This document shows, one piece after another, positions 1 to 64,000 of a DNA stretch of 64,000 bases; within the stretch, counting starts at the first letter, position 1, and every line of letters begins with the position of its first letter. The stretch is taken from positions 124,001 through 188,000 of the forward strand of contig JAIQGI010000003.1 in the NCBI GenBank assembly GCA_020072565.1, read 5' to 3'. A program made the position numbers and the translations under genes. This stretch comes from Terriglobia bacterium (GTDB lineage Bacteria; Acidobacteriota; UBA6911). Under the pieces are notes generated by a model. It searched no databases. It saw only the letters and a program-made list of their open reading frames with translations, and was not told where the DNA came from.

Positions 1-531
1 GATTTCCCGCGTGCGGTGATCCCGGAAGTTGTGGTGGCAGGCCGGTCAAATGTCGGCAAATCGAGCCTGATCAACAGGCTCACGGGGGAAGAGGGCCTGG
101 CCCGGACCAGCTCGACGCCGGGGAAAACCAGGAGCATTAACTTTTATCGCTGTGACGGCTCCTTTTTTCTCGTCGACCTGCCGGGATTCGGATTTGCCAA
201 AGGAAAGGCCGGGAGCCGTGAGTGGAAGCAGCTGGTTGAACGGTATTTTGAACGCGGGCCGGCAGTGGCGCTGGTAATCCACCTTGTGGACGCGCGCATG
301 CCGCCCACAAATCTGGATATCCAGTTCGCAGAGTGGCTGCATCATCTGGGGATCCCCAGTCTGGTGGTGGCCACCAAAGTGGACAAGCTGTCCGGCAATC
401 AACGGGCTGTTGAGTTACGCGCAATTTGCGGAGTGTTTCCTGAAGTGCCGGTGATATTCTCATCTGCGGTCACCGGTGTCGGCTGCAAAGAAATATGGAA
501 CCGGGTGGTCGAAGCCACCCAAAATCATTAA
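1..531 (+). CDS. engB: Ribosome biogenesis GTPase EngB/YihA, 5' end outside the window
   Basis: Small TRAFAC GTPase of the EngB/YihA/YsxC family, known to act in large ribosomal subunit assembly. The reading frame is open from base 1 and already reads DFPRAVIPEVVVAGRSNVGKS, so the GTG at 16 is internal and the gene begins upstream of the window. G1 (GRSNVGKS) is at 40-63, the switch region TPGKT follows, G3 (DLPGFG) lies near 175, and G4 (TKVD) is at 373-384. About 176 residues are visible; the family usually has 190-210, so only the first 20-30 residues are missing. It stands 73 bp upstream of rho in the same direction. Confidence 0.93.
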   Translation, partial: DFPRAVIPEVVVAGRSNVGKSSLINRLTGEEGLARTSSTPGKTRSINFYRCDGSFFLVDLPGFGFAKGKAGSREWKQLVERYFERGPAVALVIHLVDARMPPTNLDIQFAEWLHHLGIPSLVVATKVDKLSGNQRAVELRAICGVFPEVPVIFSSAVTGVGCKEIWNRVVEATQNH

Positions 532-586
532 CCTACGAGAGAAATCCCCGAGAGTTTAATCTTGAACTCAACCTACCGGAACCTCT

Positions 587-599
587 CCCTCCTGGAGGG
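587..599 (+). promoter_or_regulatory. Rho ribosome binding site inside a short palindrome
   Basis: CCCTCC (587-592), T, GGAGGG (594-599). The right half is the Shine-Dalgarno sequence for the rho ATG at 605. At least four base pairs (CCCU/AGGG with a five-base loop) could mask the ribosome binding site. A regulatory role is inference. Confidence 0.4.
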
Positions 600-604
600 T
601 AGTT

Positions 605-1930
605 ATGCCTGAGACGACGCAACGTCGAAGCAACGCCAATGCCACCAACGGCCGTGAGAAAGAGAAGGAAAACGGCCATCTGAATATCCGCGACCTGAAG
701 GAGATGAACATCGCCGCCCTGACTCAGGTAGCCAAAGACCTCAACGTCCCCGGCTACACCGGGATGCGCAAGCAGGAACTGATTTTTCAGATCCTGAAAG
801 CGCAAACCGAGCAGAGCGGATTGATCTTTTCCGAAGGCGTCCTGGAATGTCTCCCCGAAGGATTCGGGTTCCTCCGCGCCCCCGATTACAACTATCTGCC
901 GGGACCGGATGACATCTATGTTTCCCCTTCCCAGATCCGCAAGTTTGATTTGAGGACGGGAGACACCATATCCGGCCAGATCCGGCCGCCCAAGGACGGC
1001 GAGCGCTACTTCGCCCTGATCAAGGTCGAAGCCGTCAATTTCGAGCACCCGGATGCGGCCAAGGATAAGATCTTCTTCGACAACCTGACGCCGCTGTACC
1101 CGCACGAAGCCTTCAAGCTCGAAACCGTGTCGGACAACCTGTCGGGACGCGTCATGGACATGCTGGCGCCGATCGGCAAGGGGCAGCGCGGCCTGATCGT
1201 GTCGCCGCCCCGCACCGGCAAGACCATGCTGCTGCAGTCGATCGCCAATTCGATCTCCAAGAACCACCCGGACGTGGTCCTCATCGTGTTGCTGATCGAT
1301 GAACGCCCCGAAGAGGTGACCGACATGCAGCGCTCCGTCAAGGGAGAGGTGATCAGTTCCACGTTTGACGAGCCCGCGTCACGGCACGTGCAAGTGGCCG
1401 AGATGGTCCTGGAGAAAGCGAAGCGCTTCGTAGAGCACAAGCGCGACGTCGTGATCCTGCTCGACAGCATCACGCGCCTCGCCCGGGCCTATAACACCAT
1501 CGTCCCGCCCAGCGGCAAGGTGCTTTCCGGCGGCGTCGACAGCAACGCCCTGCAGCGGCCCAAGCGGTTCTTCGGGGCGGCCCGAAACATCGAAGAAGGA
1601 GGGAGCCTGACCATCATCGCGACCTCGCTGATCGATACCGGCAGCCGCATGGACGACGTCATCTTCGAGGAATTCAAGGGCACGGGCAACATGGAGCTGC
1701 ACCTCGACCGCAAGCTTGTCGACCGGCGCGTCTTCCCTGCCATTGATATCAACAAGTCCGGCACGCGCAAGGAAGAACTCCTGCTGCCGCAGACCGACCT
1801 GAACCGGATCTGGATCCTGCGCAAGGTCCTGAATCCGCTCTCGGTCACGGAGAGTATGGAGCTGCTGCTCGAGAAACTCTCCAAGACCAAGACCAACGCC
1901 GACTTCCTCGGCGCCCTCTCCGGCGGCTAG
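605..1930 (+). CDS. rho: Transcription termination factor Rho
   Basis: Hexameric RNA-dependent helicase that terminates transcription. A lysine/asparagine-rich N-tail (about 1-25) is followed by the Rho N-terminal helical domain (about 28-70), the cold-shock-like RNA-binding domain (about 75-150, with EGFGFLR), and a RecA-like ATPase with Walker A PPRTGKT (residues 201-207) and Walker B ending in Asp287 (VVILLD, then SITRLAR). Length of 441 residues is standard for the family. ATG 605 is preceded by GGAGG five to six bases upstream. Downstream there is no strong terminator before a PIN-domain fragment. Confidence 0.97.
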
Positions 1931-1989
1931 AGCCTGAGCCTCAAAGCCCGCCAGGCCTCCGAGGGGAAAGGACGATCTCTTCGGGGGTA

Positions 1990-2260
1990 GTGAGGTTTGG
2001 ACCGGTTGATGCCAACCTGTTGGTGTATGCCCACGTCGCAGCCTTGCCGCAACACGACCGGGCGCGGGAGTGGTTGGATGCGCGGCTGAACGGGGCCGCT
2101 CCGGTGGGTTTGCCCTGGCCAAGCTTGCTCGGCTTCCTGCGCCTTACCACCAACCCGCGTATCTTCGAGCGCCCGCTGTCAATCACAAACGCATGGCGGC
2201 AAGTCAAGAGCTGGCTGAACTGCGACCCGGTCTGGATTCCAGGTCCGACTGAAAAGCACC
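1990..2260 (+). pseudogene. Truncated VapC-type PIN domain (toxin fragment)
   Basis: From GTG 1990 the frame reads VDANLLVYA, then HDRAREWLDARL, then LLGFLRLTTNPRIFERPLS. This is the first two-thirds of a VapC-like PIN ribonuclease, with the first catalytic Asp near residue 8. Homology stops near residue 85. The frame then runs into the antisense of the neighbouring gene's 3' end and shows no C-terminal DAHLAA/DxDF block, so the last acidic active-site residues are missing. No antitoxin gene fits into the 59 bp between it and rho. Most likely a dead remnant of a toxin-antitoxin module; the frame itself stays open to 2367. Confidence 0.6.
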
Positions 2261-2267
2261 GGGTATC

Positions 2268-4085
2268 TCAACGCTTCTTGGCGGCGGAGAGAATTTCGAT
2301 GTTACCGTTGCTGTTGGTGAGGTTCAGCTCACAGCCGCCGCGGCCGATTTGCCCGGTCAGCGACTGAGACGACAGCAGCCCCGCAGCAGTAACGGGCAGG
2401 TCGCTCACGATTTTGCCGAAAGACGTTTTGGCGCTCACCGCGTAATCCGCCTTCTCGGGCAAATAGATCCTCAGCGGCGAAAACGAAGTCCGCGCCACGA
2501 TGCGATTGCAGCCAGAGCCCGCCTGGCCGACAGTCACGCCGGTAACCTCCACGGTACCATTCTGACTGGAAACTCCGATGGATCCCCCAACGCCGTTCAG
2601 GCTCACCGGGCCGAACGAGGTGCGCACATCGACGTTCCGGGCAACGGATAGCGCCGTCACGCCGCCGTTGGAGTTCTCCACCGTCAGGGTTCCGCCGATC
2701 TTCTCGGCCTTCACCAACCCGAAGCTGGTTTTGATGTAAGTGTCGCCCGTGACGCCCGAAAGGGTGACACTGGCATTTCCTGAGACAATCCGAACGCCCT
2801 TGCGCAGGCCGGAGGCATCCACCCGGCCGAAGGTGTTGTGCACCTCCGCCTCCCCCCCGACATTGTCGAGCTTGACCGGCGCATTGGCGTTGGTGATGGT
2901 GGCATTGCCCGAAATCCCGCCCGCTTCAATACTGCCGAAGCTCGTCTTCAATAGCGCATTCCCCCTCAGGTCCATGACCACGATCCTGCCGTTGGAGTTC
3001 TGAATGCCGGTATCGCCGGCCACATCCCTGAGGTCGACCGTGCCGAAGGTACTAACCACCTCTGCTGATCCGGAGATCTTCGACCCCGTGATGTTGGAGT
3101 TGCTCGCCGTGCTGCTCAGTTTCTTGCCGATGTTGAAGAAGGTTACAGGCCCGAACGATGTGTCCAGTTGGGCGGCACCCAGGACGTTGCGGGCATCCAC
3201 AGCGCCATTGCTGTTGCGGACCGTCAGATCGCCCTTGATGTCATTCGCTTTTACGGATCCAAAAGAGGCCGTGATCACCGAGGGTCCCGCGGCGCTGGTG
3301 AGCTGCACGTTCCCGTTGCTGTTGTTGATCAAGGCGTGCTTCTGGATGTTCTCGGCGGTCACATCCCCGAAACGATTGCCCACTGTCAGGATCCCCTCGA
3401 TCTTGACGGCGGTCACAAAGCCGTTGCTGTTCGTGATCGTGACGTCGCCGGCATTGCCGGACACCCGGACGCCGCCGAAGGTGTTTGCCAGACGCTGCCG
3501 GCCGCTCCCGTCGCTGAAGATCAGCATGCCGTGGCTGTTGTTGATGTCGGCGTCCGCCTTCAGGCCGGACACATCCACGTCGCTGAAGCTGCTCTTGATC
3601 TGCAGTGGAGAGCTCTCGGGCATGACGATATCGTAGTCAACGGAGTAGGAGATGTTCTGCTGCCGGCCGGAAAACCGTATCATTACAGGAAAATCCGTTC
3701 GGATCAGGGTGATGCCGGAGTTCTGGCTGACCTGGATCGCGATCTTGTTGCCGAAATCGGCGGCTTCCGCCTGCGACGGCGCCGATACCCGGATGCTGGC
3801 CGAGATGCGGAGTTCCGCTTGGGGGTGGGTATGGACCACGATGTCCCCCTGCGTGTGCTCAATCCTGACCGCCTGGCCTGCCGGCACGTCGACCGATTTC
3901 TGGAAGCTGCGGGCAAATTCCTGCCGCTGGCCACCGGCCAAAGACATCGGGAAGAGCAGAAAAACAACCGCAAATGTGACCCGGACGGTGCAGCCGAACA
4001 TTCTCAAAGAGGCCGGGATGACAGCCTGGCTTTCTTGTTTCCCTGCAACGGTACTCGGGGCGGATCGAAACCTAGCGCAGTTCAT
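2268..4085 (-). CDS. Exported DUF4097-type beta-solenoid protein
   Basis: 605-residue exported protein; function unknown, with DUF4097 (putative adhesin-like) character. A hydrophobic signal segment (residues about 33-50) follows a 28-residue N-tail. From about residue 165 to 500 it consists of regular rungs of about 19 residues, alternately marked by a [TN][ST]FG and an NSNG motif, making roughly nine 38-residue double rungs. This pattern predicts a long beta-helix. Start: ATG 4085 overlaps the end of the anti-sigma gene and has AAGGAG eight bases upstream; ATG 3999-4001 (MFGCTVRV) would give a shorter signal peptide but a poorer ribosome site. Third gene of an ECF sigma operon, so probably expressed with that regulator. 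Confidence 0.75.
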   Translation of the reverse strand: MNCARFRSAPSTVAGKQESQAVIPASLRMFGCTVRVTFAVVFLLFPMSLAGGQRQEFARSFQKSVDVPAGQAVRIEHTQGDIVVHTHPQAELRISASIRVSAPSQAEAADFGNKIAIQVSQNSGITLIRTDFPVMIRFSGRQQNISYSVDYDIVMPESSPLQIKSSFSDVDVSGLKADADINNSHGMLIFSDGSGRQRLANTFGGVRVSGNAGDVTITNSNGFVTAVKIEGILTVGNRFGDVTAENIQKHALINNSNGNVQLTSAAGPSVITASFGSVKANDIKGDLTVRNSNGAVDARNVLGAAQLDTSFGPVTFFNIGKKLSSTASNSNITGSKISGSAEVVSTFGTVDLRDVAGDTGIQNSNGRIVVMDLRGNALLKTSFGSIEAGGISGNATITNANAPVKLDNVGGEAEVHNTFGRVDASGLRKGVRIVSGNASVTLSGVTGDTYIKTSFGLVKAEKIGGTLTVENSNGGVTALSVARNVDVRTSFGPVSLNGVGGSIGVSSQNGTVEVTGVTVGQAGSGCNRIVARTSFSPLRIYLPEKADYAVSAKTSFGKIVSDLPVTAAGLLSSQSLTGQIGRGGCELNLTNSNGNIEILSAAKKR

Positions 4086-4755
4086 CGGCGTTCTCCTTCA
4101 TCAGCTCCTGCAGAGTGTGTTTCTTCTGCTGATACATGGCGAGCAATTCCGTGCGCGCGTGGGCGTTGTAGCGGTTCTGATCCACGGTCGCCCGGCATTC
4201 GGCGATGGCCTCGTCGAGGAGCATGAGCTTTTCCCGGTAACTGACCATGAGCGGCGTGGCAGCCGCCGAGAGCCTGGGCCCGGCCAGCCCCGCAAGCTTT
4301 TCGATCGATTGAACATAGGCAGCTTCGGAATCCTCGACTTCGCGAAGCGCCTGCTCGGTCAGCAGGCGATTTTCGACAACCGCCAGCCTTTCCGCAGTCG
4401 GCGCCCTGAAATTCCGCACCAGGACGGTCACGGCAATGGCCGCAAGCAGGATCAGAAAGGCGGTGGCGGCCGCGATCCTCCATCGTCCAGGAGGCAGCGT
4501 GAGGAATCCGCGCGACTGCCGTCGGCGCGCCTCCTCGCCGGCGGCCTGGGTTGCGAGTTCGCGCCGAATCCTGGGCCACAGATCCGGGCTGGCCCATTCC
4601 TTATGCAGATGCGCCGCCGCCGCGGAGATTTCATCCCAGGCGGCCAACCGCTCCCGGCAGGAGGAGCAAACCGATGCGTGCGCGGCCAGCGCTTCCCGGG
4701 CCTGGGGATCGTCTCGCTCGAGCAGCCCATCCATGTCCCTGCACTCGATTTTCAT
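4072..4755 (-). CDS. Membrane-anchored zinc-finger anti-sigma factor
   Basis: 227 residues. The N-terminal cytoplasmic part carries the HxxxCxxC zinc-binding anti-sigma signature (HASVCSSC, about residues 26-33). A single transmembrane helix lies near 100-122 (RWRIAAATAFLILLAAIAV), followed by a periplasmic, helix-rich tail. ATG 4755 follows the sigma-factor stop after one base and has GAGGG upstream, so the two genes are translationally coupled. It should bind the ECF factor encoded upstream at the membrane and release it on an envelope signal. The signal is unknown. Confidence 0.85.
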   Translation of the reverse strand: MKIECRDMDGLLERDDPQAREALAAHASVCSSCRERLAAWDEISAAAAHLHKEWASPDLWPRIRRELATQAAGEEARRRQSRGFLTLPPGRWRIAAATAFLILLAAIAVTVLVRNFRAPTAERLAVVENRLLTEQALREVEDSEAAYVQSIEKLAGLAGPRLSAAATPLMVSYREKLMLLDEAIAECRATVDQNRYNAHARTELLAMYQQKKHTLQELMKENADELR

Positions 4756-4756
4756 G

Positions 4757-5329
4757 TCAAGCCCTCGCTTCATTGCCGGTGCGCATCAGCCGCTGCAGTT
4801 CCCGCTTGGCCTCGAACAGAATGCTCTTGGACGTTCCCTCGGCGATGTTCAGGATCCCGGCGATTTCACGATGCCGGAAACCCTCGACTTCGAACAGCAG
4901 GAACACGGCCCGGCCGCGCTCGGGGAGGCGCTTCAGCGACTGTTCCAAGGTGAGGCGCAGTGGGTGATCGGCGCACGCGTTTGGGGCAGCGCAGCCGCCG
5001 AGCGCCTCCGTCATCGTTCCCCCGGCTTCCGGCTCGCGCCGGCGCCGGGAGCGCAGCAGGTCGTAACAGGTGTTTACCAGCACACGGTAGATCCAGGTCA
5101 TGAATGAGGCCTCGCCCTTGAAACCGCAGACGCTGCGGTAGATCTTCAGGAACGCTTCCTGCACGGCATCCTCCGCATCCGGCACGTTGCCCAGCAAATT
5201 GAAGGCGATGCTTTTCATGCGCACACCATGGGCTTCATAGAGCCGGTCGTAGGCCGAGAGCCTGCCGCTCTTGCAGTCGTCGACCAGCCCATCGGCATCC
5301 AAGACCAATCCCTCTTGGAGGCGCGGCAA
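4757..5329 (-). CDS. ECF-type RNA polymerase sigma factor
   Basis: About 190 residues with sigma region 2 (DAEDAVQEAFLKIYR, then FMTWIYRVLVNTCYDLLR) and region 4 (LKRLPERGRAVFLLFEVEGF, then HREIAGILNIAEGTSKSILF). This is the ECF/RpoE-like architecture, with no regions 1 or 3. I chose TTG 5329 because GAGGAG lies six bases upstream; TTG 5356 is in frame but has no such site. It forms an operon with the downstream anti-sigma factor and DUF4097 protein. A candidate self-recognised promoter lies about 135 bp upstream. Confidence 0.9.
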   Translation of the reverse strand: MPRLQEGLVLDADGLVDDCKSGRLSAYDRLYEAHGVRMKSIAFNLLGNVPDAEDAVQEAFLKIYRSVCGFKGEASFMTWIYRVLVNTCYDLLRSRRRREPEAGGTMTEALGGCAAPNACADHPLRLTLEQSLKRLPERGRAVFLLFEVEGFRHREIAGILNIAEGTSKSILFEAKRELQRLMRTGNEARA

Positions 5330-5463
5330 TTGTCTCTCCTCGTCGCGACGGCGCAAGCCACTGTTTCGGCGGGGCTTGCGCGGACAACCCGAACCGCACT
5401 TCCGGGGAAAGAGCCGGGCTGCCCTGCTTCCTTTCGCTCTGTCCCCAAACCCTGTTTCGAGAG

Positions 5464-5494
5464 CTTAGACGATCACGAGCCTGAAATCGTTGGA
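5464..5494 (-). promoter_or_regulatory. Candidate ECF-type promoter of the first sigma operon
   Basis: Read on the minus strand: TCCAAC (5494-5489), 17 bases, CGTCTAAG (5471-5464). The AAC-N17-CGTC pattern is the usual ECF sigma promoter form and fits autoregulation by the adjacent sigma factor. Pattern only, not tested. Confidence 0.4.
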
Positions 5495-5577
5495 ATTATT
5501 TCCAGTCAGTTTTCGGCATTTCGCGGGATTGTAGACACCAATGAGGAGAGAAATGGTGGGCAAGACCGAATGCGACG

Positions 5578-6963
5578 TCAACGGCTCCCCTGCTTCTTGG
5601 AAACGAGCTGTGACAGGTCGAGGGATCCCTGGCGCACGCGCACGCTCAGGCCCGAGCGACCTTTGATGGAGGCGCGGATGGTGCTGTATTTGCCCGGCAG
5701 CAGCGCGTCCGGATTGAGGTGCCAGCCCAACAGGTAGTATCGCGATATTTCCGTCAGGGTCGTGATCAGGGCCGTGTCCAGCGCATTGGTATTTTTGAGG
5801 AACCGCCCGCCGGTATCGGCGGCAAGCGCATTGAGTGCGTCTTGCGACGAAGTCACTTCGTTGACGCCGCTGTGCGCCAGAGCCCCGGTCATATCCCCGG
5901 CCCGCTTCGTTCTCGCATCCGGCAGGCCAACCACGAGGCCCCGGGCATCCAGGGTGTAGATCAGAATCCCCGCACGCGCAGCGGCAGTGGTCACTTCGCC
6001 TATTCTCGCGACGATATCGCCTCGTTGCGGTTGAAGGACGAAACCATCGGACAAGAGAAAAACCAGTTTGCGTCCCGGCAGAGCTTCGGCGGCGCGCAGA
6101 AGATTGCGCAGGGCCGAAAGAAACCTCTCGCCGATGCCCGCAGATGTTTGAGCAAGGTCGGCAGCCCTCCTGCGGGTCGTCTTCTCTGCGTCATCGCACT
6201 CCCTGCCGAGGTTTGAAAACCGATCAAACGGCAGTGTCCATCCCCGGTTGTCCCTCACCACAGGTTTTCCTGTTATCGCCTGCACGAAGTAGGTAATGGC
6301 ATCCCAGTCGTTCTGTTCGATCGCAACCGCCTGCGCTTCGGTCATGGGCGGCCACTGCAGGTCCTTCACCCCCGCGCTTTGAAAGTTGAGCTTCTCCAGG
6401 GTAGCCAGCAAAGCACCCTTATCGTTCGTGAGTTGCTGCGCGAATCCAAGTTGTCCCGAGGCCGCAAAAATGCCGAATCGGTCCCTGGGTCCCATCGAAG
6501 CATTGATAAGATTGGTCAGAGCGGCTCGTGACCGCATGACGCTGTCTTCGGCCAAGTGCCAATCGTCGAGAAAAAGCAGCAGCGTCCGCCCGGGATTTGT
6601 TCCGGTCGCTGCCGGCTGCGGCGGTGCCGGCGTAGGCTTGGCTTCCGCTTTCGCCCAGATCTCCTCATCATGGGAACTACCTGCGGATACCAGTTCGAAA
6701 AACGAGATCGGCTGCACCTTGCCGTCGACCCGCAACTCGAACTGCTCCGGCTTCAGATCACTTACGAAATGCCCCTGGCGGTCGAACACCATCACATCGG
6801 TCTGCACCAGCGCGACATTGACACGGATGGCAGCGCCGGAGGGTTCCGCCTTCTGCCCGGGGGGTAGCTTTTGAACCTGAGCCCGTAATGGAGGTACAAT
6901 CAGGATGGACAACAGGACGGAAGCCGCGATCTGATGGAAGCAGCCAAGGGAACGAGTGTGCAT
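5578..6963 (-). CDS. VWFA-related acidobacterial protein, paralogue 1
   Basis: 461-residue exported protein of the acidobacterial VWFA-related family (TIGR03436 type); role unknown. Signal peptide (MHTRSLGCFHQ to LRAQ). The conserved N-block reads VQTDVMVFDRQGHFVSDL. The von Willebrand A fold starts at FLDDWHLAEDS, followed by FLLSDGFVLQPQ and GGRFLKNTNALD. The metal site is not the classical DxSxS: it reads DDWHL, as in the two paralogues downstream. The start ATG 6963 is preceded by GGGAGAGGG and gives a proper signal peptide. It stands alone, 230 bp from the sigma operon. Confidence 0.85.
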   Translation of the reverse strand: MHTRSLGCFHQIAASVLLSILIVPPLRAQVQKLPPGQKAEPSGAAIRVNVALVQTDVMVFDRQGHFVSDLKPEQFELRVDGKVQPISFFELVSAGSSHDEEIWAKAEAKPTPAPPQPAATGTNPGRTLLLFLDDWHLAEDSVMRSRAALTNLINASMGPRDRFGIFAASGQLGFAQQLTNDKGALLATLEKLNFQSAGVKDLQWPPMTEAQAVAIEQNDWDAITYFVQAITGKPVVRDNRGWTLPFDRFSNLGRECDDAEKTTRRRAADLAQTSAGIGERFLSALRNLLRAAEALPGRKLVFLLSDGFVLQPQRGDIVARIGEVTTAAARAGILIYTLDARGLVVGLPDARTKRAGDMTGALAHSGVNEVTSSQDALNALAADTGGRFLKNTNALDTALITTLTEISRYYLLGWHLNPDALLPGKYSTIRASIKGRSGLSVRVRQGSLDLSQLVSKKQGSR

Positions 6964-7040
6964 GCTCACGAGACCCTCTCCCAAACTGCCATTATCCTCG
7001 GGGAGTCAACGGAGCGTACCCAAATACGGCGCGCCTTAGA

Positions 7041-7565
7041 TTAACCCCAGAGGTCAACGGTATTGACGGGTTGTCCCTGCAGCTTCAAATAGTAGAAAAG
7101 TTGCCCTTTGTGTCGATCGAGATGCCGTACCATCTGAAGGAGATGCCATCCAAGGGCGAATTTTTCGCCGGGAGCCCAGGGAGCTGCGACCTCTTTATTG
7201 GCCAGATCATCCTCGCCGGCACGATGGATCATCTGGAGCGCGATGGCTTTGTCCTCCAGGAGTATCTTCCTGGCCTTCTCGACACTCTCTATTCCAGGCA
7301 GTTTTTCGGCCGGCGGCAGCATTTCTTCCGGGGAAAGATCTTCCATCTTCACGCCCGCCGGCAGGCCCCAGTCACCGGAGATGAATCCTTTGCATCCGCC
7401 CCCACAGGCGTTGCTGATGTGCTTCAGGAGTTGCCTGACGGTCATCCAGTTAGCGCCGCTCTCAGGTTTCCAATCGAGACTGTCCGGATTAACTCTGTCC
7501 AAGAGTCTCAGGGTGGTTGTGTAAGTGTTTTCGATCTCACCTTTCAAGAGCTGTGTCCAGTCCAC
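7041..7565 (-). CDS. DinB-like four-helix-bundle protein
   Basis: 174 residues matching the DinB/DUF664-like superfamily of metal-binding four-helix bundles. It shows an early His in the second helix (LLKHISN) and a C-terminal HLDRHKGQLFYYLKLQG, which would provide three metal-ligand histidines. Members are often stress-linked thiol transferases or unknown enzymes; no substrate can be assigned. Single-gene unit between VWFA paralogue 1 and the bactofilin. ATG 7565 has an AGGA-type ribosome site (GAAAGGAGAA) upstream. Confidence 0.8.
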   Translation of the reverse strand: MDWTQLLKGEIENTYTTTLRLLDRVNPDSLDWKPESGANWMTVRQLLKHISNACGGGCKGFISGDWGLPAGVKMEDLSPEEMLPPAEKLPGIESVEKARKILLEDKAIALQMIHRAGEDDLANKEVAAPWAPGEKFALGWHLLQMVRHLDRHKGQLFYYLKLQGQPVNTVDLWG

Positions 7566-8111
7566 GACGATTCTCCTTTCTCAGGATCATCCTGGCGTCA
7601 CGAGTGTACGCTCGATGGCGCTTCCAGGCAACTCGCGCCCATCGGGGCCCAATCGCGGACGGATCCGGACAAGCTGGATCTGTTCATACTCTTGTCGTGT
7701 AACCCAGGGCAAGAGAGGTTCTTAGACTCGATATTTGGCCACAATTATCAGGTCTGAGTGAACCTGGTAGTTTGAGCAGGATGTTGGATGGCAGGGCATA
7801 AATGCCCGTAGTGCTTATTCCCGAAAAACACAGGGTCAAAATCGAAGCTGGGGACGTATTGGCAAGCTTGTTTCAAGGCATCTGGTGGGAGCGTTTGGCT
7901 TTGTCCAGGTCCGATCCCCAAAACGCGCTTCTGTGTTCCCGCACACAATGGCCGTTGAAGGCTCACCAATATAATTGTAAAGAGAGCATCAGTGGGCGCC
8001 GCCGCGGCGGCGTTCCCAACCGCTGATGATTCGGTCTTTTAAAAAATGTTGACCCAGGAACCCAGGGGGTCACGTCTGCCAGCCGCGGCCCCGCGAACAA
8101 AGGAGCATTCA
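7566..8111. other. Intergenic region upstream of bactofilin
   Basis: No convincing gene. Contains an isolated -10-like TATAAT at 7970-7975 (plus strand) without a clear -35. A perfect 16-bp GC palindrome (CGCCGCCGCGGCGGCG, 7997-8012) lies in the presumed bactofilin leader. Confidence 0.4.
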
Positions 8112-8573
8112 ATGATCTGGAAAAAACCTGAAGCTGATGAGGTGCCGGTCCAACCGTTGGCTCAACCGCTCCCCCCGCCCCTTCCCCCGCCTAAACCGCA
8201 GGTCCAGCCCGCACCAAAACGAGAGCAGGCGCTAATCGGTCCTTCGATCGAACTCAAGGGCACGCTCTCAGGCGGCGAAGACCTGGTCATCGAGGGACGG
8301 ATCGAAGGCAAAATCGAATTGCGCAATAACAGTGTCATCGTCGGCAAGAGCGGGCACGTCAAAGCAGATGTTCATGGCCGCACCATCACGGTCATGGGCG
8401 AAATCGAGGGGAATCTTTACGGTCAGGAGCAGATCTCTTTGCGCCAGGCAAGCACAGTGCGCGGCAATCTGGTCGCGCCGCGCGTCATCCTGGAGGATGG
8501 CTGCAACTTCAAGGGCGGGATTGACATGAGTTCCAACGGCACCGGTGACAAGGCCAAGCCGCTGGCAGGCTGA
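8112..8573 (+). CDS. Bactofilin, polymer-forming cytoskeletal protein
   Basis: 153 residues. A proline-rich N-tail (about 12-40: QPLPPPLPPPKPQ) precedes a bactofilin beta-helix (about 45-140) with GTLSGGEDLVIEGRIEGK, then VIVGKSGHVKADVHGRTITV. The family forms nucleotide-free filaments used for cell shape and scaffolding of envelope enzymes. Start ATG 8112 (MIWKKPEADE) has AGGAG seven bases upstream; the in-frame ATG 66 bases earlier lacks support. Single-gene unit, no shape-related partner beside it. Confidence 0.92.
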   Translation: MIWKKPEADEVPVQPLAQPLPPPLPPPKPQVQPAPKREQALIGPSIELKGTLSGGEDLVIEGRIEGKIELRNNSVIVGKSGHVKADVHGRTITVMGEIEGNLYGQEQISLRQASTVRGNLVAPRVILEDGCNFKGGIDMSSNGTGDKAKPLAG

Positions 8574-8707
8574 CCGGCGGCGATGATCATTCCTTTAAGG
8601 GGAATCGATCGAACCGGATCGAGTTGTAGCAGTCTGACGTCAGGACCAGTCGTTATTTTTCGCGACGGTCTCCTGAACCACAAAATCGACAAGGTACGGT
8701 CCTCAAT

Positions 8708-10867
8708 TTACTGGATCCAGAATGCGACTCGCTGTGATGCAGTCGCTTTCCCCGGTCGATCGGTAGCGGTGACCTCGAGCGTATAGGCGCCGGGCGGGAG
8801 ACCATCGAGTGCCAGTTCGTCGCTGAATGTAACCGGTTCCCGAGTGATCTCGCCTTGCGCAGCCGGCACAGGCCGGGGCGGCGATTGCGCCGCGACCTGA
8901 TTTCCCCGGTAGATCCTTGCCTGGATCTGAACGCCGGCGCCGTTGTAGATGTTCAGGAAGAACGCGACGCGAGCATTGACGGAGAAACTGCGCCCGATGC
9001 TGAATGGAGCCCGGGCAAGAGTTTCCATCGTAAGCGCCGGTTCCCTTCCCGGCACCGACTGATCCTGCAGAAATATGCTGCTCAGCGCGAGCTTCCCGGC
9101 CGTGATCCATGGCAGGTCAATCCACTCCCAGACGCTGCCGAGACGACCGCTTCTCGGATCGCGCGCGGCGACGCGCACCTGGTAAATTCCTGGTTCGAGG
9201 AGAATCAGCCTGCGGTGGGCCAGGACCTTGTCCCCTGGCCCGGACTGTCCTGCCGGGGCGCCGGGGAGCGACAGGCTCTCGCTGAAGCTGCTTATGCCAA
9301 CTCCCTTCTGGTTTCCTACCACACCCATGACATCGATCCGGACTCCTTGATTATCCCCGTACAAGTCGCCGCCATTGGCATCGATCTGATAGGCCATGGA
9401 GAGGACGTATCCCTTGCCGGGCTGGTAGATGTAACCCGCCTGGAGGGAAACCGGCAGGCCGTCGAGGGGAAAAGGCCCTTCGAGCGCCTGGGTCAGAGCC
9501 TTGATACGGTCCGTCCCGGCCGGCACCGGCTCGACAGCCTTGTTCGGCGCCCTGGAAACGATCTGGGAAAGATCGGCCCTTCCCTGGCGCAGGCGCACTT
9601 TGAGGTCCGGTCGGTCTTTGACCGCGACCTGGATGCGCTTGTATTTGCCCGGCTGCAAAGTGTCCGGGTCGACGTACCAACCCAGAAGATAGTAGCGCGA
9701 GACTTCAGCAAGCGCCGTAGTCAATGCCGCGTCCAGCGCATTGGTGTTTTTCAGAAAACGCCCGCCGGTGTCCGAAGCCAGTGCGTTCAGCGCGTCTTGC
9801 TGCGGTAAGACCTCGTTGTAACCGCTGTGCGCCAGGTATCCCCGGGTGTCCGGGGCTCTCTTTCGGGTCGCATCGGGAAGGCCGACCACGAGGCCCCGTG
9901 TATCCAGGCTGTAAATGACGATCCCGACGCGCGCCGCGGCATCGGTCATCTCCTGCAGTCGATGACCGATATCGCTCCGTTGGGGCTGAAGAACGAAGCC
10001 GTCGGACAAGAAGAATATCAGCTTGCGGCCCGGCAGGGCCGCGCACGCGCGCACGGCATCGCGCAGGGCCGAGAGCGTCCGCTCCGCAACCGCTGCGGAT
10101 GTGTGAGCAAGGCTGGCTGCCCGGGCGCGGATTCTCTCAATTGCCTCTGCGCGATTTCGAGTAACCTTCAATACCTCCAGCACGAAGTATTCAATCACGT
10201 CGGGTTCGTTTTGTTCTATCAAGACCGCCTGCCCTTCGGTCATGGGCGGGTATTCTAGATCCTGCACGCCTGCAGATTGGAAGTTGAACCGTTCAAGAGC
10301 AGCGTGCAGAACTGCCTTGTTGTCGGTCAGTTGCTGCAGAAAGCCGAGCTGCCCTGATGCGGCAAAAATGGCGGCCCGGTCGCGGACCCCCATCGAGGTA
10401 TCGATCAGCTTCGCCATCGCCGCTCGCGACCGGATGACGCTATCAGCAGACAAATGCCAGTCATCGACGAAAAACAGGATCGTGCGCCCGGCATCGGAGC
10501 TGCTCACGACGGGCTGGGGCGTTACGGGAACCGGTTTGCCCTCGGCTTTTGCCCATATCTCCTGGTCGTGCGGGCTCCCGGTGTAGACCAGTTCCAGGAA
10601 CGATATCGGCTGCGGCTTGTCATCGACGCGCAGCTCGAACTGCTCGGGCTTGAGGTCGCTGACAAACCGCCCCTGGCGGTCGAAAACCATCACGTCGGTC
10701 TGAACCAGCCCCACGCCGACACGGATCGCGCGGCCGGCCTGGGCCGGTTTCTGTCCCGCCGGGGCCTGTTGAGCCTGGGAATTGATGAGCCGGGGAATCA
10801 GGTACAGTGTGGACGAGAGAAGCAGGGCCGGGATGAACCACTTGCGGTGCCGGTTGCTTGGATTCAT
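8708..10867 (-). CDS. VWFA-related acidobacterial protein, long paralogue 2
   Basis: 719 residues. Signal peptide (about 1-32), then the same VWFA core as paralogue 1 (FVDDWHLSADS, FFLSDGFVLQPQ, GGRFLKNTNALD) to about residue 435. A further 280 residues form an Ig-like/beta-sandwich extension ending in DGLPPGAYTLEVTATDRPGK. Paralogues 1 and 3 lack this extension, but a decayed copy of its end lies after paralogue 3. ATG 10867 is preceded by GAGGGG. Exported; its function and its partners are unknown. Confidence 0.85.
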   Translation of the reverse strand: MNPSNRHRKWFIPALLLSSTLYLIPRLINSQAQQAPAGQKPAQAGRAIRVGVGLVQTDVMVFDRQGRFVSDLKPEQFELRVDDKPQPISFLELVYTGSPHDQEIWAKAEGKPVPVTPQPVVSSSDAGRTILFFVDDWHLSADSVIRSRAAMAKLIDTSMGVRDRAAIFAASGQLGFLQQLTDNKAVLHAALERFNFQSAGVQDLEYPPMTEGQAVLIEQNEPDVIEYFVLEVLKVTRNRAEAIERIRARAASLAHTSAAVAERTLSALRDAVRACAALPGRKLIFFLSDGFVLQPQRSDIGHRLQEMTDAAARVGIVIYSLDTRGLVVGLPDATRKRAPDTRGYLAHSGYNEVLPQQDALNALASDTGGRFLKNTNALDAALTTALAEVSRYYLLGWYVDPDTLQPGKYKRIQVAVKDRPDLKVRLRQGRADLSQIVSRAPNKAVEPVPAGTDRIKALTQALEGPFPLDGLPVSLQAGYIYQPGKGYVLSMAYQIDANGGDLYGDNQGVRIDVMGVVGNQKGVGISSFSESLSLPGAPAGQSGPGDKVLAHRRLILLEPGIYQVRVAARDPRSGRLGSVWEWIDLPWITAGKLALSSIFLQDQSVPGREPALTMETLARAPFSIGRSFSVNARVAFFLNIYNGAGVQIQARIYRGNQVAAQSPPRPVPAAQGEITREPVTFSDELALDGLPPGAYTLEVTATDRPGKATASQRVAFWIQ

Positions 10868-11384
10868 GAGCCCCTCACAATCCTGGTCCCAACGGTTCCC
10901 GGCCGGTGTCGCGAGACTTGTTTCATGCGCGCCGATGCGACCTGACGCGCAGTCGTCCGATCTCTTGTCCTACTCCACGGCCCGTTCCGTGCGGCCGGCG
11001 GCAAGAACAGACCCGGGATCTCGAGACATCCTGAGCCGGCCGCTTTGGAGTGCGGCGGCCTGACGCCGCTTTTCGCGTCTGAAATCAGAAAGCGACCGCA
11101 TGCCGCCGCACTCCAAGGCGCCTTCGGCGCGGAAAAGCGATCGGGGCATGTGACGAGTTCTGAATTTCCACCCGAAATCACGGTCCGCATTATCTCCGGA
11201 ATCAAATGGATTTGGTACCTATATTCGCTTTCCGGATCATCCCGTGGGCATGTTGGCTGCCAGGTCAGGAGATTTGATGGATGGGATCGCGGGAAGTGTC
11301 ACCAGTGTTCCCAATCAACCATATTGCGCGATCTGCAAGCCCATCGCTGAATTGAGAACGCTGGCGGTTTTTTTCCTCAGAGTG
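10868..11384. other. Intergenic region with one dispersed palindrome
   Basis: No gene seen. A plus-strand frame (from 11244) crosses into the antisense of the TonB gene and looks accidental. Holds the large inverted repeat described at 11045-11116. Confidence 0.5.
11045..11116. repeat. Dispersed palindromic element, copy 1
   Basis: Perfect 15-bp arms TTGGAGTGCGGCGGC (11045-11059) and its reverse complement (11102-11116). The loop contains a nested palindrome TCTGAAATCAGA (11078-11089) flanked by CGCTTT/AAAGCG. The outer GGAGTGCG...CACTCC ends match two further copies at 18023-18078 and 58955-59038. Confidence 0.75.
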
Positions 11385-12563
11385 TCAGTACAGGCGGAAG
11401 GTCACTTCGATGAGGGCTCGGAAGTCGATCGGGACACCGCGATAGCGGGCGGGTTTGAATTTCCACTTGTTCGCGATGGTGCTGATGGTGGATTCATCCA
11501 GGCCGTGGCCCAGGCTCTTAATGACCTCGATCCCGGCGACGGTTCCGTCGGCGAGGATCGTGACCTGAAGCACGACCAATCCCTCGGTCCGGGCTTTGCG
11601 TGCCTCCTCTGAATATAGAGGGGTCGGCTTCAGGATGGCCTCGGGCAGGGTCAAGCCGTCACCCGAAATATTGGGTCCGTCGCCGGGGCCTATTCCCCCA
11701 TGACGTCCCCTGCCATAGCCACCATCCTCACCGGGGCCTGCGCCCGGTCCTTTCCCGGGGCCGTACCCGGTTCCCTCTCCGGTCCCGCTGCCGCCGCCGG
11801 GGCCGGGGCCGGAGGAAGTCGGGCCGGCCATGGGTGCCGTGATGTCGCCGATGGGAAGGGATAAATCAGCAGGAAGATCGATGGGAATCTGAACGCTGGC
11901 CTTCGCATCCAGGGGATCGTCCGACGGCACGAGCGGCTTCGGCATCCCGGGATCCGCAGGCATGAACTGCACGGGTGCGGCTTCTGGCAGGCGGCCTCCC
12001 GAAGGGGGAAGCTTTTCGCGCTTGCCGCCGCCTCCGCCGCCACCACCGTCACGACCATCTCCGGCAAAGGGCAGATGCATCGGCGTGTTGATGAACACGA
12101 CCTGGTCCTTCTGCTGCGCCGGTGGTTCGAGCGGGCGGTACATGGCAAAAAAGACGGCAAGGCCTGCAATCAGGGCATGAACGGCCAGCGAGGCGACGCC
12201 GGCCTCCATTCTCCGTGTGCGCAACTGTGCCCGTTCCTCCGCCAGTTCCGCGTGATCCGACCAGAGCGAGGGGATGAACAGCGCGAACCGGTATCCGGTG
12301 GCGAGATCCTCGAGCAGCCCTTTCCAATCGAGAGGCGCAGCTTTTTCGGACGGCGCGAGGTAATGGAACAGCGAGGCGCGCGTGCGCGGAGCCCGCCGTT
12401 CTTCGCGGAAAGACCGCCACGGGTGGCGCAACAGGTCCCAGAGGTCCGGCAACACGCCGGGCGCAACGTCATCCGTGTTGCCATAGAACAGCGAGGCCTG
12501 CATCGCCGGGCCCGCGGCCCATTCCCGCACCCGCCTCGGCATGACTCGAAGGTTGGTCGTCAT
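11385..12563 (-). CDS. TonB-family protein with cytoplasmic N-domain and Gly-rich linker
   Basis: 392 residues. N-terminal cytoplasmic region (1-115), one transmembrane helix (about 125-145, SLAVHALIAGLAVFFAMY), a long Gly/Pro-rich periplasmic linker with GGGGGGGG and GxGPG runs (about 175-310), and a C-terminal TonB domain (about 315-392: YSEEARKARTEGLVVLQVTI, ending in FRLY). The TonB domain would contact an outer-membrane receptor. The N-domain is unusually large for a TonB. Start ATG 12563 has AAAGGAG upstream. Last gene of the second sigma operon. Confidence 0.85.
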   Translation of the reverse strand: MTTNLRVMPRRVREWAAGPAMQASLFYGNTDDVAPGVLPDLWDLLRHPWRSFREERRAPRTRASLFHYLAPSEKAAPLDWKGLLEDLATGYRFALFIPSLWSDHAELAEERAQLRTRRMEAGVASLAVHALIAGLAVFFAMYRPLEPPAQQKDQVVFINTPMHLPFAGDGRDGGGGGGGGKREKLPPSGGRLPEAAPVQFMPADPGMPKPLVPSDDPLDAKASVQIPIDLPADLSLPIGDITAPMAGPTSSGPGPGGGSGTGEGTGYGPGKGPGAGPGEDGGYGRGRHGGIGPGDGPNISGDGLTLPEAILKPTPLYSEEARKARTEGLVVLQVTILADGTVAGIEVIKSLGHGLDESTISTIANKWKFKPARYRGVPIDFRALIEVTFRLY

Positions 12564-12699
12564 ATCCCCTGCTCCTTTACTGCAGCTCCAAACACAAGGA
12601 CGGAGAATGCCGGACCGATGTCGGGAAATATTTTCGATTGAACACCCTTCCCTAGAACCGATCCTCGAGGCCTTATCGAAATTCAAAAGTGGTGGATTT

Positions 12700-12850
12700 G
12701 TGGCTCCGATATTCGTGGCACAGTCGGTGGCGGAGAGCTCCAGCGTGCGGGAGCACGGGGGAAGACCTTTGAGCGTTAGTTCGTCAGGCGAAGCTCATGC
12801 GCGTGTGCTGCCGGGCACGGTCGGGCCGCCCGCGCCCACTTCACTCGTCC
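12700..12850 (-). pseudogene. Decayed C-terminal remnant of a long VWFA-related protein
   Basis: Read on the minus strand from 12785 the bases give DELTLKGLPPCSRTLELSATD, which aligns with the end of paralogue 2 (DELALDGLPPGAYTLEVTATD). Just before it, MSFA matches VTFS of paralogue 2 in a shifted frame. The remnant lies directly downstream of paralogue 3, so that gene probably once carried the same C-terminal extension. Frameshifts and a stop now separate it from the gene. Confidence 0.65.
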
Positions 12851-12869
12851 GTGGGGGAATTCAACCCTT

Positions 12870-14237
12870 TCACCGGTTTTCCTGCTTTTTGGACACGAGG
12901 CGGGATAGGTCGAGCCAGCCCTGGCGCATGCGCACCGAAAGGTCGGGGCGCCCCTTCACGCTTGCGCGGATGGTGCTGTATTTGCCCGGCTTCAGCTTTT
13001 CCTGATCGATGGACCAGGCCAGCAAATAGTAACGGGAGATTTCCTCCAGCGTGGTGATCAGGGCCGCGTCCAGCGCATTGGTGTTCTTCAGAAAGCGGCC
13101 CCCGGTGTCGGCCGCCAGCGCGTTGAGCGCGTCCTGCGCCGAGCTCACTTCGTTGACACCGCTGTGCGCCAGTTCCCCCTTGGAGTCCGGCGCCCGCTTC
13201 CGCGTCGCATCGGGAAGGCCCACTACCAGGCCGCGCGCGTCCAGGGTATAGACCACGAATCCCGTGCGCGCCGCGGCATCCGTGACTTCCCGGATCCGGG
13301 CGACAATGTCGCCGCGCTGCGGTTGCAGAACAAATCCATCGGACAGCAGGAACACCAGCTTACGCCCGGGCAGGTCCTCGGTCGAGCGGAACAGGTTCCT
13401 CAGGGCTGCCAGCGACCGTTCCGCATAGGCGGCGGACTGCTGGGCCAGGCCGGCGGCTCGCTTGCGCGCGATCTCCTTGGCCTTGGCCAGATCGCGATCG
13501 TCATTGATGCCACCCATGGATCCCGACATATAGCGGTCGCCGATCAGCGGCGCGATGGCTTTCGCGAAGTAGTTGATGACGTCCGCATCGTTTTGCTCGA
13601 TCAAAACAGCCTGCGCCTCGGTCATCGGCGGATATTCGAGGTCCGCGACACCGGCACTCTGAAAGTTGAACTTTTCCAGCGCAGCCAGCACGGCAGTCTT
13701 GTCTCCCGTGAGCTGCTGCACGGGACCGAGCTGTCCGGTGGCCGTGAATATGCCGACCCGGTCCCTGGGCCCTGTGGAAGTGTTGAGGAGATTGGCCAGC
13801 GCCACCCTCGACCGGATGACGCTGTCCGCCGACAGGTGCCAGTCGTCCAGATAAAACAACAGGATGCGCCCGGGATTGCGACTGCCTTCACCCGGCTGCG
13901 GCGGGGCAGGAACCGGCTTCCCCTCCGCCTTCGCCCAGACCTCCTCATCGTGAGTGCTCCCCGCAGACACCTGTTCGATAAATGAGATCGGCTGCACTTT
14001 GCCGTCGACCCGCAATTCAAACTGATCGAGCTTAAGATCGGGCACGAAGCGACCCTGGCGGTCAAAAACCATCACGTCTGTCTGAACCAGCCCCACGTCC
14101 ACACGAATGGTGTGATCAGAAGGCTTCTGTCCCGCTTCAGTCTTTTTGGCCTGAGGAAAGACGGCGGTAGTAAGACACGGCAACAGGAAGAGAAGCGCTT
14201 GTGGCAGGCACCGTAAGAATTTACTGCGCGCGCGCAT
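12870..14237 (-). CDS. VWFA-related acidobacterial protein, paralogue 3
   Basis: 455 residues. Signal peptide (MRARSKFLRCLPQ to VFPQ), conserved VQTDVMVFDRQGRFVPDL block, VWFA fold with YLDDWHLSADS, FLLSDGFVLQPQRGD and GGRFLKNTNALD. It ends at LVSKKQENR, the same place as paralogue 1, but a decayed copy of the paralogue 2 extension lies just beyond its stop. Start ATG 14237 has GGGAG upstream. It follows the Spy/TonB gene after 47 bp, so it belongs to the second ECF operon. Confidence 0.87.
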   Translation of the reverse strand: MRARSKFLRCLPQALLFLLPCLTTAVFPQAKKTEAGQKPSDHTIRVDVGLVQTDVMVFDRQGRFVPDLKLDQFELRVDGKVQPISFIEQVSAGSTHDEEVWAKAEGKPVPAPPQPGEGSRNPGRILLFYLDDWHLSADSVIRSRVALANLLNTSTGPRDRVGIFTATGQLGPVQQLTGDKTAVLAALEKFNFQSAGVADLEYPPMTEAQAVLIEQNDADVINYFAKAIAPLIGDRYMSGSMGGINDDRDLAKAKEIARKRAAGLAQQSAAYAERSLAALRNLFRSTEDLPGRKLVFLLSDGFVLQPQRGDIVARIREVTDAAARTGFVVYTLDARGLVVGLPDATRKRAPDSKGELAHSGVNEVSSAQDALNALAADTGGRFLKNTNALDAALITTLEEISRYYLLAWSIDQEKLKPGKYSTIRASVKGRPDLSVRMRQGWLDLSRLVSKKQENR

Positions 14238-14284
14238 GAGAACTCCCGCTTGAAGGATGTGCACTCGATAAAACTGTGTGTTTT

Positions 14285-15079
14285 TCACTGCTGGTACAGG
14301 TGAAACGTGACCTCGATCATCGCCTGGACCGACACGGGTTGGCCGTTGAGGGTCGAGGGCTTGAATAGCCACCGTTTGGTGACGGTATCGGCCGCCGATT
14401 CATCCAGGCCATAACCGAGACCGCGCAGGACCTTGACGTTGCGAACCGCGCCATCCTTGCCGATCACTACTGCCAGCAGAACGCTCCCCTCGACCTTCCT
14501 CTCCCGGGCTTGCGCGGTAAACGCGGGCGTCGGCCGCTGGACCGGCACGGGATCGGTGACGGGTCCGCCGATCTGATAGATGGGTTCTTCCGAGATCGAA
14601 ACACTGCCGTCCGCCTTGGGAGCCGGTTTCGCGGCAGCAGGCGCGGGGGCAGCATTGGCCTGGCTACGCTGCATCTCCTGCAGCTTTCTCCACTGGTCGA
14701 ACGAGACGGCCAGCCGGATGTCGAGGGCCATCATCGTCTTCTCTTTTTCCAGCCGGGCGCGCGCGGTCACGACCTGATCGATCTGGGCCGCAGCCTTCTT
14801 GGCATCGAGGCGGCTGGTATCGATGAGCGACTGCAGGATGGCTTCCTGTCTCTGCAATTCGGCGGCCAGATTGTTGAGATCCGACCGATGACTCAAAAAT
14901 GCCTGGTCGATCTGCTTGATCTGGCTCTCGCGCAGCTGCAACCCGCGCACGACCTCCGAGTCCCTCCACCACGTCCCCAGTTCCGCCGGCAGAGGAGCCG
15001 GGGCTGACAGCGAAAACTGCGTCATCGCTGCTACGGCAAGAAGCAGAAATGGGATGGCTGGATTCGAAATGTGTTTCAT
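14285..15079 (-). CDS. Exported Spy/CpxP-like domain fused to TonB C-terminal domain
   Basis: 264 residues. Signal peptide (about 1-23, ISNPAIPFLLLAVAAM), then a helical region (about 40-140: LRESQIKQIDQAFLSHRSDL, ending FDQWRKLQEMQ) with the spacing of Spy/CpxP periplasmic metal/stress sensors. An Ala/Pro linker precedes a TonB C-terminal domain (about 170-264: FTAQARERKVEGSVLLAVVI, ending FHLYQQ). The pairing of a stress-sensor helix bundle with a TonB domain is unusual. ATG 15079 has AAGGAGT seven bases upstream. It lies between the anti-sigma gene and VWFA paralogue 3. Confidence 0.78.
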   Translation of the reverse strand: MKHISNPAIPFLLLAVAAMTQFSLSAPAPLPAELGTWWRDSEVVRGLQLRESQIKQIDQAFLSHRSDLNNLAAELQRQEAILQSLIDTSRLDAKKAAAQIDQVVTARARLEKEKTMMALDIRLAVSFDQWRKLQEMQRSQANAAPAPAAAKPAPKADGSVSISEEPIYQIGGPVTDPVPVQRPTPAFTAQARERKVEGSVLLAVVIGKDGAVRNVKVLRGLGYGLDESAADTVTKRWLFKPSTLNGQPVSVQAMIEVTFHLYQQ

Positions 15080-15180
15080 GGCTGACTCCTTGTAAACAAG
15101 AGAAGATATCGATTTGCCCGCACTTGTCCCTTCATTGCGATCATGGGCATGGAAAATCGAACTGTCCCCCTTTTCTGCAG

Positions 15181-15543
15181 TCACTTTTTGACCATTTCTT
15201 TGGTTAGCACGAGAGCCGGTTCCAATGCCGATGGGACTTCTTTGTTCAGCAAACGGTCAACTCCCAGCAGCAATTCCTGGTCATTACCCTTTGCAGGATC
15301 CGGCGCAGGTGGTTTCTCCGGCTTGACGAAAAGCATGACAATGAAGACCACAATTGTGACCGCTGCTGCGGATAGCCAGACCGGGAGCTGCCAGCGGGCC
15401 CGCCACGGGCGGCGCTGCAGCCGGCCGCGCAGATTCTCCACAGCCCGCGTCTCGATGCCTGCCCTGGGTTCGGCTCTTCCGTAGTCGGCGAGCGCTCTGT
15501 CGAGCCATTCGTCAAGATTCTCATTCAATGGTTTACGATCCAT
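15181..15543 (-). CDS. Small single-pass membrane protein, probable anti-sigma partner
   Basis: 120 residues: hydrophilic N-half (NENLDEWLDRALADYGRAEP), one transmembrane helix (about 52-72, LPVWLSAAAVTIVVFIVMLF), short periplasmic tail. It overlaps the end of the ECF sigma gene by 11 bases, the usual position of an anti-sigma factor, but has no HxxxCxxC zinc motif. The role is inferred from position and topology only. ATG 15543. Confidence 0.6.
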   Translation of the reverse strand: MDRKPLNENLDEWLDRALADYGRAEPRAGIETRAVENLRGRLQRRPWRARWQLPVWLSAAAVTIVVFIVMLFVKPEKPPAPDPAKGNDQELLLGVDRLLNKEVPSALEPALVLTKEMVKK

Positions 15544-16093
15544 AGCTGCCCTCCGTCAGGGCCACGAGTTTTTCCTTCAGGAGTTTCCGCGCCCGGGATA
15601 GTCGGTTCCGGACCGAGGATTCCGGGATGCCCAGCACCTCGGCAACTTCGGCGGAGGTCATCCCTTCCACCGTAGACAGCTGAAGTGTTTCCCGGAGATT
15701 CCGAGACAGTGCGGGCAGGAGGCGCACGAGTAACGCGAGCCTTTCCCCGTGGAGCAGCCTTTCCTCGGCCCCCGGTCCGCGCGTCGGTAGCGCTTGAAGC
15801 AAGTCCGTGGATTGCTCCTTGCGCCGGTTTCCTGATTTCCTGCGGACCCGGTCGACCGCCAGGCGCCAGGCGATGCGCGCCAGCCAGGGGTGCATCCGTT
15901 CGACCTTGCCCGCTTCCCCGGACCGGTAGGCCCGGAAGAAGGTTTCCTGGACAACATCCTCCGCATCTTCAGCGTTCCGCAATACCGCGTAGGCGACCTT
16001 GAAGACGAAACGCGCATGCGCATGAACCAGCGCCTCGAAGTCGACGGCCCCAGCGCGTGTCAGCGGCGTTTCTGCCAAAATCACCTTCTCCAT
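15533..16093 (-). CDS. ECF-type RNA polymerase sigma factor (second)
   Basis: 186 residues with region 2 (DAEDVVQETFFRAYR, then PWLARIAWRLAVDRVRR) and region 4 (LPALSRNLRETLQLSTVEGM, then SAEVAEVLGIPESSVRNRLS). Distinct from the first ECF factor in the window. It heads an operon with a membrane protein, a Spy/TonB fusion, VWFA paralogue 3 and a TonB protein, suggesting envelope-stress or transport control. ATG 16093; ribosome site weak (GAAAG). Two promoter patterns lie 40-110 bp upstream. Confidence 0.92.
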   Translation of the reverse strand: MEKVILAETPLTRAGAVDFEALVHAHARFVFKVAYAVLRNAEDAEDVVQETFFRAYRSGEAGKVERMHPWLARIAWRLAVDRVRRKSGNRRKEQSTDLLQALPTRGPGAEERLLHGERLALLVRLLPALSRNLRETLQLSTVEGMTSAEVAEVLGIPESSVRNRLSRARKLLKEKLVALTEGSYGS

Positions 16094-16128
16094 CGCGGCA
16101 ACTTTCGAAGCGACCTCGGCTTCTAAAT

Positions 16129-16202
16129 CTTAAGACGTAGTCACATGACCAAGTGTCCGAAATCTTTATGGCTTCTTATCCCTGTAATAGGAGGGGTGTC
16201 AA
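16129..16202 (-). promoter_or_regulatory. Promoter region of second sigma operon
   Basis: Minus strand: TTGACA (16202-16197), 17 bases, ATAAGA (16179-16174), a good sigma-70 pattern. Further in, GGACAC (16158-16153) and CGTCTTAAG (16137-16129) resemble a weak ECF site that shares CGTCT-AAG with the first operon's candidate. Confidence 0.45.
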
Positions 16203-16241
16203 GGCCAAAACCTGGCCCGATCTATCAGGGTGGATTGGCAG

Positions 16242-17087
16242 TTAAGAGCTTCCCCGGAGCTTTTGGGCGAAGGTAGCGGCGCTAGCAAACTCGTCCGCGA
16301 GGTCACCCACTTGCAGCTTCCGGCGAAGCTGCTGCAGGTGGTTGATGATGGATTGCAGGGCGAGGTCGATATTGTCCTGGTTGGTATCGAGGACCGCCCT
16401 CCACACGGAATAAGGACTGATGGCAAGGCGGGTCATGTCCCGCAGTCCGCTTCCGGCTGTCTCGATCGGCTGTTGTTGACAGACGTTCGCGAGAGCAGTG
16501 GAAAGAAGCTGAGGCAAGTGGCTCAGCCAGGCGAGCGTGCGGTCATGCTTGTCCGGTGCCATAATCAGCGGGCGGGCGCCCAGTTGTTCGACCAACCGTC
16601 GGAGCCTTGCCAGATTTTCGGCACGCACGTCCGCCGGCGGGCACAGGACGTAGGGAGCGTTGTGGAAGAGCGTCGGAAGGCTGTTTTCCACGCCAGCGAT
16701 TTCCCTCCCCGCGATCGGGTGGCCGCCGATGAACTGCACCGACTGCGGGAGACGGCTCCATGCTTTGCGGCAGATCCGGAGTTTGGTGCTGCCGACGTCG
16801 GTCACGACCGTGCCCGGGCCCAGATGGTCGCCCAACACGTCAAGCGCCTGCAGGATGTGCTCCACGGGCGACGCCAGAATTACCAGATCCCGATCTTCCA
16901 GCGAACCGGTAAGGTCGGTGGTGAAGCTATCGACGGCACCGAGGTGCCGTGCCCTCTCGAGACGCAGCGAATCGCGCCCCACCCCGCGGATGTCGACATG
17001 CGGAGCGGCTTGCTTCAGAGCTATCCCCAGAGATCCGCCGATCAAACCAACCCCTACGATAGCGACTCTTTCGAAAACATCGGACAT
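16242..17087 (-). CDS. tyrA: Prephenate/arogenate dehydrogenase
   Basis: Oxidative decarboxylation of prephenate (or arogenate) on the way to tyrosine. 281 residues: N-terminal NAD(P) Rossmann fold with GVGLIGGSLG (about 10-19), GVGRDSLRLERA, FIGGHPIAGREIAGVENS with the conserved GGHP motif, then the helical dimerisation domain. There is no fused chorismate mutase or ACT domain. ATG 17087 has GAGG five bases upstream; the TTG five codons earlier is less likely. It follows trpA by 85 bp and closes the trp operon, tying tyrosine to tryptophan synthesis. Confidence 0.92.
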   Translation of the reverse strand: MSDVFERVAIVGVGLIGGSLGIALKQAAPHVDIRGVGRDSLRLERARHLGAVDSFTTDLTGSLEDRDLVILASPVEHILQALDVLGDHLGPGTVVTDVGSTKLRICRKAWSRLPQSVQFIGGHPIAGREIAGVENSLPTLFHNAPYVLCPPADVRAENLARLRRLVEQLGARPLIMAPDKHDRTLAWLSHLPQLLSTALANVCQQQPIETAGSGLRDMTRLAISPYSVWRAVLDTNQDNIDLALQSIINHLQQLRRKLQVGDLADEFASAATFAQKLRGSS

Positions 17088-17172
17088 GGTGGCCTCGTTC
17101 AAAAACGAAACGCGAAAAACTCCAGCGCCATAAGGAAAGCCAGAATAGGCTTCATTGAGGTCTACCTGTTCT

Positions 17173-17994
17173 TCATGGGTCTCGTTGGATGGTACGGCCG
17201 ACGGCAGGGGCGATCAACCAGCGGCAGAAGGCACCCACCTGCGCCGGAAGATCGGGTGCGCCCGCGTTTTTCTCCACCTGGGCCACGATTGCGCTGCCGA
17301 CCACGGCGCCATCGGCTACCTCCCACACCGCCTGGACTTGCTCTGGCCGCGAGATGCCGAAACCGACGGCGACAGGAAGCTGAGTCCGCTCGCGCACACG
17401 GGCCAGCGTAGGGAGGATGGAATCTGAAAGCGCATCCCGGGCACCAGTCACGCCCGCACGTGATACCACATAGACAAACCCGCGGCAGCTGTCGACAATC
17501 CGGCCGATCCTCCTCGGACCGCTGGTGGGAGCGACCAGGAAGATTGGATCGAGCTCATGGCGGCCGAGGCAGGCACAGTAGTCATCCCCTTCCTCGGGCG
17601 TGATGTCGGTCACCAGGACCCCGTCCACCCCTGCGGCGCGGGCGTCGCGCGCCAGGTTTTCCAGGCCATACTGGAGGATCGGATTGAAGTAGCTGAACAA
17701 TACCAGCGGCAGGCCGGTCTGCCGCCGGATCGTCCCGACAGCTTCAAGATAATCAGCAAGCCGGTAGCCGTGGCGCAGGGCCCGCTCGGACGAGCGCTGA
17801 ATGGTAGGGCCATCGGCGACCGGATCGGAGAACGGAATCCCCAGTTCCACGATGTGCGCGCCGGCGCGCTCGAGTTCGGGAACCAGCCCGATCGTGGTCT
17901 CGAGGTCCGGATCGCCTGCCGTAATGAACGGAATGAACGCCTTCCGTCCCCCCTGCTTCAGTTGCTCAAAGGTTCTTGCTATCGCGCGACCCAT
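17173..17994 (-). CDS. trpA: Tryptophan synthase alpha subunit
   Basis: Cleaves indole-3-glycerol phosphate to indole and glyceraldehyde-3-phosphate, in complex with TrpB. 273 residues, TIM barrel: FIPFITAGDPDLETT, VELGIPFSDPVADGPTIQRS (catalytic Glu/Asp region), VLVTDITPEEGDDY, FVYVVSRAGVTGAR and VAVGFGISRPEQV are all present. Separated from trpB by about 90 bp that holds a dispersed palindrome. Part of the trp operon. Confidence 0.96.
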   Translation of the reverse strand: MGRAIARTFEQLKQGGRKAFIPFITAGDPDLETTIGLVPELERAGAHIVELGIPFSDPVADGPTIQRSSERALRHGYRLADYLEAVGTIRRQTGLPLVLFSYFNPILQYGLENLARDARAAGVDGVLVTDITPEEGDDYCACLGRHELDPIFLVAPTSGPRRIGRIVDSCRGFVYVVSRAGVTGARDALSDSILPTLARVRERTQLPVAVGFGISRPEQVQAVWEVADGAVVGSAIVAQVEKNAGAPDLPAQVGAFCRWLIAPAVGRTIQRDP

Positions 17995-18022
17995 TCATTT
18001 CTCCGAACTGGCGACGAAATCC

Positions 18023-18078
18023 CTGGAATGCGCAAGCTTGCCTGCACGTGGAAGGCGGCAGCAAGCTGTCGCACTCCC
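18023..18078. repeat. Dispersed palindromic element, copy 2, between trpB and trpA
   Basis: Left arm GGAATGCGCAAGCTTGC (18025-18041), right arm GCAAGCTGTCGCACTCC (18061-18077); 14 of 17 positions pair. Same family as 11045-11116 and 58955-59038. In the trp transcript it would fold as a hairpin between two genes. Confidence 0.7.
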
Positions 18079-18087
18079 GGGCCTTCG

Positions 18088-19329
18088 TCACACCGATGGG
18101 AACACCGGCCTGTCCCCTTGTGGTCTGCCTAATATCTCGGACACTTCGTTGACATCTTTATCTCCACGCCCCGAGATGTTGATCATGACCAGAGCGTCCC
18201 GATCCAGCCGGGGTGCGGTGCGGACCAGCTCGGCCACTGCATGTGCGCTCTCCAACGCCGGGATGATGCCCTCGAGCCGGCTCAGCAGCTGGAAGGCCTC
18301 CAGCGCTTCCCGGTCGGAGACCGACGTGTACTCGACGCGCCCCTGATCGTGCAGGAACGAGTGCTCGGGTCCCACCGCCGGATAATCCAGGCCTGCGGAA
18401 ACCGAATGGGTGCCTGCAATCTGGCCGTTGTCGTCCTGCAGCACGAAGCTCAATGTCCCCTGAAGTACTCCCTTTTTGCCACCCGAAAAACGGGCGGCGT
18501 GTTCCCCCAGGGCGCCTCCGCGCCCGCCTGCTTCCACGCCGATCATGCGGACAGCCGAGTCGCCAAGAAACTCGTGGAAGAAGCCGATGGCGTTGCTCCC
18601 GCCGCCGACGCAGGCGATCAGGAGATCCGGCAGCCGTTTCTCGCGCTCGAGGATCTGGGCGCGCGCCTCCCGGCCGATCACCGATTGAAACTCGCGCACC
18701 ATCCATGGATAGGGATGGGCTCCCAGAACGGAGCCGAGAAGGTAGTGAGTGTGGGCGACGTTGGTCACCCAGTCGCGCATCGCTTCGTTGATGGCATCCT
18801 TCAGGGTCCGGCTGCCGGCATCCACGGGCGTGACCTTGGCACCCAGCAGCTGCATGCGGAAGACGTTCAGCGCTTGGCGGCGCATGTCGTCGGTTCCCAT
18901 GTAGATTTCGCACTCCATTCCGAAAAGCGCGGCCGCAGTCGCAGTGGCGACTCCATGCTGGCCCGCGCCGGTTTCGGCGATGATGCGCTTCTTGCCCATG
19001 CGCCGCGCCAGCAGGATCTGCCCAAGGGCATTGTTGATCTTGTGTGCGCCGGTGTGGTTCAGATCCTCACGCTTGAGATAGACCAGGCAGCGACCCAGGT
19101 GGCTTGCCAGCCGGCAGGCGCGGGTCAACGACGTCGGCCGGCCCGAATAGTCACGCAGCAGGCCGTCCAGCTCGGCTTGAAAAGTGGGATCCAGACGTGC
19201 CTGCCGGAAGGCCGCCTCCAGTTCCAGGAGGGGTTCCATCAGGGTCTCGGGAACAAATCTGCCGCCGTACGGGCCGAAGTGCCCGCGTTGATCGGGCAGC
19301 GGCAATGATTCGGAGTTACCTGGTTGCAT
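18088..19329 (-). CDS. trpB: Tryptophan synthase beta subunit
   Basis: PLP enzyme joining indole and serine to tryptophan. 413 residues, usual length: [17 protein letters not shown] at the N-end, [19 protein letters not shown] with the PLP Lys (HTGAHK), [27 protein letters not shown] (phosphate loop), and a C-terminal [11 protein letters not shown] 19329 overlaps the 3' end of trpF by 14 bases. It is the TrpB1 type that works with TrpA. Confidence 0.97.
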
Positions 19330-19984
19330 CAAAGACCTCGTTCATGAATGCAGTCAGACGCGCAGCGTCCTTTTTCCCCGGGCGGCTTTCGACGCTGCTG
19401 CAGACGTCCAATCCGTAAGGCTGCACGATGCGGATGGCTTCGGCCACGTTGGCCGCGCTCAGCCCGCCTGCCAAAATAATGCGCAGCCCCTCAACCGGAC
19501 CGCGTGCCAGCGTCCAATCGAAGGATTTGCCCGTCCCACCGAAGCGGCGTTCATCCCTCGAGTCCAGGAGGAATGCCTGCGCGGGGAATTCGCGCAGGTT
19601 CTCCAGGACCGTGGCCTTGCCGACGCGCACGGCCTTGATCAGGGGCCAGGCACCGAGCCGGCGGCAGTAGTCGGCCGATTCGTCGCCGTGCAGCTGCAAA
19701 GCCTGCACGCCGGCTACCCGGGCACTCTCGTCCACATCGGCCGGGTCGGCGACGTTGACGAACACGCCTACCGTTGTGGCAAGCGGCGGCAGGCGGCAAA
19801 TGATGTCGCGCGCCGCGAAAAAGTCGATGAAGCGCGGGCTGGGCGGATAAAAGTTGAATCCGAGGGCGTCAGCCCCCAGATCGAGCGCCAGAGCCGCGTC
19901 CTGGTAACTCGTGATTCCGCAAACCTTCACCCTCACTCTCATTGGTGCGACTGTCAGGCTGCGCTGTGATTCGCCGTTTTTCAT
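19316..19984 (-). CDS. trpF: Phosphoribosylanthranilate isomerase
   Basis: Third committed step of the tryptophan branch. Up to 222 residues; conserved VKVCGIT (about 20-26, catalytic Cys), [41 protein letters not shown], and [14 protein letters not shown]. Starts ATG 19984 just after trpC, or ATG 19942 (MRVRVKVCG); the second gives the usual family length, neither has a strong ribosome site. Free-standing, not fused to TrpC. Confidence 0.95.
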
Positions 19985-19987
19985 CTG

Positions 19988-20818
19988 CTACGCCATTTCC
20001 ATTGACAATATCAACTCCTCGAGCGCCGCGCCGGGTGACGGGGCGCGCATCAGGGCTGCGCCAATGAGGAAGCCGCGATAACCAGACCCGGCCAGGAGAC
20101 GTATGTCTTCGGCCGTGCGTATGCCGCTCTCGGCCACCGCGACTGCTTCGCGAGGCAGGCGGACAGCCAGTCGCCGGCACACGTCGAGCGAGACCTCAAA
20201 GTTCTTCAGATTGCGGCTGTTCACACCGATCAGGGTGGCTCCCGCCTCAAGGGCACGATCCAACTCCTGCTCGGTGTGTACCTCGACAAGAGCGTCCATG
20301 CCCAGTTCCTCGACGCAGCCGCGCATCGCCCTGAGAGAGGGCCCTGCCAGGAGGGCAGCAATCAGAAGCACGGCGTCGGCGCCGGCGTGGCGTGCTTCGA
20401 GGACCTGATAGGGATCGACGACAAAATCTTTGCGAAGCAGGGGCAAATCCATGCGCCAGCGCAGTCCGGCAAGGATTTCAAGCCCGCCCTGAAAAAATCT
20501 GTTTTCGGTCACGACCGAGATTGCCGAGGCGCCCGCCTTGCGGTATTGATCCGCGATTGCGGCGGGATCGAAATCAGGCCGCAACAGTCCGCACGAAGGA
20601 GAGGCTTTCTTGATTTCAGCGATAATGCCCGGCCGCCTCATCAGAGCCCGCTTGAGCGAACGGATCTGGGGCCCGCGCTCGAGGGCCATCCGGAGCGATT
20701 CCGCGGGAAGCTTGATTTTTGCGCTCTCGACCTCAGGCAGCCGGGCGGCCATGATCTGTTCCAGAATCGTCTCTTTGAGTTCTGCCGGCAGGCTGTATTT
20801 CGCGGCGATGGTCGTCAT
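19988..20818 (-). CDS. trpC: Indole-3-glycerol phosphate synthase
   Basis: Ring closure to indole-3-glycerol phosphate. 276 residues, TIM barrel: IIAEIKKASPSCGLLRPDFD (catalytic Lys), AISVVTENRFFQG, LRKDFVVDPYQVLEAR, ALVEVHTEQELDRAL, IGVNSRNLKNFEV, VAESGIRTAED. The ATG overlaps the trpG stop as ATGA, so it is coupled directly to trpG. The usual intervening trpD is absent. Confidence 0.96.
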   Translation of the reverse strand: MTTIAAKYSLPAELKETILEQIMAARLPEVESAKIKLPAESLRMALERGPQIRSLKRALMRRPGIIAEIKKASPSCGLLRPDFDPAAIADQYRKAGASAISVVTENRFFQGGLEILAGLRWRMDLPLLRKDFVVDPYQVLEARHAGADAVLLIAALLAGPSLRAMRGCVEELGMDALVEVHTEQELDRALEAGATLIGVNSRNLKNFEVSLDVCRRLAVRLPREAVAVAESGIRTAEDIRLLAGSGYRGFLIGAALMRAPSPGAALEELILSMEMA

Positions 20819-21441
20819 GGTTGGTCACCCGATTCATGAGTTTTCAGCCGGCCGGGATCCGCTGCACCGCGCAATTGCGCCAGAGACAGGAAGTTTCCCA
20901 GCAGTTTCATGCCCTCTTCCGTGAGGATCGATTCCGGATGAAACTGAACCCCCTCGACTGCCGACACTCGATGCCGCAATCCCATGATAACGTCATCCGC
21001 CGTCCGCGCCGAAATTTCGAGGCAGCCGGGCAGGCATTCGTTGGCAACGATGAGGGAATGATAGCGCGTGGCGTGAAACGGGTTTGCCAGACCGGTGAAG
21101 ATCGTCCGCCCATCATGAAAAATCTCGCTGGTCTTGCCGTGCATGAGGGTGGGCGCCGGCACCACCTTCCCTCCAAAGGCAACTCCCAATGCCTGGAGGC
21201 CGAGACAAACGCCCAGGATCGGGATCCGTCCGCAGAACCTGCGGATTACCTCCACGATGATGCCGGAGTTTTCAGGACGGCCCGGCCCTGGGGAAATGAC
21301 GATGGCAGCCGGGGCAAGGAGCTCAATCTGAGCCGGGGTAACGGCATCGTTGCGCGCGACCTTCAACTCCTGCCCCAGTTCGCCCAGATACTGGACCAGG
21401 TTGAATGTGAAAGAGTCGTAATTGTCGATGACGAGAATCAT
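20815..21441 (-). CDS. trpG: Anthranilate synthase glutamine amidotransferase subunit
   Basis: Supplies ammonia from glutamine to TrpE. 208 residues: starts MILVIDNYDSFTFNLVQYLG, nucleophile Cys in GVCLGLQALG, VISPGPGRPENSG, MHGKTSEIFHDG, and the His/Glu pair in GVQFHPES. No fused TrpD domain. ATG 21441 chosen because upstream residues do not belong to the family. The 82-bp gap after trpE holds a perfect palindrome CGGGCTGAAGCCCG (21453-21466). Could also serve PabB (folate), as many TrpG/PabA proteins do. Confidence 0.94.
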   Translation of the reverse strand: MILVIDNYDSFTFNLVQYLGELGQELKVARNDAVTPAQIELLAPAAIVISPGPGRPENSGIIVEVIRRFCGRIPILGVCLGLQALGVAFGGKVVPAPTLMHGKTSEIFHDGRTIFTGLANPFHATRYHSLIVANECLPGCLEISARTADDVIMGLRHRVSAVEGVQFHPESILTEEGMKLLGNFLSLAQLRGAADPGRLKTHESGDQP

Positions 21442-21523
21442 AAGTATCCGTACGGGCTGAAGCCCGCACCCACCTGCATCCATCCGGCGGGGATCGGATG
21501 TGTCCTGCCCCCCGTACCGCACA

Positions 21524-23002
21524 TCAGCGTAATCCCTGGTGCGCGAAATCGACAGCGCGCAAGAGCGCGCGGGCCTTGTTCATGGATTCTTCCCGCTCGC
21601 GTTCCGGCTGGGAATCGGCGACAATACCGCCGCCCGCCTGGATGTAGGCCATGCCATCCTTGATTACCAGAGTCCGCAGGGCAATGCACGTGTCGAGGTT
21701 GCCGGAAAAGTCGGCATAGCCCACCGCACCGCCGTAGACGCCTCTGCGGCACGGTTCCATTTCCTCGATGATTTCCATGGCGCGCACTTTGGGAGCGCCT
21801 GAAACGGTGCCCGCGGGGAGGCAGGCCTCCAGCGCATGGAAGCAGTCCATCTCGTCCCGGAGGGTGCCCTCGACGCTGCTGACGAGGTGCATGACGTGGC
21901 TGTACCTCTCAATGCGCATCAGGTCGGTGACTTTCACGCTGCCGTAATTGCAGACCCGTCCCAGGTCGTTGCGCCCCAGATCCACCAGCATCACATGTTC
22001 GGCGCGCTCTTTGGCATCGGCGAGGAGTTCGCGGGCCAGCTGCTCGTCCTCCTCCGGCGTCGCACCCCGGGGCCGTGTGCCTGCAATCGGCCCGTACTCC
22101 ACGCGCCGGCCCCGCACTTTGACGAGCATCTCGGGCGAGGCCCCTACCAAGCTGAGCTTGTCCATGCGCAGAAAGATCATGTATGGAGACGGATTGATAA
22201 AGCGCAGTGCCCTGTAAATGTCGAAAGGATCACACGCGATCTTCATCGCCAGGCGCTGCGACAGCACTACCTGGAATATGTCGCCGGCCGTGATATAGGA
22301 CTTTGCTTTTTCGACATTGGCGTGGTACTGGGCTTCCGTGAGATTGGAGACCGGCTCCGGGATCGAAGCGCTCGGCGCAGGAGCCGGGAGTGAGATGGGT
22401 GCCGTGAGGCGCTTCTCGATCTGATCGATGCGCAAAAGCGCATCATGATACCTGGCTTCCAGATTCCGGGTTCCGCGCGGATTCAGGATGTTGGCGATAA
22501 TGTGAATCCGATGCCGGAGGTGGTCAAACGCCAGAATGGTCGAGAAATACATCACATAAAAATCATCCAGGCCGAGATCATCCACTGCCAGGGTGGGGAG
22601 CCTTTCAAATTGCCGCACGAGATCATAGCCGAAATAGCCGACCCCGCCCGCCATGAACGGGGGCAGGTCCGCCATCGGCACCGACTGGTACTTGCGTGAG
22701 ATCTCGCGCATTTTGTCGTACGGCCTTCCTTCTTCGGTGCTGACCTCGCCGAGTTCTTCCGTTATGAGGACCCTGCCCTTGCCGCGGATGATCAGAAACG
22801 GGTCCCAGCCGATGAAGGAATACCTCGCCAGGCGCTCGCCCCCTTCGACGCTTTCCAGAAGGAATACCCGGCTCCTCCCCTGCGCGACCCGCAAGAAGGC
22901 CGCGGCCGGTGTCAGCAGGTCGCCCAGGATGTCCTTGTGCACCGGAATCACGCTCCCCTGCCGGGCGAGTCCTTCGATCTCCGCAAGCGACGGATGAATC
23001 AT
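21524..23002 (-). CDS. trpE: Anthranilate synthase component I
   Basis: Makes anthranilate from chorismate. 492 residues. The N-domain carries the LLES tryptophan-inhibition signature (FLLESVEGGERLARYSFIG). The catalytic half has SYMIF-like PSPYMIFLRMDKL, GASPEMLVKV, IAGTRPRG, GTVSGAPKVRAMEII and QAGGGIVADS, all typical. ATG 23002 has GGAAAGGG upstream; an earlier in-frame TTG lies inside the attenuator and is rejected. First structural gene of the operon, 63 bp after the leader terminator. Confidence 0.96.
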   Translation of the reverse strand: MIHPSLAEIEGLARQGSVIPVHKDILGDLLTPAAAFLRVAQGRSRVFLLESVEGGERLARYSFIGWDPFLIIRGKGRVLITEELGEVSTEEGRPYDKMREISRKYQSVPMADLPPFMAGGVGYFGYDLVRQFERLPTLAVDDLGLDDFYVMYFSTILAFDHLRHRIHIIANILNPRGTRNLEARYHDALLRIDQIEKRLTAPISLPAPAPSASIPEPVSNLTEAQYHANVEKAKSYITAGDIFQVVLSQRLAMKIACDPFDIYRALRFINPSPYMIFLRMDKLSLVGASPEMLVKVRGRRVEYGPIAGTRPRGATPEEDEQLARELLADAKERAEHVMLVDLGRNDLGRVCNYGSVKVTDLMRIERYSHVMHLVSSVEGTLRDEMDCFHALEACLPAGTVSGAPKVRAMEIIEEMEPCRRGVYGGAVGYADFSGNLDTCIALRTLVIKDGMAYIQAGGGIVADSQPEREREESMNKARALLRAVDFAHQGLR

Positions 23003-23064
23003 CGTTCCCTTTCCGCTGTCTGCGACGCCGGAGGAGTCGGGAGGTCCCGACTCCTGCCCATACA

Positions 23065-23101
23065 ACAAAAAAGCCGTGAACCTTTCGGCTGTTCACGGCT
23101 T
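23065..23101 (-). terminator. Intrinsic terminator in the trp leader (attenuator)
   Basis: Minus strand: AAGCCGTGAAC (23101-23091), nine-base loop, GTTCACGGCTT (23081-23071), followed by a run of six U residues (23072-23067, the first two being the end of the stem). The 11-bp perfect stem lies upstream of trpE and downstream of the leader peptide. Confidence 0.88.
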
Positions 23102-23156
23102 CCCCTCACTCTTCCTAATGCAGCGGGCGTATCAGGAGACTGTCAGCGAACAGACC
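23087..23156 (-). promoter_or_regulatory. Candidate antiterminator of the trp attenuator
   Basis: Leader RNA GGUCUGUUCGC (23156-23146, inside the end of the leader peptide frame) can pair with GUGAACAGCC (23096-23087), with one bulged U. The second segment includes GUGAAC of the terminator's 5' arm, so the two structures exclude each other. Distances from the Trp codons and the leader stop fit ribosome-mediated attenuation. Confidence 0.6.
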
Positions 23157-23218
23157 AGGGGGCATGCGGCCACCCCGCGCCAGTACCAGTAATCGTATCC
23201 CTGAAACGTCCTGATCAT
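23132..23218 (-). CDS. trpL: trp operon leader peptide with Tyr/Trp cluster
   Basis: 28 residues starting MIRTFQGYDYWYWRGV. The run G-Y-D-Y-W-Y-W places three Tyr and two Trp codons within seven codons (Trp at codons 11 and 13, bases 23188-23180). ATAAGG lies nine bases before ATG 23218. The stop at 23132 is 30 bp from the terminator stem. Stalling at the Trp codons would leave the antiterminator segment (23156-23146) free; finishing translation would cover it. The Tyr codons may add a response to tyrosyl-tRNA, which would suit the tyrA gene at the operon end. Too short for homology evidence; the call rests on position, codons and RNA structure. Confidence 0.75.
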   Translation of the reverse strand: MIRTFQGYDYWYWRGVAACPLVCSLTVS

Positions 23219-23243
23219 CGTCGTGTGCCTTATTGAAATCTTA

Positions 23244-23273
23244 TTTCTATCACAAGCAGCCCGCTCTCGACAA
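23244..23273 (-). promoter_or_regulatory. Candidate trp operon promoter
   Basis: Minus strand TTGTCG (23273-23268), 18 bases, TAGAAA (23249-23244), 26 bp before the leader peptide ATG. Only a moderate match to sigma-70. Confidence 0.35.
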
Positions 23274-23417
23274 TGAAAAATCTCAGCGCACGGGGCGCGC
23301 AGCGTTTTCTGACCGTCTTCGCACACCCTTCCTTGAGATTTTCCAGGATGTGTCCAGAGTGCAACACGATGATGGAGCAGCCGCAGGTCAGCGGCAGGAT
23401 GCTTGACCGCAAAGATT

Positions 23418-23426
23418 TGATATTAT
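23418..23426 (+). promoter_or_regulatory. Candidate extended -10 promoter of lpxC
   Basis: TGATATTAT fits TGnTATAAT with one mismatch, 133 bp before lpxC. TTGACC at 23403 lies too close to serve as its -35. Confidence 0.3.
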
Positions 23427-23558
23427 ATCGCTTACAGCCAACGTTGGTCTGCTCCGTAGGAAGGCATGGAAGTTGCTTAAAGCATTTTTCAACCCCAAAC
23501 GGGGAGCTGAAGTTGCATTAGCGTATCAGGAGCAATAACAATCCGGGACAGTTTGCTC

Positions 23559-24449
23559 ATGTTCAAATATCAGCGGACCCTGCGCGAGCAGTTGCACTTT
23601 GAAGGCATCGGTTTGCACACCGGCTACCAGGTTCGTCTCGATCTGGTGCCTGCGCCCGAGAACACCGGCATTGTCTTCCGGCGCACCGACCTGAAGAACT
23701 TTGAGATCGAGGCGACGCGCGCCCATGTGGCAAGAGTCAGTTATGCCACGACTCTGATGAAAAAAGGCGTCATGATCTCTACCGTCGAACACCTCCTGTC
23801 GACTCTCTATGGCCTCGGCATCGACAATCTCTACATCGACCTCAATTCCATGGAAGTCCCGATCATGGACGGGAGCGGCAGGGTTTTCATGGAGGGGATC
23901 GAGAAGGCCGGCGTCCAGGAGCAGGGAGAGCTCCGCCAATACATCGTCATTCAGGAGCCGATCGAGGTGTGCCACCAGGACAAAGTAGCGGGCGTCTATC
24001 CTGATTCGATCCCGAAGGCGACTTACATCATTAACTTCGAGCACAACGCCATTGGACGCCAGCAGATCGTTCTCGAACTCACCCCGGAGTGCTACCGCTC
24101 CGAAATCGCGCCGGCGCGCACGTTCGGCTTTGCCTCCGACGTCGAATATCTGCGCCGGTGCGGGCTGATTCGCGGTGGCTCGCTGGAAAACGCGGTGCTG
24201 CTCGACGACTCCGGCATCGTGAATGACGAACTGCGCTTCCCTGATGAATTTGTCCGCCACAAGATGCTGGACCTGCTTGGCGATATCTCACTGATCGGCC
24301 GCCCCATTATAGGCCATCTCTACGCGGAGAAGGCCGGGCACGCCATCCACGCGGCGCTTGCCGACCGCATCGCGCGTTTCCGGAAAAAGTATCGCGTGTG
24401 CACCCTCCCCGACCTGGACGCGGTCGCCGAAGTCCAGAAGGCCGGTTGA
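23559..24449 (+). CDS. lpxC: UDP-3-O-acyl-N-acetylglucosamine deacetylase
   Basis: Committed step of lipid A synthesis; zinc hydrolase. 296 residues, normal length. FKYQRTLREQLHFEGIGLHT at the start; zinc ligands His78 (STVEHLLS), His234 and Asp238 (HKMLDLLGD); PIMDGSG; ARTFGFASDVEYLR; C-terminal GHAIHAAL. ATG 23559 preferred to the TTG two codons earlier; ribosome site weak (GGGA about 12 bases upstream). Stands alone here, divergent from the trp operon. Shows the host makes lipopolysaccharide. Confidence 0.96.
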   Translation: MFKYQRTLREQLHFEGIGLHTGYQVRLDLVPAPENTGIVFRRTDLKNFEIEATRAHVARVSYATTLMKKGVMISTVEHLLSTLYGLGIDNLYIDLNSMEVPIMDGSGRVFMEGIEKAGVQEQGELRQYIVIQEPIEVCHQDKVAGVYPDSIPKATYIINFEHNAIGRQQIVLELTPECYRSEIAPARTFGFASDVEYLRRCGLIRGGSLENAVLLDDSGIVNDELRFPDEFVRHKMLDLLGDISLIGRPIIGHLYAEKAGHAIHAALADRIARFRKKYRVCTLPDLDAVAEVQKAG

Positions 24450-24557
24450 TAATTGGCAGATCCCGATTCAAAATGGTATCAAGCCACGGAAAGCGCGGCT
24501 CGTGCCTTTACGGCTCTGCCGCACGTGATTCCGGACCGCGGCTGGAGAGGATTCCTC

Positions 24558-25829
24558 ATGGTGCAAACCCCGGCAATTCAGGAAAGCGAAATAAATCCCT
24601 ACGAGGCGATGATGTCGCGTTTTGACGCGGCCGCCCGGAAGCTCAACCTGGATGAAGGGCTGTATCAATTCCTGCGCTATCCACGCCGCGAGATCACCGT
24701 CTATGTGCCGGTGTTCATGGATTCGGGCCGTCTTCAGGTTTTTACCGGCTACAGGGTGCAGCACAACATCTCGCGCGGGCCCAGCAAAGGAGGCATCCGC
24801 TTCGCACCCGATGTGACGCTGGACGAAGTCAAGGCTCTGGCCGCCTGGATGACCTGGAAATGTGCCGTTGTCAACATCCCGTTCGGCGGAGCGAAGGGCG
24901 GCGTCATCTGCGATCCGACCCAGATGTCGTCGGGGGAACTGGAGCGGCTGACGCGCCGCTACACGGCGGAATTGTTCGAGTTTCTCGGCCCGGAAAAGGA
25001 TGTTCCCGCACCCGACGTCAATACCAACGACCAGATTATGGCGTGGATCATGGACACCTACAGCATGCATGCCCATCAGACCGTGACGGGGGTGATCACC
25101 GGCAAACCGGTCGAGTTGGGAGGCTCGGCGGGGCGCAAGGAAGCCACCGGCAGAGGGCTGATGATCGTGATTCGCGAGGCATGCACGCGGCTGAGCCTCG
25201 CGCCTCAGGATGCTGCGGTGGTAATCCAGGGTTTCGGCAACGTCGGTTCGACTGCGGCCCTGCTGCTTCATGCGCAGGGCTTCAGGGTCGTCGGCATCTC
25301 GGACGTACGGGGAGGTATCCACAACGCGGCCGGGATCGACATGCCGCGGGCCGTCGATTATTACCGGCGCAATAAGACTCTTGCCGGCTTCCCGGGCTGC
25401 GACCGTGTCACAAACCAGGAGCTTCTCGAATTGCACTGCCAGATCCTGGTTCCCGCCGCCACCGAGAATCAGATCACTTCCGCCAACGCCGACCGTATCA
25501 AGGCCCGGATCATCGCGGAGGGGGCCAACGGCCCAACGACGGCCAAAGCGGATCTGATCCTCGCCGACAAGGGCATATTCATCATTCCGGACATCCTTGC
25601 CAATGCCGGTGGCGTGACGGTTTCCTATTTTGAGTGGGTTCAGGATCGGCAGGGTTATTTCTGGAACGAGGCACTGGTGAACGAGCGGCTGCACGACCAC
25701 ATGGTGGCCGGTTTCCACGAGGTGGCCGGATTTTCCGAAACCCACGGCGTGAACATGCGCATCGCCGCCTACATGCTGGCGATCGACCGCGTCGCCAAAA
25801 CCACCCGCACGCGCGGCTTCTACGCCTGA
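24558..25829 (+). CDS. gdhA: Glutamate dehydrogenase (Glu/Leu/Phe/Val dehydrogenase family)
   Basis: Interconverts glutamate and 2-oxoglutarate plus ammonium with NAD(P). 423 residues, the hexameric short form. Substrate domain: [18 protein letters not shown] and [12 protein letters not shown] with catalytic Lys113, [12 protein letters not shown]. Cofactor domain: [17 protein letters not shown] with GxGxxG. C-terminal [18 protein letters not shown] 24558 has GGAGAGG upstream and matches the family start; upstream in-frame codons are not conserved-looking. Confidence 0.95.
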
Positions 25830-26111
25830 CAACGGCAACAAGGCCGGGGCGTGGCGAGCGTACTCCTGCGGTTATCCCGAATTATTCGTGAAGCAGAACC
25901 AAACGCCGGTGAAAGGCAACAAAATTGGACGCGGATAAACGCTGACAGGAGCTTCTGCACGCCGAACAAGACCGAACGGCCGGCGTCTGTCGGCGTTTTC
26001 CCGCGTCCGAAAATTTCTTTTGATCGCATATTCACGAATCATCCGGGTTCAGGGCTGCTGCGATCTCAGCGAACTCGGCGTCGAGCCCGCGGGGCTGCAA
26101 TTCTGCCGTTA

Positions 26112-26741
26112 TCAGTCGGGGCGCCGCAGAACTGCCCGCACAGGGGAGCCGTCGAGGCCGGCGAATTTCAGGGGAAGGCAGATCAGTTCGTAATCGCCCG
26201 GCGGCACCTGCGCCAGGCGCGCGCCTTCAAGGATCGCGATACTCTGCGCGTACAGAATCTTGTGGCATCTCAGGCTCGTGCTGGCAAACTCTTCGACGGA
26301 CGGCGCATCGGTGCCGACCAGCTGAAGCTTGCGGCCTGCCAGGAACTCGGCGCCGTCCCCGGTCAGGAAGATAAAATCCCGGTGGAACCGATCTTCTCCA
26401 AGGTCGCTGGCGCGCGTCCTGAATAAGACCCGCTCGACCCCATCCCAATCCAGGCCCTCGAGGAACGCAGCGGAGATGGACTCCAATTCCGCAGGCACGG
26501 CGAACACCCGCGCCGGACCGATAAAGTGGCGCAGCGGTACGCTGCCGATATCAGGCCCGAAGTCGTCGAAATGATAGGGCGCATCCAAATGCGTTCCGGT
26601 GTGCACGCTCATGGTGACGGCGGAGACGTTGCACGAAGCACCGCTTTGTATCCGATGCGACCAGCGATAGCGGAATCGCTGATCGCCCGGCCAGGCCGCG
26701 ATCCTTTCGCTGACCGTCTGGGAAATGTCGTATATAAGCAT
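26112..26741 (-). CDS. Kynurenine formamidase-like cyclase family hydrolase
   Basis: 209 residues of the metal-dependent cyclase superfamily (KynB-like). Conserved HTGTHLDAPYHF (about 47-58) supplies the zinc-binding His/Asp set; also YDISQTVSERIAAWPGD at the start and FLTGDGAEFL. In KynB this would hydrolyse N-formylkynurenine in tryptophan breakdown, but no kynurenine-pathway gene lies beside it, so the substrate is open. ATG 26741. Confidence 0.85.
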   Translation of the reverse strand: MLIYDISQTVSERIAAWPGDQRFRYRWSHRIQSGASCNVSAVTMSVHTGTHLDAPYHFDDFGPDIGSVPLRHFIGPARVFAVPAELESISAAFLEGLDWDGVERVLFRTRASDLGEDRFHRDFIFLTGDGAEFLAGRKLQLVGTDAPSVEEFASTSLRCHKILYAQSIAILEGARLAQVPPGDYELICLPLKFAGLDGSPVRAVLRRPD

Positions 26742-26872
26742 GAATATCCCGATTCCGAGTCATTTCAATTTTGGATTTGGAGGATGGGACGTAGTCCCCA
26801 GCCCGTGCGCTTCCACAATTCCAAAATCCGCAATCCAGAATCCACAATGCTTCTGAATATTCCGCCCCGTCA

Positions 26873-27637
26873 TCATTTGGGGGGGGTCGGCTTGACGAAG
26901 AAGCTGTCCGGGAGGCCGGTGTTGTACGCAATCTTAAGAATGAACTGCTGGGACAACTGGTGGCCGTTGCGATAGGTGTCGATGCGCATGGGCGTGTTGA
27001 CACCCTGGATCGTGTGCCACTGGCTGTACTCCTCGGTCTGGCGATAGTGAATCCCCCGATTGTCGATGTATTGGTATTCGACCTTGGCCGGCAGCTTGCT
27101 CAAGCGATCGAAATAGATGGTGACTTCATCATTTTCAGGATCGATGAGCTCGACCATTTCGAGCTGGACGTCGTTTTCCGCCGCACCCAGATAAAAGAGC
27201 TTGTTCTCAGGATCCTTATAGCGAAATCGGAACAAAGTGTCGATGCTGTGCTTCACCAAGTCCCTGAAGTCCTTCATTTCTTCGGGGGTCGCCTCACGCG
27301 TGTCTTTCTGACCTTCGAGGATCCAGCCCTGCTTTTTCTCCAGATTGAAGACGGTGACGTCGAGTTCCTTCTTCCTGTTTCCGAGCTCGAAGCGGCTCTT
27401 GTCCGGGAGTTTGGTCCAGTCACTGAACTTGTTCAGCCCTGACGAATTTCCCTCGCGATCGAACCCGAAGAGGTTGCCCTCCGACACCATGTCGGTCACC
27501 TTCAGATAGGTGGCACCCCCGAGGGTCTGAATGGCATCCTGAAACAGCTTCTGGATTTTCTCCTCATCCTGGCCGCGCACAGACGGCCGGCTTATCAGGA
27601 ACACAACCAAGGCCAACATCAGCGCCATCTTTTTCAT
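26873..27637 (-). CDS. Exported LolA-like protein of unknown function
   Basis: 254 residues with a clear signal peptide (MKKMALMLALVVFLISRPS to GQ). The mature part has alternating beta strands typical of the LolA/LppX-like fold (for example LEKKQGWILEGQKDTR, VEYQYIDNRGIHYRQTEEYS, NGHQLSQQFILKIAYN). No lipobox. ATG 27637 has a strong AGGAGGAG site. It ends 131 bp before kynB; the spacer carries AT-rich inverted fragments (AATTTTGGATT / CCAAAATCC). Fold assignment tentative. Confidence 0.65.
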   Translation of the reverse strand: MKKMALMLALVVFLISRPSVRGQDEEKIQKLFQDAIQTLGGATYLKVTDMVSEGNLFGFDREGNSSGLNKFSDWTKLPDKSRFELGNRKKELDVTVFNLEKKQGWILEGQKDTREATPEEMKDFRDLVKHSIDTLFRFRYKDPENKLFYLGAAENDVQLEMVELIDPENDEVTIYFDRLSKLPAKVEYQYIDNRGIHYRQTEEYSQWHTIQGVNTPMRIDTYRNGHQLSQQFILKIAYNTGLPDSFFVKPTPPK

Positions 27638-27673
27638 ATGCTCTCCTCCTGGCGTGTCACGCGGCAGCACGGA

Positions 27674-28702
27674 TCAGCTGCCGATGAACTTTGCATAGAC
27701 TCGCCGCGCCTCGTCGACATCCTGGGTTCCGCGGACGATACCGCGGCCGTCCCGGAACAGGGCAATCTCAAACTTGTCCAGGCAGGCCCTGAGCAGGAAC
27801 TCGTTATAGGTCACGGATCCCAGAGGAGCCAGGCGCTCGGCAATGATCTTGAAATCCACGGGGCTGGGGGAGTTGCGGTACACCTGGACCGCATCGCGCC
27901 CGCACAGCGACAGAGTGCGCCCCTCGTGTTTACCCTCCAGAAAATCGAATTGCCTTTGGCCGCAGGCCGGGCAATCGGCACTACGCTGCAGCGGAACCAG
28001 GTCCAAACCTGAGATCTGGTTCTCCCAAAGGTCGATGGTCATGAGCTTGCCGTTCAGCCGTTCGAGCCGGCCCGTAAGAATCTTGAGCCCCTCCGCGGCC
28101 TCGAGCGCCGCTACGAGGTGGACGATGGGCCCGATCACGCCGACCGTGTCGCACGTGGGAGAGCTGCCGGGGGGCGGCAGTTGCTCCAGCACGCAGCGCA
28201 GGCACGGCGTGGAGCCGGGAACGAAGGCAACACACATTCCGTAAGCGCCGACGCACGCCCCATACACCCACGGAACATTCCAGTTCAGGCTGGCATCGTT
28301 GATCAGGAAGCGTGTCTCAAAGTTGTCCGTTCCATCCAGGATCAGGTTCTGTCCCGGCACCAGGGCCGCGATCGTCGCCGCGTTCACGTCCAGGATTTCC
28401 GCGGCCAGCTCGACCTGGCTGTTGATTTCGGCCAGATGCGTGGCCGCAGCCGCCGCTTTCGGCAATCCGGCGCGGCAGTCCGCCTCTGTGTAAAGCGATT
28501 GGCGCTGAAGGTTCGATTCGTCGATGTAGTCCCGATCGGCAATGGTGAGGCGGCCAACCCCGGCCCGCACCAGGATCTCGGCCATCACCGAACCCAGCGC
28601 GCCGCAGCCGACCAGAAGAACGCGGCTGCGTGCGAGCATCTTCTGCCCCTCGGCGCCGATACCCGAGAACAGGATCTGTCTGGAGTAGCGTGCTTCAGAC
28701 AT
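27674..28702 (-). CDS. MoeB/ThiF-type E1-like adenylyltransferase
   Basis: 342 residues. E1-like fold: SRQILFSGIGAEGQ, VLLVGCGALGSVMAEILVRA (nucleotide loop), IADRDYIDESNLQRQSLY, LDGTDNFETRFLINDA; zinc Cys pairs CLRC and CPAC. It would adenylate the C-terminal Gly of a ubiquitin-like sulfur carrier (MoaD or ThiS). The C-terminal 80 residues lack a rhodanese CxxG loop and may form a carrier-like beta-grasp (the end reads FRDGRGIVRGTQDVDEARRV, a motif seen after adenylyltransferases). Start ATG 28702 with GGGGGAG upstream. Confidence 0.85.
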   Translation of the reverse strand: MSEARYSRQILFSGIGAEGQKMLARSRVLLVGCGALGSVMAEILVRAGVGRLTIADRDYIDESNLQRQSLYTEADCRAGLPKAAAAATHLAEINSQVELAAEILDVNAATIAALVPGQNLILDGTDNFETRFLINDASLNWNVPWVYGACVGAYGMCVAFVPGSTPCLRCVLEQLPPPGSSPTCDTVGVIGPIVHLVAALEAAEGLKILTGRLERLNGKLMTIDLWENQISGLDLVPLQRSADCPACGQRQFDFLEGKHEGRTLSLCGRDAVQVYRNSPSPVDFKIIAERLAPLGSVTYNEFLLRACLDKFEIALFRDGRGIVRGTQDVDEARRVYAKFIGS

Positions 28703-29484
28703 GGAATTTGAACTCCCCCACAGAGTTAAGACTACAGACATCAAACCTCAAAATCCAGAGAACGAAACCAGACAATGGATTTGACGACTTGTCACAGGCA
28801 AAAATTGATGCTGGAATGGCCGGAATAGTTTCGATTTGATTAGAAATTCTTGTTCGCGTTTTCGATTGATTGCCTTTCTAATCGACGGTTTTCCATATTA
28901 AATCTTCTTTATGCAACGTGGCCCCCGGGAGCTGAGGGGCGTGGCCCGGGCAAATGCCATCTCCGATTCCTCAATTCATCACCAGATTTTATGCGGATGA
29001 CCCGGGCTCGCATGCGCATTCGTTCCCAGTTGTGACTCCCTGGTCTGATGATGCACTGACCGGATCTTAATCATTGCCTGTCAATATTTAATTAAGCTCT
29101 CTTAATAGCCTTGCAGGGCAGTTCCGAGATGGCTACGATCGCACCCACAACACGAATCAGTGCGCGTGAGGACTGATGATCTGAACCATCGGCTCTCCGT
29201 TATTTTAACGAGCGCAGGGGTGGAAGAAGGATGTGCTGCCGGACCGAAGCCGGCCGATGATGACAAGCATCCGGCCGAGGTTCCTGAAGCCAGCAGACGC
29301 CCCTGACGCCGGCGGGCCCCCTGGCAAATCCCGCGAACTCTTCGGTTTCTGTTATGGGCATCGCTGCAAAAGCATTGGCTGGTCGCAGCCGCTGCTGGTG
29401 CGCTTGATTACCTGATCACCCAGACGAGATCGGGTATTAGCAGCCCGGTTTCGTGATTTAACGATTTTGAGCAAAGGAACCCTT
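28703..29484. other. Long intergenic region before the TonB-dependent receptor
   Basis: 780 bp with no convincing gene. Contains a 9-bp inverted repeat GATTAGAAA / TTTCTAATC (28838-28846, 28875-28883), an AT-rich island around 29085-29107 and a hairpin CGTTATTTTAACG (29197-29209). Probably a long leader or control region for the receptor; no known riboswitch recognised. Confidence 0.4.
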
Positions 29485-33450
<3,966 letters not shown>

Positions 33451-33468
33451 CTTCCCGTATTTCATCAG

Positions 33469-33503
33469 GAGAGGAACACGGCAGCGCTGTGTTCCTCTCT
33501 TTG
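33469..33503 (+). terminator. Intrinsic terminator after the receptor gene
   Basis: Perfect 11-bp stem GAGAGGAACAC (33469-33479) / GTGTTCCTCTC (33489-33499) with a nine-base loop, followed by TTTGTATTT. Lies 19 bp after the receptor stop. Confidence 0.85.
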
Positions 33504-33597
33504 TATTTCGTGGCTGCTTTGAGTTTTTGAGCATTTGTCTGCGTAGGTCTTTGCGATTCGCTTTTGGCGCCTGGGTTTCCCCGACTTGAGGGCTCTC

Positions 33598-33606
33598 TGC
33601 TATAAT
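33598..33606 (+). promoter_or_regulatory. Extended -10 promoter of the PBP gene
   Basis: TGCTATAAT is a perfect TGnTATAAT; no good -35. The same ten bases CTGCTATAAT recur before tldD. An ATG at 33605 lies within the -10 hexamer, so translation should start at 33641. Confidence 0.6.
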
Positions 33607-33640
33607 GCACCGATTCATCGTAGGGGAAGATCCGGTTTCT

Positions 33641-36061
33641 ATGCGCAAAGGGACGGGCGGCACTGTCAAACGATCCAGGTGGTTGTTTTTCCTGAAACTC
33701 ACGGCAGTTCTGGTGAGCATCCCTGCCATCGTCGTGGCGGCCTTTTTGATCCACTACTACTACGTTTTTGACCGCTGGATCGACCAGAAGCTCGGCAAGG
33801 GATACGAAGTCGCGGAAACTGAGATCTACTCCGCCCCGCGCACCATTTACCCGGGAAAGCCGATATCCCTCCCCGATTTCCTGACCAGGCTGCGGCGCCT
33901 GGGCTACGTCGACAGGAGCACTTCCGGTGATTCCAAGCTCTCCACTTTTCAGCTGGGCAAGACAAACCACCTCCTGGTCAGAAACGACTCCTCACTGCCG
34001 GAGGATGCCGACCGGGCAGTCGACATCGACTGGGCAGGCAACCGGGTCCGGAATATCGTCGAAATGTCATCCGGCCAGAATCTGGAGCATTTCGCGCTCA
34101 AGCCGGAGTTGATCAGCAACATCATTGATAAGAGTCGGGAAAAGCGGCGCTACGCGGCGTATCGCGATTTCCCGAAGGTACTGGTTGACGCCGTGCTGGC
34201 GTCCGAGGACCGCAGATTCTTCAGTCACAAGGGAGTCGATCCCATCCGCATCCTCAAGGCGGCAATCATCGACATCCGGGCCGGCGAAAACGTGCAGGGG
34301 GCGAGCACGCTCACCCAGCAGTTTGTCAAACAGTACTTTCTGACTCCGGAGCGCACCTGGAGGCGCAAGCTGACCGATGCTTACATGGCGATCCTCCTGG
34401 AACAGAGGCTCTCCAAGGAAGAGATTTTCGAGCTCTACGCCAACGAAATCTATCTGGGGCAGCGCGGCTCCTTCAGCATCGTGGGCTTCGGCGAGGCCGC
34501 CGGCGCCTTTTTCGATAAGGCCGTCGCCAACCTCACTCTGAGCGAAGCAGCGACGCTCGTGGGTGTGATCCCTGCCCCGAATCGTTACACGCCCTTGCGA
34601 TATCCGGAGCGTGCAAAGCAGCGCCGCGATCTCGTCCTCGATCGCATGGCCGAATATGAAATGATCACGCCGCGTCAGCGCGACGAGGCCAAGGCCCAGC
34701 CGCTGGGGGTTAAGCCGTCCAACATCATGAACTACTCCGACGCTCCCTACTTCGTGGATTACCTCCAGGACATCCTTGGCGAGCAGCTGGGAGATGTGGC
34801 GCTGGGCCGCACACAGTACAAGATCCACACGACGCTTGACATGGATCTCCAGCAGGTGGCCTTCGAGTCGGTCCGTGACGAAATGGTGACGCTGGACGAG
34901 TATTTTGCCAAAGGCAAGCGTGGGATTCCCCCGGGCACGGTTCAGGCGAGCCTGATCGCCGTGGACCCCAGAACCGGCCACGTGCTCGCCATGGTCGGCG
35001 GCAGGGACTACGGTGTCAGCCAGTTCAACCGTATCACCCAGTCAAAGCGCCAACCTGGAAGCATCTTCAAGCCGTTTGTCTATACCGCGGCGCTGGAGAC
35101 CGCCAATTACAGTTCGACGCCGCTGACGCCGGCAGCTACGGTGCTGGACGAGCCGACGCAGTTCGAGTTTGAAAACCTGGTTTACGAGCCCAAGAATTTC
35201 AAGGACGAATATCTCGGCCAGGTGACCATGCGCCAGGCCATCACCAAGTCGCTAAATGTAGCCACGATCAAGTTCGCGGAGAAGGTGGGCTATACAAAAA
35301 TTGCGGATTTGGCTCATCGCCTCGGACTTAACGAGGCAATCAAGCCCTATCCGGCAATGGCGATCGGAGCGTTCGAGGTCACGCCGCTTGAAATGGTACG
35401 GGCCTACACGGCATTCGCCAACGACGGCATGCTCTCAGAATTGATGCCCCTGAGCCGGGTTCTCGACGAAAAGGGCAGTCCGGTTTTCCAGCCGGAGAAC
35501 AAGACCCGCCGTGCTCTCACGCCGCAGGTCGCTTTCATGCTCACTTCATTGCTGCAATCCGTCATCAACGAGGGGACTGGAGCAGGTGCGCGGACCGCCG
35601 GCTTCACCCTCCCTGCCGCCGGCAAGACCGGCACCTCGCGCGACGGGTGGTTCGCAGGCTACACGCCTGATCTGCTGTGCATTGTCTGGGTCGGATTCGA
35701 CGACAACCGTGAACTCAACCTGCCCGGATCGCAGTCCGCCCTGCCCATCTGGGCCTCATTCATGAAGCGGGCGGTGGCGCTTAAGCCATTGACCGGCGAG
35801 GAGTTCCCAGTGCCGGAGGGCATCACTCAGGTTGAAATCGACCCGACAACCGGGCTGCTGGCTACGGACCGTTGTCTGACGCGCCAGATGGAGTACTTCA
35901 TCAAGGGATCTGAACCGGTAATACCCTGTTACGGAAACAGTTACGAGCAGATGATGAACGGTATCCCCAGAAGCATCTACTCATCGCCCACAAAAGGAGC
36001 GCCGTCAGGGGCCGACAAAAACATCCCTCCATCCCCACCGATAAAAAAGTCCCCCCGCTGA
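33641..36061 (+). CDS. Bifunctional penicillin-binding protein, class A (PBP1B-like)
   Basis: Peptidoglycan glycosyltransferase/transpeptidase, 806 residues. N-terminal transmembrane helix (about 12-35). A UB2H-like segment (about 45-110: AETEIYSAPRTIYPGKP, LPDFLTRLRRLGY) resembles E. coli PBP1B. Glycosyltransferase GT51 has catalytic Glu189 (LASEDRRFF) and GASTLTQQFVKQ. The transpeptidase has Ser474-x-x-Lys477 (PGSIFKPF), Ser537-Leu-Asn539 and Lys662-Thr-Gly (GKTGTS). Start ATG 33641 has GGGGAAGA upstream and follows a -10 element that covers the earlier ATG. All catalytic residues present. Confidence 0.95.
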   Translation: MRKGTGGTVKRSRWLFFLKLTAVLVSIPAIVVAAFLIHYYYVFDRWIDQKLGKGYEVAETEIYSAPRTIYPGKPISLPDFLTRLRRLGYVDRSTSGDSKLSTFQLGKTNHLLVRNDSSLPEDADRAVDIDWAGNRVRNIVEMSSGQNLEHFALKPELISNIIDKSREKRRYAAYRDFPKVLVDAVLASEDRRFFSHKGVDPIRILKAAIIDIRAGENVQGASTLTQQFVKQYFLTPERTWRRKLTDAYMAILLEQRLSKEEIFELYANEIYLGQRGSFSIVGFGEAAGAFFDKAVANLTLSEAATLVGVIPAPNRYTPLRYPERAKQRRDLVLDRMAEYEMITPRQRDEAKAQPLGVKPSNIMNYSDAPYFVDYLQDILGEQLGDVALGRTQYKIHTTLDMDLQQVAFESVRDEMVTLDEYFAKGKRGIPPGTVQASLIAVDPRTGHVLAMVGGRDYGVSQFNRITQSKRQPGSIFKPFVYTAALETANYSSTPLTPAATVLDEPTQFEFENLVYEPKNFKDEYLGQVTMRQAITKSLNVATIKFAEKVGYTKIADLAHRLGLNEAIKPYPAMAIGAFEVTPLEMVRAYTAFANDGMLSELMPLSRVLDEKGSPVFQPENKTRRALTPQVAFMLTSLLQSVINEGTGAGARTAGFTLPAAGKTGTSRDGWFAGYTPDLLCIVWVGFDDNRELNLPGSQSALPIWASFMKRAVALKPLTGEEFPVPEGITQVEIDPTTGLLATDRCLTRQMEYFIKGSEPVIPCYGNSYEQMMNGIPRSIYSSPTKGAPSGADKNIPPSPPIKKSPR

Positions 36062-36279
36062 TCAATCTCGCAGGCCGCAATACGCGAGAAGCGCCATGCG
36101 AAACCATCCTGACTCCTGATTTCTTTTCGCGGCAGCCAATTGCGGCACGGTTACTCCGCGTCCTGGGATCCGCGCGGTTCAACCATCCCGATCGGCTCGG
36201 ATGTTGCCTGCTAAAGAACTGGGACCGTGGGCCGATAACGACAATATCCCCATTTGATGGGAGAGGTTGAAGCAAAGCA

Positions 36280-38043
36280 ATGAACAGCGGCCAGAACTAC
36301 ACCTTGACTGACCTCCCCCCATCCGCGGATCTTTCCTGCGCAGCCTCATCCCTGATATATGACTGGTTCCACAACCAGTTCCCAGCCTGGGAGCTCGATC
36401 TGAATCCGAAGCTCCTGCGCAGTTCTCAGTCGCTCATGTCCGCCCCAATACCGGAATCGGCACGCGGCCCGGCCGGTATGATTCACTTCAAGAGTATTCT
36501 CGATCCGCTCTGGACTGCGGGGGATCTGGCCTCCCTCAGGGATGAGTTCCCGTGGATCCTCCTCGTCCTGAGCCCGTTCGAGAGGTTCTACGAGGTTGAT
36601 CCGCTCCTTGATGATCTATCTGTGGGGTCAACCCGGCTCGTAATCTGGCACCCCGACAGGCCGACTGCGGAGGAGAGCGCGCGCCTGCGTGTAACCTCCC
36701 TGGTCACTCCCGCCGTGGCAAGCGAGAGCGGGATCAGGGACGGCGGCTCGGGCTTTGCCGGCAAGGGGGCCCGCCAAATCCTCAGTTCCCTCTATGTGCT
36801 CCGGGGATCCTTGATCGTCCAGGGCGTCCACCATTCCCTGCATCAGGAACTCGGAGATCTCAGCCTGCAGCAGTATATTTCCGCCTGCTTGACCTGCCTG
36901 GCATCGGCCATTCCGGCGCGAAGCCAGGCACCCCCTAAGGAAGCCGAAAGGCTGGCCTTGCGCTGGGCTGCGCTGCTGTGCGGGCAGGAAAGCCTCTCCG
37001 GACTCAGCCTGTATGCGGGTGAGAGCCAGACGCTGGCCTGGGCCGCGACTCATCTCGACATAGAACCCGGCATGCTTTCGGGGGGATTGCAGCCGCTGCC
37101 GGAGCCTTTCCTGACGACCCGATTCCGGGACGAAACCAAGGCATTCGATGCCGCTATGGAGCGGATCAACCATGTCTTTCAATGCCTCCGCGAGGGCGAC
37201 ATGGCTTTCATCCCGGCAATGACCCAGGTCTCGCAGACCTTTAACGGCGACGAAGCCCGTCTGCTTCGCTGGAAAGGACTGGCTGAGGACTTACCCAAGT
37301 TCCTTCGTTGGCTGTCCGCATTCGAGGGCACCTACGCCTATCTGAGCGGCACCTTTCCTACACCGGTGCTTGAACTGGAAAATGCCAAGAAAATGCTGCT
37401 GGCAACGTGCGCGGAGCCCCAGCGATTCCTGGATCCGGCCGAGCGCGAGCTCTTCGACCGCCGCTTTGACGAGTTCAAGAGAGAGTATGTCGAATACTAT
37501 GCATCGACGCACGAGGATACGGTTCACATCGTTGGCGACCAGGAGAGGATGAAGGCCAAGGTGGACTCTGTAGCCCTGCGCAACCTCGAGCTGTTATCGG
37601 ACTTGCACGATGCCGACAAGAGCTATTTGAACCGCGTGCGTGCCATCGGCAAGTTTGTGCAGGCCAATCAATGCGACCTTCCTGTCCGCGAGATTCTTGC
37701 CCGCCAGCCACGGTGCTATTGTAGTTTCAACCCTGTGGGGAGTCGGCTCCTGGCGATGTCCGTCGATCAGATGAACGAAGCGATCCGTGAAGGGATCGAT
37801 CACTTCCGTTCGCTGCTCCGGAAGCACAGGATGTTGATCATCAAGGAGCTCAAAACCCTGCACACCGATGACTATCACTCCAGGCAGATTGGGGCGTTGC
37901 TGAGCCGTGGCCCGATGATCCCCCTTAAACCGCAGTCGATCGACATCCTGAACACCATCATGCGGCAGCACGCCGATGAGAACCGACCTCCGGCTTCCGA
38001 CCTCCAGGAGGAGCCAGGCGTCAGGAGTCAGGAGTCCGATTAA
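36280..38043 (+). CDS. Uncharacterised 587-residue protein with C-terminal Cys pair
   Basis: No family recognised with confidence. Soluble, no signal peptide or membrane helix, no P-loop. N-half (1-250) mixed alpha/beta with hydrophobic strands (FPWILLVLSPFE, STRLVIWHPDRP). C-half strongly helical: EFKREYVEYYASTHEDT, then MKAKVDSVALRNLELLSDL, a Cys-x-Cys motif in ARQPRCYCSFNP, then a terminal helix pair (MNEAIREGIDHFRSLLRKHR). The helical part followed by a Cys motif recalls the C-terminal region of DUF6079-type proteins linked to phage defence, but this is memory-based and weak. The last 14 codons run into a repeat-like GTCAGGAGTCAGGAGTC tract. ATG 36280; ribosome site weak. Single-gene unit. 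Confidence 0.6.
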   Translation: MNSGQNYTLTDLPPSADLSCAASSLIYDWFHNQFPAWELDLNPKLLRSSQSLMSAPIPESARGPAGMIHFKSILDPLWTAGDLASLRDEFPWILLVLSPFERFYEVDPLLDDLSVGSTRLVIWHPDRPTAEESARLRVTSLVTPAVASESGIRDGGSGFAGKGARQILSSLYVLRGSLIVQGVHHSLHQELGDLSLQQYISACLTCLASAIPARSQAPPKEAERLALRWAALLCGQESLSGLSLYAGESQTLAWAATHLDIEPGMLSGGLQPLPEPFLTTRFRDETKAFDAAMERINHVFQCLREGDMAFIPAMTQVSQTFNGDEARLLRWKGLAEDLPKFLRWLSAFEGTYAYLSGTFPTPVLELENAKKMLLATCAEPQRFLDPAERELFDRRFDEFKREYVEYYASTHEDTVHIVGDQERMKAKVDSVALRNLELLSDLHDADKSYLNRVRAIGKFVQANQCDLPVREILARQPRCYCSFNPVGSRLLAMSVDQMNEAIREGIDHFRSLLRKHRMLIIKELKTLHTDDYHSRQIGALLSRGPMIPLKPQSIDILNTIMRQHADENRPPASDLQEEPGVRSQESD

Positions 38044-38158
38044 AAGGCCGCGGGGAGACAGACCAGATACGAGGGGATTCGTTCTTAGGCACCGTAGACC
38101 TACGTCGCTTCGTATGCAGAATGCAGCGCCTTCTTTGTCATTCTGACTCCTGCTGGAA

Positions 38159-39325
38159 TCATGCGTAGAAATCCGCGATGCAGTTGACGACATAATTCCG
38201 CTGTTCATGAGTGAGTTCGGCATAAATCGGGAGTGCCAGGGTCTGCGCAGCCGCTTCGCTCGAGCGCGGAAAGTCCGCCGTTCCGTACCCAAGGCCGCGG
38301 AAACACTCCTGTTCATGCAGTGAAACCGGGTAATAAATCTCGGTCCCGATTCCGCGGCTCTGCAGGGCGGCCCGCAGTTCATCCCGCTTCTGGCAGCGGA
38401 TCACGTACTGGTGGAATATGTGCCGCTTGTGGGGAAGCACGGGAGGAGTCTGCACGCGCCCGCGCAATCCGGCTTTCAGAAAAAGGTCATCGTAGTCCGC
38501 GGCATTGCGCCGGCGTGCGGCGGTCCAGCCTTCGAGATGGGTGAGCTTTACGCGCAGGACCGCTGCCTGGATTTCATCCAGGCGGCTGTTGAAGCCGACG
38601 ACGGCATGGAAGTATTTCGGATGGGCCCCGTGATTGCGCAGGAGCCTGACCTGTTTTGCGAGTTGCTCATTGCGGCTCAAAACCATGCCGCCGTCTCCCG
38701 CGCCCCCCAGGTTTTTGGAAGGGAAGAAGCTGAAGCACCCAAGATCGCCCATTGCCCCTGCATAATCGTCGCGATGCCTGGAACCGAAAGCCTGACAGGC
38801 ATCCTCCACGACCGGGAGCCGGTAACGCCGCGCTACGGACAGGATTTCGTCCATCGCGGCGCACTGGCCAAAAAGGTGAACGGGAACGATCGCTTTGATC
38901 ACAGCGCCGGAAGGTTTGTGGACGAGCTTGCCCGTCGTCAGGTTGAAGGAACAGTCCCGTTCCAGGAGCGCCGGCAGCCGCTCGGGATCCATGTTGAAAC
39001 CGGCAGGTTCAATGTCGACGAAAACAGGCCGGGCTCCCAGGTTCACGATTGCCCCCGCCGTGGCAAAAAAGGTGTACGGGACCGTAACCACCGCATCCCC
39101 GGGCCCGACGCCGAGCGCTTTGAGGGAAAGGAGAAGAGCGTCTGTTCCCGAGGCCACGCCGATGGCGTGAGGAACGCCGCAGAACCGGGCTGTTTCTTCC
39201 TCCAGCGCCGCCACATGCCGGCCGAGAATAAACCGTTGACTCTCGAACACCTCGTCTACAGCAGCACGGACCTGTTCGCGAATCGTTGCGTACTGTGCTT
39301 TCAGATCGAGTATTGGAACTTCCAT
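38159..39325 (-). CDS. DegT/DnrJ/EryC1-family sugar aminotransferase
   Basis: PLP aminotransferase that aminates nucleotide keto-sugars for cell-surface glycans. 388 residues: starts EVPILDLKAQYATIREQ, GVASGTDALLLSLKALGVGP, VEDACQAFGSRH, PLP Lys204 in SFFPSKNLGGAGDGGM, NHGAHPKYFHAVVGFNSRLD, and HIFHQYVIR. ATG 39325 lies 11 bp after the decarboxylase/epimerase stop, so the two form an operon. The exact sugar cannot be read from sequence. Confidence 0.93.
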   Translation of the reverse strand: MEVPILDLKAQYATIREQVRAAVDEVFESQRFILGRHVAALEEETARFCGVPHAIGVASGTDALLLSLKALGVGPGDAVVTVPYTFFATAGAIVNLGARPVFVDIEPAGFNMDPERLPALLERDCSFNLTTGKLVHKPSGAVIKAIVPVHLFGQCAAMDEILSVARRYRLPVVEDACQAFGSRHRDDYAGAMGDLGCFSFFPSKNLGGAGDGGMVLSRNEQLAKQVRLLRNHGAHPKYFHAVVGFNSRLDEIQAAVLRVKLTHLEGWTAARRRNAADYDDLFLKAGLRGRVQTPPVLPHKRHIFHQYVIRCQKRDELRAALQSRGIGTEIYYPVSLHEQECFRGLGYGTADFPRSSEAAAQTLALPIYAELTHEQRNYVVNCIADFYA

Positions 39326-39336
39326 GAAAACACCTG

Positions 39337-40302
39337 TCAAATGCGCGTGGACTGGGCTCCCGCGAAACGAGTCTTAAAGTAGGTAATAGTGCGCCTCAAA
39401 CCTTCTTCCAGCGGCACAGCCGGACGCCAGCCCAGCAGTTTCTGGGCGCGGGTCGTGTCGGGTCGCCGAACCTTGGGATCATCCTCGGGCAGCGGTTCGA
39501 AAACAATGGAGCTCGAAGATGAGGTCAGGGCCAGAATCTTCTGTGCGATCTCCATGACCGTCAACTCCTGCGGATTCCCGATATTCACCGGCAGATGGAT
39601 TTCCTCGGAATCGGGCGCCATGAGCAGCTTTACCAGACCCAGGACCTCATCCTCGACATAACAGAAACTCCGAGTCTGCTCCCCTTTCCCGTAGACGGTC
39701 AGCGGTTTCCCGTCGAGGGCCTGTACGATGAAGTTCGAAACCACGCGCCCGTCATGCGGACGCATGCGCGGGCCATAGGTGTTGAAGATACGCGCAATCC
39801 TGACGTCGATCCCATGCGTCCGGTGATACGCCATCACCATGGCTTCGGCAAACCGCTTCGCCTCGTCGTAGACGCCGCGCAGGCCGATCGGATTGACGTT
39901 GCCCCAATAGCTCTCAGGCTGCGGGTTGACCAGCGGGTCGCCATAGGTCTCCGACGTGCTGGCCATCAGGAACCGGGCACCTTTGTTCTTGGCCAGGCCG
40001 AGAGTCTTGTGGGTGCCGAGCGCCCCCACCTTCAAGGTCTGGATGGGAAGCTCGAGATAGTCCCTCGGGCTTGCCGGGGATGCGAAGTGCATCACGGCGT
40101 CGACCGGTCCTCCCAGGAACATGTACTCGGTCACATCGTGCTTCAGGAAACGGAAATGCTCGTTTCCCAGCAGGTGCGCGATGTTGTCAATGCTGCCGGT
40201 GAGCAGGTTGTCCAGGCACACGACCTCATGGCCCAGCTGCAGCAGATGATCGCAGAGATGACTCCCTAGAAATCCGGCCCCGCCTGTAATCACGATCCTC
40301 AT
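39337..40302 (-). CDS. UDP-glucuronate decarboxylase-like SDR enzyme
   Basis: 321-residue extended short-chain dehydrogenase. NAD loop [14 protein letters not shown] (about 7-20), [20 protein letters not shown], catalytic [39 protein letters not shown]. These blocks are those of UDP-glucuronic acid decarboxylase (UXS), making UDP-xylose or the 4-keto intermediate, which could feed the downstream aminotransferase. Start ATG 40302 ([10 protein letters not shown]) with GGGGAGGG upstream; the 35 codons before it are non-conserved. Confidence 0.9.
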
Positions 40303-40427
40303 GCACCCTCCCCGAAAGTTCGGTGCGAAGCAAAGAACGTCCCGACAAAATGAGGGCAGATTATACCCGATGTGAGAAGAATGAAAGCTAGAAACCGCAG
40401 ATGGCAAAGCGGCAATCGAACGGATTT

Positions 40428-40481
40428 ACGTAACACACGAAATGCACGAAACCGATTTCGTGTCTTTCGTGCTACTTACGT
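40428..40481. repeat. Inverted repeat of CACGAAA units
   Basis: Left arm ACGTAACACACGAAATGCACGAAA (40428-40451), four-base centre, right arm (40456-40481) pairing over ACGTAA, CACGAAA and CACGAAA. Lies in the gap between the giant DUF4175 gene and the decarboxylase gene. Confidence 0.65.
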
Positions 40482-40520
40482 ACAGATCCTTGCCATTTAG
40501 GCAAAAAAACAAAAGATCAA

Positions 40521-40576
40521 CGCAGAGGGCGCGGAGAGAGGTCATGCAGGAGCAGGAATCCTCTGCGGCCTCTGCG
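40521..40576. repeat. Inverted repeat of CGCAGAGG type
   Basis: CGCAGAGGGCGCGGAG (40521-40536) pairs with CTCTGCGGCCTCTGCG (40561-40576) at 14 of 16 positions, 24-base loop. Forty bases from the preceding inverted repeat. Together they fill the 40303-40631 gap, in which no gene is seen. Confidence 0.6.
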
Positions 40577-40631
40577 CTGAGGCTTTGGGTTGCGGATATT
40601 CCGCGCCGCGTATTTCGTGCTTCCTGCAACG

Positions 40632-43600
40632 CTAGCGTTTGATCTTGGCCAGGGATTTGTAATACTCCTCCACCAGCTTCTTGTAGCTTGCGGGCGCTTC
40701 GCTGTCCTCCGCGTAAAAGTACTTGTCGCTCTGAAGCACGCGTGCGAGTTCCCGGCTCAGATCGAGTTCGACATCGTGGAGCAGGTCGATGGCCTGCTTC
40801 AGTCGCGCGATGCCCGCAGCATCGTCATACCTGCGATCTGAGCGCATGCCCTGAAGCTCTTGAAGGACTCGATCGAGGTTCTGTGCCGCGGCAGAATTGC
40901 GGTCCAGCAGACGCCTGAGTTCCTGTGCATCCAACGCGCGCTGTCCCAGCTCCTGCTGCTGTTGCCGCAGTTCCTCCTGGCTATAACGGCTCCCGCCCGG
41001 CGGTCGCGCGTCGCCGGTTGCATTGGTTGCGTCACCGGAGGGAGGCCCGTTGACATTGCGCTGGTTGCGGCTGTCTCCTTGAGCCTGCTGCCCCCGCAGC
41101 CCTTGCTGGCCTTGTAGTTGGCCCTGGCCTCGTTGTCCTTGCTGGCCCTGCTGGCCTCGTTGTCCTTGCTGGCCCTGCTGACCCTGTTGGCCCTGCTGGC
41201 CCTGCTGACCCTGTTGGCCCTGCTGGCCCTGTTGGCCTTGCTGGCCCTGTTGGCCTTGCTGGCCCTGTTGGCCTTGCTGGCCCTGTTGGCCTTGCTGGCC
41301 CTGTTGGCCTTGCTGGCCCTGCTGGCCCTGTTGGCCTTGGCGCGGATTCTGGAGGCGTTGCTGCATTGACTGTAGCCCCTCGGCCAGCTGACGGGTCCTG
41401 TTGAGAGCATCCTCGAGCTTGCCCTCCTGGGTTTGGGCCATACCGCTCTTCGCTGCTTCGAGCTGCTTATTGACCTCCTCCAGGCCTTGGCGGATGAAAT
41501 CCTCCCGCGGCATGGCGTATTCGTAGTATCCCCCCGCCAGCAGCTGCCCGTCGCGGATGCGCTCGGGCAACCGCTTGTCGCGAATGGTGCCCGCGGCCTG
41601 GTTCAGCTTGCTGTTGGCCTCTGGCTGCGTCTTACGCGCCTGCTGGGCCAGATCCTCGATCGTCCCCTGCAGATTTTGGACGCGATCTCCGAGCGCCGCC
41701 TTGCGCCCGGCGAGGTTCTCACGCTGTTGTTGAGCCTCTTGGGCATTGCCGCCCTGCTTGTCCTGGCTCAGTTTCTCGATGCCCGCGCGGATGCGGTTTT
41801 CTTCGTTGAGAACCTCGCGCGATTCCTGGATTGCCTGCTCCAGCCCCTGCCCAAGGTCCGTCTCCTTCCCGCGAGCCAGGGCGCGTTGAGCCTGCTGCAG
41901 CTGCTGCAAAGCCCGAATACCCTCGGCGCCGGCCTGTTGACCGTTGCGCAGTTGATTTTGCAGAGCCTGTTTCATTTGCTGGATCGCCTGCTGCAACTGA
42001 TTGCTGGCCTGGTTGAGCTCGGGCGAGCTTCGCTCTCGCGAGAGGCGCTGCAGCTGGCGTTGCAGTTGTTCCGCTTCGTTCAGCAGCTGCTGCTGGCTTT
42101 GTGCCGAGCTGCCGCCCGAGGTTGCCGAGCCGCTCTGCTGACCGGCCATCTGATTGCGCAGGTTCTGCTGCTGGTTTTGCGCCGAGCCACCCGAGGGCGC
42201 CGTGCTGCTGCCCGGCGGGCGGCCCATCATGCGATTGCGCTCGTTGAGCTGTTGCTGGCGCTGCGCCAATTCCTTCAAGCGTTCCAGCGCCTCATCGACC
42301 TTCTGGTCGCGCGCCTGCTGCTCACCGCGCTGCACGGTCTCATACTGGTTCTTGAGTTTGTTCATCTCCAGGTCGAACAGATCGGCCAGGTCCTCGGCAC
42401 TCCGCTGCGATCCCGACCCGCCTCCGGCACGGCTCTGATTCTGAAACGAAACCTGGATCTCGTTGAACATGCTTTCGGCACGCATCAACTGCTGCAAGGC
42501 CTGCTGTTCTTCTGGCAGGGCTTCCGTGGGCTTTTCGGCGCCGAGATGGATGGAGGCTTTGCCCATTTCATCGGCGGCTTTTTTCATGTATTGGCCAAGC
42601 TGCGTCCAGTCTTTGCTCACGTCGAGCGTTCCCCGGCGCTCCAGGCGGGCCAGCAATTCCTGAGTTTGAATCTGGAGCTTGCTCTGGATCAACGAGAGCG
42701 ATTTCAGGTCGTCCCGGTATTCCTTGGGATCCATGGTGTCTTTGTCGCGGATGAGCTTGTAGGTCGCGCTGATGATATCCTTTTGTTGCTGGCTCAGTTC
42801 CTGCTGCCCCTGCGCCCCGCCGCTGCCGCTGCCGCTGCCCTGGCCCTGCTGGCTCTGTATGTACTTCTGATCGAAAGGGCGCACATGAATGAAATAAATG
42901 TCGGAGGCGCCCGTACCGGGCCCGGTAACGTTGTTGTTGTCGGTGGCTCTGCCGTAATAGGAAATCAGATCCCCCGGCTGCAAGCCGAAATCCTCCAGGA
43001 AGAACGTATGCGGAGCCAGGACCGTCTTTTGACTCGGATTCCCGTCGTAAAGATCGACGATTTTCTCGGGACCGCCGTTGACGGAGTAATGGAGTTCCAC
43101 CTTCTTCAGCCCGATGTCATCTTCGGCCTTCACTTCCGAGAAAACCTCCTCGACGCTCGTTGCGCGCACGTCGCGCATCGGCTTCGTAATCGTGACCTTG
43201 GGCGGTGCGTCCGCAAGCGCTTCCATCTCGTATTCCGGCGATGCGGCGTAAGGCTTGCCTCGTGCGTCGGTGAGCTGAACGACGTAAGCTCCGGAGCGCT
43301 TGAGCGTGAGAGCGCCGCTGAAGCCCACATCGCCGGCCTGCGCCAGCTCCAGGGTCGACTGATCGTCGAACAGCAGACGGGCCGACTGCGCCGGTTGACT
43401 GGTATGGATGCGGAGTTGGACCCGGGTGCCCTTGATCGCGGAGATATCGCCCTCGCCTTCTACCGTCTGCTCGGGCATGCCGGTATAGGCGGGGAAGTTG
43501 TATGTCAAATCGATTTTGTCCACTCTCGGAGCATTCAGGACTTTGATCGTATATGTCTTCGAGCGTACGTCCCGCGCCTCGACGTAATAGCGCATCGACG

Positions 43601-44363
43601 ACTCCACCTCCACGAGGAGGTAAAGGAAGCCGCTGCCGAAAGGCTCGGGCTCCATCGCAACCGGCGTCCAGTTTGTCGCTGTTAAGGACTGGGTGTAGAG
43701 TTTCACGTCTGCCGCATCAAAACCGATCAGCTGGGCTTTGACCTGCTGGTCGACTCCTTTGGCAATCTCGATATCCCCGGGCACGACCTCGATCAAGAAG
43801 GGCGAGCGGGGCGCGGCATTCACCCACTGAACATAGAGGCGGTCAAATCCGTAATGGAAAAACGGGGGGCCCCAGTTGATGAGCGCGATCAGTGCCAGCA
43901 AGGTCCCCACTGCAACAGTGCCGTAGACGGTCATGCGCTTGCGGTTGAGAAAAACGGAGAAATCGATTCGGCTGGTCTTCTCCATCGCATCCCTGATCAG
44001 GAGGTCCAGCATGCCGGGGGTGATGTCACGACCCTCGCCGAACTCGACCGCAGTGATCAAGCGATCCTCGAGATGCGGGTATCGTTCTTCGACATACTGA
44101 GCAATCTGAATGTCGGAGATCCGGCGCTTGAGGGGCATGACGAAGAAGCGGAAGGCCACATAAACGACGACGCCACCGGTAAGCAGACGCATGACCCAGA
44201 CGGCGGCGGGCTTGAAGCCGAACAGGTCGGCGCCCCAGATGCCCAGGAGCAGAAGGGTAATGGTCGAAACCAGGAAGAAGGCCAGACCCTTTGCCATCCT
44301 ATCGATGCGCCACCGGCGGCGGACGATCCGAATGTGCGACAGCAAGCTCTGATATGAGTTCAT
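40632..44363 (-). CDS. Giant DUF4175-like membrane protein with Gly-Gln-Gln repeat
   Basis: 1,243 residues. Two transmembrane helices near the N-end (about 25-47 and 55-75) and one near 150-170, a periplasmic beta-rich part (about 190-500), then a very Gln-rich coiled-coil part (about 520-1000) and a Gly-Gln-Gln tract (about 1008-1085). The C-end is helical ([12 protein letters not shown]). DUF4175 proteins accompany MoxR/DUF58/BatA genes; function unknown. Last gene of the eight-gene operon, 160 bp after the BatA-like gene. ATG 44363 with GGGGA upstream. Confidence 0.8.
41128..41336. repeat. 9/18-bp minisatellite coding for Gly-Gln-Gln
   Basis: About 23 nine-base units of TG[CT]TGGCC[CT] type (plus strand), encoding mostly Gly-Gln-Gln on the minus strand. 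Five 18-bp units CTGTTGGCCTTGCTGGCC are identical and head-to-tail at 41229-41318, which points to recent slippage or unequal exchange. Confidence 0.9.
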
Positions 44364-44523
44364 GATCCCCTCCGGCCGTCAGGCGGCGCCTCTATCGTCA
44401 ATATTCTACAGCGAACCGCGGAGGCCCCCAAGGAAATGCGGAATAGCCTGCTCACCAGTGACACATTGTCCTATGCCATTCGTCCTTCCCTGTTTCTCAT
44501 CGGCTCCTTGCGTTCGATTTTCA

Positions 44524-46638
44524 TTATTCCGGCTTCAATATGAAGCGATTGGCCAAAAGGCCCTCAATGAGCAGCAGCGCCAGGGCGCCCAAAAGTAGGT
44601 AGCGCCAAAAACGAACTCTTTTGTCCTGTTCTTCCGCGGTCGGCAGCTCGTCGGGTGAAGTCACCGGCGCCGCCCTCGTTTCCGTCGACACCCAGCCGGC
44701 CGCCATTTCTTCCGCGTTGCCGTGGGCGAGATCCGATTCCCGCAGAGCCGGATTGACCGCGACGCTGGTGTTCAGGTTCGGAGTGCGGATGTCATAGAAC
44801 CCTGCCATATCCACCGCCACCGCATCTGATCCGGGGGCCATCTGGATGCGGTGCTTGGCGGGGTCCATGACCACAATCGCCTGATTCAGATTCACGTTGC
44901 CTTTCCCCTGGCGGACGGCCGCCTCCACAAGAAGTTTCTTGGGAGCGATCGTGTCCCCCACGTCCAGCCACTGGCGCTCCTGTCGAAAGTTCTCGAGGTA
45001 GCGCAGAATCTGGTGCCAGAAGGGAGCAAACACGGCCTTGACCGGCAAATCGTTGGTGTTGTCATCGGCGGAGGACGCCAGAACGAGCACGCGCCCCTTG
45101 TCCACTTCCACCGCCACCAGGGCGGGATCGCCGTCGTCGAAACGGGCGAGTATCTGCCCTCCGACCGAAACCGCGAGTCGGGCGTGCTTGTAAAATCTGG
45201 CGCTGGAAAAGGATCCCGAGTGGGGCTCATTAAAAGGACGGAAGATCGGATGATCCATGAGGAGATCGGTCAGCAAAGCATAGTCATCCGAACCCCCTGC
45301 GCCCGGATGTCGCCCGGTGTTCCCGGCAGTCTCCTCAACCTTGATCGGAAGCCAGTTCCCGAAGGTGCGGCTGAAGTCCGCGGCGAGGGAGTTGTCTGCC
45401 AGCACAACAATGAGACCGCCGCCGCCTTTGACAAAATCCTGCAGTCTCTTCTGAACCGCCGCGCCGCCGCCGGAGGTATTGTTCCAGATAAGCAATCCTC
45501 CCGTGATCGCCCCCAACGTATCGAATTGCCGGGGCGTGATTGCCGAGAGGTGATAGGGAGAGAGTGCAGAAATGTTAAGGGCATTGGCTAGAAAAAAGCT
45601 GCCTGGGCGGCCACCCCTGCCGGCATTGGGACTCTCCACCGACAAAACCGGGACCTTGGCACGCGCCTCCAGAGTCATGGCGAAGCGGTTGTCCCGCGTC
45701 AGGCGCGGGTCTGCGACTTCGAGCGCAACGTTGTGAACCCCGGCTGTAAGGCCCGGCAGTTGAAACTCCACCCCCTGGACTGCGCCTTTGGCGACATCCA
45801 CCAGCTTCTCCGTCACAACGCGATCATCCACCGCCAACGTCACCCGCGACCCATTGCGATCCTCGGTGCCGAAATTGACTATGGAGAATCGGATCTTGAG
45901 CCCTCCTCCTTTGTCCTCTTCGCCTTCAAGTACCTGCACTTCTCCGAGCGCAAGATTGCTGAACTGATCCGAACCGACATCCGTGCACTGCAGCTCGACG
46001 CCGGAGCCGAGGCGAAAATCATGTTCGTCCGTGGCCCAGCCGCTCTTTTGGAAATCGGAGATCAAATGAATGACGTGTTTTCCTGCACCCGAGTCGAGGA
46101 CTGCTTTCTCGGCAATTTTGAGCGCCTGGCCGTAGCGGGTCGGACGGTCGGTCAGCTCGGTGAGTTTGTCGATGGCATCCAGGACGACGCCGAAATCAGT
46201 GGCCGGAAGGGTCAACACCTTTGTTTGATCCGAAAACTCGATGACGGAGACCTTGTCACCCGGAGCAGCACGGCGCACGATGTCAGCCGCCGATCTGCGG
46301 GCTCGATCCCAACGGTCGCCGTAGGCCATGCTCATAGAATTGTCGAGCAGAATGACGTGGGCGCTGGTCACCCGGCCGGTCGCCGCCGCGGCTTGAGGCT
46401 GATCCCGGAACGGACGCATGAAGGCCACCACCAGCAACAGAAGTGCAAGGATACGGACGAGCAGCAGCAGCAGGTGCCGCAGCTTCTGATAGCGGATGAT
46501 CCTCTTGTTTATCTTGCGCAGGAACATCAGCGTCGGGAACTCGATTTTCTGGGCACTCTCCCGCTTGATCAGATGAAGCAGGATGGGCACCGCCGTTGCC
46601 AACGCCCCCAGCGCAAACAGTGGAGTTACGAAACTCAT
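44524..46638 (-). CDS. BatA-like VWA/amidotransferase-fold membrane protein
   Basis: 704 residues. N-terminal BatA (aerotolerance N-terminal) domain: FVTPLFALGALATAVPILLH, then LRHLLLLLVRILALLLLVVA, two membrane helices. Periplasmic VWA domain with a classical metal site DNSMS (Asp99) and a TDRPTRYGQALK loop, then a beta domain, then a glutamine-amidotransferase-like flavodoxin fold (LLIWNNTSGGGAAVQKRLQD, GGGLIVVLADNS), and a C-terminal membrane helix (WRYLLLGALALLLIEGLLA). Follows DUF58 by 51 bp in the operon. Probably an envelope complex driven by the MoxR ATPase. Confidence 0.85.
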   Translation of the reverse strand: MSFVTPLFALGALATAVPILLHLIKRESAQKIEFPTLMFLRKINKRIIRYQKLRHLLLLLVRILALLLLVVAFMRPFRDQPQAAAATGRVTSAHVILLDNSMSMAYGDRWDRARRSAADIVRRAAPGDKVSVIEFSDQTKVLTLPATDFGVVLDAIDKLTELTDRPTRYGQALKIAEKAVLDSGAGKHVIHLISDFQKSGWATDEHDFRLGSGVELQCTDVGSDQFSNLALGEVQVLEGEEDKGGGLKIRFSIVNFGTEDRNGSRVTLAVDDRVVTEKLVDVAKGAVQGVEFQLPGLTAGVHNVALEVADPRLTRDNRFAMTLEARAKVPVLSVESPNAGRGGRPGSFFLANALNISALSPYHLSAITPRQFDTLGAITGGLLIWNNTSGGGAAVQKRLQDFVKGGGGLIVVLADNSLAADFSRTFGNWLPIKVEETAGNTGRHPGAGGSDDYALLTDLLMDHPIFRPFNEPHSGSFSSARFYKHARLAVSVGGQILARFDDGDPALVAVEVDKGRVLVLASSADDNTNDLPVKAVFAPFWHQILRYLENFRQERQWLDVGDTIAPKKLLVEAAVRQGKGNVNLNQAIVVMDPAKHRIQMAPGSDAVAVDMAGFYDIRTPNLNTSVAVNPALRESDLAHGNAEEMAAGWVSTETRAAPVTSPDELPTAEEQDKRVRFWRYLLLGALALLLIEGLLANRFILKPE

Positions 46639-46689
46639 GATCCGACCTCAAACCTCCAACCTCCGGCCTCCGAAACGCCGGAGGCCGGT

Positions 46690-47604
46690 TCAGTACAGTT
46701 GCGAACGCCGTGCCAGGTATGTAAACAGGGCCTGGTCCAGCGGTTGAGAAGTATCGATGAGCATATAATCCATCCGGTCTTTCTGGCACTCCTTCTCGTA
46801 GACTGCGATCTGGCCCCGGATGAGTTTCAGATATTCATGGCGCAGGAAGTCCGGAATCACGTGCATCTCCTCGTAAGTTTCCATATCGACGAACTGGGCG
46901 CTCTTGTCGAATTCAAAACGCAGCTCGGCCGGATCCAGAACGTGGAACACGATGACATCGTTACCGCGGAAAGCGAGGTTCCGCAGCCCGATCATCACTT
47001 GTTCGGCATCGTCATAGAGGTCCGAAACCACGATCACCATTCCGCGCCGGCGCAGCCGGTCGGCAACTTCGACCAGGGGCCGGGCAAAGCTGCTCCGTGC
47101 CTCGGGATGAAGACGCTCGATCGCATGGAGGACCGTGTTCAGGTGGCCTATGCTGCCGCGGGCGGGCACGAGCTCCCGAACGCGGTCGTCGTAAGCGGAA
47201 AATCCTACGCTGTCACGCTGTTTGAAAGCAAAGTAGGCGAGACAGGCTGTCAGGAACTGGCCGTACTCGAGCTTCGTGATGCCCTGGCTGCCGTAAGCCA
47301 TGGAACGGCTGCAGTCCAGAACCAGATTCACGCCCGTGTTCGTCTCTCCCTCGTACTCCTTGACGTAGAACCGGTCGGTGCGCCCAAAAACCTTCCAATC
47401 GATCTTGCGGATGTCATCGCCGGGCCGGTAGTGCCGGTACTCGGCAAAGTTCACACTGAAGCCCAGGTGGGGTGATCGATGCAGTCCGGAGATGAATCCC
47501 TCCACAACCGTGCGCGCCACCAGCTCGAGGCTGGAAATGCGAGTCAAGGTGGCCGGATCAATGAATCGCGTCGGTTGCGGGGCTGTCGATTGAACGTGTA
47601 TCAT
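46690..47604 (-). CDS. DUF58 protein (VWA-like partner of MoxR)
   Basis: 304 residues. DUF58 hallmark: EYRHYRPGDDIRKIDWKVFG, then TDRFYVKEYEGET, and a VWA-like metal site LDCSRSMAYG (Asp-x-Ser-x-Ser). Ends at LARRSQLY. Typically encoded directly after moxR, as here (47 bp gap). Cytoplasmic in this short form; likely a substrate or adaptor for MoxR. Confidence 0.93.
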   Translation of the reverse strand: MIHVQSTAPQPTRFIDPATLTRISSLELVARTVVEGFISGLHRSPHLGFSVNFAEYRHYRPGDDIRKIDWKVFGRTDRFYVKEYEGETNTGVNLVLDCSRSMAYGSQGITKLEYGQFLTACLAYFAFKQRDSVGFSAYDDRVRELVPARGSIGHLNTVLHAIERLHPEARSSFARPLVEVADRLRRRGMVIVVSDLYDDAEQVMIGLRNLAFRGNDVIVFHVLDPAELRFEFDKSAQFVDMETYEEMHVIPDFLRHEYLKLIRGQIAVYEKECQKDRMDYMLIDTSQPLDQALFTYLARRSQLY

Positions 47605-47651
47605 CTCTGCCTCGAACTTCTCAAATGATCTCCATCACCCAAAACCGGCAT

Positions 47652-48671
<1,020 letters not shown>

Positions 48672-48721
48672 CTATTGCATCCCTTTCTGTCTGTAGGCCG
48701 GATTCCGACCCCGGCGCGCTG

Positions 48722-49528
48722 CTAATGCGTCAAGGCGTACATGATGTAGTTGACGCCGTATTTGAACGCTTCGTTCGTATCTTCGATTTTGTAGAATGGA
48801 TCGGCGGACCATTCCCAGTACTCGCTGACGTCATTGTTGTAGTCGACCACCATCATGAGGCGCTTGTTATCGTCATACATTCCGTAGTACGCCGGCCTCT
48901 GGTTCCGCTGGTACGGCGGCTCGATATAGATGTTCCTGAGGTCGTAAAAGCAGGTGAAGATCGGGTGGTCGTGGGGAAGTTCCTCCAGAGCGCGATCCGG
49001 GAAGACGATCCTCATCTCATCTATGAAATTGTACATTTCCCGCGAGCCCCGGAAATCGTCCACGATCAGAAAGCCGCCCCGGAGGAGATACTCGCGCATG
49101 TTGTGGGCTTCTTGGTCCGAAAGGGTGATGTAACCCACTTCGCACAGATACGCGATCGGATATTTGAAACAATCGTCGGTTTGAAAGGTGAAAATGTGGC
49201 CGCCCGGGTTGACGTCGACCTTGGTCACCTCGGACATGATCTTCATGAGATTTTCCTCGGAGCGGGGAAAATCATGGCTCCAGGGCGGGCCATTCGGATC
49301 GCCGATCCCTCCCCGCCAGTGGAATGACGGTGGGTAGGAGAACTGGACGCGCGCAAAGGTGAACTTGCTTTCTTTGCGCGGCAACTCCCGCTGGGCGTAC
49401 GCCCACCAGCCACCGGCCGAAATCAGAGCCATTGCCAGGATCGGCCAGACAGCCTTGCGCCTGAGGAATCGGCCGGCTGCGCCATCTTCAAGCCGGCGCC
49501 ACGCGTCCCTTTGCCCGGAAATCTTCAC
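48722..49528 (-). CDS. DUF4159 membrane-anchored protein
   Basis: 268 residues. One N-terminal transmembrane helix (about 27-45, VWPILAMALISAGGWWAYA), then a DUF4159 domain: FARVQFSYPPSFHWRGGIGD, YLCEVGYITLSDQEAHNMRE, LLRGGFLIVDDFRGSREMYN, EELPHDHPIFTCFYDL. The fold resembles glutamine-amidotransferase-like flavodoxins. DUF4159 genes commonly lie beside MoxR/BatA genes. Function unknown. Confidence 0.88.
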   Translation of the reverse strand: MKISGQRDAWRRLEDGAAGRFLRRKAVWPILAMALISAGGWWAYAQRELPRKESKFTFARVQFSYPPSFHWRGGIGDPNGPPWSHDFPRSEENLMKIMSEVTKVDVNPGGHIFTFQTDDCFKYPIAYLCEVGYITLSDQEAHNMREYLLRGGFLIVDDFRGSREMYNFIDEMRIVFPDRALEELPHDHPIFTCFYDLRNIYIEPPYQRNQRPAYYGMYDDNKRLMMVVDYNNDVSEYWEWSADPFYKIEDTNEAFKYGVNYIMYALTH

Positions 49529-49540
49529 CGGAAACCTCCA

Positions 49541-52207
49541 CTATGACTCTTTTTCATTCAGCTTCAAAAGCAGCTGTTGTGCCTTCTCGAACGTCGGCGC
49601 AATTTCGAGCGCGCGCAGCGTCTCGCGCTTCGCCTCCGCCTTCTTCCCCGCGCCGAAAAATGCCCGCGCAAGATTGTAGTGGGCCGCGGCGGGATCGGGC
49701 GGATTCAGCCCGATAAGAACCTGAGATGCCGCAATCGCTGCGGGCCAGTTCTCAGCCTCCAGTGCAGCCTCCCCAAGCGCCGCATGCACCTTGGGATCAT
49801 AGGGATCGACGTAGACGGACAACTCGAGGACCTTCGCCGCATTTGTCCAATCCTTCCGCTTGCGGTAAATCTCGGCCGCGCGGCTGAGGGCCAGGGTGGA
49901 ATTCTCGTCATAGCGCGCCCAGCCGACATACTGCGCAAGGGCATCCTCTTCGCGCCCAAGTTCCAGATACATCTCGCCCAGGATCTGATAGGGATTCCCC
50001 GGCTCGACAAAAGGGGGGAACAGGCTCTCTGCCCTTTTTAGATAAGTCTCGGCCGCCGTGAAGGATTTCGCCTGGCGCAACTGAGCACCCAGTTGCAGGT
50101 TGGCAAAGAAATCCTCCGGGTTTTTCCTGAGCAGGGCCTCCAACTCCGATTTGCCGGGCGGACCCCCGGCAGCCGCTTGGGCCGCAACCCTCTGGAAATC
50201 GAGCCGCGCTGCAAGTGCTTTCAGCCGCGCATCCAGAAAACCGGCGTACTGCGCATCCACGGTCTTCGCATCCCAACCGAGCGTCTGGCGGAACACTTCC
50301 TCCGCCGGCCTGTTCTCCGCAAACAGGGCCAGCGACTGCTTGATCTTCTCAAACCCGAATTTCTCTTCCACCATGCTGCAGAAAAGCGCCGCCTGGTAAT
50401 ACGAAAGCTCGACCTGCTGGGGATACTGCGGGCGCATCATGCCGGCGTTCAGCTCGCTCACCTTCAACAGCTTTCCATCCTTATATGCCATCACGAACGC
50501 AGCTGTGAGATCGTCGCCCCACCCGGGGCGAGCTTTCTGCTCTTCATAAACTGAGAGCCCTTCTGAAAACCAGCGCGGGATGTTGTGTTTTGTCATCTGC
50601 AGCGTGATAACGTGGGTGAACTCGTGCCACAACGTCGTGCCCCAGTTGAAGTCGCCGGCTTCGCGCGCGCGCGGCGAATCGAGAGCGACCACTTTACCGA
50701 AGCAGACACCCAGGGCGCCGAGTTCCGGCAAACCGAGCGCGCGCACGGCAAATCCGCCCTGGTCGGGGAACATTTCGATCTGCAAGGGCCCTGCCGGGTC
50801 GAAGCCGTAGCGCTCCGTCAGCCGTGCGTAGGCCTCTTCGGCGAGCTTCGTCGCATACGGCGGCAGGATCGGCATGTCTTCTTTCGCCATCTTGAAGACA
50901 AAATGCTCACTGCGCACGGTTCCAAACTTGTCCATCTGGTCCAGCAGGTCCAGTGTGTTGAAGGCCCAGACGTTGAAGGGATCGCCATCAAAGGCCTGCT
51001 GCACCATGGCGCGGCCTTCCTTGAGGTCGCCGACGCGCATAAGGTTCATTCCCAGGCTCGCGTATGCGGGGAAAAGCTTTGGGCTCAGTGCCACCGCTTT
51101 GCGATCAAACTCCACGGCTTGTTGATACTTCCTGCGCATCACCAGGCTTTCCGCGATCGTGTGGTACAGGCCCCCGTAGGAAGGGTTGATTTCCAGAATC
51201 TTTTTCTCCACCTGGGCGAAACCGCGTGCGTCTTCGCGGATCTGGTGATAGATCGCCTGAAGACTGAGCGACTCGAGGTCGCGAGGATTGACGGCAAGGG
51301 CAAGCTGGATCTGACGCAGGGCCTCGTCGTAAAGTTCCTCCTGGATCCGCAGTTCGGCAAGGAGGTTCAGCGCCGGCACAAAATTGGGATTGATCTCCAG
51401 AGCGGTGTGCGTGAAAACCTCAACCTGGTTGCTGTTTTCGTACTGCTTCGCCAGCGCCATGCCGACAAGCGCAGCGGGATAGGACTTGTTGATCTTCAGG
51501 CAATCCCGGAACACGCTGATTGCGTCGGTGCCGTCGTACTTGTCCAGAAACAGATAGCCGAAATTGCTGAGGGCCTCCAGCGGCGTTTCGGGCCCCGGAT
51601 TGGTTCCGGTGGCATCGATGAAAATATCCTTGGCATCCTGAATATAGCCCCGGCGCCAGGCGGCGAGTGCGATGATGCCGAGGTCCTGGCTGCCGGTCAC
51701 GCTCCCGTGGCGGTACTCGTCGAGGAGTCCGTCCCAGAGTGCATTGGCGTCCGATGCCCGGCCCACTGTCTCCAGCAGATCCGCCAGTTCAGCCGCCACC
51801 GTGCGCCGCAATGCTCCCGGCACGAGTGCGCGGCGCAAATGCTCTTCTGCTCCGGCATAATCGCCGACCGCGCGCGCCGAGCGCCCGCGCTCGAGCTGCA
51901 GGGCGGCTGACGTGACACCAGGCTTCAGGAATTCATCGCCCCGTTTGCACGCCTCCGCGTAAGCACCGGTTTCACGCAATGTCTGCAGCAGCCCGACCTG
52001 GCTTCCCTCCTGGCCCGGGCGCGCGCGCAAGGCCGCCTCGAAGCCACTTCGCGCCTGGGCGTAGTCGCCGGCGCGCAAGGCCGCCTTCGCCTCTGCCGCG
52101 CCTTGGGCGCGGGCCACGCCCCCTCCAGAGCAGACAAGCAACCATCCCCATAGACACAAAATCCATCTTTGCATATTTCGTGGTTTGAAGATCTGCATCC
52201 GTCCCAT
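49541..52207 (-). CDS. TPR protein with an embedded HExxH metallopeptidase domain
   Basis: 888 residues, exported (signal region MQRWILCLWGWLLVCSGGG to ARAQ). N-terminal tetratricopeptide repeats (about 35-410), then a gluzincin-type peptidase domain (peptidase MA-like) with LWHEFTHVITLQM (His528, Glu529, His532) and the third-ligand region RWFSEGLSVYEEQ, then more TPRs to the C-end (about 690-888). The active site is complete, so it is probably an active periplasmic protease or a scaffold with proteolytic activity. Starts one base after the stop of the clan CD peptidase gene (ATG 52207 or ATG 52198). Confidence 0.88.
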   Translation of the reverse strand: MGRMQIFKPRNMQRWILCLWGWLLVCSGGGVARAQGAAEAKAALRAGDYAQARSGFEAALRARPGQEGSQVGLLQTLRETGAYAEACKRGDEFLKPGVTSAALQLERGRSARAVGDYAGAEEHLRRALVPGALRRTVAAELADLLETVGRASDANALWDGLLDEYRHGSVTGSQDLGIIALAAWRRGYIQDAKDIFIDATGTNPGPETPLEALSNFGYLFLDKYDGTDAISVFRDCLKINKSYPAALVGMALAKQYENSNQVEVFTHTALEINPNFVPALNLLAELRIQEELYDEALRQIQLALAVNPRDLESLSLQAIYHQIREDARGFAQVEKKILEINPSYGGLYHTIAESLVMRRKYQQAVEFDRKAVALSPKLFPAYASLGMNLMRVGDLKEGRAMVQQAFDGDPFNVWAFNTLDLLDQMDKFGTVRSEHFVFKMAKEDMPILPPYATKLAEEAYARLTERYGFDPAGPLQIEMFPDQGGFAVRALGLPELGALGVCFGKVVALDSPRAREAGDFNWGTTLWHEFTHVITLQMTKHNIPRWFSEGLSVYEEQKARPGWGDDLTAAFVMAYKDGKLLKVSELNAGMMRPQYPQQVELSYYQAALFCSMVEEKFGFEKIKQSLALFAENRPAEEVFRQTLGWDAKTVDAQYAGFLDARLKALAARLDFQRVAAQAAAGGPPGKSELEALLRKNPEDFFANLQLGAQLRQAKSFTAAETYLKRAESLFPPFVEPGNPYQILGEMYLELGREEDALAQYVGWARYDENSTLALSRAAEIYRKRKDWTNAAKVLELSVYVDPYDPKVHAALGEAALEAENWPAAIAASQVLIGLNPPDPAAAHYNLARAFFGAGKKAEAKRETLRALEIAPTFEKAQQLLLKLNEKES

Positions 52208-52208
52208 G

Positions 52209-53270
52209 TTATTTTTTCCGGAGTTTGGCCTGAACCTCGGCCAGCTTCAGCAAGAGCGCCTCCAACCTCTTTTCGTACTCCGCCTCGGGAATTTCATCCT
52301 TGATCGATTTCAGCTGTTCGACCTGTTTTTCCAGTGACTGAGCTTCCTTGGCCAGCGCCTGGGCTTCGGGGCTCATATCCGCCTGAAGCAGGAGTGGAGA
52401 TCCGCGGTCCAGGTAAGCCGAGCGAGACAGCAGGGTGCTGCGCGTCCCCGCGTCTGCGAGAGAGAGCGCCTGCGCGTCGCCGTTGTCGCTGAGCATCGGA
52501 TGCTCCGACTGCATGCTCCCCTCTTTCGTGTAGCGCTCTTCGACCTTGCGTGCCGCATACGAGTACGCTTCGAACATCGAAACCCGCCCGTTCTTGTCGA
52601 CGTCGGCATTGTTGTCGACAAGCGCCTCGATGAAATACCTCCCCAGATGAGTCAGGTTTTTTTCATTCCCACTCCTGGTCGCAGAAATAATGATCTTGCC
52701 CTTCCCTGCCAGTGCTTCCAGGCTTGCACCGCTGCAATTGGTGGCATTGACGATGACGTAGCGCTGTGCCGGAATGGCATAGAACATCGCCGCCAGCTCC
52801 ACAGAAGTGGGATCGGGACCGACCAGATTGAGCCTGTACATCTTCCCGTCAGCATCGCCATGTCCTTCAAGGAACACAAAGAGCGTGTCGACTTCACCCC
52901 CACGGCCCGCGATGTCCCGGCACACCTTCTCCAGGTTTTCCCGGTTCGACTGGTACTGGATGCGGGCGGGATCCAGCTTCGGGTCGTCGAAGAGGGCAAT
53001 AACATGGCTGGGGGGAAATCCCAGCGGGCCTTCCAGCAGGCCGCGCAGATTCACCAGCTCCTGCAAGTACTCCTTCTGCAGGCCGGGCTCGCCGCTGATG
53101 CCGGTCACGAGGACTGCCCAGCGCCCATCGCTCGTCGGATTGTTCTGCGTCCGCGCCGGCATGCCGCTGAAAAGTATCAAACAACACACCGCAACGCACA
53201 CGGAAGGCACGAGAGAGCCGGGGAGCTTTCCCTGTGTTTCACGGTTCAAGTCTTGTGGCGGCGTCCTCAT
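52209..53270 (-). CDS. Exported clan CD (legumain/caspase-like) cysteine peptidase with EF-hand-like loop
   Basis: 353 residues. Signal peptide (about 20-40, VCVAVCCLILFSGMPA to RTQ). Caspase-like fold: WAVLVTGISGEPG, FVFLEGHGDADG with His137, VIVNATNCSGASLEAL with Cys179; the His-Cys spacing of 42 is that of legumain-type (C13) peptidases. Then DVDKNGRVSMFEA, a D-x-D-x-N-G EF-hand-like calcium loop, and a C-terminal coiled coil (about 300-353, LAKEAQSLEKQVEQLKSIKD). ATG 53270 overlaps the previous stop as ATGA and has AAGGGG upstream, so it is coupled to the VWA gene. Confidence 0.78.
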   Translation of the reverse strand: MRTPPQDLNRETQGKLPGSLVPSVCVAVCCLILFSGMPARTQNNPTSDGRWAVLVTGISGEPGLQKEYLQELVNLRGLLEGPLGFPPSHVIALFDDPKLDPARIQYQSNRENLEKVCRDIAGRGGEVDTLFVFLEGHGDADGKMYRLNLVGPDPTSVELAAMFYAIPAQRYVIVNATNCSGASLEALAGKGKIIISATRSGNEKNLTHLGRYFIEALVDNNADVDKNGRVSMFEAYSYAARKVEERYTKEGSMQSEHPMLSDNGDAQALSLADAGTRSTLLSRSAYLDRGSPLLLQADMSPEAQALAKEAQSLEKQVEQLKSIKDEIPEAEYEKRLEALLLKLAEVQAKLRKK

Positions 53271-55561
53271 GCAAGCCCCTTGCGCTTTCTCAGGATCCAC
53301 TCGGCCGACGCGGCCCCCGCCAACAGCAGGAAGAAAATCGGCATGTCCCAGAGCTCTTTTTCCTCGAGGCGCGACGCACCCGTGTCAGAGTAAGAGATGT
53401 CCTCAGGCAGAGTGCGCGTGCCGCTCGCTGTGTAGTAATGCCCGCCGGAATCGGCCGCGAGCTTCTTGAGCAGGTCGGAATTCAGGTTGGCATTGTGGTA
53501 TTCCTCGAGGGAGTCGGCGATGCGGAAGTTGGCGCGGGCGATCCCCAAGCTTCGGCTGCCGCGGAAAGCCTCTGCCGTCACCTCGTAGATCCCCTCCTCC
53601 TGCGCGTTGTAGGTGGCCGAGTACTGCCCCTCTTTGCTCAGATCCCAGATGAGAGGCACGGTGCTTGACGCGCCGGATGGAGCCCTCACCCGCGCAGTGA
53701 CCTGCGCGTTGTTGAGGCGCATGAACGATTCGTCGTTCACCTCCGCGCGCACAACCACACTCTCATCCGGAGAGTAGGAATGCCTGTCGGTATCCAGGTT
53801 GACCTGATCGGGCACCTCGTTTACCAGCCAGCGCAGCAGCTGCTTCCAGAACAGGTCGTGGAAGTTGTTTTTATACTCCTGCTCCATGCGCCAGCGCCAG
53901 GTGGAGTCGGTCGTCAGTGCCATGGATTTACCCCGGCCGAAGCGCTGAAAGGCAAGAAGCACAGGATACTGGCCGGTCACATCGCGCACGGATGATTGAG
54001 CCAGGACCGTCGCGCCCGGCTTGGGCGCGCCCGTCGGATTGATACCGACCAGCGGAGGTGCGGCCGCCCATCTCTTCCTGTTCGCCTGCTCGTCCATTGA
54101 GAGCCGGGTCGCCGGATGCTCCAGCCCGTAGCTGGTCAGCTCGGCCTTAAACTCGCTGTCCTGATAGCCGGGCACAGGGGCATTTCCCTGGCCGGGACGC
54201 AGGGCTATCGGAAGGGCATCCTCCAGCGGCGTGTTGACATAGCCTCCCTGCCCGAAGGAATTCTTGCCTCCGATCATGAGCAGGCCCCCTCCCCGCTGGC
54301 TCACGAAGTCCGAAATCATGCGGAGTTGATCGAAGGTGAAGAAACTCGCCTCGGCGCTCCCGAGAATGAGACCTTTGTATTTGAACAGCTCAGGCTTGTC
54401 GACCGGAAAGGACTTCTCCAGACCAGCTTGAGTATCAACACCCTGATGCGTGAATTTGCCGTTTGCCTGCCGCAAAAACGTCACCAGACGAAGACTTTTG
54501 TCGTCCTGAACGGATCGCCTGAGAAAGGCATAAGCCCAGCGCGGCTCGCCGTCGGTATAAAGCAGGTAGGGTTGCTCGTTTTCCACTCGCACCAGGGCAC
54601 TCTGATCGTTGTTTTCCGAAACCACTTCATCCGGAAAGGGCTCGACTCGGAACGAGAACAGCTTCGGTCCCGCGGATTCGCTGCTGAAATTGACCTTGAA
54701 TGTCTTTACCTCATCGTCACTGCCAAGCATGATTTCCTGGCTGTGAACCAGGCGATCCCCTTCCTTGACCACGAGGCGCGTCGTGCGCCCGGCATACCCT
54801 TTGGAACGCACCGCAACATCCGCCTCAATCAAGGAATCTTTGAGCACTTTCCTGGGCGTGATCACTCGCAGGACTTCGGTGTCGCGTGAGAAGCTCGGGG
54901 ATCCAATCCCGATGGGATACACGGGAATGTTGCGCGCGCGCAGTTGTGCCGCAGTCGCATTGAGGTCCTTCGAGTGGTTGTCTGCACCATCAGTGATCAG
55001 TACGATACCCGAAATCGGGGCGCTCCCGAGTTCGCCGGTCACCTGATCCAAGGCGCGTGCCAGATCGGTGACATTTCCGTGCTTCGGTTGATCCTGGAAA
55101 CTCTCGACTCGTTCCGCCGATCCCGAGAAGCGGAAAAAGCGGACCTTAAACTTGCGCGCCAGCTCATCCAGCATGGGATTGCCATCGGGACGAAGCAGTT
55201 GCCGTTCGACCTCCAGGCGCGCTTGCCCTCCGGAGCCGTCCCGAATCTCCATGCTCTTGCTTAAATCGTAGACGACGGCAACAAAGCCTTTCTGCGGAAT
55301 CACAGAGTGGAGAATGAGAACCGGCTGCAGGAAAATCGCGATCAAAACCAGGAGCGGCACAGCGCGCAGACCGGCCAGAATATACTTCCATGACGGCGGG
55401 AGTGTGCGCACCGAGCGGCGGTATAGAAACCACGAAACTGCGAGCGCGGCTGCTGCCAGCACCCAGGTCAGCAGCATCGGCCACGGCGGCCGGAGCGCGA
55501 TCGTGCCTTTTTCGAACAGGAAAGGACGGTATTTGAATAAAAACTCAAAGATAGCTGTCAT
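53267..55561 (-). CDS. VWA and glutamine-amidotransferase-like membrane protein, first gene of the operon
   Basis: 764 residues. Three membrane helices: WPMLLTWVLAAAALAVSWFL (about 28-47), ILAGLRAVPLLVLIAIFLQP (about 61-80) and a C-terminal one (about 740-757). VWA domain with intact DLSKS site (VVYDLSKSMEIRDG) and LITDGADNHS. A beta domain, then an amidotransferase-like fold (YKGLILGSAEASFFTFDQLR, RGGGLLMIGGKNSFGQGGY), then more Ig-like domains. Similar layout to the BatA-like protein later in the operon but without the BatA N-domain. ATG 55561 with GCGGAAAG upstream. Confidence 0.85.
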   Translation of the reverse strand: MTAIFEFLFKYRPFLFEKGTIALRPPWPMLLTWVLAAAALAVSWFLYRRSVRTLPPSWKYILAGLRAVPLLVLIAIFLQPVLILHSVIPQKGFVAVVYDLSKSMEIRDGSGGQARLEVERQLLRPDGNPMLDELARKFKVRFFRFSGSAERVESFQDQPKHGNVTDLARALDQVTGELGSAPISGIVLITDGADNHSKDLNATAAQLRARNIPVYPIGIGSPSFSRDTEVLRVITPRKVLKDSLIEADVAVRSKGYAGRTTRLVVKEGDRLVHSQEIMLGSDDEVKTFKVNFSSESAGPKLFSFRVEPFPDEVVSENNDQSALVRVENEQPYLLYTDGEPRWAYAFLRRSVQDDKSLRLVTFLRQANGKFTHQGVDTQAGLEKSFPVDKPELFKYKGLILGSAEASFFTFDQLRMISDFVSQRGGGLLMIGGKNSFGQGGYVNTPLEDALPIALRPGQGNAPVPGYQDSEFKAELTSYGLEHPATRLSMDEQANRKRWAAAPPLVGINPTGAPKPGATVLAQSSVRDVTGQYPVLLAFQRFGRGKSMALTTDSTWRWRMEQEYKNNFHDLFWKQLLRWLVNEVPDQVNLDTDRHSYSPDESVVVRAEVNDESFMRLNNAQVTARVRAPSGASSTVPLIWDLSKEGQYSATYNAQEEGIYEVTAEAFRGSRSLGIARANFRIADSLEEYHNANLNSDLLKKLAADSGGHYYTASGTRTLPEDISYSDTGASRLEEKELWDMPIFFLLLAGAASAEWILRKRKGLA

Positions 55562-55983
55562 GGAACTTTCCGCCGCATCATTCCATCCTGGTTGTGGGCC
55601 TGGCGGGCGACCTGCTCAAACTCACCGGAAAGCTGTCTCATGAGCGGTGAAGCCGTTGTGATCGAGTGCAGGCATAGTTTGATTGTCGAGCCCATTGCCG
55701 ACATTCGAAACCTGGGGAACGCCGGAATGTCGCCACTTGAGCTGAAAAGTCCTTTCACGCCAGTCAAAGCTGATAGGCCCCGAGCGGCAACAATACTGCC
55801 AAATTATACCTGAGCAATGACCGAATGCCAGACCCCAGGCAGCTGTTGGAAATCGGACACAATATATATACGATACGAATGTGGTCGCGTTCTTGTTCAA
55901 GCCAGGGAAATCCGCCAGGGCTGCTGAATTCTCGAAAAAACGGCTGCAAGCTCTGACGGTCCGGGAGGTTCCTGGGGTACGAG
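55562..55983. other. Leader region of the eight-gene operon
   Basis: No established gene. A small minus-strand frame (ending at 55558, with a possible internal start MRQLSGEFEQ) overlaps the VWA start as ATGA and could be a coupled upstream frame, but nothing supports it as protein-coding. The operon promoter candidate is at 55803-55831, leaving a leader of about 235 bases. Confidence 0.4.
55803..55831 (-). promoter_or_regulatory. Promoter of the MoxR/Bat operon
   Basis: Minus strand: CTGGCA (55831-55826), exactly 17 bases, TATAAT (55808-55803). Good sigma-70 match; start site near 55796. Confidence 0.55.
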
Positions 55984-57342
55984 TCAGCGCTTCAGGGGCT
56001 GAACCGTTCCCATGGATTCCAGTTGCGGGCGGAGTGTGGCTGCAGGCCCACGCACGATCAGGATCAGGCCACCGGGCAAAAGCCAGCGCTTTGCAGCTTC
56101 CTTCACCGTGGCGGGACTGCTCCGCCGGACGAAATCGGAGAAAGTCACGAGATAGTTGATGCCGAGCCGGTAGAGTTCTGAGTCGAGCAGAACGTTGCAG
56201 ATGCCGTCAGCAGAGCTGATCGTCTTGCCAAACTCCTCAATCCATTGATCCTGCGCTCTGGTTACCTCTGCGGCGCTGACTTCAGTATCCTTGAAGGCTT
56301 CCACGGCATCGATTATTTTGTCGATCTCGCCGACCGCCTGATCCGCTGCAGCCTGACCTTGAATGTAGAAGGGTCCCTCCAGCCTGCGCCCCTGCGCACC
56401 TACCGTCAGCTGCGAGGTGGGAAGAGCTTTGGTGAGACGTTCCTGGAGCAGGCGCGTGGCCAAAATCCCGGAATAGTACACAGGATCCTCGCGCCTCGGC
56501 CAGAAATTGCCCAGAATGTACTGGGCGGCTGGAGAACCCGGCTCGTCTTCCAAGAAAATATTGCGCCCCGCGGGCTCACTGGCCGGCAGGAAGGTAAAGG
56601 GAATCTCATCGTTACGGACCCAGATGCCCCAAATGCGGCTGGCCTTCTGCACGATTTCCACTGGAGGCGCCGAGCCCACCACAACGAGAGCAGCCTGATC
56701 GGGGGAAAAAAACCGGCGATAGAAGTAGCGCACGTCGCCGACCGCGATGTTTTGCACCGTGGCCAGCGTTCCCCCCAGAGGCCTGCCGTAAGTCGTCCCC
56801 CGGAAGAGTTCGGCCTCAAGTTGGCTGCGCACCCGCTGCCGCGGATCCTCCGGCGCTTGGAGTTGCCGGATTATGGAGCCCTGGACCTTGATGAAATCAT
56901 CCTCGTTGAACTTCGCCTCGCCCACAATCTGATAGAGAAGCAGCAGGCAGCGCTCGTATGTCTCGCTTTGCCCCCTCAGCAGCAGGCGAATCCCGTCCCA
57001 ATCACAGCGAACTTCCAGGCTGGCCCCGAGGTAATCCAGCTCATCCTGGATGTCTTTGGCGGTTCTGTCCAGCGTCGCTTTCCCGATCATCTGGGAAGTG
57101 AGGTAGGCTTCACCTCCCTTGTTGGCACGATCAAAGGTCGAGCCATATCGGAGCACCAGCCCGATCGTCATCGTGTTGCCGAGGTTTGGGGTCGACGCCA
57201 CATAGATCTGCAACTCGTTCAAGAGCATCTTGCGGGTCAATTCCGGAAACACCAGGGATTTCTGCGCGGGTGCCGCGTAGGCATTTGTGGCAAAAACAGC
57301 CAGCAGGACAAATAGGAAACTCGTACCGGATTTCGTCTTCAT
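55984..57342 (-). CDS. M16-family peptidase homologue lacking the zinc motif
   Basis: 452 residues. Signal peptide (MKTKSGTSFLFVLLAVFATN to AYA). M16B fold: IGLVLRYGSTFDRANKGGEA, IQDELDYLGASLEVRCDWDG, ALVVVGSAPPVEIVQKA, and the second half-domain. Where active members have HxxEH, this one has AYLTSQM, with no histidine, so it cannot bind zinc in the usual way. Likely a non-catalytic subunit of a two-chain M16 protease or a binding protein; no active partner lies nearby. ATG 57342 has AGGA eight bases upstream. Divergent from tldD. Confidence 0.82.
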   Translation of the reverse strand: MKTKSGTSFLFVLLAVFATNAYAAPAQKSLVFPELTRKMLLNELQIYVASTPNLGNTMTIGLVLRYGSTFDRANKGGEAYLTSQMIGKATLDRTAKDIQDELDYLGASLEVRCDWDGIRLLLRGQSETYERCLLLLYQIVGEAKFNEDDFIKVQGSIIRQLQAPEDPRQRVRSQLEAELFRGTTYGRPLGGTLATVQNIAVGDVRYFYRRFFSPDQAALVVVGSAPPVEIVQKASRIWGIWVRNDEIPFTFLPASEPAGRNIFLEDEPGSPAAQYILGNFWPRREDPVYYSGILATRLLQERLTKALPTSQLTVGAQGRRLEGPFYIQGQAAADQAVGEIDKIIDAVEAFKDTEVSAAEVTRAQDQWIEEFGKTISSADGICNVLLDSELYRLGINYLVTFSDFVRRSSPATVKEAAKRWLLPGGLILIVRGPAATLRPQLESMGTVQPLKR

Positions 57343-57369
57343 ATTTATTATCCTGAAGATTCGAAGCCT

Positions 57370-57399
57370 ATCATAATAGTCGCTATAGCGACAAGGCAA
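57370..57399 (-). promoter_or_regulatory. Promoter of the pseudo-M16 gene with operator-like palindrome
   Basis: Minus strand TTGCCT (57399-57394), 18 bases, TATGAT (57375-57370). The spacer contains a perfect 14-bp palindrome GTCGCTATAGCGAC (57379-57392), placed as an operator would be. Confidence 0.5.
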
Positions 57400-57420
57400 T
57401 GCCTGGGCGCCTCGCGCATC

Positions 57421-57429
57421 TGCTATAAT
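57421..57429 (+). promoter_or_regulatory. Extended -10 promoter of tldD
   Basis: TGCTATAAT, perfect TGnTATAAT, 46 bp before the tldD ATG and identical to the PBP gene's element. Confidence 0.55.
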
Positions 57430-57474
57430 CTTACTTCGAACAATTTGCGTTGTGCCCTCCCCAGAGTGTTATGC

Positions 57475-58917
57475 ATGACTGACAGCAGGCTCGATCCCGG
57501 GAGCATTTTCGCCGGCCGCTTCGGCATCACCCAGCGGGACCTGGACCGACTTCTGTGCGCCGCGCTCGACAAAGGGGGGGATTATGCCGACTTGTACCTG
57601 GAATACCGAACGAGAGATATGCTGGCGCTGGAAGAGGGGATGCTCAAGAGCGCCACGAAAAACATATTTCAGGGAATAGGGGTGCGCGTGGTCGTCGGAG
57701 ATAAGACCGGCTCCGCCTCCGCCGACAGCCTCGAGATGAACGAAATGCTTCCGGCCGCCGCCGTAGCGGCTGCCATCGCGCACGACGCCGGTTCCTCCAG
57801 CCATCCGCATGTTGCCTACCGCAGACCTCCGCACAATCTGTATCCGGTTGCTCATCCCCTCGTGAATCTTGAACTGCCGCCCAAGCTCCTTCTGCTCGAG
57901 GAGGCCAACCGGGCGGCGCGCGCATATGACCCGCACGTCGTCGAGGTGCGCGTCGTACTCGCAAATGAGATAAAGCACATCCTGGTATACAGTTCCGAGG
58001 GAGCCGCGGTCACCGACGTGCAGCCGCTCTCGGTGCTCCAGGTCTCATGTGTCGCGGGTAAGAACGGCGAACGTCAGATCGGCATCAAAGGGGGCGGCGG
58101 GCGCATTGGGCTTGAGTTCTTTGAGTCGAAGCCGCCGGCCTATTTCGCGCGCAATGCGGCGCGACAGGCCGTGCTTTTGCTCGATGCCGGCGAGGCCCCT
58201 GCCGGCCCCATGCCGGTGGTGCTCGGGCCGGGCTGGCCGGGAATTCTGCTTCATGAGGCTGTGGGGCATGGGCTCGAGGCCGACTTCAGCCGCAAGAACC
58301 TCTCCGCCTTTTCGGGGCGCATCGGCCAGCGGGTCGCTTCCGAGCTGTGTTCGGTGGTGGATGATGGAACCCTGCCGGGTCGAAGGGGGTCACTCAATGT
58401 GGACGATGAGGGCAATCCTACGAACCGGACTGTCCTGATAGAGGACGGGATTCTCCGGCAGTACTTGCAGGATGCCCTGAGTTCAAGATTGGCTGGAACT
58501 CCGGCCACCGGCAACGGCAGGCGCGAAAGCTATGCTTTCGCACCGATGCCACGCATGACCAATACATTCATGCTTTCGGGCTCGAGCGATCCCGAAGAGA
58601 TCATCCGATCCGTCGACAGGGGACTGTACGCGGTAGACTTCGGCGGGGGGCAGGTGGATATCACCAACGGCAAGTTCGTCTTTTCGGCCTCCGAGGCCTA
58701 TATCATCGAGGAGGGCCGCATCGCCGCACCTGTCAAAGGAGCGACCCTGATCGGAAATGGCCCGGAAGTCCTGACTCGCGTGACTATGGTCGGGAACGAC
58801 CTCGCCTTGGATGAAGGCCTCGGCACCTGCAACAAAGACGGCCAGAGCGTCGCAGTGGGAGTGGGAACCCCGACGCTTAAGATCAGCGAGATCACCGTGG
58901 GAGGAACCCGGAGGTGA
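57475..58917 (+). CDS. tldD: Metalloprotease TldD
   Basis: Catalytic subunit of the TldD/TldE heterodimer, which degrades unfolded or modified peptides and matures microcin-type peptides in other bacteria. 480 residues. N-domain: LCAALDKGGDYADLYLEYRT. Zinc motif HEAVGH (His260, Glu261, His265) in LLHEAVGHGLEADFSRKN. C-terminal VEEGRIAAPVKGATLIGNGP-like block (YIIEEGRIAAPVKGATLIGN). ATG 57475 follows the -10 element by 46 bp; ribosome site weak. Followed by tldE. Confidence 0.95.
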   Translation: MTDSRLDPGSIFAGRFGITQRDLDRLLCAALDKGGDYADLYLEYRTRDMLALEEGMLKSATKNIFQGIGVRVVVGDKTGSASADSLEMNEMLPAAAVAAAIAHDAGSSSHPHVAYRRPPHNLYPVAHPLVNLELPPKLLLLEEANRAARAYDPHVVEVRVVLANEIKHILVYSSEGAAVTDVQPLSVLQVSCVAGKNGERQIGIKGGGGRIGLEFFESKPPAYFARNAARQAVLLLDAGEAPAGPMPVVLGPGWPGILLHEAVGHGLEADFSRKNLSAFSGRIGQRVASELCSVVDDGTLPGRRGSLNVDDEGNPTNRTVLIEDGILRQYLQDALSSRLAGTPATGNGRRESYAFAPMPRMTNTFMLSGSSDPEEIIRSVDRGLYAVDFGGGQVDITNGKFVFSASEAYIIEEGRIAAPVKGATLIGNGPEVLTRVTMVGNDLALDEGLGTCNKDGQSVAVGVGTPTLKISEITVGGTRR

Positions 58918-58954
58918 AAGTTGCCCGATAACGGGCGAGCCGGCGACGCAGCCC

Positions 58955-59038
58955 TTGGAGTGCGCAGCATGCTTCCGCCTTCCCGCGGAGTCATACAGGA
59001 CGCAGGAAACGAAGGTGCAAGCAAGCTTGCACACTCCG
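58955..59038. repeat. Dispersed palindromic element, copy 3, between tldD and tldE
   Basis: Left arm TTGGAGTGCGCAGCATGCTT (58955-58974), right arm AAGCAAGCTTGCACACTCCGA (59019-59039), pairing over GGAGTG[CT]GCA and GC[AT]TGCTT. Same family as 11045-11116 and 18023-18078. It separates the two cistrons. Confidence 0.65.
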
Positions 59039-59077
59039 ACTGCCTCGTCAAAACTCCAATTGGAAGAGGATGTGGCC

Positions 59078-60436
59078 GTGATCCCAGGGGTTCAGGACCG
59101 TCGGGAACTGGCTCGACAAGTAGTCGAGGAGGCGATGCAGGCCGGCGCCGTCACTGCGGAAGTTCTCATTCATGAGGGCCGGGAATTTTCCACCGTGGTG
59201 CGTCTGGGAGCCGTCGAGAAGCTGGTTCAAGCCGGTTCCCGAAGGCTCGGCATGCGGATCTTCCAGGGAACACGCTGCGCGATTTCCTCCACGTCCGACT
59301 TCTCGGCAGCCAGTCTTCACCAGATGGTTTGCGACACCTGCGACATGGCTCGGGCCGCAGGCGAGGACCCGGCTGCAGGGATCCCAGAGCAGGATCTCTA
59401 TGCGCGGGATGTCCCGCAACTGCACCTCTTCTTCCCGGCCGCCGACGGGCTTCCCGCCGACCAGAAGATCGCATGGGCTCGGACGTGCGAACAAGCAGCG
59501 CTCCAGTGCGATCCGCGCATCAACAACTCGGAAGGAGCAGGGTTCTCCGATTCGGTCGCAACTGTGACGTACGCCAATTCGGCCGGAGTGTGCGCAAGCT
59601 ATGACAGGAGTGTATGTACCCTCTACGCTGCGCCCCTTGCTGAATCGGATGGGCAAAAACAGCGGGATTACTGGCTCACCACTCATCCCGACCTGAAGCG
59701 GCTGCAACCGCCGCAGGAGGTAGGAGCCGAGGCTGCCCGGCGCGTGTTGCGCCGCCTGGGCGCGCGCCGGGTGTCCACGTGCAGTGTCCCCGTCGTCTTC
59801 GATCCGCTCACGGCCGCCGCGCTTCTCAGGCACCTCGCGGACGCAGTCTCAGGAACCGCGCTGGTGCGCAAGACGTCCTTTCTTGCGGGCAAGCTCGGAG
59901 CACGAGTTGCCTCTCCGCTGGTGACCATCTGCGACGACGCGCTCCTGCCGGGCGGACTCGGATCGCGTCCCTTTGACGCTGAAGGTGTCCCCTCACAGAC
60001 TACGTCGGTGGTCCGCGCCGGTGTGCTCGAAAGTTTCCTGCTGGATTCCTACACGGCGCGCAAGCTGGGCCTGCGCTCGACGGCCAATTCGAATCGTCCC
60101 CTGCACGGCGCGCCTGCGGCCGGTCCGTCCAATTTTTTCCTGGAAGCCGGTACGGCGACTCCCGACGAGATCATCGCCACGGTAAAGAACGGACTCTATG
60201 TGACGGACCTGATCGGATTCGGAGTGAATCTCGTGTCCGGAAACTTCAGCCAGGGAGCCGCCGGCATCTGGATCGACGGGGGCCGACTGGCTTTTCCGGT
60301 CGAGGAGATAACCGTCGCCGGCAACTTGAAAGACATGTTGACAAGCGTCGAAGCCGTCGGCAATGATCTTCTGGCCCTGGGTGAGATCTTCGCCCCGACC
60401 CTGCTGATCGGCAAGATGGTGGTTAGCGGAAGTTGA
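59078..60436 (+). CDS. tldE: TldE/PmbA, partner of TldD
   Basis: 452 residues, the non-zinc subunit of the TldD/E protease. N-domain: ARQVVEEAMQAGAVTAEVLI, then STVVRLGAVEKLVQAGSRRL; C-domain: AALLRHLADAVSGTALVRKT, VTICDDALLPGGLGSRPFDA, FLEAGTATPDEIIATVKNGL, GNFSQGAAGIWIDGG. No HExxxH, as expected for the partner. GTG 59078 chosen: GGAAGAGG lies eight bases upstream, and the in-frame sequence before it is the palindromic element, not conserved protein. Confidence 0.93.
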   Translation: MIPGVQDRRELARQVVEEAMQAGAVTAEVLIHEGREFSTVVRLGAVEKLVQAGSRRLGMRIFQGTRCAISSTSDFSAASLHQMVCDTCDMARAAGEDPAAGIPEQDLYARDVPQLHLFFPAADGLPADQKIAWARTCEQAALQCDPRINNSEGAGFSDSVATVTYANSAGVCASYDRSVCTLYAAPLAESDGQKQRDYWLTTHPDLKRLQPPQEVGAEAARRVLRRLGARRVSTCSVPVVFDPLTAAALLRHLADAVSGTALVRKTSFLAGKLGARVASPLVTICDDALLPGGLGSRPFDAEGVPSQTTSVVRAGVLESFLLDSYTARKLGLRSTANSNRPLHGAPAAGPSNFFLEAGTATPDEIIATVKNGLYVTDLIGFGVNLVSGNFSQGAAGIWIDGGRLAFPVEEITVAGNLKDMLTSVEAVGNDLLALGEIFAPTLLIGKMVVSGS

Positions 60437-60503
60437 CTTTGCGGTTTGGATCCCTTGGATCGAGCCTGTCCCGGCTCCGTACCCGCAAACAGGGAGGCGG
60501 AAA

Positions 60504-61028
60504 ATGGCAGAGTTTACATCCGAATTCAAACGCGACCGGCGTCCGGTGACGCTCCTGATCACGATAGCAGTGGCCGCCGTGGCTCTGGCCGCGGTTTTTT
60601 TCATCGTGCGTTATCAGAAAAACAATCCCCCGCCCAAAGAGGCCGGTGTCCCCGTCGCCGTTCCCGGCATGGCACATCCGGGCGATCCGGATTTCGAAGC
60701 CTACAAGGACAGGGTCCATATCGAGAATGTCAAAGCCAGCATCGGCATCCCCATGGCGGGGCCGCGGTTTGCCCTGATCGACGGAATCATCGCCAACGAG
60801 GGCAGTCGCAAGCTCGAAGCGCTGGAAATGCGCGTCACTCTTTATGATGTCTACGACAAGCTATCGAAAGAAGTGATCCGCACACCGCTGCGTCCGGGCG
60901 TCGGCCTCGACAACCGCCCCATGGAACCCCTGGAAAAACGTACTTTCCATTTCGGGGTCGAGTCGGTCGAACAGTTATGGAACCCGAAGCGCGTTGAAAT
61001 CCAGATCACCGGTCTCAAGTACAAGTAG
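60504..61028 (+). CDS. Single-pass membrane protein with FxLYD/DUF2393-like domain
   Basis: 174 residues. Short cytoplasmic N-tail, one transmembrane helix (about 15-37, VTLLITIAVAAVALAAVFFI), then an extracytoplasmic Ig-like beta domain (about 65-174: FALIDGIIANEGSRKLEALE, MRVTLYDVYDKLSKEVIR) resembling the FxLYD/DUF2393 group. ATG 60504 with GGGAGGCGG upstream. It ends 107 bp before the HEAT-cyclophilin start. Function unknown. Confidence 0.75.
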   Translation: MAEFTSEFKRDRRPVTLLITIAVAAVALAAVFFIVRYQKNNPPPKEAGVPVAVPGMAHPGDPDFEAYKDRVHIENVKASIGIPMAGPRFALIDGIIANEGSRKLEALEMRVTLYDVYDKLSKEVIRTPLRPGVGLDNRPMEPLEKRTFHFGVESVEQLWNPKRVEIQITGLKYK

Positions 61029-61135
61029 GCGTGGTCTCGAACCTCCAAAACTCCAGGACGCGAAGACTCCCGAAAATCTTCTCTGAGTTCGGGCGTCTCA
61101 ACATACGTCAATCGCACACCGGGAATGAATCGATC

Positions 61136-63271
61136 ATGAAGAAGCCGATTACCCTGTTATTGATGACAGTCCTGTGCGGCACGGCCGTCGCTTGCGGACG
61201 CCGTCCGCTGCGGCCGGATCAGGCGGAGCGGAATCTGGTGTTCGCGGAAATCGTCAAGCGCGAAGACCATCGCAATCTTGGCAACGATGCGTTCTTCCCC
61301 GTCCACCTGCGGGATACGTCCGAACCTCAGGAGCAGCAATGGTGCGCTCTGGCATTGGGTCGCATCGGAGATCGCAGGGCGTTGCCCTGGCTCTATGAAG
61401 CGCTGCATTCCCGATATGCCGCGGTCCGCGCGGCGGCTGCCTTCGCCGTGGGCGAGGCCGAGGATCGCGACCTGCTTCGGAACGAGGGACGACCGGCCGA
61501 TGAGCGCGCCGCCGGTGAACTCAGGGCGCTGCTGGATGACCCGGCGATGGCCGTCCGCATGCGCATCGTCGAGGCCCTCGGCAAAGCCGGGCGGGCCGGG
61601 GACGCGCTCGAAATCGTCAAACGCCTGGAGGGCCTCTCGTATGACGGATCACCGCCGCAACGTACGTACCTGAGCCTGGCAATCACGGCCCTGATGCGGT
61701 TAGCGAATACCGCCGCCCGGCCCGTGCTCGAACGACTCGCAGGCCTGGGCGACCCCGAAATCCAATGGCGCGTAGCCAATGCGCTCTACCGCATGCGCGA
61801 CCCGGAGGCGCGCGCCGTTCTGCGGCGCCTGCTTCGGAGCTCCGACCCCGAAGTGCGGGCCCATGCTGCTCGTGCTTTGGGAACTTGCGGAGATCCAGCG
61901 CTGGCAGCCGTGCTGGAACCGCTGCTGCAACCGAGGCTTGAAGGAATCACCACGCCGTTGCCGGTGCGCGTGAGCGCGCTGCAGGCCCTGGTGAGCTTGA
62001 AAGCTCCCAGGTCCGCAGCTGCCATTGAGGAGGCTCTTCGGGCCGCGCCCATGGGAGAATCCGATCCCGATCAGATCGACCAGCTGAATTTCGCCGTGCA
62101 GGCCGCGGCCGCGTTGGGAAACATCGGTTCCGAAAACAGCGTCGGTGTGCTTCAACAATTGGCGCGCCGGCCCGGCCCGGTCGCGAACAACTCCGTGATC
62201 GCGCTGGCCAGACTGTTGCGCAAGGACCCGGAATGGTTCTTCAGCCTGGTTTCCGGAACCCGGTTCGACACCCCGGCAGGGGCGCGGGCGTGGGCGGGAG
62301 CGCTGGGTGAATTGGGCGGCCCGCGCGCGCAAAGCGAGCTGAAGCGGATGCTGGCGCAAGCAGCTGGAAGTCAGGCAGCAACCGCGGACATCCTGGCGAT
62401 CCCCGCGGTTTTGCAGGCGCTGGCGCGCGCGCAAGCCCCGGACCTGCAGGAGATTCTCCCAACCTATCTCGCCTCGCAGGACAGCGTGGTCCTGCGCGCC
62501 GCGCTTGCTGCCTACTCGCCTCCTCCCGGAGCCCCCGCACCCTGGAGGCCAATTCTGCTGGCGTATTCCACAAACGGCGGCGGTATGGACCCGGAAACCA
62601 GGGCCGCGATCTTCGCCCGGCTGGAACCTTGGATCGGTGCTGCGGATGTTCGATCCTTCCTCCGGACGGCGCTCCAGGATCGTGCCCGCAATGTCCGCAT
62701 CGCGGCGGCCCGTTTGTTGAAGCAGGCAGGTGTCACGGACGTCCCGGAAGATCCTGGACCGTCAGCCGTCACCGCAACAGATCAAACCTATATCCAGGCC
62801 GCGGCGGAACGCCAGGATCGCACTATGGCCGTCCTCGAGACGACGCGCGGCCGGATCGAGATCGAGCTGTTTCGTGAGGATGCCCCCCTGACCGTGGCCA
62901 ATTTCGTCTCACTCGCGAAGAAAGGATTCTTCGACGGGCTCACTTTCATGCGCGTGGTTCCTAATTTCGTGATTCAGAGCGGTGACCCGCGCAACGACCA
63001 GGAAGGCGGCCCGGGCTACGCGATCCGGTGCGAGATCAACATGCACCCGTTCGAGCGCGGCTCTGTCGGGATGGCGCTGGCCGGGAAGGATACGGGGGGG
63101 AGCCAGTTCTTCATCACACTGTCGCCGCAGCCCCACCTCGACGGCGGCTACACCTGTTTCGGCCGCGTCATCAGCGGCATGCCGGCTGCGGAGCACATGG
63201 TCGCCGGCGATCTTATCCTCAAGGTCCGCATCCGGGAAGAGATCACCATGCTCGACTACCGCAGGTACTGA
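61136..63271 (+). CDS. HEAT-repeat protein fused to a cyclophilin peptidyl-prolyl isomerase, probable lipoprotein
   Basis: 711 residues. Lipoprotein-like signal (ITLLLMTVLCGTAVAC, Cys near residue 20). HEAT/PBS-type repeats from about 70 to 540 (LGRIGDRRALPWLYEALHS, VRAAAAFAVGEAED, VRAHAARALGTCGDPAL). C-terminal cyclophilin (about 560-711): LETTRGRIEIELFREDAPLT, GLTFMRVVPNFVIQSGDP, GSVGMALAGKDTGGSQFFI, PHLDGGYTCFGRVISGM, so the active site looks intact. ATG 61136. Probably an envelope folding factor with a long protein-binding arm. Confidence 0.9.
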   Translation: MKKPITLLLMTVLCGTAVACGRRPLRPDQAERNLVFAEIVKREDHRNLGNDAFFPVHLRDTSEPQEQQWCALALGRIGDRRALPWLYEALHSRYAAVRAAAAFAVGEAEDRDLLRNEGRPADERAAGELRALLDDPAMAVRMRIVEALGKAGRAGDALEIVKRLEGLSYDGSPPQRTYLSLAITALMRLANTAARPVLERLAGLGDPEIQWRVANALYRMRDPEARAVLRRLLRSSDPEVRAHAARALGTCGDPALAAVLEPLLQPRLEGITTPLPVRVSALQALVSLKAPRSAAAIEEALRAAPMGESDPDQIDQLNFAVQAAAALGNIGSENSVGVLQQLARRPGPVANNSVIALARLLRKDPEWFFSLVSGTRFDTPAGARAWAGALGELGGPRAQSELKRMLAQAAGSQAATADILAIPAVLQALARAQAPDLQEILPTYLASQDSVVLRAALAAYSPPPGAPAPWRPILLAYSTNGGGMDPETRAAIFARLEPWIGAADVRSFLRTALQDRARNVRIAAARLLKQAGVTDVPEDPGPSAVTATDQTYIQAAAERQDRTMAVLETTRGRIEIELFREDAPLTVANFVSLAKKGFFDGLTFMRVVPNFVIQSGDPRNDQEGGPGYAIRCEINMHPFERGSVGMALAGKDTGGSQFFITLSPQPHLDGGYTCFGRVISGMPAAEHMVAGDLILKVRIREEITMLDYRRY

Positions 63272-63377
63272 GAAGATTCGCCGCAGCGCACCCGGCGGCC
63301 GCAGCCAAAACGGGAGCCACGAAACCTGTCTCGTGTGTCCCGTGTTGCTGACCTTCAAATCCCTCTGCGTCGAGGTT

Positions 63378-64000
63378 TTAGTGCACCCGCTGCATTCTTT
63401 TTCGCATGTAGTCCATGAGGATGTACTGGCCGAGCGAGCTGGGCGTCGTGAAATAGGCCTTGCCGTGGCACATCTCCGTGATGCGCTGGACGAATGACAC
63501 CAGATCATGGTCTCGCGCCAGCATGAAAGTGTTGATGAGGATGTTGGACTTGCGGCATTGGCCCACCTCCTGGAAGGTCAGGTCCAGAACGTAAGGATCA
63601 AGCCCGAAGGAATTGCGATAGATCGATCCGTCCGTCTCGGTGACCGCCGAAGGCTTGCCGTCGGTGATCATGATAATCTGGCGCATGTCCTTGCGCTCGC
63701 ACGCCAGAATGCGCCGGGCGAGGCGCAGGCCCTCGCGAGTGTTGGTGTAGAACGGTCCGACCTAGACGCGCGCCAGCCGCGCAAGCGGAATTTCCTCCGC
63801 GGAATCGTGAAACAGCACCACGTGCAGGGAATCACCCGGGTATTGCGTGCGGATCAGATGCGCCAGCGCCAGGGAAACCTTCTTGGCCGGCGTGAAGCGA
63901 TCCTCGCCGTACAGAATCATGCTGTGGCTGCAGTCGAGCATCAGGACCGTGGCACAGGACGATTGATATTCACACTGATGGACCTCGAGGTCGGGATAGT
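63378..64000 (-). pseudogene. VWA-domain protein interrupted by an in-frame TAG, 5' end outside window
   Basis: On the minus strand the frame is open from the window edge, reading [20 protein letters not shown] (metal site DCSHS), then [22 protein letters not shown], then TAG at 63764-63762, then continues in the same frame [39 protein letters not shown] and ends RKRMQRVH. Both sides are one VWA domain of the type found with AAA+ ATPases. One substitution (for example CAG or AAG to TAG) explains the break. It may be a pseudogene, a sequencing error or a read-through stop. Confidence 0.8.

Follow-up and report, generated by a model that had tools for sequence, protein, structure and literature searches.

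A very probable tryptophan attenuator with interleaved tyrosine codons ahead of a trp-tyrA operon in Acidobacteriota

The trp-tyrA operon of a soil acidobacterium is, in all likelihood, preceded by a ribosome-mediated transcription attenuator. Its elements lie on the minus strand at 23273–23065 of the window (the whole 64,000-nucleotide stretch of DNA analyzed here), ahead of trpE. The attenuator is conserved and very probably Trp-responsive, with Trp starvation as the condition to which it would respond. An attenuator of the enterobacterial type, the logic proposed in a preliminary description of this DNA, is strongly supported by the conserved design, by the covariation of both helices, and by stall modeling. 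The leader also contains three Tyr codons, and their possible connection with tyrA in the same operon is weighed below.

Anatomy of the leader and its operon

The operon has the gene order trpE-G-C-F-B-A-tyrA, and each gene has an NCBIfam match. Gaps between genes range from -17 to 93 nt (70 nt between trpA and tyrA), and the trpD of this genome is located outside the operon, on contig C2. The genes are as follows:

21524–23002, minus strand: trpE (TIGR00564, above cut-off), with its ATG start at 23002
20815–21447, minus strand: trpG (TIGR00566, above cut-off)
19988–20818, minus strand: trpC (NF001377, above cut-off)
19316–19984, minus strand: trpF (slightly under the cut-off of its best model)
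18088–19332, minus strand: trpB (TIGR00263, above cut-off)
17173–17994, minus strand: trpA (TIGR00262, above cut-off)
16242–17102, minus strand: tyrA-like prephenate dehydrogenase, last in the cluster (prephenate dehydrogenase models, E about 1e-57, under equivalog cut-offs)

Because the last of these matches falls under the equivalog cut-offs, the name tyrA rests on family membership. Upstream of trpE, the leader region comprises these features:

23268–23273, minus strand: -35-like TTGTCG of the leader promoter, read from the sequence (TTGC at that place in most relatives)
23244–23252, minus strand: putative extended -10-like element, TGATAGAAA (TG at 23252–23251, TAGAAA at 23249–23244)
23132–23218, minus strand: leader peptide ORF, MIRTFQGYDYWYWRGVAACPLVCSLTVS and stop, 28 codons from ATG to TGA
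23189–23197, minus strand: Tyr8 and Tyr10, flanking Asp9, as candidate control codons within the permissive stall window
23180–23188, minus strand: control codons Trp11 (23188–23186), Tyr12 (23185–23183), and Trp13 (23182–23180); antitermination is predicted with the A site here
23146–23156, minus strand: 5′ arm of the antiterminator (region 2), GGTCTGTTCGC, inside the leader ORF and immediately ahead of the stop; covarying helix
23087–23096, minus strand: 3′ arm of the antiterminator (region 3), GTGAACAGCC, sharing sequence with the 5′ arm and loop of the terminator; covarying helix
23067–23101, minus strand: intrinsic terminator with an 11-bp stem and U-run, AAGCCGTGAAC-AGCCGAAAG-GTTCACGGCTT followed by a T-run; covarying

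The structural claims of the preliminary description were recovered here: the 28-codon frame with Tyr-Asp-Tyr-Trp-Tyr-Trp is exactly the ORF at 23218–23132, with residues Y8 D9 Y10 W11 Y12 W13 encoded at 23197–23180; the 11-bp terminator with its U-run ahead of trpE lies at 23101–23067; and the alternative pairing that excludes it, between GGTCTGTTCGC (23156–23146) and GTGAACAGCC (23096–23087), amounts to 10 bp with one bulged T and covaries in relatives. The ribosome-binding site of the leader is weak. A strict consensus promoter scan of the window did not call the -35-like TTGTCG at 23268–23273. Most relatives have TGTGGTAGAAAT or near variants at a spacing to the leader ATG similar to that of the -10-like site in the window. 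The terminator was not called by a simple terminator scan of the window, probably because the loop limit of that scan is 8 nt and the loop here has 9 nt.

Transcription would begin a short way ahead of the leader ORF, whose 28 codons a ribosome would then translate. When charged tRNA-Trp is short, the ribosome would stall at codons 11–13, leaving region 2 (the last codons of the ORF) free to pair with region 3; the terminator would then be blocked, and RNA polymerase would continue into trpEGCFBA-tyrA. A ribosome reaching the stop codon would cover region 2, the 3:4 terminator would form, and transcription would end near 23067.

For the 1:2 hairpin of the leaders, RNAalifold gave only weak pairs (44–46/78–80 and 56–58/67–69). 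The Phe-Gln-Gly codons TTTCAGGG (23206–23198) can pair with the stop-codon region (about 23138–23129); their partner is CCCTGAAAC in genomes G004 and G005 (9 bp), and G001 and G007 have a similar complementarity. By its sequence, this pairing is a possible extra helix around the control codons.

Conservation, covariation, and stall modeling

Whole-genome searches covered 15 genomes in the family of the window genome (f1) and 38 in the class. A leader and terminator precede trpE in 11 of 11 other f1 members with readable upstream DNA, and also precede a second trpE in G005. The family leaders (n = 13) comprise an aligned set of 12 from 11 genomes and the leader of G010, which is parted from trpE by an apparent group II intron. 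Leader position and length (26–29 aa) are kept in the 12 f1 leaders other than that of the window, and the Trp codons occur at a fixed position in 13 of 13; the cluster reads W-x-W or W-x-W-W in 12, and FCSW in the remaining one. Within the 12 aligned leaders, the W-x-W cluster falls within codons 9–16, and the distance from the stop codon to the end of the U-run is 60–69 nt. A covariance model built from the f1 leaders gave strong matches (E below 1e-20) only ahead of trpE, and weaker matches (E 2e-10 to 9e-8), likewise ahead of trpE, in family f8, which was outside the training set and whose trpE leaders read W[HR]WWY. The trpE leaders of families f5 and f9 read FFW. Neither the window nor other leaders matched a relevant family in Rfam scans, the leader-peptide and T-box families included; the four window matches at E ≤ 10 were all far under gathering cut-offs and were taken as chance. 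Since nothing matched at gathering score, membership in an Rfam sequence family is not claimed.

Three further observations concern individual loci. The second trpE of G005 (L123, G005:C27) lacks an adjacent trpG but has a complete leader of its own (FQGNYWYW); this orphan may be a paralogue or may come from a contaminating contig. In G010 (C103), the apparent group II intron lies directly after the trp leader terminator and shows the beginning of a reverse transcriptase-like ORF, and the 3′ end of the same intron also precedes aroF in G008 (C31), at the expected site of a Tyr leader; such introns may target attenuator terminators. Lastly, the trpB-trpA interval of the G004 operon contains an Acido-Lenti-1 RNA (RF01687; L035 15239–15284, minus strand), encoded on the strand opposite to the operon.

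Both competing folds covary, a property that the preliminary description proposed to check by aligning the region ahead of trpE in relatives. When all column pairs of the 12 leaders were searched for helices without guidance, the terminator ranked top and the helix 67–72/139–144 was the next non-overlapping one. The terminator is 94.7% paired (16 columns, 12 sequences), with a covariation of 0.255 versus 0.08–0.14 in slid controls. The antiterminator (columns 67–78 with 134–144 of alignment A1) is 89.3% paired and includes four pairs with two-sided changes, and its covariation is 0.342 versus 0.03–0.11 in slid controls. Among the most divergent leaders, some show much stronger pairing with their own partner than with those of other leaders (G003: -21.6 kcal/mol versus a mean of -12.2 kcal/mol); duplex energies of individual leaders were rejected as sole proof, being too weak.

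It is extremely unlikely that the element is the plain terminator of another transcription unit beside an accidental Trp-rich ORF. Intergenic terminators are common, and the 10-bp antiterminator of the window sequence, taken alone, is only modestly above chance (13 of 200 shuffles were equally good), its support being comparative, from covariation in relatives. However, the spacing, the Trp codons, and the covarying antiterminator are kept in 12 leaders, and when the 330 nt ahead of trpE were dinucleotide-shuffled 2000 times, a short W.?W ORF with a terminator (perfect stem of at least 8 bp) behind it never arose, single features occurring in 0.25% (terminators) and 8% (W.?W ORFs) of the same shuffles. 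Furthermore, the lpxC-like neighbor upstream (23553, plus strand) is divergent from the trp operon, and thus no transcription unit evidently ends on the minus strand here.

In the stall model, the ribosome was placed at each codon in turn and only the free RNA 3′ of it was folded; the footprint was assumed to extend 13 nt, counted from the first nucleotide of the codon in the A site. In silico, the antiterminator of the window leader forms with the A site at codons up to about 17, has weakened by codon 20, and no longer forms from codon 21 through the stop, in agreement with the earlier proposal that the stop and Trp codons are spaced for a choice between stalled and finishing ribosomes. The other 11 aligned leaders behave similarly in the scan, with early-codon dips mainly in G013, G008, and G005b.

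The leader might instead act as a peptide, through nascent-chain arrest (like TnaC) or in trans (like peTrpL of Sinorhizobium), and not through codon-limited stalling. The Arg found after the last Trp of the cluster in 13 of 13 f1 leaders would fit such a role, and leader peptides able to act in trans are on record (PMC7298713). Yet the peptide sequence after the Trp cluster shows little conservation, in contrast to the covarying RNA pairing encoded there, and in genus g3 the residues ahead of the cluster vary freely; we regard a peptide function as very unlikely.

Tyrosine codons and tyrA in the trp operon

The three Tyr codons of the window leader may also make the switch respond to Tyr shortage, matching the tyrA in the operon, a reading to which we give close to an even chance. 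Among the genomes of the class searched, tyrA was found in the trp operon only in the window genome (G000), G004, G005, and G017. The G005 operon is trpEGCFBA-tyrA, that of G004 is trpEGCFBA-chorismate mutase-aroF-tyrA, and that of G017, from family f4, is trpE-G-D-C-F-B-A-chorismate mutase-aroF-tyrA, joined across two contigs by a 43-base overlap. For the 12 operons of known layout in f1 and f4, Tyr is present in the stall window in four of four with tyrA versus none of eight without it (Fisher 0.002 by leaders, which are not phylogenetically independent). Counted among codons 2–17, there are 3, 4, 1, and 2 Tyr codons in G000, G004, G005, and G017, respectively, and none in the eight tyrA-less f1 operons; as a share of window codons, Tyr makes up 10 of 64 with tyrA versus 0 of 128 in the tyrA-less relatives. 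The count excludes G001 because its contig ends at trpA; the only tyrA found in that genome is of the other type. In the phylogenetic tree, genus g3 is one clade and the branching of g1, g2, and g4 is not settled, and with this resolution the independent events are few: at least the contrast within f1 and the f4 genome.

Stall modeling places the Tyr codons where they could act: a ribosome halted at Tyr8, Tyr10, or Tyr12 of the window leader is nearly as effective as one halted at Trp11 or Trp13, and in G017 the permissive window (codons 10–15) holds exactly Y10-W11-Y12-W13.

The attenuator might equally well sense Trp only, with the Tyr codons incidental and drifting around the Trp pair, and with tyrA simply on the shared transcript; the chance of this, too, we put just short of even. 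Codon conservation across f1 is limited to Trp, so that of the two kinds of codon whose conservation the preliminary description proposed to check, the Trp codons are conserved (13 of 13 f1 leaders) and the Tyr codons are not: the leader of G001, from the same genus as the window genome, reads IWCWRR, and the g3 leaders have no Tyr within the stall window. A strict claim that the Tyr codons are conserved was rejected on these grounds. The middle codon of the Trp cluster drifts among Tyr, Cys, His, and Arg in relatives, and Cys codons occur in more f1 leaders than Tyr codons do, without a known Cys gene in the operon. Moreover, the trpE leaders of families f7 (MAIFSF[LF]RYGWR) and f11 (MKINSSYWRN) have one Tyr each and no tyrA was detected with them, on which a strict class-wide rule of Tyr only with tyrA was also rejected. 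Codons that are present and unsensed have a precedent, as summarized in PMC11802643. Against a Trp-only switch stand the coincidence of Tyr codons with an operon tyrA in four, partly related, genomes of two families, and the Tyr-rich leaders at the other aroF-tyrA locus of f1. The joint sensing of Trp and Tyr suggested in the preliminary description is thus only partly supported, with Tyr codons in all four tyrA-bearing trp operons and none in G001 or in the stall window of g3; a trp-tyrA leader with Trp and Tyr codons as a two-input variant is plausible but unproven.

Other aromatic leaders and known systems

Leader peptides rich in aromatic codons also occur at other loci of the class. A separate aroF-tyrA locus in f1, whose tyrA is longer (about 380 aa), is preceded in about nine f1 genomes by a conserved Tyr/Phe-rich leader of its own, followed by a hairpin or terminator-like structure (e.g., MNNRFYSYYYYGSYQTDP in G013 and MSRCYCRYYYRGSRDRSP in G000), an apparent tyrosine attenuator as judged from sequence. 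Between trpA and chorismate mutase-aroF, family f9 has a Phe/Tyr/Trp leader (NFY[LF]FYWW or LYFFYWW) with a strong terminator, and the equivalent leader of family f7 has Phe and Tyr (FYYFF). These leaders are located as follows:

About 8400–8710 of L147 (G000:C2): aroF-tyrA leader of the window genome (related loci L132–L140 and L146)
6166–6255 of L159, minus strand, and 2562–2651 of L160, plus strand: f9 leader NFY[LF]FYWWHK (also L168–L171)
6642–6713 of L158: f7 leader FYYFF (also L177)

Given these leaders at f1 aroF-tyrA and at f9 and f7 chorismate mutase-aroF, aromatic leader peptides look like a general device in the class, with codon content broadly tracking gene content. Tentatively, and with somewhat less than an even chance, composite sensing of Trp and Tyr at trp-tyrA may form part of a class-wide code that matches leader codons to downstream genes: Trp for trp, Trp and Tyr with tyrA, Phe and Tyr (and Trp) for chorismate mutase-aroF, and Tyr/Phe-rich codons for aroF-tyrA, with codons appearing or disappearing as the operon acquired or shed genes.

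Outside the class of the window genome, four f12 genomes (L116, L032, L149, L150) have Tyr beside tandem Trp (YYWW, YSWW, YWWY) about 80–130 nt before trpE, with no visible terminator at these trpE leaders, and in two of these genomes the contig extends far enough to include aroF, which in both belongs to the trp operon; these leaders possibly exert translational control. Other W-rich ORFs without a terminator upstream of trpE in other classes were discarded, as they mostly resemble pieces of other frames.

The window leader resembles E. coli trpL in its tandem or near-tandem Trp codons, its terminator before trpE, its competing antiterminator, and the logic of stalled versus finishing ribosomes. 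It differs in leader length (26–29 aa in the family, versus 14 in E. coli), in its interleaved Tyr codons, in ending the operon with tyrA, and in having no Rfam-detectable sequence similarity; furthermore, region 2 follows the leader stop codon in E. coli trpL, whereas here it is part of the leader ORF and precedes the stop. Single leaders with codons for several of the amino acids served by the operon are known from the enterobacterial ilvGMEDA and thr operons, in which the codons are branched-chain or Thr/Ile and not aromatic as here.

The aroR leader of Corynebacterium glutamicum (Phe-Tyr-Phe), which controls aroF, is Phe-responsive but insensitive to Tyr; this work and that on trpL of the same species (Neshat et al., 2014) are described here as summarized in PMC11802643. 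By that summary, aroR likewise regulates aromatic genes through ribosome-mediated attenuation and mixes aromatic codons within one leader, but it combines Phe and Tyr ahead of a DAHP synthase operon, in contrast to Trp and Tyr ahead of trp-tyrA. Within the literature covered by our search, no trp, aromatic, or other amino-acid leader peptide was reported for Acidobacteriota, and according to a genome-wide survey, hardly any of the attenuators predicted in Acidobacteriota had a known function (PMC2965389).

The present results extend to Acidobacteriota the classic ribosome-mediated mode of attenuating genes for aromatic amino acids. The related leaders, which gain or lose Tyr codons along with tyrA, constitute a natural series in which the integration of two amino acid signals is directly testable.
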